Assembly (NCBI GenBank): GCA_016185845.1
Contig: JACPMV010000022.1
Span: forward strand, 1-44,937
Reading direction: 5' to 3'
DNA from: Candidatus Woesearchaeota archaeon
GTDB lineage: Archaea; Nanobdellota; Nanobdellia; Woesearchaeales; GW2011-AR4
Length of the DNA stretch: 44,937 nt
The notes beneath the pieces were generated by a model. It did not search any database, was not told where the DNA came from, and saw nothing but the letters and a program-made list of their open reading frames with translations. The position numbers and the translations under genes are program-made. Shown piece after piece: positions 1 through 44,937 of the stretch (the stretch's first letter is position 1; each line of letters starts with the position of its first letter).

Positions 1-9
1 TCTGTCTTT

Positions 10-222
10 ATGGAAATTATATATACCTTGCATGCCAATGAGCAGATTAATGAACGAAAACTATCCAAGGTTTGGATTGAAGAAACAATTAAATCACCGG
101 ATGAAATAAGGCATAAAGGGCATAAGCACTATGCAACAAAGAAACTGAATGGAAATACGCTAAGGGTAGTGTATGTAAAAGAAAACTATATAAAGGTAAT
201 AACCTCTTATTTTATAAAATGA
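10..222 (+). CDS. DUF4258-family small protein (toxin-like)
   Basis: A 70-residue protein with the DUF4258 pattern: an N-terminal H-x(3)-R-like helix region (HANEQINERKL), a central SPDEI segment and a C-terminal beta-strand region ending in KVITSYFIK. The family is small and often sits in two-gene modules with an antitoxin-like partner; a biochemical activity is not established for this member. The stop codon overlaps the start of the next gene (ATGA), so the two are translationally coupled. The start is close to the window edge, so an upstream extension cannot be excluded. A second, different DUF4258 gene lies at 40235. Confidence 0.75.
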   Translation: MEIIYTLHANEQINERKLSKVWIEETIKSPDEIRHKGHKHYATKKLNGNTLRVVYVKENYIKVITSYFIK

Positions 223-425
223 AAATAAAATATGACTCAGATGCGGATGCCATGTACCTCACTCTAAAAAGAGATAAAGTGGCGAGTACAAAGGAGATAG
301 ATGAAAATACTATACTTGATTTTGATAAGAATGGCGAGGTTATAGGGGTTGAGATATTGTTTGTGAAAGAGAGAAATCCAAATATCTTGAAAGAATTACA
401 GATTGAGAATCTTATTTCTGTTTAA
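219..425 (+). CDS. DUF2283 domain protein
   Basis: A 68-residue protein matching DUF2283: the opening YDSDADAMYLTL (family pattern YDpeaDalYI), a middle EIDENTILDFDKNGEVIGVEIL and a short helical tail. Members are usually found next to DUF4258 genes, as here, in apparent toxin-antitoxin-like pairs. It overlaps the upstream gene by four bases. Family membership is clear from the sequence; the antitoxin role is an inference from context. Confidence 0.8.
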   Translation: MKIKYDSDADAMYLTLKRDKVASTKEIDENTILDFDKNGEVIGVEILFVKERNPNILKELQIENLISV

Positions 426-513
426 ATTTAATTATTTTCCTTATTGAAATTAAATAAAAATAGGATATTTTTTAATATATTCTATATTGAAAATAATTTG
501 ATTAAGATAAAAA

Positions 514-537
514 TTCGCCAAACGAATGTTTGACGAA
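514..537. repeat. Imperfect inverted repeat downstream of DUF2283 gene
   Basis: TTCGCCAAAC (514-523) and GTTTGACGAA (528-537) form a hairpin with one C/A mismatch and a four-base loop. It lies in the 215-base gap between the DUF2283 gene and purN and could end transcription of the first pair or be a leftover palindromic element. The rest of the gap is plain AT-rich sequence apart from the purN promoter. Confidence 0.35.
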
Positions 538-598
538 CTTTACAATTTACTTTCAATTTTTTCCATATAGTAAAAAATCCCAATAAGCAAATCCAAAA

Positions 599-608
599 CT
601 TTAAATAT
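599..608 (+). promoter_or_regulatory. TATA box of the purN operon
   Basis: CTTTAAATAT lies about 35 bases ahead of the purN ATG. A typical archaeal start 25 bases downstream falls near 630, just before the AGGGGTG ribosome site at 631-637, which selects the ATG at 641. Confidence 0.55.
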
Positions 609-640
609 CGCGCTCCAATGCTTTTATCAAAGGGGTGCAC

Positions 641-1207
641 ATGCTCAGGCTAGGCATTTTAGCGTCAACAAGAGGAACAGATATGCAGGCCGTAATTGAC
701 GCTATAAGCTTAAAAAAGCTTAACGCAGTTATTTCTGCAGTAATCTCAAACAAGCAGGATGCTTATGCTCTGGAAAGGGCAAAAAATCATAAAATCAGGG
801 CTGTTTTTATTGATACAAAAGCCAGGACAAGAGAAGAATACGACAAGGAAGTTTCAAAAATTCTGGATAAAAACAATGCTGACCTTATTTTATTGATAGG
901 CTACATGCGCATCTTAAGCCCGTGGTTTGTAAAAAGATACAAAAACAGGATAATTAACATTCATCCGAGCCTGCTCCCAAAATATCCCGAAGAAAAAATA
1001 ACAGGAGCAACTTTGCATTTCGTTGACGAGTCTGTAGATGGAGGCCCAATCATAATGCAAAAGGAAGTAAAAATAGAGCAAAATGAAACTCCTGACACCT
1101 TAAAGGCAAAAGTCCAGAAGGCAGAGCAGGAAATCATTGTGAAAGCCATAGATTTATACGAAAAGGGAATGATTAAAATAAAAGGGCATGAGGTTTTAAT
1201 AAAATGA
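641..1207 (+). CDS. purN: Phosphoribosylglycinamide formyltransferase PurN
   Basis: GAR transformylase transfers a formyl group from 10-formyl-THF to GAR, step 3 of purine synthesis. The 188-residue protein has the N-terminal glycine loop (ILASTRGTDMQAVI), the GYMRILSP segment, the catalytic Asn and His in NIHPSLLPKYP and the catalytic Asp in DESVDGGPII. The ATG at 641 follows an AGGGGTG site. Compared with E. coli PurN, about 10 residues are missing right after LLPKYP, where the family usually has a GxHxxxxALxxG helix; the sequence goes straight to EEKITGATLHFV. All catalytic residues survive, so a compact active enzyme is likely. It overlaps the next gene by four bases. Confidence 0.9.
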   Translation: MLRLGILASTRGTDMQAVIDAISLKKLNAVISAVISNKQDAYALERAKNHKIRAVFIDTKARTREEYDKEVSKILDKNNADLILLIGYMRILSPWFVKRYKNRIINIHPSLLPKYPEEKITGATLHFVDESVDGGPIIMQKEVKIEQNETPDTLKAKVQKAEQEIIVKAIDLYEKGMIKIKGHEVLIK

Positions 1208-1626
1208 GGGAATATTTCATAGACCAGCCGGTGCAGTGGTATAAGGACAACAAGCTGATGATAGGGGTAGTACTTGTTGTGATAAGCTTCATACTCGGAT
1301 TTTGGGGAAAAGTGCTCATAGTGTCGGAATTATACAGGCCTGTTGAGCTGATGACTGGCATCTCAGTTTACGCTTTCAGCTGGATTTTGCTGTTCCTTGG
1401 CGCATTTATAGTTGGGTGGCGTACTGTCAGAAGAATACGGCAGAGGATAAACCATCATGTAAAAAAGACATACCATCATGCAAAAAGCCTTCCGGGAAAA
1501 GGATATGACCATGCAAAAAGGCTGCACAGGAAAGGCTACAATCATGCAAAAAATCTGCACAGAAAAAGCATGGACAGAATATCCACGGCATCAAAAACAA
1601 TTGCGGAAAAAATCAGGCAAAAATGA
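1204..1626 (+). CDS. Two-TM membrane protein with His/Lys-rich tandem repeats, inside the pur operon
   Basis: Not recognised as a named family. The 140-residue protein has a short N-terminal helix, two membrane segments (about residues 17-36 and 52-73), then a basic cytoplasmic tail with three near-identical 11-residue units: TYHHAKSLPGK, GYDHAKRLHRK and GYNHAKNLHRK. The gene overlaps purN upstream and purH downstream with ATGA junctions, so all three are co-translated. The repeats could bind nucleic acid, phosphate or metal. A role in tethering purine enzymes to the membrane is speculation from position only. Confidence 0.7.
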   Translation: MREYFIDQPVQWYKDNKLMIGVVLVVISFILGFWGKVLIVSELYRPVELMTGISVYAFSWILLFLGAFIVGWRTVRRIRQRINHHVKKTYHHAKSLPGKGYDHAKRLHRKGYNHAKNLHRKSMDRISTASKTIAEKIRQK

Positions 1627-3152
1627 TCAAAACGGCATTAATTTCAGTCTCTGATAAAAACGGAATAGTTGAATTTGCAAGGGGATTAGCCAAACTGGGA
1701 GTAAAAATAATTTCAACAGGCAACACCGCAATGCTGCTTGAAAAAAATAATATAAAAGCAGAGCATGTTTCTGAAATAACTAAATTTCCTGAGATGCTGG
1801 ACGGAAGGGTCAAGTCAATCCACCCTAACATTTTTGCCGGAATTCTTGCGGACAGGAAAAACAAGAAGCACATGAATGAATTAAAAAAGCACAATATCGG
1901 CCTGATTGACCTGGTTGTTGTAAATTTTTATCCTTTTGAGGAAACAATAAGAAAAACAAACAAGACAAAGGAAATAATAGAAAATATCGACATTGGCGGC
2001 CCTTCTTTGGCGAGGGCGGCTGCAAAAAACCACCAGAATGCCCTTGTCGTTGTTGACCCTAAGGATTACGGCAGCGTCATTGACAAAATTAAAAATAAAA
2101 AAATCAGTAATGAATATAGGCAAATTCTTGCTGCAAAGGCATTCTCGCTGATAGCCCATTATGATTCATTGATAAGCTGGTATTTCAACGGCTTGGGAAA
2201 AAATGATTATCCGCAATTATTAAATTTAACATTCAGGAAGATACAGGATTTGAGGTATGGCGAGAACCCGCACCAGTCAGCCGCATTCTACAGGGATATT
2301 TTTACCGAGCAAGGGTTCGTTTCAACTGCAAGGCAATTGCACGGAAAGGAATTGTCGTACAACAACATTCTTGACATTGACGCGGCATTTGAGCTTGTTA
2401 AGGAATTTGAGAAGCCAAGCGCAGCTGTCATAAAACATACAAATCCAAGCGGAGCTGCGTCAGCTGAAAAAATAGAGGATGCTTACATTAAGGCCCATGA
2501 GGCAGACCCGAAATCCGCTTTTGGCTGCATTGTAGCTTTGAACAGGAACTGCAATGCTGAGATTGCAAAATACATGAAGCCGCTGTTTATTGAAGCTGTA
2601 ATCTGCCCAAAATTTGAGAAAGGCGCTTTGGAAATTTTAAAAGAAAAGAAGAATTTGAGGCTATTGGAGACGGGCTCGATAAAAAAATTAAAGACAAGGT
2701 ATGATTTGAGGAAAGTTACAGGCGGCTTATTGGCGCAGATAGAGCCCTATACAGAATTGAATGAAAAAAATCTTAAATTTGTAACTAAAAGAAAGCCGAC
2801 AAGAGAGGAGATAAAATCACTGATTTTTGCATGGAAGGTCAACAAGCACGTAAAGTCAAATTCCGTTGTTTTTGTAAAAAATGATGTCACGGTCGGCATA
2901 GGCGCAGGCCAGATGTCAAGAGTCGATGCAGTAAATCTTGCCATAATGAAAAATAAGGACAAGATAAAAGGCTCGGTGATGTCATCAGACGCATTTTTTC
3001 CATTCAGGGACGGAGTTGACCAGGCGGCAAAAGCAGGAGTGACCGCAATAATCCAGCCCGGCGGCTCAATTCGGGACAAGGAAGTCATTCAGGCTGCAGA
3101 TGAGCATGATATTGCTATGGTGTTTACAGGGATTAGATTGTTTAAGCATTAA
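1623..3152 (+). CDS. purH: Bifunctional AICAR transformylase / IMP cyclohydrolase PurH
   Basis: PurH carries out the last two steps of IMP synthesis: formylation of AICAR and ring closure of FAICAR. The 509-residue length is typical. The N-terminal MGS-like IMP cyclohydrolase domain (residues 1 to about 190) shows ISVSDKNGIVEFA, STGNTA and DGRVKSIHP. The C-terminal AICARFT domain shows LRYGENPHQSAAFY, KELSYNNILDIDAA, the catalytic Lys/His in AAVIKHTNPSGAA, and SDAFFPFRDGVDQAAKAGV. It is the last gene of the purN operon, coupled by an ATGA overlap. Purine synthesis genes are patchy in small-genome archaea, so their presence is informative. Confidence 0.95.
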   Translation: MIKTALISVSDKNGIVEFARGLAKLGVKIISTGNTAMLLEKNNIKAEHVSEITKFPEMLDGRVKSIHPNIFAGILADRKNKKHMNELKKHNIGLIDLVVVNFYPFEETIRKTNKTKEIIENIDIGGPSLARAAAKNHQNALVVVDPKDYGSVIDKIKNKKISNEYRQILAAKAFSLIAHYDSLISWYFNGLGKNDYPQLLNLTFRKIQDLRYGENPHQSAAFYRDIFTEQGFVSTARQLHGKELSYNNILDIDAAFELVKEFEKPSAAVIKHTNPSGAASAEKIEDAYIKAHEADPKSAFGCIVALNRNCNAEIAKYMKPLFIEAVICPKFEKGALEILKEKKNLRLLETGSIKKLKTRYDLRKVTGGLLAQIEPYTELNEKNLKFVTKRKPTREEIKSLIFAWKVNKHVKSNSVVFVKNDVTVGIGAGQMSRVDAVNLAIMKNKDKIKGSVMSSDAFFPFRDGVDQAAKAGVTAIIQPGGSIRDKEVIQAADEHDIAMVFTGIRLFKH

Positions 3153-3200
3153 AGAAATTTTGATAACTTAACAGTTACTATTTTTAACAATATTAGAGAA

Positions 3201-3210
3201 ATATTTAAAT
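3201..3210 (+). promoter_or_regulatory. TATA box of the Tat-signal protein gene
   Basis: ATATTTAAAT centred near 3205 puts the expected transcription start at about 3230, close to both candidate ATG codons (3227 and 3233). The mRNA is therefore probably leaderless. Confidence 0.55.
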
Positions 3211-3226
3211 AGAAATATGTTTCCCC

Positions 3227-4507
3227 ATGCTTATGGCTGGATCTTTTTCAAGAGAGCGTAGGGATTTCTTAACCAAAAGTGTACTTGCTACAGCAGCACC
3301 TCTTGTTGGCGCTCAGGCAGCAGAAGCACAGGCAGTGAATTCTGGCAGCACAAGAGTTTATCGAAGCGGTGAAACCATTGATGACAGAGTGGCTAAAATC
3401 TCGGTAGCTGGTTGGGGAATAACATATGACTGGAACGAAACCCTTGATTATCTAGGAAGAACCGGCAGGAAAGTAGACGTTGTTTTTAAAGCCGAAAAAA
3501 CTGTACCAGCTTTAGGTGATTTATTTGTTGGAGAAACTGCTTATAGGGACGGGAAAAGGTACGAAACATTTAGGGCGTTGCCAACTACAATTAACGATCG
3601 TGCATATGTTCACATTTTTGAGAGTGAAGGAGATAAGAATGATCCTTTTGACAACGCCAAAAATCGGATAGTAGCGGAAAGGGTTTATCCAGTTGCACTA
3701 GATTTTCATACTTCTGGTGATCCATTCCGAAGAACACTAGGGGGCCATACACCTAATCGAAATCATATAGCGATTTTTTCTGAAATTCCGCTTGATCAGG
3801 GTCTTCTTGGGAAAGTTTTGGAGTTGCATTCGCTATTTTCTGAATTGGGTTTTGCCCCCCCTATTTACATTGAAAATGCAACAGATCAAGGTATATTTCC
3901 TTCTTCAAGGAGTGATGGAATAAGAATTGCTTCTGCAGTAATGACATACGAAAAAGAAGGACTTGCAAAACTTTATGCGGAATTATCACGGCAATTGCCC
4001 GAGCAATTATTATGGAAGGATATAGATCCAAGGGCAAACACTAGATTAAGGGATATACACTCTAATTTGATGCAATCTGCCCAATTTGATAATAGTAAAT
4101 ATCAGGGTTTTGTCAATCCAGCCAATCGCATGACTGAAGAGCAGTGGAGAGACTATAAAGAAAAAGTTGCAGGAACCCCAACAGTGAAAATTTTTGATCT
4201 TGATAGTTATATCAAAGGGGATATAAACTTTAGAGTGGATTCTAGGTATCAATCAAACAGCATGTATTTTAGAGAAAGGGATTTGTTTGCGTCAGCAATG
4301 GCAGTTTTTAGATACTATCCAGAAGAATTCTTAGATAGATTTAGGAAAATGAATCCAACAGAGAGAGTTATGGTTTTCAATGTTGGCAATGCGGTATTAG
4401 ATTATTTAGCATCATTTGCAGGTGAAGGGGTAAGAGATCAATTAAAACTAACTGGAGTACTACCCTACTATCATGTAATAAAACAAGAATTAAATAAACC
4501 CAACTAA
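3227..4507 (+). CDS. Tat-signal-bearing protein of unknown function
   Basis: The 426-residue protein starts with a clear twin-arginine signal: RERRDFLTKSVL, a short Ala-rich hydrophobic stretch and an AQAAEAQA-like cleavage region ending near residue 36. It is therefore predicted to be exported folded. The mature part has no motif I recognise; it is mixed alpha/beta, rich in Arg, Asp and aromatic residues, with no cysteine. The start may be the ATG at 3227 or 3233. Codon use looks less biased to the local GC-ending codons than purH, hinting at a different history. Next to it is a convergent toxin-antitoxin pair. No function is assigned. Confidence 0.75.
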   Translation: MLMAGSFSRERRDFLTKSVLATAAPLVGAQAAEAQAVNSGSTRVYRSGETIDDRVAKISVAGWGITYDWNETLDYLGRTGRKVDVVFKAEKTVPALGDLFVGETAYRDGKRYETFRALPTTINDRAYVHIFESEGDKNDPFDNAKNRIVAERVYPVALDFHTSGDPFRRTLGGHTPNRNHIAIFSEIPLDQGLLGKVLELHSLFSELGFAPPIYIENATDQGIFPSSRSDGIRIASAVMTYEKEGLAKLYAELSRQLPEQLLWKDIDPRANTRLRDIHSNLMQSAQFDNSKYQGFVNPANRMTEEQWRDYKEKVAGTPTVKIFDLDSYIKGDINFRVDSRYQSNSMYFRERDLFASAMAVFRYYPEEFLDRFRKMNPTERVMVFNVGNAVLDYLASFAGEGVRDQLKLTGVLPYYHVIKQELNKPN

Positions 4508-4517
4508 CTTTGATTAT

Positions 4518-4886
4518 TTATTTCTCCAACCTTATCCTATAAATCCCGACACTTTCATAAACATCATCAGAGCTTATGATTTTATCCTCGCCGCAAAAAG
4601 AAGCGTGAAATGCATCAAAAACATTCAAGTTATATTTTTCTATATACAATGCAGCCCTCATGCAAACCGAGTAAGTTTCGCCATCAACGTCAATAATTTC
4701 AAAAATATGCGCAAATGTATTCATCGTGTTTACTTTAAATTTTTTGCACATAAGCGCCATTTCAATCATGACGGAAACCGAAGTCCTTATTTTACCTTTA
4801 TTCTCTTTTAGTATATTTACGGCATTTTCCTTAAGCCAGTCAGTATCTTTTACTAAGGCAAGAATAAAGTCAGTATCGGCGAACAT
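4518..4886 (-). CDS. PIN-domain ribonuclease toxin (VapC-like)
   Basis: PIN toxins are Mg-dependent RNases. The 122-residue protein has the expected acidic residues: Asp in FADTDFILAL near the N-terminus, Glu in SVMIEMALM, Asp in NVFDAFHASF and Asp in IISSDDVYES. The ATG at 4886 (MFADTD) fits PIN proteins better than an in-frame GTG nine bases upstream. It overlaps the upstream AbrB-like gene by 17 bases, which is normal for antitoxin-toxin pairs. Confidence 0.85.
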   Translation of the reverse strand: MFADTDFILALVKDTDWLKENAVNILKENKGKIRTSVSVMIEMALMCKKFKVNTMNTFAHIFEIIDVDGETYSVCMRAALYIEKYNLNVFDAFHASFCGEDKIISSDDVYESVGIYRIRLEK

Positions 4887-5133
4887 GCCCGGCACCGGAA
4901 AAAGCTTCCTTTTCAGCCTCGTCTCTTGCTATTTTCTTAAGCTCAGCTATTGTATATTTGTCAATTCCGGCTTCCCTGCCGATTTTTGTAAGTTCTGCAA
5001 CAGGGTCTTTTGCTACCGGAACCAGCACAATCTCTTTTGGCGTGCCGATTACAGCAAACTTCTTTCCGTATTTATGCAGGAATTTTGTTCCCAAGACAAT
5101 TCTCCCTCTTTCGTCAGCCAATGCAGTTTTCAT
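4870..5133 (-). CDS. AbrB/SpoVT-type antitoxin
   Basis: The 87-residue protein begins with a swapped-hairpin AbrB-like DNA-binding domain (TALADERGRIVLGTKFLHKYG, then FAVIGTPKEIVLVPVAKDP). A helical C-terminal half probably binds and neutralises the PIN toxin encoded next. The ATG at 5133 follows AGGTGAT, a good ribosome site; an upstream in-frame GTG lies inside that site and is rejected. A TATA-like TTTATAAA lies about 5172-5180. Family pairing with VapC is well established; autoregulation is inferred. Confidence 0.8.
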   Translation of the reverse strand: MKTALADERGRIVLGTKFLHKYGKKFAVIGTPKEIVLVPVAKDPVAELTKIGREAGIDKYTIAELKKIARDEAEKEAFSGAGHVRRY

Positions 5134-5237
5134 CTTAATCACCTGTGGGAAAAATAGCTAATTTGCGGGTTTATAAATGTTTTGGTTATGGAAATCTTTA
5201 TAATATAGAAAAATATTGGCCTATTGAGGTGGATTTT

Positions 5238-5657
5238 ATGGCGCAGCCTGTAATAAACTATCTGGCAGTTTTGGCAGCGGCAGTTGCTTCTATTGTTTTG
5301 GGTTTTCTTTGGTACGGTCCGTTGTTTGGGAAAACATGGGCTCAATTGATGGGCTTTGACAAGAAGAAGATGGCAGAAGCCAAGAAAAAAGGCATGCCTC
5401 CGCAGACATGGGTAGTGATGGTTATAGGAACTTTGATTACCTCATACGTGCTTGCGCATTTTGTTGATTATCTTGATGCAGCAACTGTTGCAGGAGCTTT
5501 GCAGGCAGGATTCTGGCTCTGGCTCGGATTCATAGTGCCGGTGCAGCTTGGAATGGTGCTGTGGGAAGGAAAGCCGTGGAAATTATATTTCATTAATGTG
5601 GCTTATTACCTTGTGAATTTGTCTGTGATGGCGACAATACTTGTGCTGTGGGCTTAA
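5238..5657 (+). CDS. DUF1761 family membrane protein
   Basis: A 139-residue protein with four predicted membrane helices. It opens with the DUF1761 signature (YLAVLAAAVASIVLGFLWYGPLFGKTW) and continues with MGFDKKKMAEAKKKGMP, helices around LITSYVLAHFVDYL and AGFWLWLGFIVP, and a last helix ending in ILVLWA. The start at 5238 is set by GAGGTG at 5226-5231; a longer in-frame opening from 5145 lacks support. A TATA box (CTTTATAATA) sits near 5192-5201. The family is of unknown function. Confidence 0.85.
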   Translation: MAQPVINYLAVLAAAVASIVLGFLWYGPLFGKTWAQLMGFDKKKMAEAKKKGMPPQTWVVMVIGTLITSYVLAHFVDYLDAATVAGALQAGFWLWLGFIVPVQLGMVLWEGKPWKLYFINVAYYLVNLSVMATILVLWA

Positions 5658-5663
5658 GAAAAT

Positions 5664-6452
5664 TTAAATTTTAGGTGTGTTCTGGGCAAGCCACTTATGC
5701 CACTCCCTAACAGGTATTTGAGCAACGACATAACCGCATGCCGGGCTGCCAAGATAGACATCAAATCCGTGATTCATTCCTTTTAGCTGTATAAATGACG
5801 CAGCCATCTGTCCACGCTGAGTGCCTCTTAAATAAGACTCTACTTCGCGTCTCCTGAAGAGGCCTATTCTTGTTTTGTCTGAATGATTGTAAGCCTGAAA
5901 GTCAGCATCAGGATAATTCAAGCCCTGTAAATGTGAGAACAGCAACATCTCAGCAACATTTGCTTGGCTGCCATCGCCCAGAATTTCAAAGAAATTGTAA
6001 TTGGTATTGTGTCCTGGAAGAGAAGTAGCTGTTGGGTATTCTAAAATTACAAATCTTGCGACTTCTGTACTCGAATCTCTCCTGCCCCTAATCCTTAATT
6101 TTTGTGATTCATCTGGTGACAGAACTTGAACATACCCATTTAGTATTTTGCTGATATTGCCGGTGTCAAACGGATTATTTGGCTGATTCATAATATAAAG
6201 AACTACATCTCCATCCTCTATAGCATAGGCTACTGCATTGCCCCCCAAGATGTCTTTTCCACGCAACCTATGCGGACCAATAATTTGAGGCTCAGTATCT
6301 CGTTCCATCAGCAGAAATCTTGAATTGCCATTCATTCTTGCAGCCTGAACTTCCGAAGTTGTCAATAGCCACCGCTTTTGCAGGCTCTGGACAACAGGGG
6401 CATTTTCACTGCTTACAACCACAAGCCTTGACTCCAAATTATTTGCTGCCAT
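5664..6452 (-). CDS. Protein of unknown function (soluble, 263 aa)
   Basis: No family recognised. The protein has no signal peptide or membrane segment. It contains a RLRGKDILGGNAVAYAIEDGDVVLYIMNQPNNPF segment, an RFVILEYPTATSLPGH segment and a C-terminal GFDVYLGSPACGYVVAQIPVREW stretch. The Met at 6452 is preferred because the TATA-like CTTAAATATTT (6476-6487) lies 26 bases upstream, giving a leaderless mRNA; an in-frame Met five codons upstream is possible. A divergent promoter drives the XPD gene. Confidence 0.6.
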   Translation of the reverse strand: MAANNLESRLVVVSSENAPVVQSLQKRWLLTTSEVQAARMNGNSRFLLMERDTEPQIIGPHRLRGKDILGGNAVAYAIEDGDVVLYIMNQPNNPFDTGNISKILNGYVQVLSPDESQKLRIRGRRDSSTEVARFVILEYPTATSLPGHNTNYNFFEILGDGSQANVAEMLLFSHLQGLNYPDADFQAYNHSDKTRIGLFRRREVESYLRGTQRGQMAASFIQLKGMNHGFDVYLGSPACGYVVAQIPVREWHKWLAQNTPKI

Positions 6453-6475
6453 AACCCTGGAATTCAAGCACCATT

Positions 6476-6512
6476 CTTAAATATTTCCCCAAAAACCAAC
6501 CCTTATAAATAT
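6476..6512. promoter_or_regulatory. Back-to-back TATA boxes between the 263-aa protein and XPD
   Basis: On the minus strand AAATATTTAAG (6476-6486) lies about 26 bases from the ATG at 6452. On the plus strand TTATAAATAT (6503-6512) lies about 24 bases before the ATG at 6531. Both genes are thus predicted leaderless, sharing a compact divergent promoter of about 78 bases. Confidence 0.6.
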
Positions 6513-6530
6513 CTAAAATATTCCCTTTCT

Positions 6531-8411
6531 ATGCTATCCGAAGAGCTTCAAAAAGAGATTTATTTTCCTTATTCTAAAGTCAGGGATATTCAGTCCAATA
6601 TGATTTCTGATGTCTATAATTCAATAAATAACAAAAAGCACATAATAATGCACGCTCCAACAGGCATTGGCAAGACAATTTCCGCTTTGGCACCTGCGCT
6701 GTCATTTGCTATTAAAAATAATCTAACTATTTTTTTCCTGACATCAAGGCAAACCCAGCATAAGATTGTAGTGGATACTTTGAAACAAATAAAAGAAAAA
6801 TTCAACATAAGCTTTGAAGTCGCTGACTTGATAGGTAAAAAAGGAATGTGCCTGCAGAATGAAGTAAAATCCATGGGAAACGGCTATTTTCATGAATTCT
6901 GCAAGTCGCTGAGGGACAAGGATGAATGTGAATTTTACCTGAAATCAAGGCAAAAGAACGGCACAGCAACTTTTGAGGCAAAGCTTGCTCTCGAAGTTCT
7001 TAACCAAAAAAGCCCATGCAATGTGCAGGAATTTATAGAAGCTGGAAAAAAGAATGCAATGTGCCCCTACGAGCTTGCCATGCTCAACGCTGTCAGGGCA
7101 AAAGTGATAATTGCAGATTATTATTATATGTTTAACCATACTATCAGGGAAGGTTTTCTCATGAAAATTAACAAGGATCTGAAAGATGTTATTCTGGTGG
7201 TTGACGAGGCCCACAACCTTCCGAGAAGGATAAGGGAATCTTTAAGCCAGGAGACTTCCAGCAGCATAATAGAATTCGCAAAAAAAGAAGCCATGCGGCT
7301 TGATTATAAGGAAACATTTGATAATCTTGAAATAATTGAAAATACATTATTTGAAATTTCCAGGGAGTTATTGGAGATGGAAGGGGTGATAAGCAAGAAC
7401 GCATTTGTCGAAGCTGTAAATAAATACAGGAATTACGATGATATTGTTGCAGAGCTTATTTTTATCGGGGAAGATATAAGGGAGAAGCAGAAGAAAAGCT
7501 TTGTCCTGGGCGTTGCAAAATTTCTGGAGGCATGGCTGGGTTCTGACATAGGCTATGGAAGGATTCTGACCAAAGAAATTGCCGATAAAAAGCTTAAAAT
7601 CAGCCTGTCTTACAGGTGCCTTGACCCTTCACTTGCTGCAAAAGAAGTGATTGAAAAAAGCTACTCAACAATTCTCATGTCAGGCACTCTGACTCCGACA
7701 TCAATGTACAGGGATATTCTTGGCTTTAAGGATAACGCTGTTGAGAAAGAGTACAAGAGCCCTTTCCCTAAGAAAAACAGGTTAAACCTAATCATACCAA
7801 AAACAACCACAAAATTTGTTGAAAGAAGCACGAGGCAATATGCCGATATTGCGAAAGTCTGCGGGGATATTGTTAATTTAGTTGAGGGGAATGTTGCTAT
7901 ATTTTTCCCAAGCTATGATTTAATGCATAACATTAAGGAATTTATTTCCAAAGAAACCTCCAAGCCTACTTTTGCCGAAAAATCAGCAATGTCAAAGAAT
8001 GAAAAAGAATCTTTATTGGCAAATTTCAGAAACAAGCAGAATGGCGCAATACTTTTAGGCACTTCAACAGGCTCTTTTGGAGAGGGCATTGACATGCCAG
8101 GAGTCTTGCAGGCTGTCATAATTGTCGGCCTGCCTTTGAACAAGCCGGACATTGAGGCTAGGCTATTGATAGAATATTATGACGACAAGTACGGCAAGGG
8201 CTTTGAGTACGGATATGTGCTGCCAGCAATAACAAAATGTCTGCAAAATGCGGGAAGATGCATACGTTCAGAGACCGATAAAGGCGCAATCATTTTCCTT
8301 GATGAAAGGTATGCATGGCAGAACTATTACCAGTGCTTTCCCGATGAATGGGATATGGAAGTTGAGATGGATTATTTGGGAGTGTTGAAGGAGTTTGTAG
8401 ACAAAAAATAA
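6531..8411 (+). CDS. XPD/Rad3-family Fe-S DNA helicase
   Basis: A 626-residue superfamily 2 helicase that unwinds DNA 5' to 3' in repair. Walker A is APTGIGKT (residues 42-49), motif II VVDEAHNLP (223-231), motif VI QNAGRCIRSETDKG near residue 580. Cysteines at about 107, 124, 133, 163 and 178 lie between motifs Ia and II, where XPD/DinG enzymes bind a [4Fe-4S] cluster. Motif IV-V features include ILMSGTLTPTSMYRDILG and GSFGEGIDMPG. The gene stands alone, leaderless behind a strong TATA box. Confidence 0.9.
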   Translation: MLSEELQKEIYFPYSKVRDIQSNMISDVYNSINNKKHIIMHAPTGIGKTISALAPALSFAIKNNLTIFFLTSRQTQHKIVVDTLKQIKEKFNISFEVADLIGKKGMCLQNEVKSMGNGYFHEFCKSLRDKDECEFYLKSRQKNGTATFEAKLALEVLNQKSPCNVQEFIEAGKKNAMCPYELAMLNAVRAKVIIADYYYMFNHTIREGFLMKINKDLKDVILVVDEAHNLPRRIRESLSQETSSSIIEFAKKEAMRLDYKETFDNLEIIENTLFEISRELLEMEGVISKNAFVEAVNKYRNYDDIVAELIFIGEDIREKQKKSFVLGVAKFLEAWLGSDIGYGRILTKEIADKKLKISLSYRCLDPSLAAKEVIEKSYSTILMSGTLTPTSMYRDILGFKDNAVEKEYKSPFPKKNRLNLIIPKTTTKFVERSTRQYADIAKVCGDIVNLVEGNVAIFFPSYDLMHNIKEFISKETSKPTFAEKSAMSKNEKESLLANFRNKQNGAILLGTSTGSFGEGIDMPGVLQAVIIVGLPLNKPDIEARLLIEYYDDKYGKGFEYGYVLPAITKCLQNAGRCIRSETDKGAIIFLDERYAWQNYYQCFPDEWDMEVEMDYLGVLKEFVDKK

Positions 8412-8978
8412 TTATTTTAACCTTACCCTATCCCATACAAAATGATTTATAATTGGATAAGATTCTACCAACCTTTCAATGGCCCTATGGTGCATTGATG
8501 GCAGTTGTTGTTCTAGATCAACTTCAAATTCTCTCATTAATGGTACTAAATCTTGTGGCAAGGGGCATACAGGACAAGGTGGCATACTCTTCTCAACTCT
8601 GAAATCCCCTTCGAAATATTCTGCAACTACATGGCAATAAGATGTCCAAAAGGCGAAATCGTTAGTAACCATATAACCCTCAGCTAATTCATGAACCATT
8701 AAGGCAACATTGGATAGTCTATCCCTTTGTTCCCATCTTAATCTATGCAGGTATAAAACACTAAAATCTTCCTGTACAAGCGCTCCTGCATCTGTTTCTT
8801 CACCATTGATAAATAGCCTATCTTCGAAAAGAAGACTAATCCAATCGAGATAATCATCAAATGCGCCAAAGAATTTATGATCTCTATCAAACATATAAGG
8901 CCTAGAGCCCTTTAACCATCTAGCTGCTTCCACTGCTTCATCGATAGAGCCAACTTTCAAGTTTATAGATTCTTGCAT
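8412..8978 (-). CDS. Protein of unknown function with a HELAE motif
   Basis: Not recognised. The 188-residue soluble protein has an MVHELAEGYMV helix near residue 95, followed 15-20 residues later by SYCHVVAEYFEG and a CPVC pair in MPPCPVCPLPQ. HExxx plus a downstream His resembles metal sites, but the classic zincin HExxH is absent. The CPVC pair could also bind metal. The mRNA is probably leaderless: on the minus strand TTTTAAATG (about 9001-9010) lies some 26 bases ahead of the ATG. It ends one base after the XPD stop codon, convergently. Confidence 0.6.
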   Translation of the reverse strand: MQESINLKVGSIDEAVEAARWLKGSRPYMFDRDHKFFGAFDDYLDWISLLFEDRLFINGEETDAGALVQEDFSVLYLHRLRWEQRDRLSNVALMVHELAEGYMVTNDFAFWTSYCHVVAEYFEGDFRVEKSMPPCPVCPLPQDLVPLMREFEVDLEQQLPSMHHRAIERLVESYPIINHFVWDRVRLK

Positions 8979-9097
8979 GTTACAAACTAATCATTATTAC
9001 ATTTAAAATCTATCTGTTCTCAATAATCAATATACCTTTCCCTATACTAGTATCTTAAATCGAAACATTTATATACTTGTTCTGATTCTTTATCTAA

Positions 9098-9508
9098 ATG
9101 GTTATCCTCTTTGACAGGTTTAACCTACCTGAAGATATATATGAAGTTGTTTTTGCGACAAAGCAGCAGATAATTGTTGCCAAACTGCTCATAGAGATGA
9201 TAAAGGACAATGGCGGCGAAATCGGGAAAACAGAGATGTCTTTGTTCGCGACCAAGCTTCATGAAGGCAGCTTAATAACTGATTTGATAGATGAACCTCC
9301 GTACAAGGGCAAGAAAGTCAAGGTTTCATACAACAAAAGGCAGTTTTACGACAGGATACTGACGCCAATGAAAAGCATGGGACTGATTGATTACGATCTT
9401 TACAAGAAGACCTACAAAATATCAGACAAGCTCAACAAGGACCTGCAGCATATAGGCCTGCTGTGGATAAGGGAGATGCGCAAGCCCCCCAAATCATTGG
9501 TAAGGTAA
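9098..9508 (+). CDS. Putative winged-helix protein
   Basis: A 136-residue basic protein, probably all-helical with a C-terminal wing. The region KQQIIVAKLLIEMIKDNGGEIGKTEM looks like the first helices of a winged helix, and SYNKRQFYDRILTPMKSMGLIDYD resembles a recognition helix followed by a strand pair. No named family is recognised, so DNA binding is an inference. CATTTATATA at 9066-9075 lies about 27 bases before the ATG, consistent with leaderless translation. Confidence 0.6.
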   Translation: MVILFDRFNLPEDIYEVVFATKQQIIVAKLLIEMIKDNGGEIGKTEMSLFATKLHEGSLITDLIDEPPYKGKKVKVSYNKRQFYDRILTPMKSMGLIDYDLYKKTYKISDKLNKDLQHIGLLWIREMRKPPKSLVR

Positions 9509-9530
9509 ATTTAATATTAATGAATAATAG

Positions 9531-9590
9531 GCGAGCCCGAGTGTCTGGCAGACAACGAGGGCAAGCACAAAATATTGTGCCGAAGGCACA
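9531..9590. repeat. Cluster of overlapping hairpins (structured RNA or palindromic element)
   Basis: The 260-base gap between 9508 and 9769 holds no convincing gene. It contains nested and overlapping inverted repeats: GCCC (9535-9538) with GGGC (9559-9562) enclosing TGTCT/AGACA; GCACAA (9565-9570) with TTGTGC (9575-9580); and TGTGCC (9576-9581) with GGCACA (9585-9590). The last two share bases and so exclude each other, like a switch. It is locally much richer in GC than its surroundings. It may be a small RNA, a terminator for the upstream gene, or a repeat element. Confidence 0.4.
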
Positions 9591-9768
9591 GATTGAATAA
9601 AAAAGACCCAATTATAAGTAATAAAACAAAGAGGTGCAAAAACTCAGTCTCTTCATTGGCCCCCTCACTAAGTTCTTCTCAAACCACCCCCACGTATAAA
9701 CCCAAAGAGCGGGGCCAACCCTTTTTCAAAAGGTTATTTGGGTTAAAATCAGTTTTGCTTTTTTTAAG

Positions 9769-10125
9769 ATGAATAAACACAACCTGTCCCACAAAGATCT
9801 TGTAAAGCTTGGATTGCATGAATCCTCCCATGGGCGTTCTTTGAGCCAGATTGAGGCAGATTTCCACAGAATGGGCATAGACAGGAATGATTCTATCAGG
9901 GCCCTTAATGATCTAGATTCTCTGAAGAAAATTGAAGAGAGGAAAGCTGCCAGTGAACATCATGCTAAACCTGATAATAAGGGTGAACATACAAAAGAAG
10001 CTGCCGGCAAAAATAAGTCCAGTTTCCTGTTTTGGATTTTAGTTTTGTTAATTCTGCTGGGAATCGGGTATCTGTTCTATGAAGGGATGCTGAGCCTTGA
10101 AATCCTCGGCATAAATCTTAAATAA
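9769..10125 (+). CDS. Small membrane-anchored protein, C-terminal TM
   Basis: A 118-residue protein: an N-terminal helical region (HKDLVKLGLHESSHGRSLSQIEADFHRMG, somewhat like a short helix-turn-helix or SHOCT-like segment), a charged linker rich in Lys, Glu and His, then one membrane helix (SFLFWILVLLILLGIGYLFYEG, about residues 84-106) and a short tail. No named family is recognised. Confidence 0.6.
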   Translation: MNKHNLSHKDLVKLGLHESSHGRSLSQIEADFHRMGIDRNDSIRALNDLDSLKKIEERKAASEHHAKPDNKGEHTKEAAGKNKSSFLFWILVLLILLGIGYLFYEGMLSLEILGINLK

Positions 10126-10177
10126 ATCAGGCTTTTGAATAACTTATTAAACATTCTTAGATTACTTGTTTCTTCTG

Positions 10178-10249
10178 GGGCCCATGGTCTAGTGGCTAGG
10201 ATACAACCTTCACAGGGTTGGGGTGGGAGTTCAATTCTCTCTGGGCCCA
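10178..10249 (+). tRNA. tRNA-Val (CAC)
   Basis: A full cloverleaf can be read. The acceptor stem is GGGCCCA with TGGGCCC plus discriminator A. The D arm is GTC...GAT. The anticodon stem CAACC/GGTTG holds the loop TTCACAG with anticodon CAC. The T arm is GGGAG TTCAATT CTCTC. It is 72 bases, without encoded CCA and without an intron. A TATA-like ATAACTTATTAAAC lies about 30-40 bases upstream and T-rich sequence follows. Confidence 0.95.
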
Positions 10250-10250
10250 T

Positions 10251-10505
10251 TTATTTTTCATATTTTATCTTAAGAAAAAGCTGATATAAAACTATAATCC
10301 CAAAAATAATATTCATCACCAAAACAGGACTGGATTTAATAAAATAACCATATATAATCCAAAAAATTGTTCCAATAAGAGTTGCAATAATCATCCACAA
10401 GGACAAATCTGCAACGCTTCTTGTTTTGTAAGATTTAATCACTTGAGGAACGAAGCTAATCATAATAAAAATCCCGCCAAGATAACCTATAATCTCCTGA
10501 ATCAT
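10251..10505 (-). CDS. SemiSWEET / PQ-loop transporter
   Basis: An 84-residue three-helix protein with the PQ-loop motif in SFVPQVIKSYKTRSVADLSLW, matching bacterial and archaeal SemiSWEETs, which dimerise to move sugars across the membrane. The ATG at 10505 shares its A with the upstream TGA stop (TGATG), so it is translationally coupled to the DUF59 gene. The in-frame TTG one codon earlier is not needed. The stop lies one base after the convergent tRNA-Val gene. Confidence 0.85.
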   Translation of the reverse strand: MIQEIIGYLGGIFIMISFVPQVIKSYKTRSVADLSLWMIIATLIGTIFWIIYGYFIKSSPVLVMNIIFGIIVLYQLFLKIKYEK

Positions 10506-10801
10506 CAAATCCCCAGCGCAATCCTCGCTTCCTCTGTCATCTTGTCAGGGCCCCATACAGGGCTGAAAGTAATTTCAACATCAACTTCAGAAACTCCGTC
10601 TATTGAAGAAACATGACGCCGTACATCGTCAAGCAAAGCAGGCCCGTAAGGGCACATCGGGCTTGTAAAAGTCATCAGAACTTTTACTTTATTCCCTTCA
10701 ATTTCAATATTATAGACAAGCCCTAAGCTCCATATGTCCAACTGTATCTCAGGATCATAAACTTTCTTCATTGTCTCTATAACTTCGTCTTTTGTTACCA
10801 T
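10505..10801 (-). CDS. MIP18/DUF59 family Fe-S assembly protein (SufT/PaaD-like)
   Basis: The 98-residue protein shows the family hallmarks: YDPEIQLDIWSLGLVYNIEI, the conserved cysteine motif TFTSPMCPYGPAL and a C-terminal VDVEITFSPVWGPDKMTEEARIALG. These proteins assist maturation of iron-sulfur proteins. The start is preceded by a TATA-like TTTTATATC at about 10822-10830, so the mRNA is nearly leaderless. XPD (6531) and TrhO are elsewhere in the window; XPD is a possible cluster-bearing client, which is an inference. Confidence 0.88.
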   Translation of the reverse strand: MVTKDEVIETMKKVYDPEIQLDIWSLGLVYNIEIEGNKVKVLMTFTSPMCPYGPALLDDVRRHVSSIDGVSEVDVEITFSPVWGPDKMTEEARIALGI

Positions 10802-10888
10802 AGCCTGGACTAAACCAATAAGATATAAAAATGTTTTTATAAAATACCAACAAAAAATTTAAGTATCTATTCACATTTATCTGTCAGA

Positions 10889-11530
10889 ATGATACAAAAA
10901 GCAGACTTGATGAATTTTTGGAAGGAGAATTTCGGCTTTAGAAGTGCAGAATTAAAATCTTTCAAAGAGGTGAACAGGGAAGACTTCATTCCTGAGAACC
11001 TAAAGCACGCGGCATATCATGATGTTCCATTGCCTTTGCTCAGAGGCAAGACCATATCACAGCCGACAACTGTGATGATAATGACCCATGCTTTGGAATT
11101 AAATCCGGGAGAAAAAGTTTTTGAAGTAGGGACTGGCTCCGGCTATCAGGCGGCAATAATCGCAAAAATTGTAGGTTCGAAAGGAAAAGTGATAACAACA
11201 GATGTTGTGCCTGAGCTTGTGCAGTTTGCAAGGCAAAATCTCAAAAAGGCTAAAATAGGCAATGCGATTATTCTTGAAGAAGACGGATCAAAAGGCATGC
11301 CAACTGAAGCGCCATTTGATAAAATCATAATAACTGCCGCATGCAGGGAATTTCCAAAAGAGCTTCTTGAGCAGCTAAAGCCAGAAGGCATAATAATAGG
11401 GCCAATCGGAAATGCCCAGGAGCAGGAGATGGTTCGCGGCAGAAAAGACAAAAAAGGGCATTTGGAACTGGAATTCTTCGGACCATTTCTCTTCACGCCA
11501 ATGTATGGGAAGTACGGGTTTGAGATTTAG
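10889..11530 (+). CDS. pcm: Protein-L-isoaspartate O-methyltransferase
   Basis: Pcm methylates isoaspartyl residues in damaged proteins using SAM, starting their repair. The 213-residue protein has the family motifs: REDFIPENLKHAAYHDVPLPL, TISQPTTVMIMTHAL, the SAM loop VFEVGTGSGYQAAI, ITTDVVPELVQFARQNL and the post-motif region DKIIITAACREFPKELLEQL. It is a typical size. AAATTTAAGTA at 10855-10865 is a good TATA box for a nearly leaderless start. Confidence 0.93.
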   Translation: MIQKADLMNFWKENFGFRSAELKSFKEVNREDFIPENLKHAAYHDVPLPLLRGKTISQPTTVMIMTHALELNPGEKVFEVGTGSGYQAAIIAKIVGSKGKVITTDVVPELVQFARQNLKKAKIGNAIILEEDGSKGMPTEAPFDKIIITAACREFPKELLEQLKPEGIIIGPIGNAQEQEMVRGRKDKKGHLELEFFGPFLFTPMYGKYGFEI

Positions 11531-11570
11531 GAAGATAAGTTTTAAATATTAGTTCGTTGATTGTTAGGTT

Positions 11571-12266
11571 ATGAGGAAATATTTTATTCTGAGTTCACTA
11601 TTGATATTAACTTTATTGATTGTTTCTTGCAGCAATGAGAAAAATAGTGGTCAGTTGCAATCGTACGAAAACAAAGATTTAGGAATTTCTTTTCAATATC
11701 CTGTAAATTTTAAGGTATATCAAAGCGATAAGAGTTCATTAACTATAGACAGCAGCTATGAAGACGCAGAACATCCTTTAGCAAGCATCCAGATTGGAAT
11801 TAAAAAGTACAGCCAGGATAGGGTAAGCCTGCAGGAGATTGAGTCAATAGTAAATCCGGATTTTTCGGGATTTATAAAAATTCTTGAAGCAGCTATAACA
11901 GAAGAAGGGCGTGAAGAGTTAAGAAGGCAAATAGAATTTACAAAAAGAACTAATCCAGAAGGATATAATCTTGCTTATGGAGATAAGAGTATAGATGAAG
12001 CGCTTGAAGAACAAGTAAAAACAATTCAAGAGCAAATTAAGGATATAAAGACAAAAAGAGCGTATAAAATTTTAAACAAAGTCAATTATGATATTATAGT
12101 TGTTGATTCTGCTGATAAGTATTATCCATACTACCTGCTAAGCGATAAAGGCACATTTATTGTGGACCATCTGCAGACATGGCAAAATGGGTTTGTTCCT
12201 GAGCAGGAATACAATTCGTACAAGGAAAAGTTTGATTCAATAGTAAACTCAATAAAAATTATTTAG
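11571..12266 (+). CDS. Lipoprotein of unknown function
   Basis: The 231-residue protein has an N-terminal signal ending in a lipobox (LIVSC, Cys at residue 20), so it should be lipid-anchored on the outside of the membrane. The mature part begins with a YENKDLGISFQYPVNFKVYQ stretch that resembles PsbP-like folds, followed by a long charged helical region. Lipidation would require an enzyme such as the Lgt homologue at 28919. TTTTAAATATT lies about 25-30 bases before the ATG. Confidence 0.7.
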   Translation: MRKYFILSSLLILTLLIVSCSNEKNSGQLQSYENKDLGISFQYPVNFKVYQSDKSSLTIDSSYEDAEHPLASIQIGIKKYSQDRVSLQEIESIVNPDFSGFIKILEAAITEEGREELRRQIEFTKRTNPEGYNLAYGDKSIDEALEEQVKTIQEQIKDIKTKRAYKILNKVNYDIIVVDSADKYYPYYLLSDKGTFIVDHLQTWQNGFVPEQEYNSYKEKFDSIVNSIKII

Positions 12267-12310
12267 TTTAGTTAACTTTAAATACATCCTTTCCAAAGAT
12301 AACAAAAAAG

Positions 12311-14923
12311 ATGGTTAAGATAAAAAAATTTGTCTCTTTAATTTCTGTAGTTTTTCTTATCCTAAGCAATCTTGCTTTAGCCCAATCTGACCCAAGCTCT
12401 TACGAAGGCAGGCCAATAGACCCTTCAAGGGAAGGCATTGATTATTACAGGGAAGGCAATGTTATTGTCTATCCTGCTGAAATGGGCTCCGAAGAGCAAA
12501 GAATGATGGAGCGCTTCAGCAGGGGAGAACTATCAGAGGAAGAAATGAGAAAAATGGCCAGGGAAAAATTTGGCGATAAATTTGACGAGATGGAGTTCAA
12601 AAGATCAATGATGGAGTCCAAGGAAAGAATGGAGAGAAAAGACACCTTTTCCTATGAGAATGAAGGCTATCAGGGATATTATCAAAGCCCTTCTTATGAA
12701 GGATATTCCAAGGAAAACATGATTTTTGGCATGCTGTTTGAGCACATAGGGGGTGACATAGACCCAAGGGATATAAAGCAAAACTGCAATGAGCCTGACA
12801 AGATAGCTGATACTATATTAGCCAAGCTGAAAGAGAAAGTCGGGAATTTTCAGAGCATATGCAGCAGGGCCAGGGAGCAGGAATCAAAGTGTGAGGAACA
12901 GTCCAAAAAAGGCTGCTCTCAGATTGGCGCAGCTTTCGTAAGGGAAGGCGCCACAGAGATGGAAAAGCTTAATGCAGTTGCATATTCATGCCCTCCAAAC
13001 AAAGATGCTGTAGTCGAAGCCTGCAAAAAAAGAAATATGCTGCAGATGGAGCAAAGGCTCAGCAATCTTGACGAGGAGTGCAGAAAGAGGTTTGATTACG
13101 AAGGCGAAAGGCTTGCAAAAGAGTGCGACAGATTCAAACAAAACCAAATTTGCGACAAAGAAAAGTACATGGAAAGGTGCATGGGCGGAGTTAAAAAGGA
13201 AGAAAAGTCAATATGCCCCGCTTATCCAACTCCCCAATGCGAATCCGGCTCAGTTTTAAGAAGCAAGACAGACTCCAATGGATGCGCTTATCATTATTGC
13301 GAGACAGAGATAAAAGCATGTACTGCAGAGGCAAAGCAATGCCCTGACGGAAGTTATGTGTCAAGGACTGGGACTAATTGCGAGTTTGCGCCCTGCCCTG
13401 AAACAAAATGCCCGGAACCTACAAAGCCTGTATGCGCAGAAAGCCAGGCTCTAAAATCAAAAACCGACAGCAATGGCTGTGTTTATTATTTCTGTGAAAC
13501 TGCCGCAACAGCGTGCCCTGAGCCAGTAACTCCTGCATGCGCTACTGGAACTCACCTGGAAAAAAGCGCTGATGAAAGAGGATGTGTTTATTATTATTGC
13601 AAGCAAGATGAATGCGCTCAGGTTTCTAAGCCGGCTTGCGCTTCCGGAGAAAGGCTCGAATCATACTATGACAACAGAGGCTGTGTAACAGGCTACCAAT
13701 GCATTAAATACGAAACTGCCTGTCCTGATGTAACAAAGCCAGTTTGCTCTGAAGGCCAAAGCCTGACAGCAAAATATGATGATAAAGGATGCACCAGCTA
13801 TGAATGCGTTTCTGTGACTTCGACTACGGGCAATGCAATAACAGGCGCTGCGGTTCTTTCGACTTATGGTGACTATCTAAGACATTGCGAAAACTCGTGG
13901 AATGAGCAGCAAAGGATTTGCTCAAATACGCCCCAAGCCTGCGATAAGGAGGATTTTGTAGAGAAATGCAAGGAGCAGGAAAGGAAGCACAGCAGCGACT
14001 TGAATGCCCAAATCGAAAAGAACTGCCAGCATGCCACTGAATCAGAAATAAGGCATGCAGAGGAAAGATGCTCAAGGATAGACGATGAAAGAGCAAGATG
14101 CCTTGAGCATGGCACAAAAAGATGCGAGCAAATGAAAGGCAATGCGGAAAAATGCGTGGAACTGATGACCGAGGAGCGCGTAAGAAAATTCATAGCTGAT
14201 GAAGCCGCAAAAAGGTGCAAGTTCAAGGACATACTTGCTGACGAAGAGGATGTAAAGGGATCAGATAAAGCTGAGATTATCCTGGCCGTATTGAGCACTG
14301 CAACCGAAGGGGACATTGAAAAATTAAATCTTTTTATCGATGATCTAAAGGAGGACTTAAAGCTTCAGGACACGACAATCTACAAGGGAACAATAAATCC
14401 AAATAATTTTGGCGATGTAAAGCTGCTGCCATTTGTTGTCAACGCGAAGATAAGCGCAGCCAAAAGCTCTGAAAGGGCAAAAGATGTCAAGGAAAGTATT
14501 GTGGCAAGCAGCAAGGTTGAGGAAGCTGCCTCAAAGCTTGCTTCCCTGAGAGATTCTGATGTGCCTGCCGAATACCTGTACATAATTGAGGACAAGGCAA
14601 GCGAAGTTCTTGACGCTTCTGATGAACTGGAAGACGTTGAGAATAAAGAGGGGCAGAAAGGAATTGGCTATAAGATCAAGCTGTTCCTTGGCCTGGCAAA
14701 GGCGGCAGAGCAGGAAGAGATAAAGCAGCTGGAAGAAAGCAATTCCAAGTTGCAGAGTTCAATAGACACTTTGGCAAAACTGATTGATGAAGTGCCAAGC
14801 GATGTTGCAAAAGCGATTTTGAAAGAGCAGGTTGAAAACCTGAAGGAACAGCAGGCTGATACCAAAGTCCTTATCGAGTCAAAAGAGAAGAAAGCAAAAG
14901 GATGGTTTGGGGTTTTTGGGTAA
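12311..14923 (+). CDS. Large secreted cysteine-repeat protein
   Basis: An 870-residue protein with a signal peptide (cleavage likely after ALA, residue 24). Next come an acidic Met/Glu-rich helical region (about 40-130), a Cys-rich helical domain with CxxxxxxC spacings (about 155-295), and about six tandem units of roughly 38 residues (295-500) with the pattern C-P-x(3-4)-P-x-C-x(2)-G-x(2)-L-x(5)-D-x(2)-G-C-x-Y-x-C. A short TGNAITGAAVLS segment, a second Cys-rich helical domain (about 510-635) and a Cys-free coiled-coil C-terminus follow. The units resemble small disulfide-bonded modules of surface proteins. It is probably a cell-surface or adhesion protein. No named family is recognised. Confidence 0.75.
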   Translation: MVKIKKFVSLISVVFLILSNLALAQSDPSSYEGRPIDPSREGIDYYREGNVIVYPAEMGSEEQRMMERFSRGELSEEEMRKMAREKFGDKFDEMEFKRSMMESKERMERKDTFSYENEGYQGYYQSPSYEGYSKENMIFGMLFEHIGGDIDPRDIKQNCNEPDKIADTILAKLKEKVGNFQSICSRAREQESKCEEQSKKGCSQIGAAFVREGATEMEKLNAVAYSCPPNKDAVVEACKKRNMLQMEQRLSNLDEECRKRFDYEGERLAKECDRFKQNQICDKEKYMERCMGGVKKEEKSICPAYPTPQCESGSVLRSKTDSNGCAYHYCETEIKACTAEAKQCPDGSYVSRTGTNCEFAPCPETKCPEPTKPVCAESQALKSKTDSNGCVYYFCETAATACPEPVTPACATGTHLEKSADERGCVYYYCKQDECAQVSKPACASGERLESYYDNRGCVTGYQCIKYETACPDVTKPVCSEGQSLTAKYDDKGCTSYECVSVTSTTGNAITGAAVLSTYGDYLRHCENSWNEQQRICSNTPQACDKEDFVEKCKEQERKHSSDLNAQIEKNCQHATESEIRHAEERCSRIDDERARCLEHGTKRCEQMKGNAEKCVELMTEERVRKFIADEAAKRCKFKDILADEEDVKGSDKAEIILAVLSTATEGDIEKLNLFIDDLKEDLKLQDTTIYKGTINPNNFGDVKLLPFVVNAKISAAKSSERAKDVKESIVASSKVEEAASKLASLRDSDVPAEYLYIIEDKASEVLDASDELEDVENKEGQKGIGYKIKLFLGLAKAAEQEEIKQLEESNSKLQSSIDTLAKLIDEVPSDVAKAILKEQVENLKEQQADTKVLIESKEKKAKGWFGVFG

Positions 14924-14977
14924 TTTAATCTCATAAACGCAGACTTTTTTCTGGTGTATTAATAGAAAGATTTAAAT

Positions 14978-15013
14978 ATAAGTATATACTTATTAGATAT
15001 AAATATATATAAA
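14978..15013 (+). promoter_or_regulatory. Promoter and palindromic operator of the RelE-like TA pair
   Basis: A perfect 16-base palindrome ATAAGTATATACTTAT (14978-14993) lies directly before a TATA-like tract (14997-15013) that precedes the ATG at 15027. Such symmetry at a toxin-antitoxin promoter usually marks autorepression by the antitoxin dimer or complex. The palindrome is seen; the repressor assignment is inferred. Confidence 0.5.
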
Positions 15014-15026
15014 TTATACATATAAA

Positions 15027-15308
15027 ATGCCTCAAACAATTCATATTAAGGAAAGAGAAAAACTAGCGCATTCTCCTACTTTAAATACTATTCTCATGGT
15101 TGAGGAAGTATTAAAAAATGGCGATTTAATGACGTTGTCTGAATTAAAAATGAAGTTGCCAAAAAAGGTGATGCACCAAACTCTGCTTCAAATATTAGAT
15201 TACCTACAACTTAGCGGTAAAATAATTATTGGAACAAAAGGAATTCTATGGATATACGCAGAAAGAAAAGAATTGAATGAGTTAATTAGAAGAGGAACTG
15301 AGTTATGA
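15027..15308 (+). CDS. Winged-helix antitoxin-like protein
   Basis: The 93-residue protein has a winged-helix layout: helix LNTILMVEEVLKNG, helix TLSELKMKLPKKVMHQTLLQILDYLQLSG and a wing KIIIGTKGILWIYAE. It overlaps the following RelE-like toxin by four bases (ATGA), the standard antitoxin-first arrangement. DNA binding to the upstream palindrome is inferred. Confidence 0.72.
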   Translation: MPQTIHIKEREKLAHSPTLNTILMVEEVLKNGDLMTLSELKMKLPKKVMHQTLLQILDYLQLSGKIIIGTKGILWIYAERKELNELIRRGTEL

Positions 15309-15676
15309 ATAAACCAGTTAGAGTAATCTTTCTTGATGGGGCTGATTCTGAGTACAAGAAATTAAACGAGATAGTTGGACAGCAAATCAAAGAAAGCAAG
15401 GAAAACACAGAAGAAATGCAATTGCTCCGTTCAATAAGGCAGAAGATTGATTTTGTCAAAGCAAATCCGTTCTATGGAGATAATATTTCAAAAGCACTTA
15501 TCCCGAAAGAATACATTGTAAGATATGATGCAAAAAACTTATGGAGAGTTGAATTGACAAATTATTGGAAGATGTTATACACTATCAAAGGCGACCAAGT
15601 TGAAATAATTTGCTTTGTTCTTGATATAATCGACCATAAGGGGTATGATAAGAAGTTTGGGTATAGGAAGAGATAA
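15305..15676 (+). CDS. RelE/ParE-superfamily toxin
   Basis: The 123-residue protein fits an archaeal RelE-like fold: an N-terminal strand and two helices (DSEYKKLNEIVGQQ and the LLRSIRQKIDFVKANPFYGD helix), then strands YIVRYDAKNLWRVELTNYWKMLYTIKGDQVEIICFVLDIIDHKGYDKKFGYR. The tail IIDHKGYDKKFGY closely resembles archaeal RelE-type endings. It should be an mRNA interferase or gyrase inhibitor; which one cannot be told. Encoded together with the winged-helix protein upstream. Confidence 0.8.
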   Translation: MNKPVRVIFLDGADSEYKKLNEIVGQQIKESKENTEEMQLLRSIRQKIDFVKANPFYGDNISKALIPKEYIVRYDAKNLWRVELTNYWKMLYTIKGDQVEIICFVLDIIDHKGYDKKFGYRKR

Positions 15677-15733
15677 ATTGTTGGGATTTTTGAAGCAAAG
15701 TATTAAATAATAAAATATAAATTTATAATTAAA

Positions 15734-16015
15734 GTGAAAACTTTATCTACAAATCAGATATTTGGAATGCTTGTTTTATTGATGTATTCTTTTTTTGTTT
15801 TTATATTATTCAACAAGGTTGATGGAGACTCATTAGTAAGAGATGTAGCTATTACTCTCTTTATTTTGATTGGGTTAATTAATCATTACTTATATGCTAG
15901 ATATAGAAAAATATTTTGGGCTCTACTGATAATAGCAACAATTTATTTCATATTTTTAATGTACGGATTATACCAGTATTATTGTTGTTTTACATATGAA
16001 ATTGGAGAATTGTAA
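15734..16015 (+). CDS. Small three-TM membrane protein
   Basis: A 93-residue protein starting with GTG, with three predicted membrane helices (about residues 9-27, 36-53 and 61-82). No family is recognised. TATA-like AATATAAATTTATAA lies 8-25 bases upstream. Low GC and simple composition match the neighbouring toxin-antitoxin module, so it could be part of an acquired island. Confidence 0.5.
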   Translation: MKTLSTNQIFGMLVLLMYSFFVFILFNKVDGDSLVRDVAITLFILIGLINHYLYARYRKIFWALLIIATIYFIFLMYGLYQYYCCFTYEIGEL

Positions 16016-16116
16016 AATCTCTCAATGAGTTGGCAATATAAAAATCCAATTAAATAGACAAATCTGTTTTTTGAGTGTGCCCCTTCTCGTAAAAGCCTCG
16101 AAAAAATTGAATATAA

Positions 16117-17493
16117 CTAGTTTCTCCCCTGATAGCTTCCCCTGTTCTGGCTCCTGTGACGGCTTTGCCCGTAACTGGGCCTGTCACCGCTGGAATATGA
16201 TTTTCTTTCTCCGGAATGGCTGCTTTGGCTTGAGCCTTGCGAACTGAATCTTCTGCCCCTGCTGGCGTATTGCACCCTGACTCCACCATGGCTTGGCCTG
16301 CGGCCATAGCCCTCTCCCGAACGCCCTCTTTGATGATGCGGCCTTCCGTGCCCAAAAGACTCCCTTTTTATGTAAGGCATGAAACCAACTCTCGGAAATT
16401 CCGGCACCGGCAGATGCTGTATTGTGATTGACCTGTCTTCAAGGACAGCCCTCATGTTTTCATGGTCTTCCTCTGAAAGTATTGAGATTACTTTTCCCTC
16501 TGCGCCTGCCCTTGCAGTCCTACCTATCCTGTGTATGTATTCCTTTGACGTCTTTGGAATGTCATAATTGAAAATGTGGCTTATGTTCTTTATGTCAAGC
16601 CCCCTTGCCGCGACATCGCTTGCAACAAGTATCTTTGAGCTTCCGCTGTGGAACATGTCTATAGCCCTTTTTCTCTGGTTCTGGCTCAAGCCTCCGTGGA
16701 TGGCAATTGCATTGATTCCGTTGGACTCCAGATTTTTGCTTACTATATCCACCCTTCTTCTCGTGGCGCAGAATATAATTGCAAGGCTTGGATTTTCATG
16801 CTTTAATATGTGGACCAGCAAAGAAAATTTGTCTCTTGAATTGATTGAATAATAAAACTGCGGCAGCATATGCTCCTCGACATAGGACTGCACTTTCACC
16901 TTTTCAGGATTTTTCATATAATGCCTGACTATCTCGTGCACCTGTGTTGACATTGTCGCGCTGAAAAGCAGGGTCTGCCTTTCTTTTGGAGTTTGTGAAA
17001 CTATTGTCCTTACGTCCTCGATGAATCCCATCTCAAACATCTTGTCTGCCTCGTCAAGAACAAGAATTGCAAGTTTTCTAAGATTCAGCGTTCCCCTCTG
17101 CAGGTGGTCGAGAATCCTTCCAGGAGTTCCTACAATGACATCTGCATTTCTAATCTGCTGGAACTGAGGGTTTATTGACACGCCGCCGTAGATTGCAGTT
17201 ATGTTCAATCTTTTGTATTTTGAGAATTTCCTGAGCTCTGACATGACCTGCTCGCACAGCTCCCTTGTTGGTACAAGGACAAGTGCCTGCAATCCGCCAT
17301 TATGGCTGATTTTTTCCAACAGCGGAAATCCGAAAGCTGCCGTCTTTCCCGAGCCTGTCATTGACTGGCCAATCACATCTTTTCCCTGCTGGATTAATGG
17401 TATTGCTTTCTGCTGTATCTCTGTCATCTCCTGGAATCCAAGCTCCAGAAATGCCTTCTTTAAATCCTCATGTAAATGTATTCCTGATATCAT
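16117..17493 (-). CDS. DEAD-box RNA helicase with basic Gly/Arg/Ser-rich tail
   Basis: An ATP-dependent RNA helicase of 458 residues. Motifs in order: the Q motif region (FQEMTEIQQKAIPL), Walker A SMTGSGKTAAF, PTRELCEQV, TPGRILDHL, DEAD in LVLDEADKMFEMGF, SAT in LLFSATMS, the second RecA domain with AIHGGLSQNQR, VASDVAARGLDI and HRIGRTARAG. The last 80 residues are an Arg/Gly/Ser/His-rich disordered tail, typical of RNA-binding tails in cold-shock or ribosome-assembly helicases. The gene is preceded by about 200 bases without a gene, so a long leader is likely. Confidence 0.93.
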   Translation of the reverse strand: MISGIHLHEDLKKAFLELGFQEMTEIQQKAIPLIQQGKDVIGQSMTGSGKTAAFGFPLLEKISHNGGLQALVLVPTRELCEQVMSELRKFSKYKRLNITAIYGGVSINPQFQQIRNADVIVGTPGRILDHLQRGTLNLRKLAILVLDEADKMFEMGFIEDVRTIVSQTPKERQTLLFSATMSTQVHEIVRHYMKNPEKVKVQSYVEEHMLPQFYYSINSRDKFSLLVHILKHENPSLAIIFCATRRRVDIVSKNLESNGINAIAIHGGLSQNQRKRAIDMFHSGSSKILVASDVAARGLDIKNISHIFNYDIPKTSKEYIHRIGRTARAGAEGKVISILSEEDHENMRAVLEDRSITIQHLPVPEFPRVGFMPYIKRESFGHGRPHHQRGRSGEGYGRRPSHGGVRVQYASRGRRFSSQGSSQSSHSGERKSYSSGDRPSYGQSRHRSQNRGSYQGRN

Positions 17494-17695
17494 TTTAGTT
17501 TCCTCGCCTATTTTACGTCCAGTTGGTGCAATAATCTCAGAAATATCGCCTTAATTTTTGACCAAGGACTGATAGCCAAGGCATATTTCTGCTCTCTTTG
17601 CGCGAAAGACAAAACAACAACGCGCTTTCACAATTATTACTCTATTCTTCAGTATAACACTCCCTTTTTAAGGGTTTCTATCTGATTTAAAACAG
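17494..17695 (-). promoter_or_regulatory. Probable long 5' leader of the DEAD-box helicase
   Basis: The 202 bases between trhO and the helicase hold no gene. On the minus strand a CCTTAAAAAGGG promoter-like element (about 17662-17673) would start transcription near 17640, giving a leader of roughly 145 bases. The leader contains GCGCG...CGCGC inverted repeats around 17608-17635. Most genes here are leaderless, so this stands out. Long regulatory leaders are known for some archaeal cold-induced DEAD-box genes. Confidence 0.4.
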
Positions 17696-18601
17696 TTAAT
17701 TTTCAATTAAGATGGTTTCTTTTCTTCTTTTAGGAGAAATTCTGCATTCCCCAGAGCAGCTTTTATTGTGCATTTCTTTGCAGTTTTCACAGCAGATAAA
17801 CAGCTTATCGCAGTCAAGATTGTGGCAGTTCATGTAATCGTCGCACTTCTTTTTGCACCAGGCGCATTCTTCCAATGGCCATGTATTGAATCTGTTTATT
17901 TGAATAGCCAGCCTGTCGTCAAAGACAAAGCATTTTCCTTCCCAGTAAGTGTCGGGAAATTCCTCGCCGTATTTCAGGATGCCGCCTTTGATTTGGCAAA
18001 CATCTTTGAACCCATTTTCATTAAGAAAGGCAGTTGCCTTCTCGCACCTTATCCCGCCTGTGCAGTATGCGACTATTTTCTTGTTTTTAAGGCTTTCAAT
18101 ATTTTTTACAGCTTTAGGCAAATCCCTAAAATTTTCAATGGGCAGGCTTATTGCATTCCTGAACCTGCCAATCCTGAACTCGTAGCCATTCCTCATGTCA
18201 ACCAAAGCAATGTCCTCATTTCTGTCAAGCATTTCTTTTAATTGTATAGGTGTCAGGAACTTGCCGGTGTTTTTTAAATCAACATCCAGTCCGGAGTAAA
18301 CTATCTCTTTTCTTACTCTTACAAACATCTTCCTGTAGGCAGGCTTTTCAGTATATGTGTCTTTAAACTCAATGTCTGAGAATAGGGAATTTTCCATTAA
18401 TCCGTTTTTATATTCTTCAATCTGTCCCTTTGTTCCGTAAACGCAGCCGTTTATGCCTTCTTCACCAACAAGAATCCTTCCTTTCAGGCCTAATAACAGG
18501 CAGAATTCAAGGTGCTTCTGCTGGAATTCCAGAGGATTGTGTATTTTGACGTACTTGTAGAATGAGGATACAATTTTTATCTCTGGAATATTATTTTGCA
18601 T
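17696..18601 (-). CDS. trhO: tRNA uridine 5-hydroxylase TrhO (rhodanese family, UPF0176)
   Basis: TrhO (YceA family) hydroxylates U34 of certain tRNAs. The 301-residue protein has the N-terminal acylphosphatase-like domain (SFYKYVKI...GRILVGEEGINGCVYG), the rhodanese domain with catalytic Cys180 in VAYCTGGIRCEKA, and the C-terminal Cys-rich zinc region (CAWCKKKCDDYMNCHNLDC...CCENC). Size is typical. It starts four bases after the PEP carboxylase stop and is probably cotranscribed with it. The family is mainly bacterial, suggesting transfer. Confidence 0.9.
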   Translation of the reverse strand: MQNNIPEIKIVSSFYKYVKIHNPLEFQQKHLEFCLLLGLKGRILVGEEGINGCVYGTKGQIEEYKNGLMENSLFSDIEFKDTYTEKPAYRKMFVRVRKEIVYSGLDVDLKNTGKFLTPIQLKEMLDRNEDIALVDMRNGYEFRIGRFRNAISLPIENFRDLPKAVKNIESLKNKKIVAYCTGGIRCEKATAFLNENGFKDVCQIKGGILKYGEEFPDTYWEGKCFVFDDRLAIQINRFNTWPLEECAWCKKKCDDYMNCHNLDCDKLFICCENCKEMHNKSCSGECRISPKRRKETILIEN

Positions 18602-18605
18602 AAGC

Positions 18606-20081
18606 CTACCCCAAAAATCCCCTTATGAAGCCTGCCCTTGTTATGTTCTCTGTCAATAGCCTGTGGTCTTTTTTCTTCAAATCATCAAGTATTATAGAGG
18701 TAACTTTTTTGTGTTTTGAATTCTCTTCGTATTCAATCATGCCTGCGACTTTTTCTATTTTCTTGGATATTTCACTGGGAAATATGTGCAGATTGTCCTT
18801 GTTAAGGTATTGCAATGAATCTTTTAAATCATTGTCAAAATTAGCGTATATATCCTTAATGTAATCAATTTCCCTTTCTTCCAGCGCATTCAGCCCTATA
18901 AGTTCAGGAGGCAGTCCATAAGAGTACAAGGCAGCGCAGAAGGTTATTGCCCTTGGCAGTTTTAAATCACCAATGCTTCTGGAATATCCATAAAGTCCTA
19001 TGTGCAGTTTTCTTTTTCTCCTGGATGGTATATAGGGGGAGATATTGTTTATGAAATCGGCAAGCAGCCTGATTTGCTTCCTGTACTCGTGCATTATCTT
19101 GTCAATTATTGAAATGCACTTTTTCTCATCAACCTGCACCGGCTTCCCGGGCCTTGACTCATTCAGGAACTCGACTGCATTTGTAACATCAGTTATGTTG
19201 TAATCATACTTGAATGCTGACTGCAGTGTATAGGTATGCACGCTCGGGTAGCCCTGTATGCAGTTTTTGATATTGGTCGGCTTGAAGTTCCCCCTGAAAG
19301 GCGCTGAGCCGCACCCGAGTATGGGCAGCAGGTCAACAGACATCTTTTCCTGCAGACCATGTATTTTCTGGAATGCAACCTTGAGCATCAGCACAGTGGC
19401 AAGATTCCCGTAGTTCAATGCAGGATCAGATCTTGCAAGCCATACTCTCTGATAGTCCTCAACTTTCTCTTCTTTCAGATAGCCTTCCACAATCTTGTCT
19501 GCATTCAGGATAGTATCTTTTTCTTCAATCAATGGAATTATCCTGAGGCTCTCAGGCTGGAATTTTCCAATCCATTGTGCTATGGTTACGTCATTCCCCA
19601 ATTTATGGTGCTGTTTTCCTACAACATGGTTCTTGTAGTAATTTGATATCCTGATCAGTTCCCTGTAGTCTGTAGTCATGGGAAGCGCAATCTCAAAGAT
19701 TGGGGCGATGTCATCATCATAGAACAGCTTGGCAGTGTCAAAATTCCTTGGTATGCTTTCCAAAGTCTCAAGCAGTATTTTAGCTTCATTTTTCTCCACA
19801 GAGGGGTTTGGCACCCTTAATGTAAGGAAAACATCCTTGCCAAGGACATGCTTCTTGAAATAAGGCTCATATTTTGTAAGTAATTTTTTGACGACAAAAT
19901 TATCGACTTCCTTTCCCTCGCAGTCCCACAGCTGCTCCTTGCAGCGGATATGCGAGTAAGTGTAGAATACTTCCTTTATTTCATCCTCTCCAGCAAGCTC
20001 TGCATTGTCCGAGAAAAAAGGATGGTTTACATTGTCAGGATGCTGCGTTGACATAGCTCTCGAGACGTTGTATTTTGGCAT
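18606..20081 (-). CDS. ppcA: Archaeal-type phosphoenolpyruvate carboxylase
   Basis: Archaeal PEPCase (about 490 residues, half the bacterial size) makes oxaloacetate from PEP and bicarbonate. Visible hallmarks: the opening YNVSRAMSTQHPDNVNHPFF, VFLTLRVPNPSVEKNEAK, LPILGCGSAPFRGNFKP, HTYTLQSAFKYDYN and the C-terminal end TRAGFIRGFLG. At 491 residues it is full length. CTATTTAAAC (20103-20112) lies about 26 bases upstream, so the mRNA is leaderless. It may supply C4 acids for biosynthesis. Confidence 0.95.
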   Translation of the reverse strand: MPKYNVSRAMSTQHPDNVNHPFFSDNAELAGEDEIKEVFYTYSHIRCKEQLWDCEGKEVDNFVVKKLLTKYEPYFKKHVLGKDVFLTLRVPNPSVEKNEAKILLETLESIPRNFDTAKLFYDDDIAPIFEIALPMTTDYRELIRISNYYKNHVVGKQHHKLGNDVTIAQWIGKFQPESLRIIPLIEEKDTILNADKIVEGYLKEEKVEDYQRVWLARSDPALNYGNLATVLMLKVAFQKIHGLQEKMSVDLLPILGCGSAPFRGNFKPTNIKNCIQGYPSVHTYTLQSAFKYDYNITDVTNAVEFLNESRPGKPVQVDEKKCISIIDKIMHEYRKQIRLLADFINNISPYIPSRRKRKLHIGLYGYSRSIGDLKLPRAITFCAALYSYGLPPELIGLNALEEREIDYIKDIYANFDNDLKDSLQYLNKDNLHIFPSEISKKIEKVAGMIEYEENSKHKKVTSIILDDLKKKDHRLLTENITRAGFIRGFLG

Positions 20082-20102
20082 AAGCTGAAGTAGAAATAAG
20101 GG

Positions 20103-20112
20103 GTTTAAATAG
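20103..20112 (-). promoter_or_regulatory. TATA box of ppcA-trhO
   Basis: Read on the minus strand, CTATTTAAAC sits 22-31 bases before the ppcA ATG, the expected distance for a leaderless archaeal transcript. Confidence 0.55.
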
Positions 20113-20125
20113 GTTATGAATGGCT

Positions 20126-20833
20126 TCAGCGCCCTCCCAGATAGATGTGCTGTATTTTCTTTGTCTTCAGCAATGACTTATCTCCTCTCAGTGCCACCTT
20201 TCCGTCCTCCAGGACAAATATCTTGCCTGCTATCTGTGTTGCCTGCTTGGCATTCTGCTCTACTATCATTATAGCAACTCCTTCTTCATTTATTTCCTGT
20301 ATTTTCCTGAACAGTTCCTTCATTATTTTCGGCGCCAGCCCAAGCGACGGCTCGTCCAGCAGCAATAACTGGGGGTCCTGCATCAAAGCTCTTCCTATTG
20401 CGAGCATCTGCTGCTGGCCTCCTGATAAATTAAAAGCATAATCCTTTAGTTTTTTCCTCAAATCAGGAAAATGTTTTTCCAAAACTTCTTCCATCATTTT
20501 TTCTACCAAATCTTTTTCTTTTGTCAGAAAAGCGCCCATTTCAAGATTTTCCCTCACAGTTAAAGTCTGGAAAACCTGCCTTCCCTGGGGAACATAGCTT
20601 ATTCCCAGTTCTATTAATTCATGCGTCGGAATTTTTGTTATATCCTTGTTTTTGAACATGATTTTTCCCTTATAAACGTCAACCAGGTTGAAAATGCTTT
20701 TCAGCAATGTTGATTTTCCTGCCCCATTCGGCCCTATAATAACAGCAATATCCTTTGGCTTTACATTCAGGCTTATTCCGAACAAAATCTGCATCTTTCC
20801 GTATCCTGAATCTAGGTTTTTTATTTGTAACAT
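20126..20833 (-). CDS. livF: Branched-chain amino acid-type ABC transporter ATPase LivF
   Basis: The 235-residue ATPase has Walker A GPNGAGKST, Q-loop ISYVPQGRQVF, signature LSGGQQQMLAIGRAL, Walker B LLLLDEPSLGL and a switch His replaced by the LivF-type VEQNAKQA. The QGRQVFQTLTVRENLEMGAF region is diagnostic of LivF. It pairs with LivG to drive the LivHM permease. It is separated from livG by 96 AT-rich bases. Confidence 0.92.
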   Translation of the reverse strand: MLQIKNLDSGYGKMQILFGISLNVKPKDIAVIIGPNGAGKSTLLKSIFNLVDVYKGKIMFKNKDITKIPTHELIELGISYVPQGRQVFQTLTVRENLEMGAFLTKEKDLVEKMMEEVLEKHFPDLRKKLKDYAFNLSGGQQQMLAIGRALMQDPQLLLLDEPSLGLAPKIMKELFRKIQEINEEGVAIMIVEQNAKQATQIAGKIFVLEDGKVALRGDKSLLKTKKIQHIYLGGR

Positions 20834-20929
20834 TTTAAATTATTTTTTATTGATTTTTGATAATGTTATTTTATTTAATGTTTGTCGTTAATGCGTTTTC
20901 GTCATTGAATTAAATTTTTTAAAATATTC

Positions 20930-21697
20930 TCATTTCCCCAGATAAGCCTCCAAAACTCTTTTGTCCTTTACAATATCCTTTGGCCTGCCTTCCCGCAAAA
21001 CCCTGCCCTCGTTCAGGACAATAACCCTGTCGCTTATGTCCATAACAAATTCCATGTCGTGCTCTATCAGCAAAATAGTTTTTCCTTCCTTCCTTAAATT
21101 TTTCAGAATTGCCCTTAATTCCTGCCTTATCCTTGGATTAACGCCTGCAGTCGGCTCATCAAGCATCAAAAGCTTGTGCGGCATCAGCAATGCCCTTGCA
21201 ATTTCAAGCAGCCTTTGCTGCCCATAAGAAAGTTCAGATGCAATTGTATCGAGTGATTTCTCAAAATAAACTCCCTTTAGAACTTTTTTTATTTCTTCAT
21301 CATTAGTTTTCTTTGCAATTAGCATGTTATCCCTTACAGACAGATTTCTGAACACTTTTGTAAGCTGGAAAGTCCTGCTTATCCCGCTTTGCGCAATCCT
21401 ATAAGAAGGCATTCCGGCTATGTTTTTCTTTTCCAGCCTTATTGCTCCTGCATCTGGCTTTGCCAGTCCGCTTATTATGTTGAAGACTGTTGTCTTTCCA
21501 GCGCCGTTCGGTCCTATAAGAGATGTTATTGTATTTTCTTTTACTTCAAAACTGCATTTATTTACTGCTTTGACTCCTCCAAAGCTTTTTGAAATGTCGG
21601 AAATCGACAATATAGCATTTTTATTCTTCCGATTCGATTTCCGAGCATGCTCAAAAATGCGTTGCATTTTTGACACATTCCTTAGCAATAGCATCAT
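20930..21697 (-). CDS. livG: ABC transporter ATPase LivG
   Basis: The 255-residue ATPase has Walker A GPNGAGKTT, ISRTFQLTKVFRNLSVRDNML, signature LSYGQQRLLEIARAL, Walker B LLMLDEPTAGV and switch LIEHDMEFVMDISDRV, the LivG pattern. The start overlaps the livM stop (ATGATG). The first 28 residues are odd: LivG normally begins near ILSISDISKSFGG, but here an extra basic stretch (MQRIFEHARKSNRKNK) is encoded by palindromic DNA at 21643-21673, apparently a repeat element captured into the reading frame. Confidence 0.9.
   Translation of the reverse strand: MMLLLRNVSKMQRIFEHARKSNRKNKNAILSISDISKSFGGVKAVNKCSFEVKENTITSLIGPNGAGKTTVFNIISGLAKPDAGAIRLEKKNIAGMPSYRIAQSGISRTFQLTKVFRNLSVRDNMLIAKKTNDEEIKKVLKGVYFEKSLDTIASELSYGQQRLLEIARALLMPHKLLMLDEPTAGVNPRIRQELRAILKNLRKEGKTILLIEHDMEFVMDISDRVIVLNEGRVLREGRPKDIVKDKRVLEAYLGK
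21643..21673. repeat. Double palindrome inside the livG 5' end
   Basis: GAGCATGCTC (21643-21652) is a perfect palindrome and overlaps a hairpin TCAAAAATGC-GTT-GCATTTTTGA (21651-21673). Related sequence occurs at 40104-40121 (TTTTGAGC-GT-GCTCAAAA) and, more distantly, at 38276-38287, suggesting a short repetitive element scattered through the genome. Confidence 0.5.
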
Positions 21698-22548
21698 ACA
21701 TCAACCTTCCCAAACATTCCTCTTGGCCTGTAGATTAAAATTAAAAGAAGGATTAGCATTAAAAGCATCTGCCGCATCGCGCCTATCAATTCAGGGCTTA
21801 TATTTGTAAAAACAAAGCTTATTGCGCTTAGCAACAGGCTTATAACGGTTACACCCAATATTGAGCCGCTTATTGAAGCCAAACCGCCCACTATCAGCAT
21901 TGCCAGTATTATTACAAAAAATTCCAAGTCAAAAATGGTTGGATCTATAAAACTGATGTAATGCGCAAACAGGCTTCCCGCAATGCCTGCAAAAAAGGTG
22001 GATATTGTTATTGACAGGACCTTGTATAAATATGTGTTTTTGCCAAGAACAGCAGCCGCAGTTTCATCGTCTCTTATTGCCTGAAATATCTTTCCGGTTT
22101 CTGAATTGGTTAGCCAATACAGGAATACAACTGATAACAGGGCAACAGCAAATAAAAACAGCATGTAGTAGAAATTGTTTTTTATTATATCAGGAATTCC
22201 CGGCAATCCCAAAGCGCCTCTTGTCAGTGAAATCCAGTTTCTGGACACCGCAATAGCTATAAAAGCAAGCCCAAGAGCAACTATCTGGAAATAGTCGCCT
22301 TTAAGGCGCACAGTTATCGCAGCAATCACCGCGCCAAAACTGCCTGCAATTAAGCCCGATGCCGGCAGCGCAATATACCACGGGATTCCGTGCAAAGTCA
22401 GTAATGCCGAGGCATAAGCGCCCACTCCGAAAAATGCCATATGCCCCAAATTGACCAGGCCGGTAAAGCCAAAAGCCAGGTTGAGAGATACAACTAGTAT
22501 TATATAAATAAAGATGTAAGCAAACACTGCGATTAAATATTCATACAT
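21694..22548 (-). CDS. livM: Branched-chain amino acid-type ABC permease LivM
   Basis: A 284-residue integral membrane protein with about eight helices. It shows the LivM-type LAFGFTGLVNLGHMAFFGVGAYASALLT opening and GLASISGSILGVTVISLL near the C-terminus, plus the coupling-helix region AIRDDETAAAVLGKNTYLYKVL that contacts the ATPases. It overlaps livH by eight bases and livG by four. Confidence 0.92.
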   Translation of the reverse strand: MYEYLIAVFAYIFIYIILVVSLNLAFGFTGLVNLGHMAFFGVGAYASALLTLHGIPWYIALPASGLIAGSFGAVIAAITVRLKGDYFQIVALGLAFIAIAVSRNWISLTRGALGLPGIPDIIKNNFYYMLFLFAVALLSVVFLYWLTNSETGKIFQAIRDDETAAAVLGKNTYLYKVLSITISTFFAGIAGSLFAHYISFIDPTIFDLEFFVIILAMLIVGGLASISGSILGVTVISLLLSAISFVFTNISPELIGAMRQMLLMLILLLILIYRPRGMFGKVDV

Positions 22549-23428
22549 TTCGCATCTTCACCCCTAAAATGCCCTGAGGCCTGAACAGCAGGAACAATAA
22601 TAAAACTGAAAAAGAAATAACATCCTTGTATCCGGTCGGCAAATACAAAACTCCAACGTTTTCCGCCAATCCTATAAACAAGCCGCCGATAATAGAGCCG
22701 GGAACAGAGCCAAGCCCGCCAACGACAGAGCTGATAAATCCCTTGATTATTATCGGCACGCCCATTCTGGGATACAGGTTTTGCTCAAGCCCCAGCAGAA
22801 TCCCCCCAAAAGCCCCAAGCACAGCTGCAATTATGAAAGTGTAATTATAGATTTTTTCCGGATTGATTCCAACAACCTGAGCCACGTCTTTGTTGTCCGC
22901 CAAAGCGCGCATTGACTTTCCAAGTTTTGTTTTTTTGAGGATGATCCACAGAAACAAAAATAGAATTAACGCCGAGACAATGATTGCAGTTTGTACCAAA
23001 GTTATAGTAAAAATGCCAAAATCAAAAGTTTTGTTGTGTTTTGCTAAAGATATTGCCTTTGTGCTTGAGCCGAAAAATGCAAGCATCAGGGATGATGAGA
23101 ATATGAGCAAAACAATAGATGCTATCAGTATTATTGCAGGGGTGGCCTTTCTTTTTCTTAATGGCAGATAAAGGAGCCAGTTAGACAGCAAGGTTGCAAT
23201 TACGCATCCAATAACTGTCAAAATCCCTGCCAGAATATAATTTAATCCCATAAGATTCATGAATGTAAAGAACAAGTATGCGCCTATGGACATTATGGCG
23301 CCATGCGAGAAATACTGGAATTTTACAACATAATAAATCAATGAGAAGCCGGAAGCAGCCAAAGCGTAGATAGAGCCTGCTATCAGTCCATTTACAATAA
23401 GCTGGGGCAATATGTCAAGTAATGGCAT
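22541..23428 (-). CDS. livH: Branched-chain amino acid-type ABC permease LivH
   Basis: A 295-residue permease with LivH features: GLIAGSIYALAASGFSLIYYVVKFQYFSHGAIMSIGAY, coupling region MRALADNKDVAQVVGINPEKIYNYTF and VVGGLGSVPGSIIGGLFIGLAE. A TATA-like TTTTAAATAAAAG at about 23450-23462 lies between livK and livH, so the permease and ATPase genes may have their own promoter. Confidence 0.92.
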   Translation of the reverse strand: MPLLDILPQLIVNGLIAGSIYALAASGFSLIYYVVKFQYFSHGAIMSIGAYLFFTFMNLMGLNYILAGILTVIGCVIATLLSNWLLYLPLRKRKATPAIILIASIVLLIFSSSLMLAFFGSSTKAISLAKHNKTFDFGIFTITLVQTAIIVSALILFLFLWIILKKTKLGKSMRALADNKDVAQVVGINPEKIYNYTFIIAAVLGAFGGILLGLEQNLYPRMGVPIIIKGFISSVVGGLGSVPGSIIGGLFIGLAENVGVLYLPTGYKDVISFSVLLLFLLFRPQGILGVKMRNV

Positions 23429-23501
23429 TTTTAGCTGTCTTTGCTAAACTTTTATTTAAAACTTGTCAAAAACAAAAAATAAAGAAAAAAAGAATAAAAA
23501 A

Positions 23502-24662
23502 TCACTTCAAGATCACAAGTTCGCCGCTCTTCACCTGCTTGACACTGAAGTCCATGACAACATCGCCTTTCCCGTCTATTGTCACTTTGCCGCCTGCTCC
23601 TTCATAGCCGTCAACAGCGTAGAGGTAGTCTCTTATCTTTTCACCATCGTAGCCGTTTTTAGCTATGGCATCTGACACAAGGTAGACTGCATCATAGGCT
23701 GCAGACATATAGAACGGAAATGGCGCTTCCTCATTTGCCTGCTGCTTGTATTTGCCAAGCACTGCAGCAGCTTTTGGCGCTTTGTCGTCAAATTTCTGCT
23801 CGACCCCTATAAGCCCTTCCAAGTCAGCGGCATTCTCAGCTATTGTGTTCCTGCCAAGAAGAACTTCCGGCGTCAGCAATTGCTTTGTAACTCCTGCTTC
23901 CTTGACCTGCTTTACCAGCAAAATGCCTTTTGGAACAGTCTGTGGCACGAGGTATATTACATCAGGATTTGATGCCTTGGCTTTCGTGACTTGTGTCCTG
24001 AAATCAGTGTCTTCAGGATTAAATGTTTCATCAGCCACTATTTCGCCGCCCAGTTTTGCAAAGTTTTCCTTGAAAACCTTTCTCAATCCCTGCGCGTAAT
24101 CAGTTGTTTCTGAGATTACAGCGGCTTTTTTTGCCTTCAGGTCATTGAATGCGTAATTAGAGGCTACAACTCCTGCAAATGCATCGCTTGGCGCCAGCCT
24201 AAAAACAAAGTCGCCTGCATTTGTTATGTCCGGGTTTGTGGCGCTTGGCGATATCAGGACTACCTTTGCTGCTTCTGTTATTGGCGCTGCCCCTAAAGTT
24301 TCTCCGGAGCAAACTCCTCCAATTATTACCTTGACTTTGTCCAGATTAACAAGCTTTTGAGCTGCTGCATTCCCGTCTTTTGGGTTGCATTTGCTGTCCT
24401 CATAAATAACTTCAAGCTTTCTGCCGTTTACTCCGCCTTGCGCATTAATCTCATCAATTGCTATTTTTGTTGTTCTTTGTATAGGCAAGCCGTAAGCTGC
24501 GCCGTCTCCGGTTAAAGGATACATTACTCCGATCTTGTAAGTGCCTTGTGCTTGAGCTGGCTTGACTTCCCCGCCAGTCGGCTGCTGAGCCTGCTGCTGT
24601 ACTTGACAGGCAGACATAATTAAAATAAACAATGTCAGAATTGCTAATATAGTCTTTTTCAT
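23502..24662 (-). CDS. livK: Substrate-binding lipoprotein of the Liv transporter (LivK-like)
   Basis: A 386-residue periplasmic-binding-fold protein that captures the ligand outside the cell. The signal ends in a lipobox (LIMSAC, Cys about residue 19) followed by a Gln-rich linker. The mature part shows YKIGVMYPLTGDGAAYG, INAQGGVNGRKLEVIYEDSKCNPKDG, GGVCSGETLGAAPI and DVIYLVPQTVP. It may bind branched-chain amino acids, other amino acids or amides. A strong AGGGGGTG ribosome site (24671-24678) and a TATA box overlapping the copA stop codon (about 24705-24715) give it its own promoter. Confidence 0.92.
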   Translation of the reverse strand: MKKTILAILTLFILIMSACQVQQQAQQPTGGEVKPAQAQGTYKIGVMYPLTGDGAAYGLPIQRTTKIAIDEINAQGGVNGRKLEVIYEDSKCNPKDGNAAAQKLVNLDKVKVIIGGVCSGETLGAAPITEAAKVVLISPSATNPDITNAGDFVFRLAPSDAFAGVVASNYAFNDLKAKKAAVISETTDYAQGLRKVFKENFAKLGGEIVADETFNPEDTDFRTQVTKAKASNPDVIYLVPQTVPKGILLVKQVKEAGVTKQLLTPEVLLGRNTIAENAADLEGLIGVEQKFDDKAPKAAAVLGKYKQQANEEAPFPFYMSAAYDAVYLVSDAIAKNGYDGEKIRDYLYAVDGYEGAGGKVTIDGKGDVVMDFSVKQVKSGELVILK

Positions 24663-24709
24663 AGATTACACCCCCTAATATTATTTCCATAGGGTATTAT
24701 AATCCATAT

Positions 24710-27418
24710 TTAAAGTTTTCGCCGAAAAAGTTGGGGTTTTGTGGGAAATATGTGATAAATCTTACCCCCCCATCTTCTCATCAACAAACTGTTAGAAACA
24801 ACAGAAACAGAGCTGAACGCCATCGCAGCTCCTGCAATTATCGGATTAAGCAGGAAGCCAAAAAAAGGGTACAAAATTCCTGCTGCTATCGGAATTCCAG
24901 CCGCATTGTAGAAGAAAGCCCAGAACAAGTTTTGCTTTATTTTTTTGATTGTGTAAGAGCTTAGCTTTATTGCCTTGACCACATCCCTTAAATCATTCTT
25001 AATCAAAACTATAGAGCCGGTTTCTATCGCAACATCAGTTCCTGCCCCTATTGCAATGCCGACATCTGCTGCAGCCAATGCAGGGGCATCGTTTATCCCG
25101 TCCCCGACCATTGCAACGACTTTTCCTTCGGACTTCAGTTTTTTTACTTCAAGTTCCTTGTCCTGCGGAAGGACATTTGCAATCACTTTTTCGATCCCGG
25201 CTTGCGCAGCTATTGATTTTGCGACTTTTTCATTGTCGCCGGTTATCATAACCGCTTCAATATTCATCTTTTTCAGTTCTGAAATCGCTTCTTTTGAGCT
25301 TTCTTTCAGGGTGTCAGCAACGCCTATGGCTCCGACAATAAGCCTGTCAAGCGCCACGGCCACAGTAGTATTTCCCTGCTCCTCAAGCTGCTGCATTTTG
25401 GCCCTGACGTCAGCGCTTATTTTCGCATTTTTTTCCTCAAGCAGCTTTTCATTGCCCACAATTATATTGTAGTTCCTGTATTTTGCAATTATTCCTTTTC
25501 CGCTGACAGCTTCAAAATGAGATGCGTCAGGAACATCAATCTTTTTTGATTTTGCATGGTTAAGTATTGCCTCGCCTATCGGATGCTCTGAGCCTTTTTC
25601 GGCAATCGCCGCAAACTTCAGAATATCCTCTTCATTGTATTTTCTGCTGAATACCTTGATATTTGTAACATCGGGCTTTCCTTTCGTCAGGGTTCCCGTC
25701 TTGTCAAAAATAATTGTCGTAAGCTTATGGGCTGTCTCAAGAGCCTCAGCATTCTTGATTAAAATCCCGTTTTCCGCGCCTTTTCCTGTGCCGACCATTA
25801 TTGCAGTCGGTGTTGCAAGCCCCAGGGCGCATGGGCAGGCAATTATCAGGACAGCGACAAAAACAGTAAACGAAAAGATGAAAGGCGAAGGAGTTAATGA
25901 AAGAAAATTTGGAGCAAGAAAATACCAGAACAAAAATGAAAGTATTGCTATTGCCATGACAATAGGCACGAATATGGATGAAACTTTGTCTGCCAGCCTT
26001 TGTATCGGCGCTTTTGAGCCCTGAGCCTCTTCAACTAGCTTTATTATCTGGGCAAGCATCGTGTCAGCTCCAATCTTGCTCGCTTTAATTTTCAGAAAGC
26101 CGTTCTTGTTTATGGTTGCCCCTATGACCTTGTCGCTAATCTTTTTTGAAACAGGAATGCTTTCTCCTGTAAGCATCGATTCATCGACATAAGAGCTTCC
26201 CTCTTCAACAATCCCGTCAGTCGCTATCTTCTCTCCGGGCTTTGCAATAAAAATATCGCCAATCTGCAATTCATCGATTTTAACTTCTCTTTCTTTTCCG
26301 TCTTTAATGACAATTGCTGTCTTTGGCTGCAGCCCAATAAGTTTTCTTATCGCTTCTGAAGCCTTTCCTTTTGTCAATGCCTCAAAATACTTGCCGAGCA
26401 AGATGAATGTTATGATTACAGCGGCAGTGTCATAATACATGCCTCCTGTAAATGCTTTTGGAAACAATGTTGCCAGCAAACTGTATATATAAGCCGCAGA
26501 TGTGCCTACAGCTATCAAAGTGTCCATGTTTGCTGTCCTGTTTCTCAAACCAATCCACGTTCCGGCGTAAAATCTGTACCCAAGATACAGCTGGACCGGA
26601 GTCGCAAGCGCAAGCAGGATGTAATTCTGGAATGGAACTGTTATTTTAAACCATTCCGGGAATGAAAGGATAAATATCGGAATGCTCAGGATAAATCCAA
26701 AAATAACTTCCCGCTTAAGCTTTGTTATCTCTTTTTGTCTTGCTATCTTCTCAGTGTCCTCTAAAGCGCCTGAAACCTCAATCAGCTCATATCCTGCATT
26801 CTTTATTGTTTTTTTTATCCTGTCAGCATTTGTAATCGCGGGGTCGTACTTTATGAAAGCGTTCTGGTTCACATACAGCTCTTTTGAAATTATTCCCTGA
26901 ATCGTGTTTAAGGCGCCTACGACAGTTCCGACGCAATGCGGATTGTCCATTCCGATGACTTTAAGCTTAATCTCTGCAATATTTCCGGAAGTCTTATGCC
27001 CCTCAGCAATCTTGTACCCGGTTTCCCTAATTATATTTTTTATTGAATCTTCATTTGTCTTATCCGTGTCAAATTCCACATTTGCCTTTTCCGAAGCGAA
27101 ATTAACATTTGCTTTTACAACACCATCAGCTTTAGAAATGGATTTCTCTATTGTCTGCGCGCATGTGGCGCAGTGCATGCCAGATATAGGCAAAATTATT
27201 TTTTGGATATTGTTTTGCTGGGTTATTTTTCCATTGATTTTTTTTATTGGTCCTATTTTTGGCGTTTTTTTAGTTAATGCATGGTTTTTGCTGCTTTTTT
27301 CCATAAACTTGTCATGGCAGCTTTTGCTGCAAAAATAGTATTTTTTACCATTCTTTACAGCACTGAATTTAGCTTTTTTCTCGTCAACTTCCATTCCGCA
27401 TACCGGGTCTTTTGGCAT
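24710..27418 (-). CDS. copA: Copper-exporting P1B-type ATPase CopA with N-terminal YHS/TRASH domain
   Basis: A 902-residue Cu(I) pump. Domain order: YHS/TRASH-like metal domain (DPVCGMEV...YYFCSKSCHDKF, 1-40), a heavy-metal-associated domain with GMHCATC (about 80-145), a second one in which the CxxC is replaced by GMDNPHC (about 150-215), eight membrane helices with CPC in ACPCALGLATP, DKTGTLTKG, GDGINDAPALAAAD, and the P1B-1 copper residues YN and MxxSS (MAFSSVSVVSNS) near the end. The loss of one Cys pair suggests the second domain does not bind Cu(I) normally. It is the last gene of a metal cluster. Confidence 0.94.
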   Translation of the reverse strand: MPKDPVCGMEVDEKKAKFSAVKNGKKYYFCSKSCHDKFMEKSSKNHALTKKTPKIGPIKKINGKITQQNNIQKIILPISGMHCATCAQTIEKSISKADGVVKANVNFASEKANVEFDTDKTNEDSIKNIIRETGYKIAEGHKTSGNIAEIKLKVIGMDNPHCVGTVVGALNTIQGIISKELYVNQNAFIKYDPAITNADRIKKTIKNAGYELIEVSGALEDTEKIARQKEITKLKREVIFGFILSIPIFILSFPEWFKITVPFQNYILLALATPVQLYLGYRFYAGTWIGLRNRTANMDTLIAVGTSAAYIYSLLATLFPKAFTGGMYYDTAAVIITFILLGKYFEALTKGKASEAIRKLIGLQPKTAIVIKDGKEREVKIDELQIGDIFIAKPGEKIATDGIVEEGSSYVDESMLTGESIPVSKKISDKVIGATINKNGFLKIKASKIGADTMLAQIIKLVEEAQGSKAPIQRLADKVSSIFVPIVMAIAILSFLFWYFLAPNFLSLTPSPFIFSFTVFVAVLIIACPCALGLATPTAIMVGTGKGAENGILIKNAEALETAHKLTTIIFDKTGTLTKGKPDVTNIKVFSRKYNEEDILKFAAIAEKGSEHPIGEAILNHAKSKKIDVPDASHFEAVSGKGIIAKYRNYNIIVGNEKLLEEKNAKISADVRAKMQQLEEQGNTTVAVALDRLIVGAIGVADTLKESSKEAISELKKMNIEAVMITGDNEKVAKSIAAQAGIEKVIANVLPQDKELEVKKLKSEGKVVAMVGDGINDAPALAAADVGIAIGAGTDVAIETGSIVLIKNDLRDVVKAIKLSSYTIKKIKQNLFWAFFYNAAGIPIAAGILYPFFGFLLNPIIAGAAMAFSSVSVVSNSLLMRRWGGKIYHIFPTKPQLFRRKL

Positions 27419-27461
27419 TGATTGTTTATATGAAATGTTATGTTTATCTTATCTGTTACTT

Positions 27462-27662
27462 TTATTGATTTTTATTATCAATACCCAACAGGTTATGCAG
27501 CCAGCACCATCCGAAAAAGCTCTCGACTAGTGAAATCCAGCCCACAGCAAATATTGCCCAGTTTACCCATACAATGCTGTATTGCGGCGCCCAAGGGCCG
27601 AGCCACCAAAATGCCAGCGCAAACCTTAAAATTCTGTCCACTCTGCCTAAGTTTTGTTTCAT
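27462..27662 (-). CDS. DUF2892 (YgaP-like TM) membrane protein
   Basis: A 66-residue protein with the DUF2892 pattern: NLGRVDRILRFALAFWW, a helix around VWVNWAIFAVGWISLVESFFGWCWLHNLLGI. Two membrane helices. DUF2892 often accompanies rhodanese or metal and sulfur genes; here it lies nine bases after the zinc-ribbon gene and 43 before copA, in the same direction. Confidence 0.85.
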   Translation of the reverse strand: MKQNLGRVDRILRFALAFWWLGPWAPQYSIVWVNWAIFAVGWISLVESFFGWCWLHNLLGIDNKNQ

Positions 27663-27671
27663 TTTTCCGCC

Positions 27672-27818
27672 TCAGCTAACCAAGTCATGCACATATTTTT
27701 CAACCGATGTCTTTTTCCTGCAGATTGAGCATATATAAATTCCTCTAATTGGCCTCTTTAATGTGGTTCTTCCGCAAATTTGGCATTTTACTGATTCAAA
27801 ATTTTTTTCTTTTTTCAT
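27672..27818 (-). CDS. 48-residue zinc-ribbon protein
   Basis: A very small gene. It encodes a CxxC...CxxC zinc ribbon: Cys12 and Cys15 (KCQICGR) and Cys30 and Cys33 (IYICSICRK), then a helix KKTSVEKYVHDLVS. It sits between the Met/Gly-rich membrane protein and DUF2892 with 15- and 9-base gaps and a GGCGG-like site for the next gene, so it belongs to the copper operon. It may be a metal sensor, chaperone or small RNA/DNA-binding protein. The function is not known. Confidence 0.75.
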   Translation of the reverse strand: MKKEKNFESVKCQICGRTTLKRPIRGIYICSICRKKTSVEKYVHDLVS

Positions 27819-27833
27819 CTTTTCCTTCTTGCT

Positions 27834-28358
27834 CTATCTTGATTTTTTAGATAAATCCCTCCACAATCTGAATATCCACAGATAAACAAGAATCACAAGG
27901 CCGATTGCCAGCAGAACCGCCAAAAAATTAAAAAAAGCGAAATAGCCATATCCATTCTGCCCCATCATTCCGTACCCAAAATTGTATGCCATCATGTTCA
28001 TCATTCCTCCATAGTTTGCTTTTCCGTAATTTCCCATCATGCCGTATCCAACAATGCCATAGTTAACGGCATCGTTCACGTCATTGCAGTACAGCCTTTT
28101 TGCCATAGAAATGTGCGTAAGCCTCAGGCTCTCGCTACCTTCGCCACCCATAATTTTGTCCATTGCTTCATGGGCTTCTCCTGGATGCATCTGCTCCATG
28201 AAGTAGTCCCCCAACGCTTCAAGCTGCGGCTCGCTTAATTTTGAGCATGGAGTCTTGGCGTCAATGATTTGTTTGGCTTCTGCAAAATCTTCGGTGTCGG
28301 CTGCAGCAATGCCAATAACTAAAATAAATATCGCCAGATACAAAATTTTCTTTTTCAT
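27834..28358 (-). CDS. Secreted/anchored Met- and Gly-rich protein of the copper cluster
   Basis: A 174-residue protein: signal peptide (MKKKILYLAIFILVIGIAAA), a conserved-looking helical domain with CSKLSEPQLEALGDYFMEQMHPGEAHEAMD and GGEGSESLRLTHISMAKRLYC (two Cys bracketing it), a Gly/Met/Tyr-rich stretch with repeated YGMMG units, and one C-terminal membrane helix. Similar hypothetical proteins occur in uncultured archaea and candidate-phylum bacteria. Met clusters outside the cell suit Cu(I) or Ag(I) binding, which agrees with copA downstream; this is an inference. The Met at 28358 is preferred over one five codons upstream because it starts the signal peptide. Confidence 0.7.
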   Translation of the reverse strand: MKKKILYLAIFILVIGIAAADTEDFAEAKQIIDAKTPCSKLSEPQLEALGDYFMEQMHPGEAHEAMDKIMGGEGSESLRLTHISMAKRLYCNDVNDAVNYGIVGYGMMGNYGKANYGGMMNMMAYNFGYGMMGQNGYGYFAFFNFLAVLLAIGLVILVYLWIFRLWRDLSKKSR

Positions 28359-28398
28359 TTTAACCGCCAGCAATTTTTATTTGGTAACTATATATCCA

Positions 28399-28485
28399 TT
28401 TTTGATATATTATACTGATAAGTATATAAACTTTTCTATTTATATCAAAATACGATATATCAAAAAAAGAAAGTTATTTATATAA
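28399..28485. promoter_or_regulatory. Divergent promoter with repeated operator boxes of the copper cluster
   Basis: Three related boxes lie between the divergent genes: TTTTTGATATAT (28399-28410), its exact inverted copy ATATATCAAAAA (28455-28466), and a partial copy TATATCAAAA (28441-28450). The plus-strand TATA box TTATTTATATAAG (28474-28486) drives the PadR-type gene. The boxes are the likely binding sites of that regulator. Confidence 0.5.
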
Positions 28486-28506
28486 GAATGCATTTCAATG
28501 CCGAGC

Positions 28507-28914
28507 ATGGCAGATGTTAAAATAAATAATATTGTTAAGTTCTATACTCTATGCCTTCTGGCTAATGAGCCAAAGCACGGGTACGATTTGATTCAAGAAT
28601 TAAAGGAAAAGCTAGAGAGAAAAATAAGCGCAAGCAATGTATACCCATTTTTGGATATTTTAAGAAAAAATAAGCTGATTAAATTTGACAAGATTGGGAA
28701 AAGGGATAAAAAAACATATTATCTGACGCAGGAGGGGGAAAAATTCACAAAGCAGATGTTCAGCAAGTTTGGGGATTTGATTAACCTGGCAATAGAGCCA
28801 AGAATAACAACATGCCCGTGCGGATGCAGGATTTATTCCGGCGGCCACACAAAAAAAGTCAGGGGAAAGGCTATGAAATTCTGTTGCCCTCATTGCGCAA
28901 AGATGTATAAATAA
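28507..28914 (+). CDS. PadR-family regulator with Cys-rich TRASH-like tail (metal sensor)
   Basis: The protein has an N-terminal winged helix of the PadR type (FYTLCLLANEPKHGYDLIQELKEKLERKISASNVYPFLDILRKNKLI), then a C-terminal metal domain with CPCGCRIYSGG...KFCCPHCAKMYK, six Cys and one His, resembling TRASH or YHS metal fingers. It faces the copper cluster across a shared promoter, so it most likely senses copper and controls that cluster and itself. The Met at 28507 lies the expected 26 bases from the TATA box; an in-frame ATG at 28498 is the alternative start. Confidence 0.82.
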   Translation: MADVKINNIVKFYTLCLLANEPKHGYDLIQELKEKLERKISASNVYPFLDILRKNKLIKFDKIGKRDKKTYYLTQEGEKFTKQMFSKFGDLINLAIEPRITTCPCGCRIYSGGHTKKVRGKAMKFCCPHCAKMYK

Positions 28915-28918
28915 AAAG

Positions 28919-29707
28919 CTATATCTTTCTTCTTAATCTGAACAACATATAGGTTCCAAATAAAAAAAGCGGAAAGCTCAGCAGCTGCCCCATAGTGAAA
29001 TAGTTTAGAATAAACCCAATCTGCTCATCCGGCTGCCTGAAAAACTCGGCAATTGTCCTCAGCAGGCCGTACATTGCCACAAAACTCCAGAACATGAAGC
29101 CTTTTGGAAGCTTTTTGCCTTTAATGAACCATAATGCGGCAAATATAAAAAAATTCTTCAGCGACTCGTAAATCTGCGAAGGGTGCCTGCATCCTTCTGG
29201 AACATCCTGTATAAATTGATTTTTAGAATAATCAATGCACCAGGAAAAATCAGTAATCCTTCCATACAATTCTCCGTTAATGAAATTCCCGATCCTGCCA
29301 AGGGCAAGCGCAAGCGCCACAGGCACTACTGTGATGTCTGCAATGTCATAAAATTCAATTTTCTTCTTCCTGCAAAACAGATATGCCGCGAATATTGCCC
29401 CCAAGAAGCCGCCATGGAAGCTTAGCCCTCCGTGCCATAGCTTAATGATCTCAGCAGGGCTGTTTAGATAAAATAGGGGATTATAAAAGATTATATAAGC
29501 CAGCCTGGCACCGAGAACAACACCTATCAGAAGGTATAATATAAAATCTGCTGCGTCGTCTTTGCTTAATTTTATGTTTTTTATTTTTGCAAGACTGGGA
29601 AGCATAAGATATGCTATAATGAACCCCAGGGCATAAAACAAGCCGTAATACCTTACTTCAAAAGGGCCAAATTCAAACAATGCCGGGTTTAAGTTATGAA
29701 AAAACAT
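28919..29707 (-). CDS. lgt: Prolipoprotein diacylglyceryl transferase Lgt
   Basis: Lgt attaches diacylglycerol to the lipobox Cys of lipoproteins. The 262-residue protein has seven predicted helices and the family motifs: RYYGLFYALGF, HGGLSFHGGFLGA (catalytic-region His), GRIGNFINGELYGR (the Lgt signature), RHPSQIYES and YGLLRTIAEFFRQPD. It is clearly bacterial-type. Archaea mostly lack recognisable Lgt, so this is a transferred gene with clients in the same window (livK and the lipoprotein at 11571). No signal peptidase II gene is seen here. Confidence 0.94.
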   Translation of the reverse strand: MFFHNLNPALFEFGPFEVRYYGLFYALGFIIAYLMLPSLAKIKNIKLSKDDAADFILYLLIGVVLGARLAYIIFYNPLFYLNSPAEIIKLWHGGLSFHGGFLGAIFAAYLFCRKKKIEFYDIADITVVPVALALALGRIGNFINGELYGRITDFSWCIDYSKNQFIQDVPEGCRHPSQIYESLKNFFIFAALWFIKGKKLPKGFMFWSFVAMYGLLRTIAEFFRQPDEQIGFILNYFTMGQLLSFPLFLFGTYMLFRLRRKI

Positions 29708-29708
29708 C

Positions 29709-30494
29709 TTATTTTGCTTCCCTCGCCGCAGAATAAAATAAAATCCGGTTTATTAAGATTATAAAATAAATCACTGCATTGACTATGATAATTGCTGACG
29801 TTTTGAAATAAGCGTATGCTTTCAGGTACAGCAAGTAATTTCCAGATGTAGAAACTCTGATTAGATATCCGGCAATTAAAAACAGTAACCCCAAAACAAG
29901 AAAAGCCAAAATAATAGCTCCAATAGTTTCCCTGTAGGATTTCATATTTCCAAAAGTTAATGAGAATGATTTTCTTAAGGAATTTTTCAGGGAATTTCCT
30001 TCATTAAAAAATGAATGGGCTAAACTCAGTATTGCATATAAAAAGAGGAAAATTGGAATTCCGGTTATTATAAAAAAATAAGGCCTGTAGGCTTCTTTTA
30101 TGCCGCCTAATACGAAATTAAACGTAATGAACAAGGGAAAAATTAGGATTATATTAAGCAGGTAAAACTGCCCAAGGCGCCTGAATGAAAATTCTGTTTT
30201 CTGGAACAGCGATTTTATGAAGTCCAAAACAGAATACTTGAAAAAAGAGTAAACAAATATCTGGAGCAGCCTGTAAATAAAATCAAATAAGAGGTAAGCA
30301 TAAATAAATGCCCCTGACTGCGGCCATAAGACAGCGCCTGCAGTGTAGCTCAAAAGCAACGGAAGAATGTAATAAAATGAGGCCAAAAAAGAGATATCAA
30401 ATAAAACCATCAGGCCTACTTTGCCGGGATTTGATTTCGCAAGGTTGAAGCTCTTTGCAAACAATGAATCTTTGATTAAATTTCTTATTTTCAT
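29709..30494 (-). CDS. Polytopic membrane protein of unknown function
   Basis: A 261-residue protein with six predicted membrane segments and no catalytic motif. It has a short basic N-terminus (KIRNLIKDSLFAKSFNLAKSNPGK) and conserved-looking KNSLRKSFSLTFGNMKSY between helices 4 and 5, similar to polytopic proteins common in DPANN genomes. It ends one base before the Lgt start codon, so the two are probably coexpressed. The ATG at 30494 is preferred over a TTG one codon earlier. Confidence 0.65.
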   Translation of the reverse strand: MKIRNLIKDSLFAKSFNLAKSNPGKVGLMVLFDISFLASFYYILPLLLSYTAGAVLWPQSGAFIYAYLLFDFIYRLLQIFVYSFFKYSVLDFIKSLFQKTEFSFRRLGQFYLLNIILIFPLFITFNFVLGGIKEAYRPYFFIITGIPIFLFLYAILSLAHSFFNEGNSLKNSLRKSFSLTFGNMKSYRETIGAIILAFLVLGLLFLIAGYLIRVSTSGNYLLYLKAYAYFKTSAIIIVNAVIYFIILINRILFYSAAREAK

Positions 30495-30544
30495 CAAAAC
30501 CTGTTGGGTTCAGAATACTATATAAATGTTTCATTTTGCCAAAA

Positions 30545-31379
30545 CTATCCTTTATAATAATCTTTCAAATCCTGTTCAATCTTATAGACTTTTCTTGCAT
30601 CATTTACAATGCCTAAATCAACTTCTCTAATTAAAACTGATTCTCTGTTGTGATTTAAGATGCCTACAGTGCCATAGAATGGAAGGGCAATCTGGGTTTT
30701 CCCAAGCAAAATGTTCTTTGTCCCATTATAATTGAAAGTTCCCGCTGCATTTGCATAAACAAAAACTGTCTCGCTTTCAATAGCCCTTGCGGAAACAAGC
30801 TTTGTTACTTCATCCGGAATTTTATTCCTGAAATATTTGTAATTGTACACCTTGGAATATTGCGAGGATTTTGAGCACCAGAATGAAGGGCAGAAAACAA
30901 TATCAGCTTTTTTGAGCATCAGTTTTCTGGTTATCTCAGGATATAATAAATCCCTGCAAATCTCGAGTCCGATATTCCCTACCTTTGTCCTGAAAACATT
31001 GGCTTCGTTTCCTGCTTTGAGCCTTTTTGCCTCTGTATTTTGCACCAAGTGATTTTTCCTGTAATTTCCGATGATTTGCCCATTATTATCGAATAAATAT
31101 GAAACATTGTACAGCTTGCTGCCGATTTCGTCAGCAATGCTGCCCATAACCCCGAAAATCCCGTAATTCCTGCATAAGCTGGAAAAAACTCCCTTTGCCT
31201 GTTTTGGAATTTCCGGATTGTATTTTTTCCTGCTCATCCCCGCAGTTAAAAACACCTCCGGGAAGCAGATTATATCGCAGTTGTTTTTACCTGAAGAAAT
31301 TCTCCATTCTGGAAATATTTTTACTGAAATCATTGTAAACATTGCATTGCACCGCACATATCTTAATTTTTTTTGGCAT
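30545..31379 (-). CDS. Carbon-nitrogen hydrolase (nitrilase family), frame broken near the N-terminus
   Basis: Nitrilase-superfamily enzymes hydrolyse amides or nitriles with a Glu-Lys-Cys triad; all three are visible: Glu in IICFPEVFLT, Lys in NYRKNHL and Cys in GLEICRDLLYPE. The N-terminal family strand is in another frame: from the ATG at 31379 one reads KKIKICAVQCNVYNDFSKN, ending ISRMENFFR and a stop at 31287-31289. The two parts join near 31290-31295 with a one-base shift. The open part alone could start at 31342 but lacks the first strand. Either the gene is broken or the assembly has an error. A nearly leaderless start is plausible. Confidence 0.75.
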
Positions 31380-31475
31380 ATCAGTTTATTTTTGCATTTC
31401 AATTTAAATAATTTGCCAAAACCGCAACATTTAAATACCATTATATTATAATCTAACAGTAAATATATAAAATAC

Positions 31476-31493
31476 TATAAAATATATTTTATA
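31476..31493. promoter_or_regulatory. Perfect 18-base palindrome at the RHH-pilus promoter
   Basis: TATAAAATATATTTTATA is a perfect palindrome ending 10 bases before the ATG of the ribbon-helix-helix gene and overlapping its TATA-box region. RHH proteins bind such symmetric sites and usually repress themselves. It is the likely operator; the binding itself is inferred. Confidence 0.5.
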
Positions 31494-31503
31494 ATATATC
31501 AGC

Positions 31504-31644
31504 ATGAAAAAGCCAATAAGCGCTACAATTGACGAAGACCTCATTGATTGGATAGAAAAAGAGGTCAATGATAATAAAAAATACAGGAATAAGTCACATC
31601 TCATAGAATCTGCGCTTGAACTGATGAAATCAAATAAAAAATAG
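31504..31644 (+). CDS. Ribbon-helix-helix (CopG/MetJ-type) regulator, 46 aa
   Basis: The small gene encodes an RHH fold: strand ISATIDEDLIDWI, a helix through EKEVNDNKKYRN, the SHLIESALELMK helix with the conserved (N/K)xSH(L/I)IE pattern. RHH dimers bind DNA palindromes and occur as autoregulators. It is followed 25 bases later by the pilus ATPase gene, which has its own AAAGAGGT ribosome site. It probably controls the pilus operon. Confidence 0.85.
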   Translation: MKKPISATIDEDLIDWIEKEVNDNKKYRNKSHLIESALELMKSNKK

Positions 31645-31669
31645 TGATAAGTCAAAAAAAGAGGTAAAC

Positions 31670-33972
31670 ATGGCATTATTCGGAGAGACCAAAAAACCCT
31701 TCACTTACGACATAGCGAAGGAAGGGGAAGAAACAATACTTCTGATAGACTTGGAGCAGTATCCTCATACTCCTTCCATTGAAGATGATCCTGTATGCAT
31801 GTCAAGGACAATAGACATTCTTTCAGAAGCTGGCACTGTGACCAAGATAGTATTCGCCCAAAAAGAAATTACGAATACGACTACAGCCAGACATCAATGA
31901 TTCAGGAGATTGCAAAGCTCTACTCACAGCTTACAAAAAAAAAGGGCCTGGCGAGCTATGCAAACCTTATTTCAGAGCCGAAGGCGGCAAAATGGGCTGC
32001 GCAGTGGTATGCGGACATGCAGAATATAATATCCAACATTCTTAAAAGGGACCCTATAGGGGCGTATGTCGAGCTGAAAAGGGCTGCAAGGGACGAAAGG
32101 ATAAGCATAGACAAGTCTTTTGACCAGGATTACATAAATGCAGCCAAGAAATACATAACAGTTCTGCAGTATCTGATGTCTTTGATTGAAAAAACAAAAC
32201 TGCTTAGCCTGGCAAAGCAGTTCCTGCCCGGCTATAAACTAAATGAGCGCTCCGTCTACAGGAGGATTTTCTCTCCTGACATAAGGCCGGACTTCATGTT
32301 CACAAAGATCATGTCCAGCTATCCGGCTGAAGGCGAGGAAATAGACAATTATTTCATAGACAAGAACACAGAAGTAACCATCTTCGAGCTGCCCGACAAC
32401 GTCCAGTATCTGTACCACCTGACGCCTCCTGAGTTCAAGCTAAGCGAGGAAAAATACGAGATTCTTGACACTGCAAGAAAAATAATGGCAGAGCACAAGC
32501 CGACAAGGCAGGAATTTATTGACCCTGAAAGGATGAGGCAGGTCTTCCATAACATAGGCTCTGACCTGATTGAGGAGCTGGTTCAGTATAGGAACCTGAA
32601 GCTGTCTTCCGACGAGATAGAGGAGATGGCAAAAATTCTTGTCAGATACACTGTTGGATTCGGGCTAATCGAGGTTTTGCTCCAGGACGAAAAAGTGCAG
32701 GACATAACGATAAATTCCCCAATGGGGGAAGTCCCGATGTTCATAGTCCATCAGGATTATGCAGACTGCAGGACAAACATAGTGCCGACTTCTCCTGAAG
32801 CAGAATCATGGGCATCTAAATTAAGGCTTATTTCAGGCAGGCCATTGGACGAAGCCAATCCTATTCTTGACACGGAGCTCAGCATTCCCGGCGCAAATGC
32901 AAGGATAGCAGTAATCTCTGCGCCGTTAAACCCAAGCGGGCTGGCGTTTGCTTTCAGAAGGCATCGTGACAAGCCATGGACTCTGCCCTTGTACATCCAA
33001 AACAAGATGATAACTCCAATGGCTGCAGGCATCCTAAGCTTTTTGATTGACGGCTCAAGATCACTATTGATTGCAGGAACAAGGAGCGCCGGAAAAACAA
33101 GCCTGCTCGGAGCTGTCTTGGTTGAGCTGATGAGAAAGTACAGGATAATTACCATAGAAGATACGCTCGAGCTTCCGACAAACTCCCTTAGAAAGCTGGG
33201 ATACAACATCCAGTCAATGAAAGTTGCCGCTGCACTGACAAAAGGATCATCAGAGGTGCCGGCAGATGAAGGCATAAGGACAACATTAAGAATGGGTGAT
33301 TCCGCATTGATAATCGGAGAGATAAGGAGCAAAGAGGCCCTGGCTTTATACGAAGCAATGAGGATTGGGGCATTGGCAAATGTAGTTGCAGGCACCATAC
33401 ACGGAGACTCCCCTTACGGGGTTTTTGACAGGGTTGTAAACGACTTGGGAGTGCCGAGGACAAGCTTAAAGGCAACAGACGTGGTTATTGTGGCAAATCC
33501 GATAAAAAGCGCAGACGGCCTGCACAGATGGAGAAGAGTCACCCAAATAACAGAGGTAAGGAAGCACTGGGAAAATGACCCGCTGACAGAAAATGGATTT
33601 GTAGATTTGATGAAGTATGATTCCAAAAAAGATGAGCTGGAGGCAAGCGAGGAGCTGATAAATGGAGACTCTGAAATTTTGAAGGCAATTGCCGGAAATG
33701 TCAAGGAGTGGGCTGGCAACTGGGATGCTGTATGGGATAATATACTGCTCAGGGCAAAAACAAAGGAAACACTTGTTGATTTTTCAAATAAGACAAACAA
33801 TCCGGATTTGCTTGAAGCGGAATTTGTAATACAAGCCAATGACCAGTTCCATAAGATATCGGAGAATGTCAGGGAGGAGATCGGGATTTTGGATTCAAAA
33901 AGGATATTTTTCGAGTGGGATGAATGGCTCAAGAGGCATGTGAAGAAGATGGATTTTCACAGCAAGCTATGA
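31670..33972 (+). CDS. Archaeal type IV pilus/secretion ATPase (FlaI/TadA-like), with a one-base frame break
   Basis: A VirB11/GspE-superfamily ATPase that powers pilus assembly. Walker A is IAGTRSAGKTSLLG, followed by TIEDTLELPT (Asp box), EVPADEGIRTTLRMGDSALIIGEIRSKEA (Walker B) and NVVAGTIHGDSPYGVFDRVV (His box). The opening frame begins MALFGETKKP and reads VTKIVFAQK, then a stop at 31898-31900. The main frame resumes with RNYEYDYSQTSMIQEIAKLY. The switch is at a run of five A (near 31861); one extra A restores a 767-residue protein. Read strictly, the open frame from 31795 gives 725 residues with a spurious N-terminus. Confidence 0.88.
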
Positions 33973-34022
33973 TTAAAATTAAATAAAAATAATCAGGATA
34001 TATAAAACAAAAAAAGAGGTGA

Positions 34023-34037
34023 ATGACTTTTCTATAA
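34023..34037 (+). other. Four-codon minicistron ahead of the pilus membrane platform gene
   Basis: ATG ACT TTT CTA TAA follows an AAAGAGGTG ribosome site and ends three bases before the next ATG at 34041, in the same frame. The site is nearly the same as before the upstream ATPase gene. Ribosomes may start here and reinitiate at 34041, or the five codons may be a harmless accident. Confidence 0.35.
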
Positions 34038-34040
34038 ACC

Positions 34041-36215
34041 ATGCCATCTGAAATAGACAAGCAGAAATTACTGTCGTTGATGGAAGTCTACAAGAATCAC
34101 CTAGAGAAAGAACTGGGCGCCAAGATAGAAGACGTAAAATCGCAGCCTATAACAAGAGAATACCAGGAATTCAAGGCTGATTTTCTTCCAAAGCACATGA
34201 CTTGGTACGAGAAATTATGCAACCTGAGCGAAAAAACACTTAAGATAAAGCCCGATGCAAAAAGGGCAGCTGAAATCCAGGAAGCCATTGAAATAACCCA
34301 TTTAGGCATAACTCCTGCAGGCGCTGTATCTTTCTCTTATCTCATGCCGATAGTGGTTGCTGTATTCGGCTCGCTTTTTGCATTTGTTGTGTTCAACTCA
34401 ATGTTCTTTGTCTTTTTGTTTTTGATTGCATCCTTGCTGATGATAAAGCCGTTCGGCAGGCTGCCTGAGTTTATGGCAAACAACTGGCGATTAAAAGCAA
34501 GCAACCAGATGGTGCTTTCAGTTTTCTATACTGTAACTTACATGAGGCACACTTCCAATCTTGAAAAGGCAATAGAATTTGCGAGCCAGCATCTGGCTCC
34601 CCCATTGTCATTGGACCTGAAAAAAGTGCTTTGGGATGTTGAGACAGAAAAATATTCCTCTGTAAAAGAGTCTTTGGATATCTATCTTGAAACATGGAAG
34701 AAATGGAATATAGAGTTCATTGAGGCATTCCATCTTATTGAAAGCTCCTTGTATGAAGGAGACGAAGCGAGAAGGCTCAATGCGCTTGACAAGGCGCTTG
34801 ACGTGATTCTTGACGAGACATATGAAAAGATGCTGCACTATGCGCATAACCTGCAGAATCCGATTACAATGCTGCACATGCTGGGAATTATACTGCCAAT
34901 CCTTGGGCTTGTCATACTTCCATTGGTGGTCAGCTTCATGCAGGAGGCAAAGTGGTATCATCTTGCTGTAATATATAATCTTCTGCTCACTGTTACAGTG
35001 TATTATCTTGGCAAAAATATACTGTCAAGAAGGCCAACAGGATATGGGGACACAGATATCTCAGAGGAAAATCCAGAGCTGAAAAAATACAAGAACATAT
35101 TGGTAAAATTAGGAAATAAAGAAATCCAGATAACCCCGCTGATAATAAGCATTTTTGTCGGATCTTTGTTTCTCCTGATTGGCTTAAGCCCGCTATTATG
35201 GCATGTTGTTGGCCTGCCTGACTTCGGGATTGGAGGGGAAGACCTGACGACTTCATGCAGCCGGAGATTCTGCTTTTTGGAGTACAGGAGCGACAAGGCA
35301 GGAGGAGAGATCGGGCCTTACGGCTTAGGCGCTTCTTTGGCAAGCCTGTTCGTGCCGTTAAGCATAGGACTTGCTGTAGGAATTTATTACAGGATGAGGT
35401 CAAAAAATATCTACAAGATAAGGGAGAAGGCAAAACAGCTGGAGCTTGAGTTTGCAGCTGCCCTGTTCCAGCTCGGAAACAGGCTGGGAGACAATCTGCC
35501 TGTTGAGATTGCTGTCGGCAAGGTTGCAAGCGTAATGGAAGGCACAATATCAGGAAGTTTTTTTCAGCTGGTGAGCCTGAACATAAGAAGGCTTGGAATG
35601 AGCATTGAAAAAGCAATATTCGACCCTGCGCACGGCGCATTGGCTGCATTCCCAAGCAACCTGATTGAAAGCTCGATGAAAGTACTTACGCAGGCAATAA
35701 AAAAAGGCCCGTTGATTGCAGCCCAGGCGCTTACAAATGTATCAAGATACATAAAGGAAATACACAAGGTGAATGAAAGGCTGAAGGATTTGATGGCTGA
35801 TGTTATTTCTTCTATGCGCTCCCAGATCAAGTTTTTGACTCCTGCAATTGCAGGCATTGTGATAGGAATAACTTCGATGATAACTTCAATACTTGGAAAA
35901 TTAAGCCAGCAGATACCGCAGACAATTGGCGCAGGCGGCTCAGAAGGGACTTCCTCTGCCCTGCTGGATATATTCGGCGTTGGCATTCCTACATACTATT
36001 TCCAGGTCATAGTCGGAGTCTATGTTGTCCAGATAACTTACATATTGACTGTAATATCAAATGGAGTGGAGAACGGCGCTGACAAATTAACTGAGAAATA
36101 CCAGCTGGGCAGCAACATGATCAGGAGCACAGTTCTGTATATTGTTATATCCGCGATTGTCATGATAATGTTCAATTACATAGCCGGAGAGATTCTGACA
36201 AGGACAATAACTTGA
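34041..36215 (+). CDS. Pilus assembly membrane platform (FlaJ/TadC family, duplicated T2SSF domain)
   Basis: A 724-residue membrane protein that anchors the pilus ATPase. It has two T2SSF-like halves: the first helices around residues 95-145 and 265-325, the second around 355-445 and 595-720, each with helical cytoplasmic domains (YTVTYMRHTSNLEKAIEFASQ and EFAAALFQLGNRLGDNLPVEIAVGK) that carry the family pattern. The order ATPase then platform is the standard archaeal type IV pilus core. No pilin gene is seen nearby. Confidence 0.88.
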   Translation: MPSEIDKQKLLSLMEVYKNHLEKELGAKIEDVKSQPITREYQEFKADFLPKHMTWYEKLCNLSEKTLKIKPDAKRAAEIQEAIEITHLGITPAGAVSFSYLMPIVVAVFGSLFAFVVFNSMFFVFLFLIASLLMIKPFGRLPEFMANNWRLKASNQMVLSVFYTVTYMRHTSNLEKAIEFASQHLAPPLSLDLKKVLWDVETEKYSSVKESLDIYLETWKKWNIEFIEAFHLIESSLYEGDEARRLNALDKALDVILDETYEKMLHYAHNLQNPITMLHMLGIILPILGLVILPLVVSFMQEAKWYHLAVIYNLLLTVTVYYLGKNILSRRPTGYGDTDISEENPELKKYKNILVKLGNKEIQITPLIISIFVGSLFLLIGLSPLLWHVVGLPDFGIGGEDLTTSCSRRFCFLEYRSDKAGGEIGPYGLGASLASLFVPLSIGLAVGIYYRMRSKNIYKIREKAKQLELEFAAALFQLGNRLGDNLPVEIAVGKVASVMEGTISGSFFQLVSLNIRRLGMSIEKAIFDPAHGALAAFPSNLIESSMKVLTQAIKKGPLIAAQALTNVSRYIKEIHKVNERLKDLMADVISSMRSQIKFLTPAIAGIVIGITSMITSILGKLSQQIPQTIGAGGSEGTSSALLDIFGVGIPTYYFQVIVGVYVVQITYILTVISNGVENGADKLTEKYQLGSNMIRSTVLYIVISAIVMIMFNYIAGEILTRTIT

Positions 36216-36216
36216 G

Positions 36217-36222
36217 AAAAAA
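36217..36222 (-). terminator. Oligo-T terminator after tRNA-Phe
   Basis: Six T on the minus strand follow the last base of tRNA-Phe by one base, typical of archaeal tRNA termination. They lie in the gap before the convergent pilus gene stop. Confidence 0.5.
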
Positions 36223-36259
36223 GTGGGGCAGAGGAGATTTGAACTCCTGACACTACGGT

Positions 36260-36296
36260 ATCAGACATTTCATTGCCTTTCGGCTCAAAATACCGA
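36260..36296 (-). other. tRNA-Phe intron 4 (anticodon loop, 37/38, 37 nt)
   Basis: The canonical archaeal intron position. The outer helix is the anticodon stem; central helix CTGA/TCTG with one T/T mismatch; bulges AG^T and AT^A. The intron contains ATTTTG...TGAAAT around a GCC-GAAA-GGC hairpin. Confidence 0.85.
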
Positions 36297-36306
36297 CTTC
36301 AGCCGT

Positions 36307-36327
36307 CTAAGCCAACTTTTCAGTTGT
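36307..36327 (-). other. tRNA-Phe intron 3 (27/28, 21 nt)
   Basis: A compact BHB: exon GAGC pairs with intron GCTT, bulges AT^A and AG^A, intron hairpin CAACT-GAAA-AGTTG with a GNRA loop. Removal creates TACGG, the exact partner of CCGTA in the anticodon stem. At 21 nt it is close to a minimal BHB intron. Confidence 0.9.
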
Positions 36328-36334
36328 ATGCTCT

Positions 36335-36370
36335 TTCCTGATGGAAAGCTCGGCTAAGCCTGCTTTAATA
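36335..36370 (-). other. tRNA-Phe intron 2 (D loop, 20/21, 36 nt)
   Basis: Central helix CCTG/CAGG is perfect. Bulges are GG^T and AA^A. The intron folds as AAAGC-A-GGC-TTA-GCC-GA-GCTTT. Removal gives the D loop AGCCTGGGA, as in other archaeal tRNA-Phe. Confidence 0.85.
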
Positions 36371-36387
36371 CCCAGGCTGAGCTACTG

Positions 36388-36418
36388 TTCTGGTTCTACA
36401 AACAAAAGCTTATAGAAT
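36388..36418 (-). other. tRNA-Phe intron 1 (acceptor stem, 4/5, 31 nt)
   Basis: It separates GGGG from CAG of the 5' acceptor strand. BHB: TGG [GG^A] TTCTA ... TAGAA CCA(G) [AA^C]; a five-pair intron helix, a three- to four-pair central helix with one A/G mismatch, and three-base bulges. The acceptor-stem position is unusual. Confidence 0.8.
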
Positions 36419-36439
36419 CCCCATAATATACTCAGCCAA

Positions 36440-37228
36440 CTATGCGAGAATTAATGTTTTATTTATATGGTTTTCTGTTATAATTTTTAATCTTGCTCCC
36501 TTAGCAGAATCTTCTATACCTACAAAATCCCTGAATTTGATTAAAGAATCTTTATTCTTGATTTTTAGTCTTACAGGTCTTATCCTTATACCATCACGTC
36601 TAAGATTAAAGGTATTATCTAAAAATGGGTTTGTTGTCTTAATTTCAAAATATTCATTCAAATAAGATTTTATTTGAGTAAAAAAATTTAGTCCGTCTTC
36701 AATTAAATCCTCGGATTTATACATTTGGATTTCAATACACTTACTATACAAATCAATACTACCCTCACAACTAAATAATCTATTAACAAATCTGGCAAAT
36801 AAATATTTGTCCTTTAAAATCCATTCAGGAATAGAAAACTTAGTCAATACCTTAGCCCCTGCAGGTGCTCCAAGCAATCTCAAAATTCTTATGAGGGGTC
36901 TACAATTGACGCCATAATTCATTGTACCATAATTATTAGTAGTGCATTTTCTTATTTTTCCTCCAATCTTGAAAATATTGTAAACCTCCGCGCCAAATCT
37001 ATTAAGTTCTTCAGTAGATTTTGATGTATAATCCAACCTCATTCTAAGTGGGGTGTCTTGCACATGCCCATCCCCCATCAAATCTGCGATTATTCCAGCT
37101 AAATTTGGCGAAGCTACTAGTGGAAACCAGTAAGAATACCTCGAAAGTGCTTTTACTCCATGCCATCTAGAGTTATAAGTATTAACAACATCTTCAAAAT
37201 TTAACAAAATATTTTTATCAAATTCCAT
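36440..37228 (-). CDS. Free-standing LAGLIDADG homing endonuclease
   Basis: The 262-residue protein carries two LAGLIDADG-type motifs: LAGIIADLMGDG (residues 43-54) and FARFVNRLFSCEGSI (about 144-158), each followed by saddle-like beta-rich segments. The acidic Asp/Glu at the motif ends (GDG, CEG) are the catalytic metal ligands. Such enzymes cut a specific long DNA site and mobilise introns or inteins. The stop lies 17 bases before the multi-intron tRNA-Phe, in the same direction. The start follows an AGGTGAT site and a TATA-like GTATTTAAAC about 50 bases upstream. Confidence 0.85.
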   Translation of the reverse strand: MEFDKNILLNFEDVVNTYNSRWHGVKALSRYSYWFPLVASPNLAGIIADLMGDGHVQDTPLRMRLDYTSKSTEELNRFGAEVYNIFKIGGKIRKCTTNNYGTMNYGVNCRPLIRILRLLGAPAGAKVLTKFSIPEWILKDKYLFARFVNRLFSCEGSIDLYSKCIEIQMYKSEDLIEDGLNFFTQIKSYLNEYFEIKTTNPFLDNTFNLRRDGIRIRPVRLKIKNKDSLIKFRDFVGIEDSAKGARLKIITENHINKTLILA

Positions 37229-37443
37229 TTTAAATCACCTATTTTTTTAAGGTTGAAACTATGTAAACGATTTAGTTTAAATACTCCACGTCGGTAAATG
37301 TCCAGTGGTTGTAGGATATATATTTTAGAAACCATAAATCATAATTTGGTAGTTGAAATATGTTTAATGTGATTTAAAGTGATAATAATTTGAGATATTA
37401 AATTTGAGTAAAGTTTTTATAAAACCAAATATACATTAAACTG

Positions 37444-37488
37444 ATGAATAAAAAAAGTGAAAAACCCGCCAAAAGAACAAAACAATAA
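37444..37488 (+). CDS. 14-codon Lys-rich micro-ORF with a consensus promoter
   Basis: The 277-base gap between the endonuclease and the OB-fold gene has one candidate: MNKKSEKPAKRTKQ behind TTTTTATAAAACC (about 37415-37427), 24 bases upstream, the usual leaderless distance. It may be a tiny basic peptide or simply the start of an untranslated RNA. Nothing else was seen in the gap. Confidence 0.25.
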   Translation: MNKKSEKPAKRTKQ

Positions 37489-37505
37489 TTTAAAAGGCTT
37501 TCTAT

Positions 37506-37928
37506 TTATATCTCCCCATCATCAGAATCAGCATCTTCAATATTCTCTTCTTCTACATTTATATCTTCGCCTGAATTATCCTTATCATATTTCTCCAACG
37601 GCATGTTTGTCCTTATGACAGAATCGCTGCCTGCTTCGGCTTTTCCGACAACTTCCATTTTTCCCATCCTTCCGGTTGTCAGCTGCATCTCTCCCTGCCA
37701 TTCGTTGACATAGCCGTTGGTTAAATGGATTTTGTCTCCTGCCTTCACTTTGTCAATGTCCTCATTCCACAAGGTTAGCTTTATGTCGCCTGTCTCGTCT
37801 TTTGCGATTGCTGTTGAAACTCTTCCGGGCTTTCCGAACTTGTTGAATTCCCTGACATCGCCTATGTCTACAACATCTACAATAACATCAACACTGCCCT
37901 GCTTTGGCTTTAAGTCTTTTATCTGCAT
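37506..37928 (-). CDS. OB-fold single-stranded DNA-binding protein (SSB/RPA-like) with acidic tail
   Basis: A 140-residue protein: one OB fold (IKDLKPKQGSVDVIVDVVDIGDVREF...GRVSTAIAKDETGDIKLTLWNEDIDKVKAGDKIHLTNGYVNEWQGEMQLTTGR) with the conserved W of TLWNED, then a linker and a very acidic C-terminus (NVEEENIEDADSDDGEI). The simple one-OB-plus-acidic-tail build resembles crenarchaeal SSB. It coats ssDNA and the tail may recruit partners. Confidence 0.85.
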   Translation of the reverse strand: MQIKDLKPKQGSVDVIVDVVDIGDVREFNKFGKPGRVSTAIAKDETGDIKLTLWNEDIDKVKAGDKIHLTNGYVNEWQGEMQLTTGRMGKMEVVGKAEAGSDSVIRTNMPLEKYDKDNSGEDINVEEENIEDADSDDGEI

Positions 37929-38043
37929 TTTATATATGAATTATTGAGCATTATATTTAAATTTATTGATATGTTGGGCAATAAACAAAAAAAGAAATAA
38001 AAAAATTAATCTTAATTTATGCCTATGGAAATCAGCAGTTGCA

Positions 38044-38082
38044 TCAATCTTCAGTTTGCTGCCCTTTTTTCTTCTTTGCCAT
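38044..38082 (-). CDS. 12-codon Lys-rich micro-ORF
   Basis: The 530-base gap before rtcB contains, on the minus strand, MAKKKKGQQTED with a GAGGTG ribosome site 8 bases upstream and a TATA-like GCATATAAATTAAA (about 38138-38151). The match of signals is good but the peptide is tiny. It may be real or mark a small RNA. Confidence 0.25.
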   Translation of the reverse strand: MAKKKKGQQTED

Positions 38083-38241
38083 TTCAGACACCTCGCTTGT
38101 TCAGTTTATTGCCGGCTCATCTGCCGATTGAAATTTAATTTATATGCTTTGCGAAAAAGCTCGTAAGGCTGCGTTTTTGTTGATATTGAAAGAAATCAGT
38201 TTATGAGTAATGGATTGCTATATGGAAAAGAATCACCACAA

Positions 38242-38467
38242 CATTTAAATAATATGCAAACCTGCTTAATTTTAAGCGCATGCTCGCACCAAACATTGTG
38301 CAGAGAGTGTGCGTGGAATTTGCTGTTAAGGGAATTCTACGCTAGTAGCTAATTAATGATATCAATTGATGAAGTTAATGCAATGAAAAGAAATTCAATA
38401 CGAACTGATACATTACGAAAAAAATAATCATCAACTATTGTAATAAAAAACAGGAAGGAGGAACTAA
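38242..38467 (+). promoter_or_regulatory. Promoter and long structured leader of rtcB
   Basis: CATTTAAATAA at 38242-38252 would start transcription near 38272, giving a leader of about 195 bases, exceptional in a window of leaderless genes. The leader holds stem-forming repeats (CGCAC around 38290 with GTGCG around 38315; GCTAGTAGC at 38341-38349), a 23-codon upstream reading frame (38356-38427, beginning MISIDEVNAM) and a strong GGAGG site (38457-38461) before the rtcB ATG. It may regulate translation. Confidence 0.45.
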
Positions 38468-40040
38468 ATGGAACAGAATTTTGAAAAGCCAAAGGATGTA
38501 AAAAAAGTAAGCGAAACTATCTGGGAAATACCAACCAGTTATAAGAAAGGTATGTTGGTACCAGCTAGGATTTATGCTACAAAAAAACTCCTTGATGGAA
38601 TGGATAATGGGGTTTTTAACCAGGTAACAAATGTTGCTTGCCTTCCAGGAATTCAAAAGTATAGTTTCTGCATGCCAGATGGGCACTGGGGATTCTGAGT
38701 AAGTTAATTCTTATTCAGCCCTTGACGGTTTTCCCATCGGCGGAGTTGCTGCTTTTGATTCAGAAACAGGAGTTATTTCTCCGGGCGGAATCGGCTTCGA
38801 CATAAACTGCGGAATGCGATTAGTTACAACTAATTTAACTTTCAAGGAAGTCCAGCCAAAATTAAGGGAATTAGTTGACACAATGTTCAGGACAGTTCCT
38901 TCAGGCGTTGGCGCTAAAGGTTTTGTCCAGGCTACAAAGCCGCAATTCAAGGAAATAATGACAGACGGCTCAAGATGGTGCGTTGAAAACGGATTTGGAT
39001 GGAAGGAGGATTTGGAGAGAACAGAAGGATATGGGAAGATTGAATGGGCCGATCCTGAGAAAGTTTCATCAAAAGCATTGGACAGGGGCATAAATCAGCT
39101 CGGTACATTAGGCTCAGGAAACCATTATCTTGAAATCCAGGTCGCAAAAGCAGAAAATATTTTTGATGAAGAAATGGCAAAAAAATTTGGAATCCATACC
39201 CCTGAGCAGGTTGTCATAATGGTTCATTGCGGCTCAAGAGGGTTTGGCCACCAGATTGGCACGGATTATCTAAGGATTTTTGAAGAGAATACAATGAAAA
39301 AATATAACATTCATGTTTACGACAGGGAGCTTGCATGCGCGCCTTTCCAGAGCAACGAAGGCCAGGATTACTATAAGGCAATGGCGTGCGCCGCAAACAT
39401 GGCATTTGCAAACCGCCAAGTCATTTTGCACAGGATAAGGGAAGGATTTTCAAAAGTTTTCCATACAGATGCTGAAAAGCTTGAAATGCACATGATCTAT
39501 GATGTTGCGCATAATATCGCAAAACTGGAAGAGCACACTGTTGACGGAAAAAGAAAAAAGCTTGTTGTGCACAGAAAAGGAAGCACAAGGGCTTTTCCTC
39601 CAAAACATCCCGAGCTTGCGCCGATTTTCAAGGAAACAGGACAGCCAGTCATAATAGGAGGCTCGATGGAAACAGGAAGTTTTTTATTGGTTGGGACGCA
39701 AAAAGCAATGGACGAGACATTCGGCTCAACAGCCCACGGCTCAGGAAGGACAATGTCAAGAACTGCTGCAAAGCACCAGGTTCGCGGAGACCAACTGCAG
39801 AAAGACATGGAAAAAAGAGGGATATATGTCAAGGCAACTTCAATGTCGGGGCTTGCTGAGGAAGCCGGATTCGCATATAAGGATATAAATGATGTAGTTG
39901 ATGCTGTTTCAAAAGCAGGAATAAGCAAACCGGTCGTGTCGCTTTTCCCTCTGGGAAATATCAAAGGGACTGCTAACTTGAATATTATAAATCTGTTTTT
40001 TGCAGCAATATTGCTTTTATTTTTGATTTTAGTTCTTTAA
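38468..40040 (+). CDS. rtcB: RNA-splicing ligase RtcB, gene interrupted by a 31-nt BHB intron
   Basis: RtcB joins 2',3'-cyclic phosphate and 5'-OH RNA ends, sealing tRNA exons in archaea. Read through, the frame stops at 38696 after 76 residues. Removing 38694-38724 gives a 513-residue protein with the intact motif HWGYGFPIGGVAAFD. Metal and catalytic residues: Cys104 (DINCGMR), His209 (GNHYLE), His243 (VHCGSRG), His338 (DVAHN) and the guanylylated His413 (AHGSGRTMSR), spaced as in Pyrococcus RtcB. RtcB normally ends at PLGxxKG (here residue 490), but 23 hydrophobic residues follow, a possible membrane tail. Exons: 38468-38693 and 38725-40040. Confidence 0.93.
38694..38724 (+). other. BHB intron within rtcB (31 nt)
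   Basis: The structure is a textbook BHB: GGGG (38688-38691), bulge AT^T, CTGAGTAAG (38695-38703), loop TTAATT, CTTATTCAG (38710-38718), CCCT (38719-38722), bulge TG^A. The intron helix has nine pairs with one G-T; the central helix has four with one G-T. Cutting there joins GGAT to ACGG, giving G-Y-G. The outer exon helix is weak. The intron is the substrate of the tRNA splicing endonuclease and of RtcB itself. Confidence 0.92.
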
Positions 40041-40044
40041 ACAT

Positions 40045-40180
40045 CAAAATTCCACTAGTCTATTTGACTAGTGGTTTGCTGTCACAAACCAAATTGAGTG
40101 GAATTTTGAGCGTGCTCAAAAACCACTGAATAACCATTGCGATAGCAGCATGCTACCAGTCTCTGACTAGTGGTTTTTGA
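40045..40180. repeat. Dense inverted-repeat element downstream of rtcB
   Basis: The 190-base gap holds several perfect inverted repeats: CAAAATTCCACT (40045-40056) with AGTGGAATTTTG (40097-40108); CCACTAGTC (40052-40060) with GACTAGTGG (40066-40074); TTTTGAGC (40104-40111) with GCTCAAAA (40114-40121); TCAAAAACCACT (40116-40127) with AGTGGTTTTTGA (40169-40180); plus a direct repeat TGACTAGTGGTTT (40065-40077 and 40164-40176). Pairings overlap, so several folds compete. It resembles a REP- or MITE-like element or a structured 3' end. Confidence 0.6.
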
Positions 40181-40234
40181 CATAACCAATAACTTTATAT
40201 ATTACTTAATATTAAAAGATATATATTAATATTA

Positions 40235-40465
40235 ATGGATATTTCACAATATGATTTGGTGATTAAGAGGCATGTTTTTGAGCGCGCTATGCAGCGCGGA
40301 ATACATCCTGATATGATTGAAGATACTTTGTTAAAAGGAAAGATCAAGAGATTCGGAAAACACGGAATAAAATTCATCAATAAGGGTTCGAAAAGAACAA
40401 CAGTATGTGTTGGTGAATTGGTCGGGAACAGGCTAAAGATTTTAACAATTGAGGAGGGCAATTAA
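40235..40465 (+). CDS. DUF4258-family protein (putative toxin)
   Basis: A 76-residue protein with the DUF4258 layout: IKRHVFERAMQRGIHPDMIEDTLLKG, FGKHGIKFINKGSKRTTVCVGELVGNRLKILTIEEG. It stands one base before a zinc finger-AbrB gene, as in two-gene toxin-antitoxin modules similar in logic to MqsR/MqsA. TATA-like ATATATATTAATATT precedes it. The activity is not known. Confidence 0.8.
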   Translation: MDISQYDLVIKRHVFERAMQRGIHPDMIEDTLLKGKIKRFGKHGIKFINKGSKRTTVCVGELVGNRLKILTIEEGN

Positions 40466-40466
40466 A

Positions 40467-40769
40467 ATGAGAAAATGCACGGAATGCAGCGGGTCTATGC
40501 AGCAGCTAAAGGCAAAAACTCCTGAAGGAGTTGAGTATAGTTACTTTAAATGCCTAAAAGACGGAGAAGAAATAGTTGACATGAAACAATTGCATGAAGT
40601 TGCAGAACGCTATAGAACATTAAAAAAATATAATGTAAAACTCTCGAAATGGGGCTTGAGTCTCGGATTAAGGATTCCGAAAGAACTTGTTGAAAAATAC
40701 AAATTAAAAAATGAAAAGGAAGTCTCAATTGTTCCGGAAAAAACCGGACTGAGAATTATAACATCTTAA
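40467..40769 (+). CDS. Zinc-finger plus AbrB-domain antitoxin
   Basis: The 100-residue protein begins with a YgiT-like CxxC (RKCTECSGSMQQ) and a later Cys, then a helical linker and a C-terminal SpoVT-AbrB-type domain (KLSKWGLSLGLRIPKELVEKYKLKNEKEVSIVPEKTGLRIITS). The ATG at 40467 has a GAGGAGGG site overlapping the DUF4258 stop, so the two are coupled. It probably neutralises its partner and represses the operon. Confidence 0.8.
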   Translation: MRKCTECSGSMQQLKAKTPEGVEYSYFKCLKDGEEIVDMKQLHEVAERYRTLKKYNVKLSKWGLSLGLRIPKELVEKYKLKNEKEVSIVPEKTGLRIITS

Positions 40770-40783
40770 GCACCATAATCAAA

Positions 40784-41456
40784 ATGCCAACAACACTATT
40801 ACTCATTTTGGCATCTGTGCTTATTGTCAGCCTTGTTTCTGTTCTAGGAATTTTAATATTCCTTAAGAAAAAGACTCTTAACAAGTTTCTGTTTTATCTT
40901 GTAAGCTTTGCCGCAGGGACTTTATTGGGAGCTGCATTTCTTGATTTGCTGCCAGAGGTCATTGAGGAAGGTTTCAATGGATTTATTCCGTTGCTTATTT
41001 TGGCAGGCATACTTTCGTTTTTCATTCTTGAGAAATTCCTGCACTGGCACCACCATCACACCGAGCATGAGCATGAAACCCACGCTTTTACTTATCTTAA
41101 TCTGGTTGGAGACGGCATACATAATTTCCTTGACGGCGCGGTGAGAGATCGCTGATTTCTCTGTCCTGATTTACGGCGGCTTTTCAAAAATGAAGGCTCT
41201 TGTCTATAATTTCCTTACAGCTCTGACAGCTATGATAGGCGCTCTTCTAACTTATTTCTTCTCGAGCGCGATTGAGGGCTCGCATACTTACATTGCTGCA
41301 TTCGCTATAGGCGGCTTTGTTTACATTGCAGGCACTGACCTGATTCCGGAGATACAAAAGGAAAAAAATGCCAGAAAATCCCTACTCCAGCTTCTGATGC
41401 TTGCCCTGGGCATAGCCTTGATATGGATTGTAGGAAAGGTTTTTGAAGGGCATTAG
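40784..41456 (+). pseudogene. ZIP-family metal transporter with an internal deletion
   Basis: The first part (123 residues) has ZIP helices I-III, a His-rich loop (HWHHHHTEHEHETH) and LNLVGDGIHNFLDGA, then breaks into VRDR and a stop. The second part resumes in another frame with EIADFSVLIYGGFSKMKALVYNFLTALTAMIGALL. The intervening helix V region, which in the family reads like LIAAxF...HEIPQ and carries metal ligands, is missing (about 30 residues, roughly 90 bases). No intron could hide that, so it is a deletion, either real or an assembly collapse. Confidence 0.8.
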
Positions 41457-41471
41457 ATTATTCTTTTTAAC

Positions 41472-41900
41472 ATGGTTAAATACAAATTTCTTGAGGATAT
41501 TGCAATAGCGGATATAGCCTACGAGGCATACGGCAAAGACTTGAACGAATTGTTTGAGAATGCCGCTATGGCAATTTTCGAGCTGAGCGCGGACATCAAA
41601 ACAGTCGAAGCAAAAGAAAAAATTGAATTTGAGCTTGAAAATGAGAAACTGGATAATCTGCTTTATGACTTCCTGTCTGAAATCCTGTTTCTTAAGGATT
41701 CAAAATACATGGTGTTCAGGAAAGTAAAAGTGGATTTGGAAGAGGGAAATCCGAACAAACTGAAGGCAGTGATGCATGGCGATACCATCAATCCAAACAA
41801 GCAGCATCTTGAGAATGACATTAAGGCTGTGACAATGCACATGTTTGAGCTGAAAAAAGATAAAGGAGGGTATACTGCAAGGATTGTATTGGATATTTAA
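41472..41900 (+). CDS. Archease (RtcB activator)
   Basis: Archease speeds up RtcB turnover and helps its guanylylation. The 142-residue protein shows KYKFLEDIAIADIAYEAYGKDLNELFENAAMAIFELSADI, NLLYDFLSEILFLKDSKYMVF, KAVMHGDTINPNKQH and IKAVTMHMFEL, with the conserved Asp and the C-terminal ARIVLDI. It lies 1.4 kb after rtcB; in many genomes the two are neighbours. Between them sit the palindromic element, a toxin-antitoxin module and the broken ZIP gene, perhaps later insertions. Confidence 0.92.
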   Translation: MVKYKFLEDIAIADIAYEAYGKDLNELFENAAMAIFELSADIKTVEAKEKIEFELENEKLDNLLYDFLSEILFLKDSKYMVFRKVKVDLEEGNPNKLKAVMHGDTINPNKQHLENDIKAVTMHMFELKKDKGGYTARIVLDI

Positions 41901-42022
41901 AACAGCTTATTTCTGAAAAAATAAAATCCCATCTTTATGAAATAGTAATTCAGCTCATAAAACAGCCCAAAATACCAAAAAGACAGGGCTACGGCAACAA
42001 AATACTTTGTTTTACTGAGCAT
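41897..42022 (-). CDS. 41-residue single-TM aromatic-rich protein
   Basis: A small gene: MLSKTKYFVAVALSFWYFGL, then a FYELNYYFIK segment and a Phe-rich end. It is probably a one-helix membrane protein. CATTTAAATATG (about 42043-42054) lies some 25 bases upstream, giving a leaderless mRNA, a strong sign that it is real. Its stop codon overlaps the archease stop, convergently. The function is unknown. Confidence 0.55.
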   Translation of the reverse strand: MLSKTKYFVAVALSFWYFGLFYELNYYFIKMGFYFFRNKLF

Positions 42023-42130
42023 AATGGTTGTCCAGAATAAGTCATATTTAAATGTTACGTTTTTGTATATTGATATAGGAAAGAGTATATTTAATTAAAA
42101 ATTAAGCGAACTTTTGAAAGATTTGGCATT

Positions 42131-42733
42131 TCAAAGATTTGGAGAATGCGGAGATGTTGTAATGCCGGTTTGTTCTAATCTGCTCAATAATTCTTCCAAA
42201 GAAGCTGCTGGCTGTGCAGTTCCTCGATTATCTACCAATACAATCCCTGGAAAATCTGATTTTGCTATTTCTTGTTCTGTCCCAAAAAATAAAGGCGGTT
42301 GGTTTTCCATATATGCAAATCTTCCTCCACCAAACAAAGAATTCTGCAGACTGGCTGCTTCTGGCAAAAAATCAGAATTTGCCACATATTCTCCTTCTTC
42401 ATTTCTTGCTGTTAATAAAAAATAATTTCTATTAAATAACAAATTTGGGTTAAAATGAGGCTGAATTCCTTCAACTTTTATTGCATACTCTATCGCTAAT
42501 TTAACCGCTACAATTTGTTCAACAGCTTGAGGTGGTGTTAAGGTAAAATCATATGGACGAAAATGTAAAGTAGTATCGTCTGAAGTTTTAAATATTAAAT
42601 TTGTTCCTCCCAGAAAGGTTCTTTCTGGCACAACTAATCCGGAAGATTCAATATACTTCCTAAATGTAGATCCAAATAAATCTAGCGGGATACTTTCTTT
42701 TAAATCCAATGATATGGTGTAAATTCCTTTCAT
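42131..42733 (-). CDS. Protein of unknown function (soluble, 200 aa)
   Basis: No family is recognised. The protein begins KGIYTISLDLKESIPLDLFGSTFRKYIE and has a GGTNLIFKTSDDTTLHFRPYDFTLTPPQAVEQIVAVKLAIEYAIK segment, then a Pro/Gly-rich C-terminal region. Mixed alpha/beta, no signal. A TATA-like CCTATATTAAAA (about 42763-42774) favours the Met at 42733; a longer frame to 42784 would start upstream of the TATA box. Confidence 0.6.
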   Translation of the reverse strand: MKGIYTISLDLKESIPLDLFGSTFRKYIESSGLVVPERTFLGGTNLIFKTSDDTTLHFRPYDFTLTPPQAVEQIVAVKLAIEYAIKVEGIQPHFNPNLLFNRNYFLLTARNEEGEYVANSDFLPEAASLQNSLFGGGRFAYMENQPPLFFGTEQEIAKSDFPGIVLVDNRGTAQPAASLEELLSRLEQTGITTSPHSPNL

Positions 42734-42803
42734 TTTTACATTAAGTAATTTAAGTAAAGAACTCTTTTTTAATATAGGGAACAAGTTTAGCTTAAAAATC
42801 TAT

Positions 42804-44444
42804 CTAAACCGGGCAAATCTCCTGCCCCAGCTTCTTAACTAACTCATAATTCTCGGAATAGTCAACAGGCACATCGATTATGCAGACTGTGTCCTGCTTC
42901 AATGCGTCTTTCAGCATTTTTGAAAAATCCTCGGCTTTTTGAACCTTATATCCCTTTGCCCCGAAACTCTCAGCATATTTTACGAAATCGGGATTCATGA
43001 AATCATTTCCAAAGCTTTTGTCGTGATGTATCCTCTGCTTCCACTCTATCATCCCGTATTTTGAGTCATTGAATATCACAATTACGAAGCTTAATCCAAG
43101 GCGCATTGCAGTCTCGATTTCCTGGCTGTTCATCAAAAAGCCGCCGTCTCCGCAGACAACAACAACCTTTTTGTCAGGATGCACCAGTTTTGCGGCTATT
43201 GCGCCGGGCAATGCAATCCCCATTGAGCAAAGCCCGTTGTCAATAAGGCAGGTATTCGGCTCATAAGTCTTGTACATCCTTGCTGTCCATATCTTGTGCA
43301 TTCCGACATCGGAAATCACAATGTCAGAATCTGCCAAAGATTTTCTTATATCATAGATTATCCTCTGCGGCTTTAACGGAAAAGAGCTGTCATTTATTTT
43401 TTCCTCGTGATCCTTGACAATAGCCTGCCTTAGCCTGAAAAAATACTCCGGATTCCCTTTTGGCTCATTTTTTAGCTTTTCCCTCAAAACCCACAGTGTG
43501 TTTGAAACATCCCCTATGACTTCCAGGTCAGGATTGTAATATTCGTCAACTTCGCTTGGCTTAAAGTCAATATGAATTATCTTCCTGTCTTTTCGCTTGT
43601 TCCAGTGGAAAGGCGCGAACTCAACTACATTATAGCCCAAAGTGATAATTAAGTCTGCCCTGTCAAAGCCGCAAACAAAATAATCCTTTGCATTTATTCC
43701 TGTTGTAAATAACGAGTATTTTGACTTGTCGCTTATTGCTCCCTTTCCCATCTGGGTATGGACAATTGGAATTCCTCTTTCCTCGACAAAAGCATTAAGC
43801 TGCTTGCTGACTCTTGTCCTTATGCAGCCGTTGCCGGCCAATATCAAAGGATTTTTTGCTGCTTTAATCATCTCAACTGCCTGGGCAACTGCCTTGTCAT
43901 CGGCGCTTGGCCTTCTTACTTTTATTATTTTTAGCGGCTCGGCTTCAATGTCTTTTTTTGCAATATCTTCAGGCAGCTCCAAATGGCATGGGCCTGGCCT
44001 TTCCATTTCAGCTGTTTTGAACGCCTTTCTTACTGCTTCAGGAATGATTGAGGGTATTGTAATCGATGCATTCCATTTTGTGATTGGGCGAAAAGCCCTT
44101 GCAACGTCAATGAACTGGAAATTTTCCTTGTGAAACCTGTGCAGTCCTGCCTGGCCTGTAATGGCAACAACCGGCATATTCCCGAGATGGGCATCAGCCA
44201 AGCCAGTTGTCAGGTTCATTGCTCCGGGGCCTAAAGTTGAGAGGCATACTCCGGCTTTTCCTGTTAATTTTCCGTATATAGCTGCCATGAAAGCAGCTCC
44301 CTGCTCATGCCTTGTGGGAATGAACTTGATTTTAGAATTAATTAAAGAAAGCATGATATCTTCATTTTCCTCGCCCGGAACGCCGAAGATGTACTCTACC
44401 TCTTCATTTTCAAGGCATTTTATGAATAATTCGCTTGCTTTCAT
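42804..44444 (-). CDS. Acetolactate synthase-like TPP enzyme (AlsS/IlvB type)
   Basis: A 546-residue thiamine-diphosphate enzyme that condenses two pyruvates to acetolactate. The catalytic Glu is in RHEQGAAFMAAIYG. Other marks: LSTLGPGAMNLTTGLADAHLGNMPVVAITGQ, the TPP/Mg motif CGDGGFLMNSQEIETAMRLGL...NDSKYGMIEWKQ. The GMIEWKQ end of the motif is closer to the catabolic AlsS enzymes than to the biosynthetic IlvB. There is no small regulatory subunit gene beside it. It is adjacent to an aldehyde dehydrogenase gene. Other TPP enzymes such as acetolactate-like oxidases cannot be excluded. Confidence 0.85.
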   Translation of the reverse strand: MKASELFIKCLENEEVEYIFGVPGEENEDIMLSLINSKIKFIPTRHEQGAAFMAAIYGKLTGKAGVCLSTLGPGAMNLTTGLADAHLGNMPVVAITGQAGLHRFHKENFQFIDVARAFRPITKWNASITIPSIIPEAVRKAFKTAEMERPGPCHLELPEDIAKKDIEAEPLKIIKVRRPSADDKAVAQAVEMIKAAKNPLILAGNGCIRTRVSKQLNAFVEERGIPIVHTQMGKGAISDKSKYSLFTTGINAKDYFVCGFDRADLIITLGYNVVEFAPFHWNKRKDRKIIHIDFKPSEVDEYYNPDLEVIGDVSNTLWVLREKLKNEPKGNPEYFFRLRQAIVKDHEEKINDSSFPLKPQRIIYDIRKSLADSDIVISDVGMHKIWTARMYKTYEPNTCLIDNGLCSMGIALPGAIAAKLVHPDKKVVVVCGDGGFLMNSQEIETAMRLGLSFVIVIFNDSKYGMIEWKQRIHHDKSFGNDFMNPDFVKYAESFGAKGYKVQKAEDFSKMLKDALKQDTVCIIDVPVDYSENYELVKKLGQEICPV

Positions 44445-44453
44445 CTTTTACCC

Positions 44454-44936
44454 TTAATAAACATTAATCCCTTTCACATTGACAAACTCCCTTAATCCGT
44501 ATTTTGAAAGTTCCCTTCCGATTCCTGATTTCTTCACTCCGCCAAACGGCATTCTAGGGTCTGATTTTACGACAGAGTTTATGAAAACGCATCCTGCCTC
44601 TATTTTTCTTGCAATCTTCAATGCCTTGCCTTCATTCTTTGTAAATATGCTTGCGCCTAATCCGTATTCACTGCTGTTTGCAATCTCGACTGCTTCTTTC
44701 TCGTCATTGGCTAGGATTATTGGAGCAACAGGACCGAAAACCTCTTCTTTCACGACTTTCATGTTGATATTCACATCAGCCAAAACTGTAGGCATGTAAA
44801 AAAATCCTTTCCTGTCAAGCCTTTTTCCTCCAGTCAAGACTATTGCCCCTTTTTTAACCGAATCATTTACCTGCTCTTCAATCTGCTCAACCTGGTCTTC
44901 GTTGACCAAAGGGCCCACATCGGTTTCCATCAGCAT
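44454..44936 (-). CDS. Aldehyde dehydrogenase, C-terminal part (cut by the window end)
   Basis: 160 residues of the C-terminal catalytic and oligomerisation domains: DVGPLVNEDQVEQIEEQV, the EEVFGPVAPI motif with the conserved Glu, SSEYGLGASIFTKNEGKALKIARKIEAGCVFINS, and MPFGGVKKSGIGRELSKYGLREFVNVKGI. It resembles succinate-semialdehyde or lactaldehyde dehydrogenases (gabD/aldA group). The catalytic Cys lies outside the window. It ends nine bases before the TPP enzyme start, so they likely form an operon. Confidence 0.88.
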   Translation of the reverse strand: MLMETDVGPLVNEDQVEQIEEQVNDSVKKGAIVLTGGKRLDRKGFFYMPTVLADVNINMKVVKEEVFGPVAPIILANDEKEAVEIANSSEYGLGASIFTKNEGKALKIARKIEAGCVFINSVVKSDPRMPFGGVKKSGIGRELSKYGLREFVNVKGINVY

Positions 44937-44937
44937 A

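Follow-up and report, generated by a model that had tools for sequence, protein, structure and literature searches.

The window, i.e. the whole 44,937-nucleotide stretch analysed, belongs to a woesearchaeal (DPANN) genome of 1.1 Mb and 81% completeness, the near relatives of which are Candidatus Woesearchaeota, uncultivated archaea of very small size. All the genes named in a preliminary description of this DNA were found to be present (Table 1), namely a PadR-type regulator with a metal tail, copA, a 48-residue zinc ribbon, a DUF2892 gene and an exported YGMMG-repeat protein, here termed MET. Four of these form a unit divergent from the regulator in the order MET, zinc ribbon, YgaP-TM/DUF2892 and copA, with internal gaps of 15, 9 and 43 bp, and MET begins 148 bp from the regulator on the opposite strand. 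A bacterial-type prolipoprotein diacylglyceryl transferase gene was also observed in this archaeon at 28919-29707 on the minus strand (Pfam LGT 1.9e-75); many relatives retain it close to the regulator locus, and lipid-anchored exported proteins may follow.

Table 1 Genes and predicted control elements of the locus, with coordinates in the window.
Feature	Position	Strand	Basis or remark
PadR-TRASH regulator (putative), 135 aa	28507..28914	+	Pfam, orthologue alignment, AlphaFold, TATA spacing
MET, Met-rich exported membrane protein, 174 aa	27834..28358	-	Orthologue conservation; without Pfam family
Zinc-ribbon-like protein, 48 aa, CxxC...CxxC	27672..27818	-	Weak L37ae-like similarity
YgaP-like TM protein, 66 aa (Pfam PF11127, the DUF2892 of the preliminary description)	27462..27662	-	Pfam 1.2e-12
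copA, Cu(I)-type P1B-ATPase, 902 aa	24710..27418	-	TIGR01511 1.6e-190
Operator 1 (predicted) TATATCCATTTTTGATATA	28391..28409	.	Over predicted start site of MET-copA transcript
Operator 2 (predicted) TATATCAAAATACGATATA	28441..28459	.	Between two divergent BRE/TATA elements
Predicted TATA (28422-28430) and BRE of MET-copA unit	28422..28436	-	Sequence reading; kept in relatives
Predicted BRE and TATA (28474-28483) of regulator	28469..28483	+	TATA 28 bp before ATG 28507

The regulator matches the Pfam PadR family (PF03551) at 1.7e-13, above the cut-off, and carries a PadR winged helix, which spans approximately residues 1–97 of the 135-residue protein and is followed by a metal tail with the residues C103, C105, C107, C126, C127, H129 and C130. 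Its AlphaFold model adopts a PadR fold (pLDDT 78.6) with the tail as a small beta-hairpin-plus-helix of lower confidence, and PDB and Foldseek searches both gave PadR proteins, with RosR and Rv3488 among the nearest solved structures. TRASH_HVO_1752_C (PF24273), the TRASH tail of HVO_1752, was matched by the window protein at 4.8e-4, which lies under the Pfam curated cut-off, and by 14/15 orthologues at E-values up to 0.1 (best 1.1e-5). The six tail Cys and the one His are invariant among 15 orthologues sharing 64–80% identity with the window protein, and the pattern C-x(1,2)-C-x-C ... FCCxxC is kept in about 45 of the 49 wider relatives. These weak yet consistent matches, along with the conserved Cys, tentatively point to a TRASH-like tail, and the fusion of a PadR winged helix to a six-Cys metal tail read earlier from the DNA is upheld by the PadR and TRASH matches and the invariant cysteines. 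A start at 28498, which would add three residues, was set aside, as orthologue conservation begins at 28507 instead. The ATG at 28507 is most likely the start, because homology begins there and a predicted TATA lies upstream at a spacing that is similar in nearly all orthologues; the same spacing suggests that the transcript is most likely near-leaderless.

Among the partner genes, copA of the window passes the Cu(I) ATPase model and possesses a CPC motif at 528, TM7/TM8 YN and MxxSS motifs seen by eye, and an N-terminus with a YHS domain and two HMA domains, the second of which is degenerate. It is the sole copper-type ATPase found in the 1.1-Mb genome, at 81% completeness. MET has a signal peptide, recognised by eye, and a C-terminal TM helix; between them lie a helical domain, in which C38, H58, H63, H82 and C91 are invariant, and a YGMMG-rich stretch. 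It adjoins the regulator throughout the window's family (f1) and also in further families at order and class level, so the proposal that the Met-rich protein is a partner is sustained by its conservation alongside the regulator in relatives. No Pfam family matched MET, and a known fold was rejected: the AlphaFold model (pLDDT 67.6) is too weak to interpret and found no PDB match. One member of the MET family bears a SHOCT tail. The YgaP-TM/DUF2892 gene is likewise conserved in f1. The 48-residue zinc ribbon, also put forward as a partner, was dropped, being not conserved in relatives: the 36 family genomes gave only weak matches (E>0.003), and that in G013 is a distinct small CxxC protein encoded close to the regulator. 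At loci L041-L055, L087, L092 and L111, thioredoxin-like, CcdA-like, DUF411-like, DUF302-like, OsmC-like and SDR genes, with names assigned by eye, lie beside the regulator, along with a conserved block c3-c4-c12-c13 that is absent from the window.

The inverted TTTTTGATATAT boxes proposed earlier as operators do mark the operator region; the boxes themselves, taken as an inverted pair, were rejected, as each forms a single arm of a complete palindrome, and the two palindromes lie about 50 bp from each other. The predicted operator is the palindrome TATRTC-N7-GAYATA, present in the window as two copies of TATATC-N7-GATATA. With at most one mismatch the pattern occurs three times in the window against 0.17 expected, and the whole 1.1-Mb genome holds two exact matches, both at this locus; the reversed control pattern also gave two. 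Upstream regions of the f1 regulators share copies of this pattern, usually two about 50 bp apart. In the f1 matrix the half-site columns mostly carry 1.4–2.0 bits, with 0.87 at the R/Y-type column of position 16, and the spacer columns mostly carry below 1 bit, far under the half-sites. By hand count, 20/24 exact sites in f1 genomes with the regulator lie in the regulator promoter; the f1 genomes without it (n=20) hold nine exact sites, which are scattered. Some families have a spacer of 8 rather than 7. Genome G019 has two regulator copies (L045:6668-7102 and L045:13768-14178), one having lost nine residues within the tail and the other with a tail ending after the third Cys, and both retain operator-like sites.

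A matrix trained solely on f1 sites was tested on 25 regulators outside f1 and a second family, f20, a match being defined as half-sites with spacer 7 or 8 scoring at least 10 within 90 bp upstream. The palindrome was matched near the regulator's own promoter, consistent with putative autoregulation, for 24/25 of these non-training regulators versus 8/393 other ORFs of the same loci (Fisher 4e-31, a statistic that ignores kinship). Of the eight control matches, three precede copA and three MET; another belongs to a Cys-rich exported gene from the same cluster (L099:1397) and the last to an unrelated ORF, and most of the copA and MET matches share an intergenic region with the divergent regulator, the copA of L108 being an exception. 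At L108 and L110, copA is convergent with the regulator and has an operator of its own in front, and L110 has a further operator before a CopZ-like HMA gene; at these own-promoter sites (L108:5045, L110:10502 and L110:13872) the operator coincides with the TATA or closely follows it, over the start region. At L099:1397-1978, a Cys-rich exported protein with an N8 operator heads a second gene run (c4, c3, SDR), and the regulon may include this second exported-protein operon. As control, 20 copA genes were scanned from -250 to +60, of which 15 came from genomes of the order and family without a detected regulator, four from f20 genomes and one from G103, in which the regulator is on a contig other than that of copA. 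No strong operator was found in this range; the best score was 11.0, at L135 with a GC-run spacer, and the next was 0.3.

The regulator survey covered the order and a draw across its phylum. A full or near-full match (E<1e-30) was detected in 42 of the 353 genomes of the order (hand count), the wider draw adding further families of the same class, and a search of viral contigs for the regulator found none. Within 10 kb of the regulator, copA was present in 15/16 f1 genomes, in some as a contig-edge fragment, and at 19 of the 25 loci outside f1 and f20, nearly always in divergent orientation; these loci share ancestry, so that the counts are not independent and the P values overstate independence. 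Three of the six loci without copA linkage (L103, L114 and L118) are contigs or stretches of at most 8 kb, and another, L117, holds the sole orthologue wholly without a tail, which also has neither operator nor copA neighbour. Co-occurrence across the order (copA in 36/42 genomes with the regulator versus 191/311 without; Fisher 0.002, hand count) is given little weight because the genomes are related and incomplete. The PadR-TRASH copper-export sensor suggested earlier is supported by the linkage at 19 of the 25 loci, together with a conserved operator in front of copA, the Met-rich gene and the regulator itself.

It might be argued that common descent alone explains this neighbourhood and that the regulator has no copper role, given that related genomes can retain gene order and that the f20 orthologues are linked to alaS instead. 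This is highly improbable: other neighbouring genes vary, yet the copA linkage persists through many families of the order and reaches further families of the class, and where copA has a promoter of its own the operator goes with it. In f20, seven orthologues (L089, L093, L095, L097, L102, L113 and L116) adjoin alaS without operator or copA linkage, and most keep the Cys tail; their promoters have a different conserved stretch resembling AGTTAGGTTTTTAAAT. These PadR-TRASH orthologues may have a different target.

Comparison among relatives shows the domain make-up, the invariant Cys and His, the copA linkage, the predicted operator and its targets, and together they probably describe a Cu(I)-relieved, self-regulating PadR-TRASH repressor of copper export. 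The regulator would be a dimeric PadR-family repressor with a C-terminal TRASH-like tail that binds Cu(I). Without excess copper it would occupy the two TATRTC-N7-GAYATA operators: at operator 1 it would cover the start site of the MET-zinc ribbon-YgaP/TM-copA transcript, and at operator 2 it would sit between both BRE/TATA elements. From these two sites it would block the promoters of the export unit and of the regulator alike. Binding of Cu(I) to the tail would then release the regulator, and copA and the Met-rich exported protein would be made. The dimer, the Cu(I) ligand and derepression rather than activation are what we infer from the comparative evidence.

Operator position bears directly on the direction of control. 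The start site of MET is predicted near 28400, within operator 1, because the predicted TATA of MET lies just upstream of it (Table 1). As operator 1 thus lies over this start, and the separate copA and CopZ operators of L108 and L110 over or past the TATA or start, which is a blocking position, repression relieved by metal is favoured; PadR proteins, moreover, are mostly repressors. The regulator could instead be a copper-dependent activator or dual regulator, always bound and switched on by Cu(I) like CopR/CopT, since at both promoters the BRE is immediately preceded by operator 2, just as the CopR motif is placed in P. furiosus (PMC7830388), and CopR activates copA in three archaea (PMC7830388, PMC3600143). 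The position of operator 2, the window protein's TRASH match under the curated cut-off, the kinship of the loci and the f20 orthologues, which mostly keep the tail without operator or copA linkage, count against the repressor reading, and activation is nevertheless considered quite unlikely.

The effector is judged from the regulon. A Cu(I)-type ATPase, an HMA chaperone and a Met-rich exported protein form the predicted target set, which favours Cu(I), and copper as the effector is a deduction from these genes. Copper might instead be incidental, with the sensor responding to some other thiol-reactive signal (Zn, Cd, Ag, Hg or oxidants). The PadR relatives nearest in fold include Halobacterium RosR, which has an oxidative-stress role, and M. 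tuberculosis Rv3488, which has a cadmium role, and related clusters carry thioredoxin, OsmC and CcdA genes. Such a signal appears unlikely in view of the Cu(I)-type copA, the CopZ-like HMA gene and the Met-rich protein among the predicted operator targets; RosR-type PadR proteins, moreover, are not known to carry a Cys tail. In Halobacterium, a PadR protein increased with Cu and Ni, but deleting it had no effect (PMC6978704).

The Cu(I)-relieved repressor can be set beside known systems. CsoR, CopY and CueR also control copper export genes, and the PadR family (LmrR, B. subtilis PadR, Rv3488 and RosR) shares the winged helix and fold; the regulator differs from that family in its six-Cys TRASH-like tail past the C-terminal helix and in its copA linkage. 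PadR operators follow the pattern ATGT/ACAT, with which the half-sites here are compatible. Pfam and NCBIfam scans gave no AsnC/Lrp match up to E=1, and the DNA-binding domains of CsoR, CopY and CueR were unmatched in the Pfam scan at E<=1, in keeping with the view that a PadR-TRASH-like sensor would differ from CsoR, CopY, CueR and CopT/CopR.

The closest parallel is archaeal CopR/CopT, represented by P. furiosus PF0739, T. onnurineus TON_0836, S. solfataricus CopT and Halobacterium VNG1179C. Similar to the regulator, CopR/CopT combine an N-terminal HTH with a C-terminal TRASH tail and are divergent from a copper ATPase, with a shared intergenic control region between the BRE elements (PMC7830388, PMC3600143). 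P. furiosus CopR, an Lrp HTH with TRASH encoded divergently from copA, assembles as an octamer, leaves extended footprints and is an activator of copA (PMC7830388), as are CopR/CopT of Saccharolobus and Halobacterium (PMC7830388, PMC3600143), whereas the T. onnurineus protein is reported as a repressor (PMC7830388). The HTH of CopR/CopT is Lrp/AsnC and that of the regulator is PadR; the extended, weakly conserved footprint of the CopR octamer contrasts with the compact palindrome TATRTC-N7/8-GAYATA predicted here. Lrp-TRASH fusions were reported solely from Crenarchaeota and Euryarchaeota (PMC4236453), while PadR-TRASH was found here in Woesearchaeota and relatives. The regulator would work like CopR/CopT but is not a CopR member, because the Lrp domain is absent. 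No description of a PadR-TRASH copper regulator, nor of such a sensing tail on a PadR protein, was found in the open-access literature to which the search was confined.

Overall, these observations likely describe an archaeal copper repressor class that evolved separately, in which a bacterial-style PadR winged helix, instead of Lrp, bears the archaeal TRASH tail. Across DPANN archaea, this simple palindrome-binding, derepressible switch would control copA, a CopZ-like chaperone and a new Met-rich protein exported for copper handling. No earlier copper-regulation circuit for DPANN archaea came up in the literature searched, which would make this one the first; its operator and targets are defined from sequence, and it would provide a defined predicted operator for lineages with few known regulatory sites. 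The conserved Met-rich exported protein is a candidate copper chaperone or sink. The same metal tail on an unrelated DNA-binding family would indicate that domain swapping, and not one lineage, built archaeal copper sensing.
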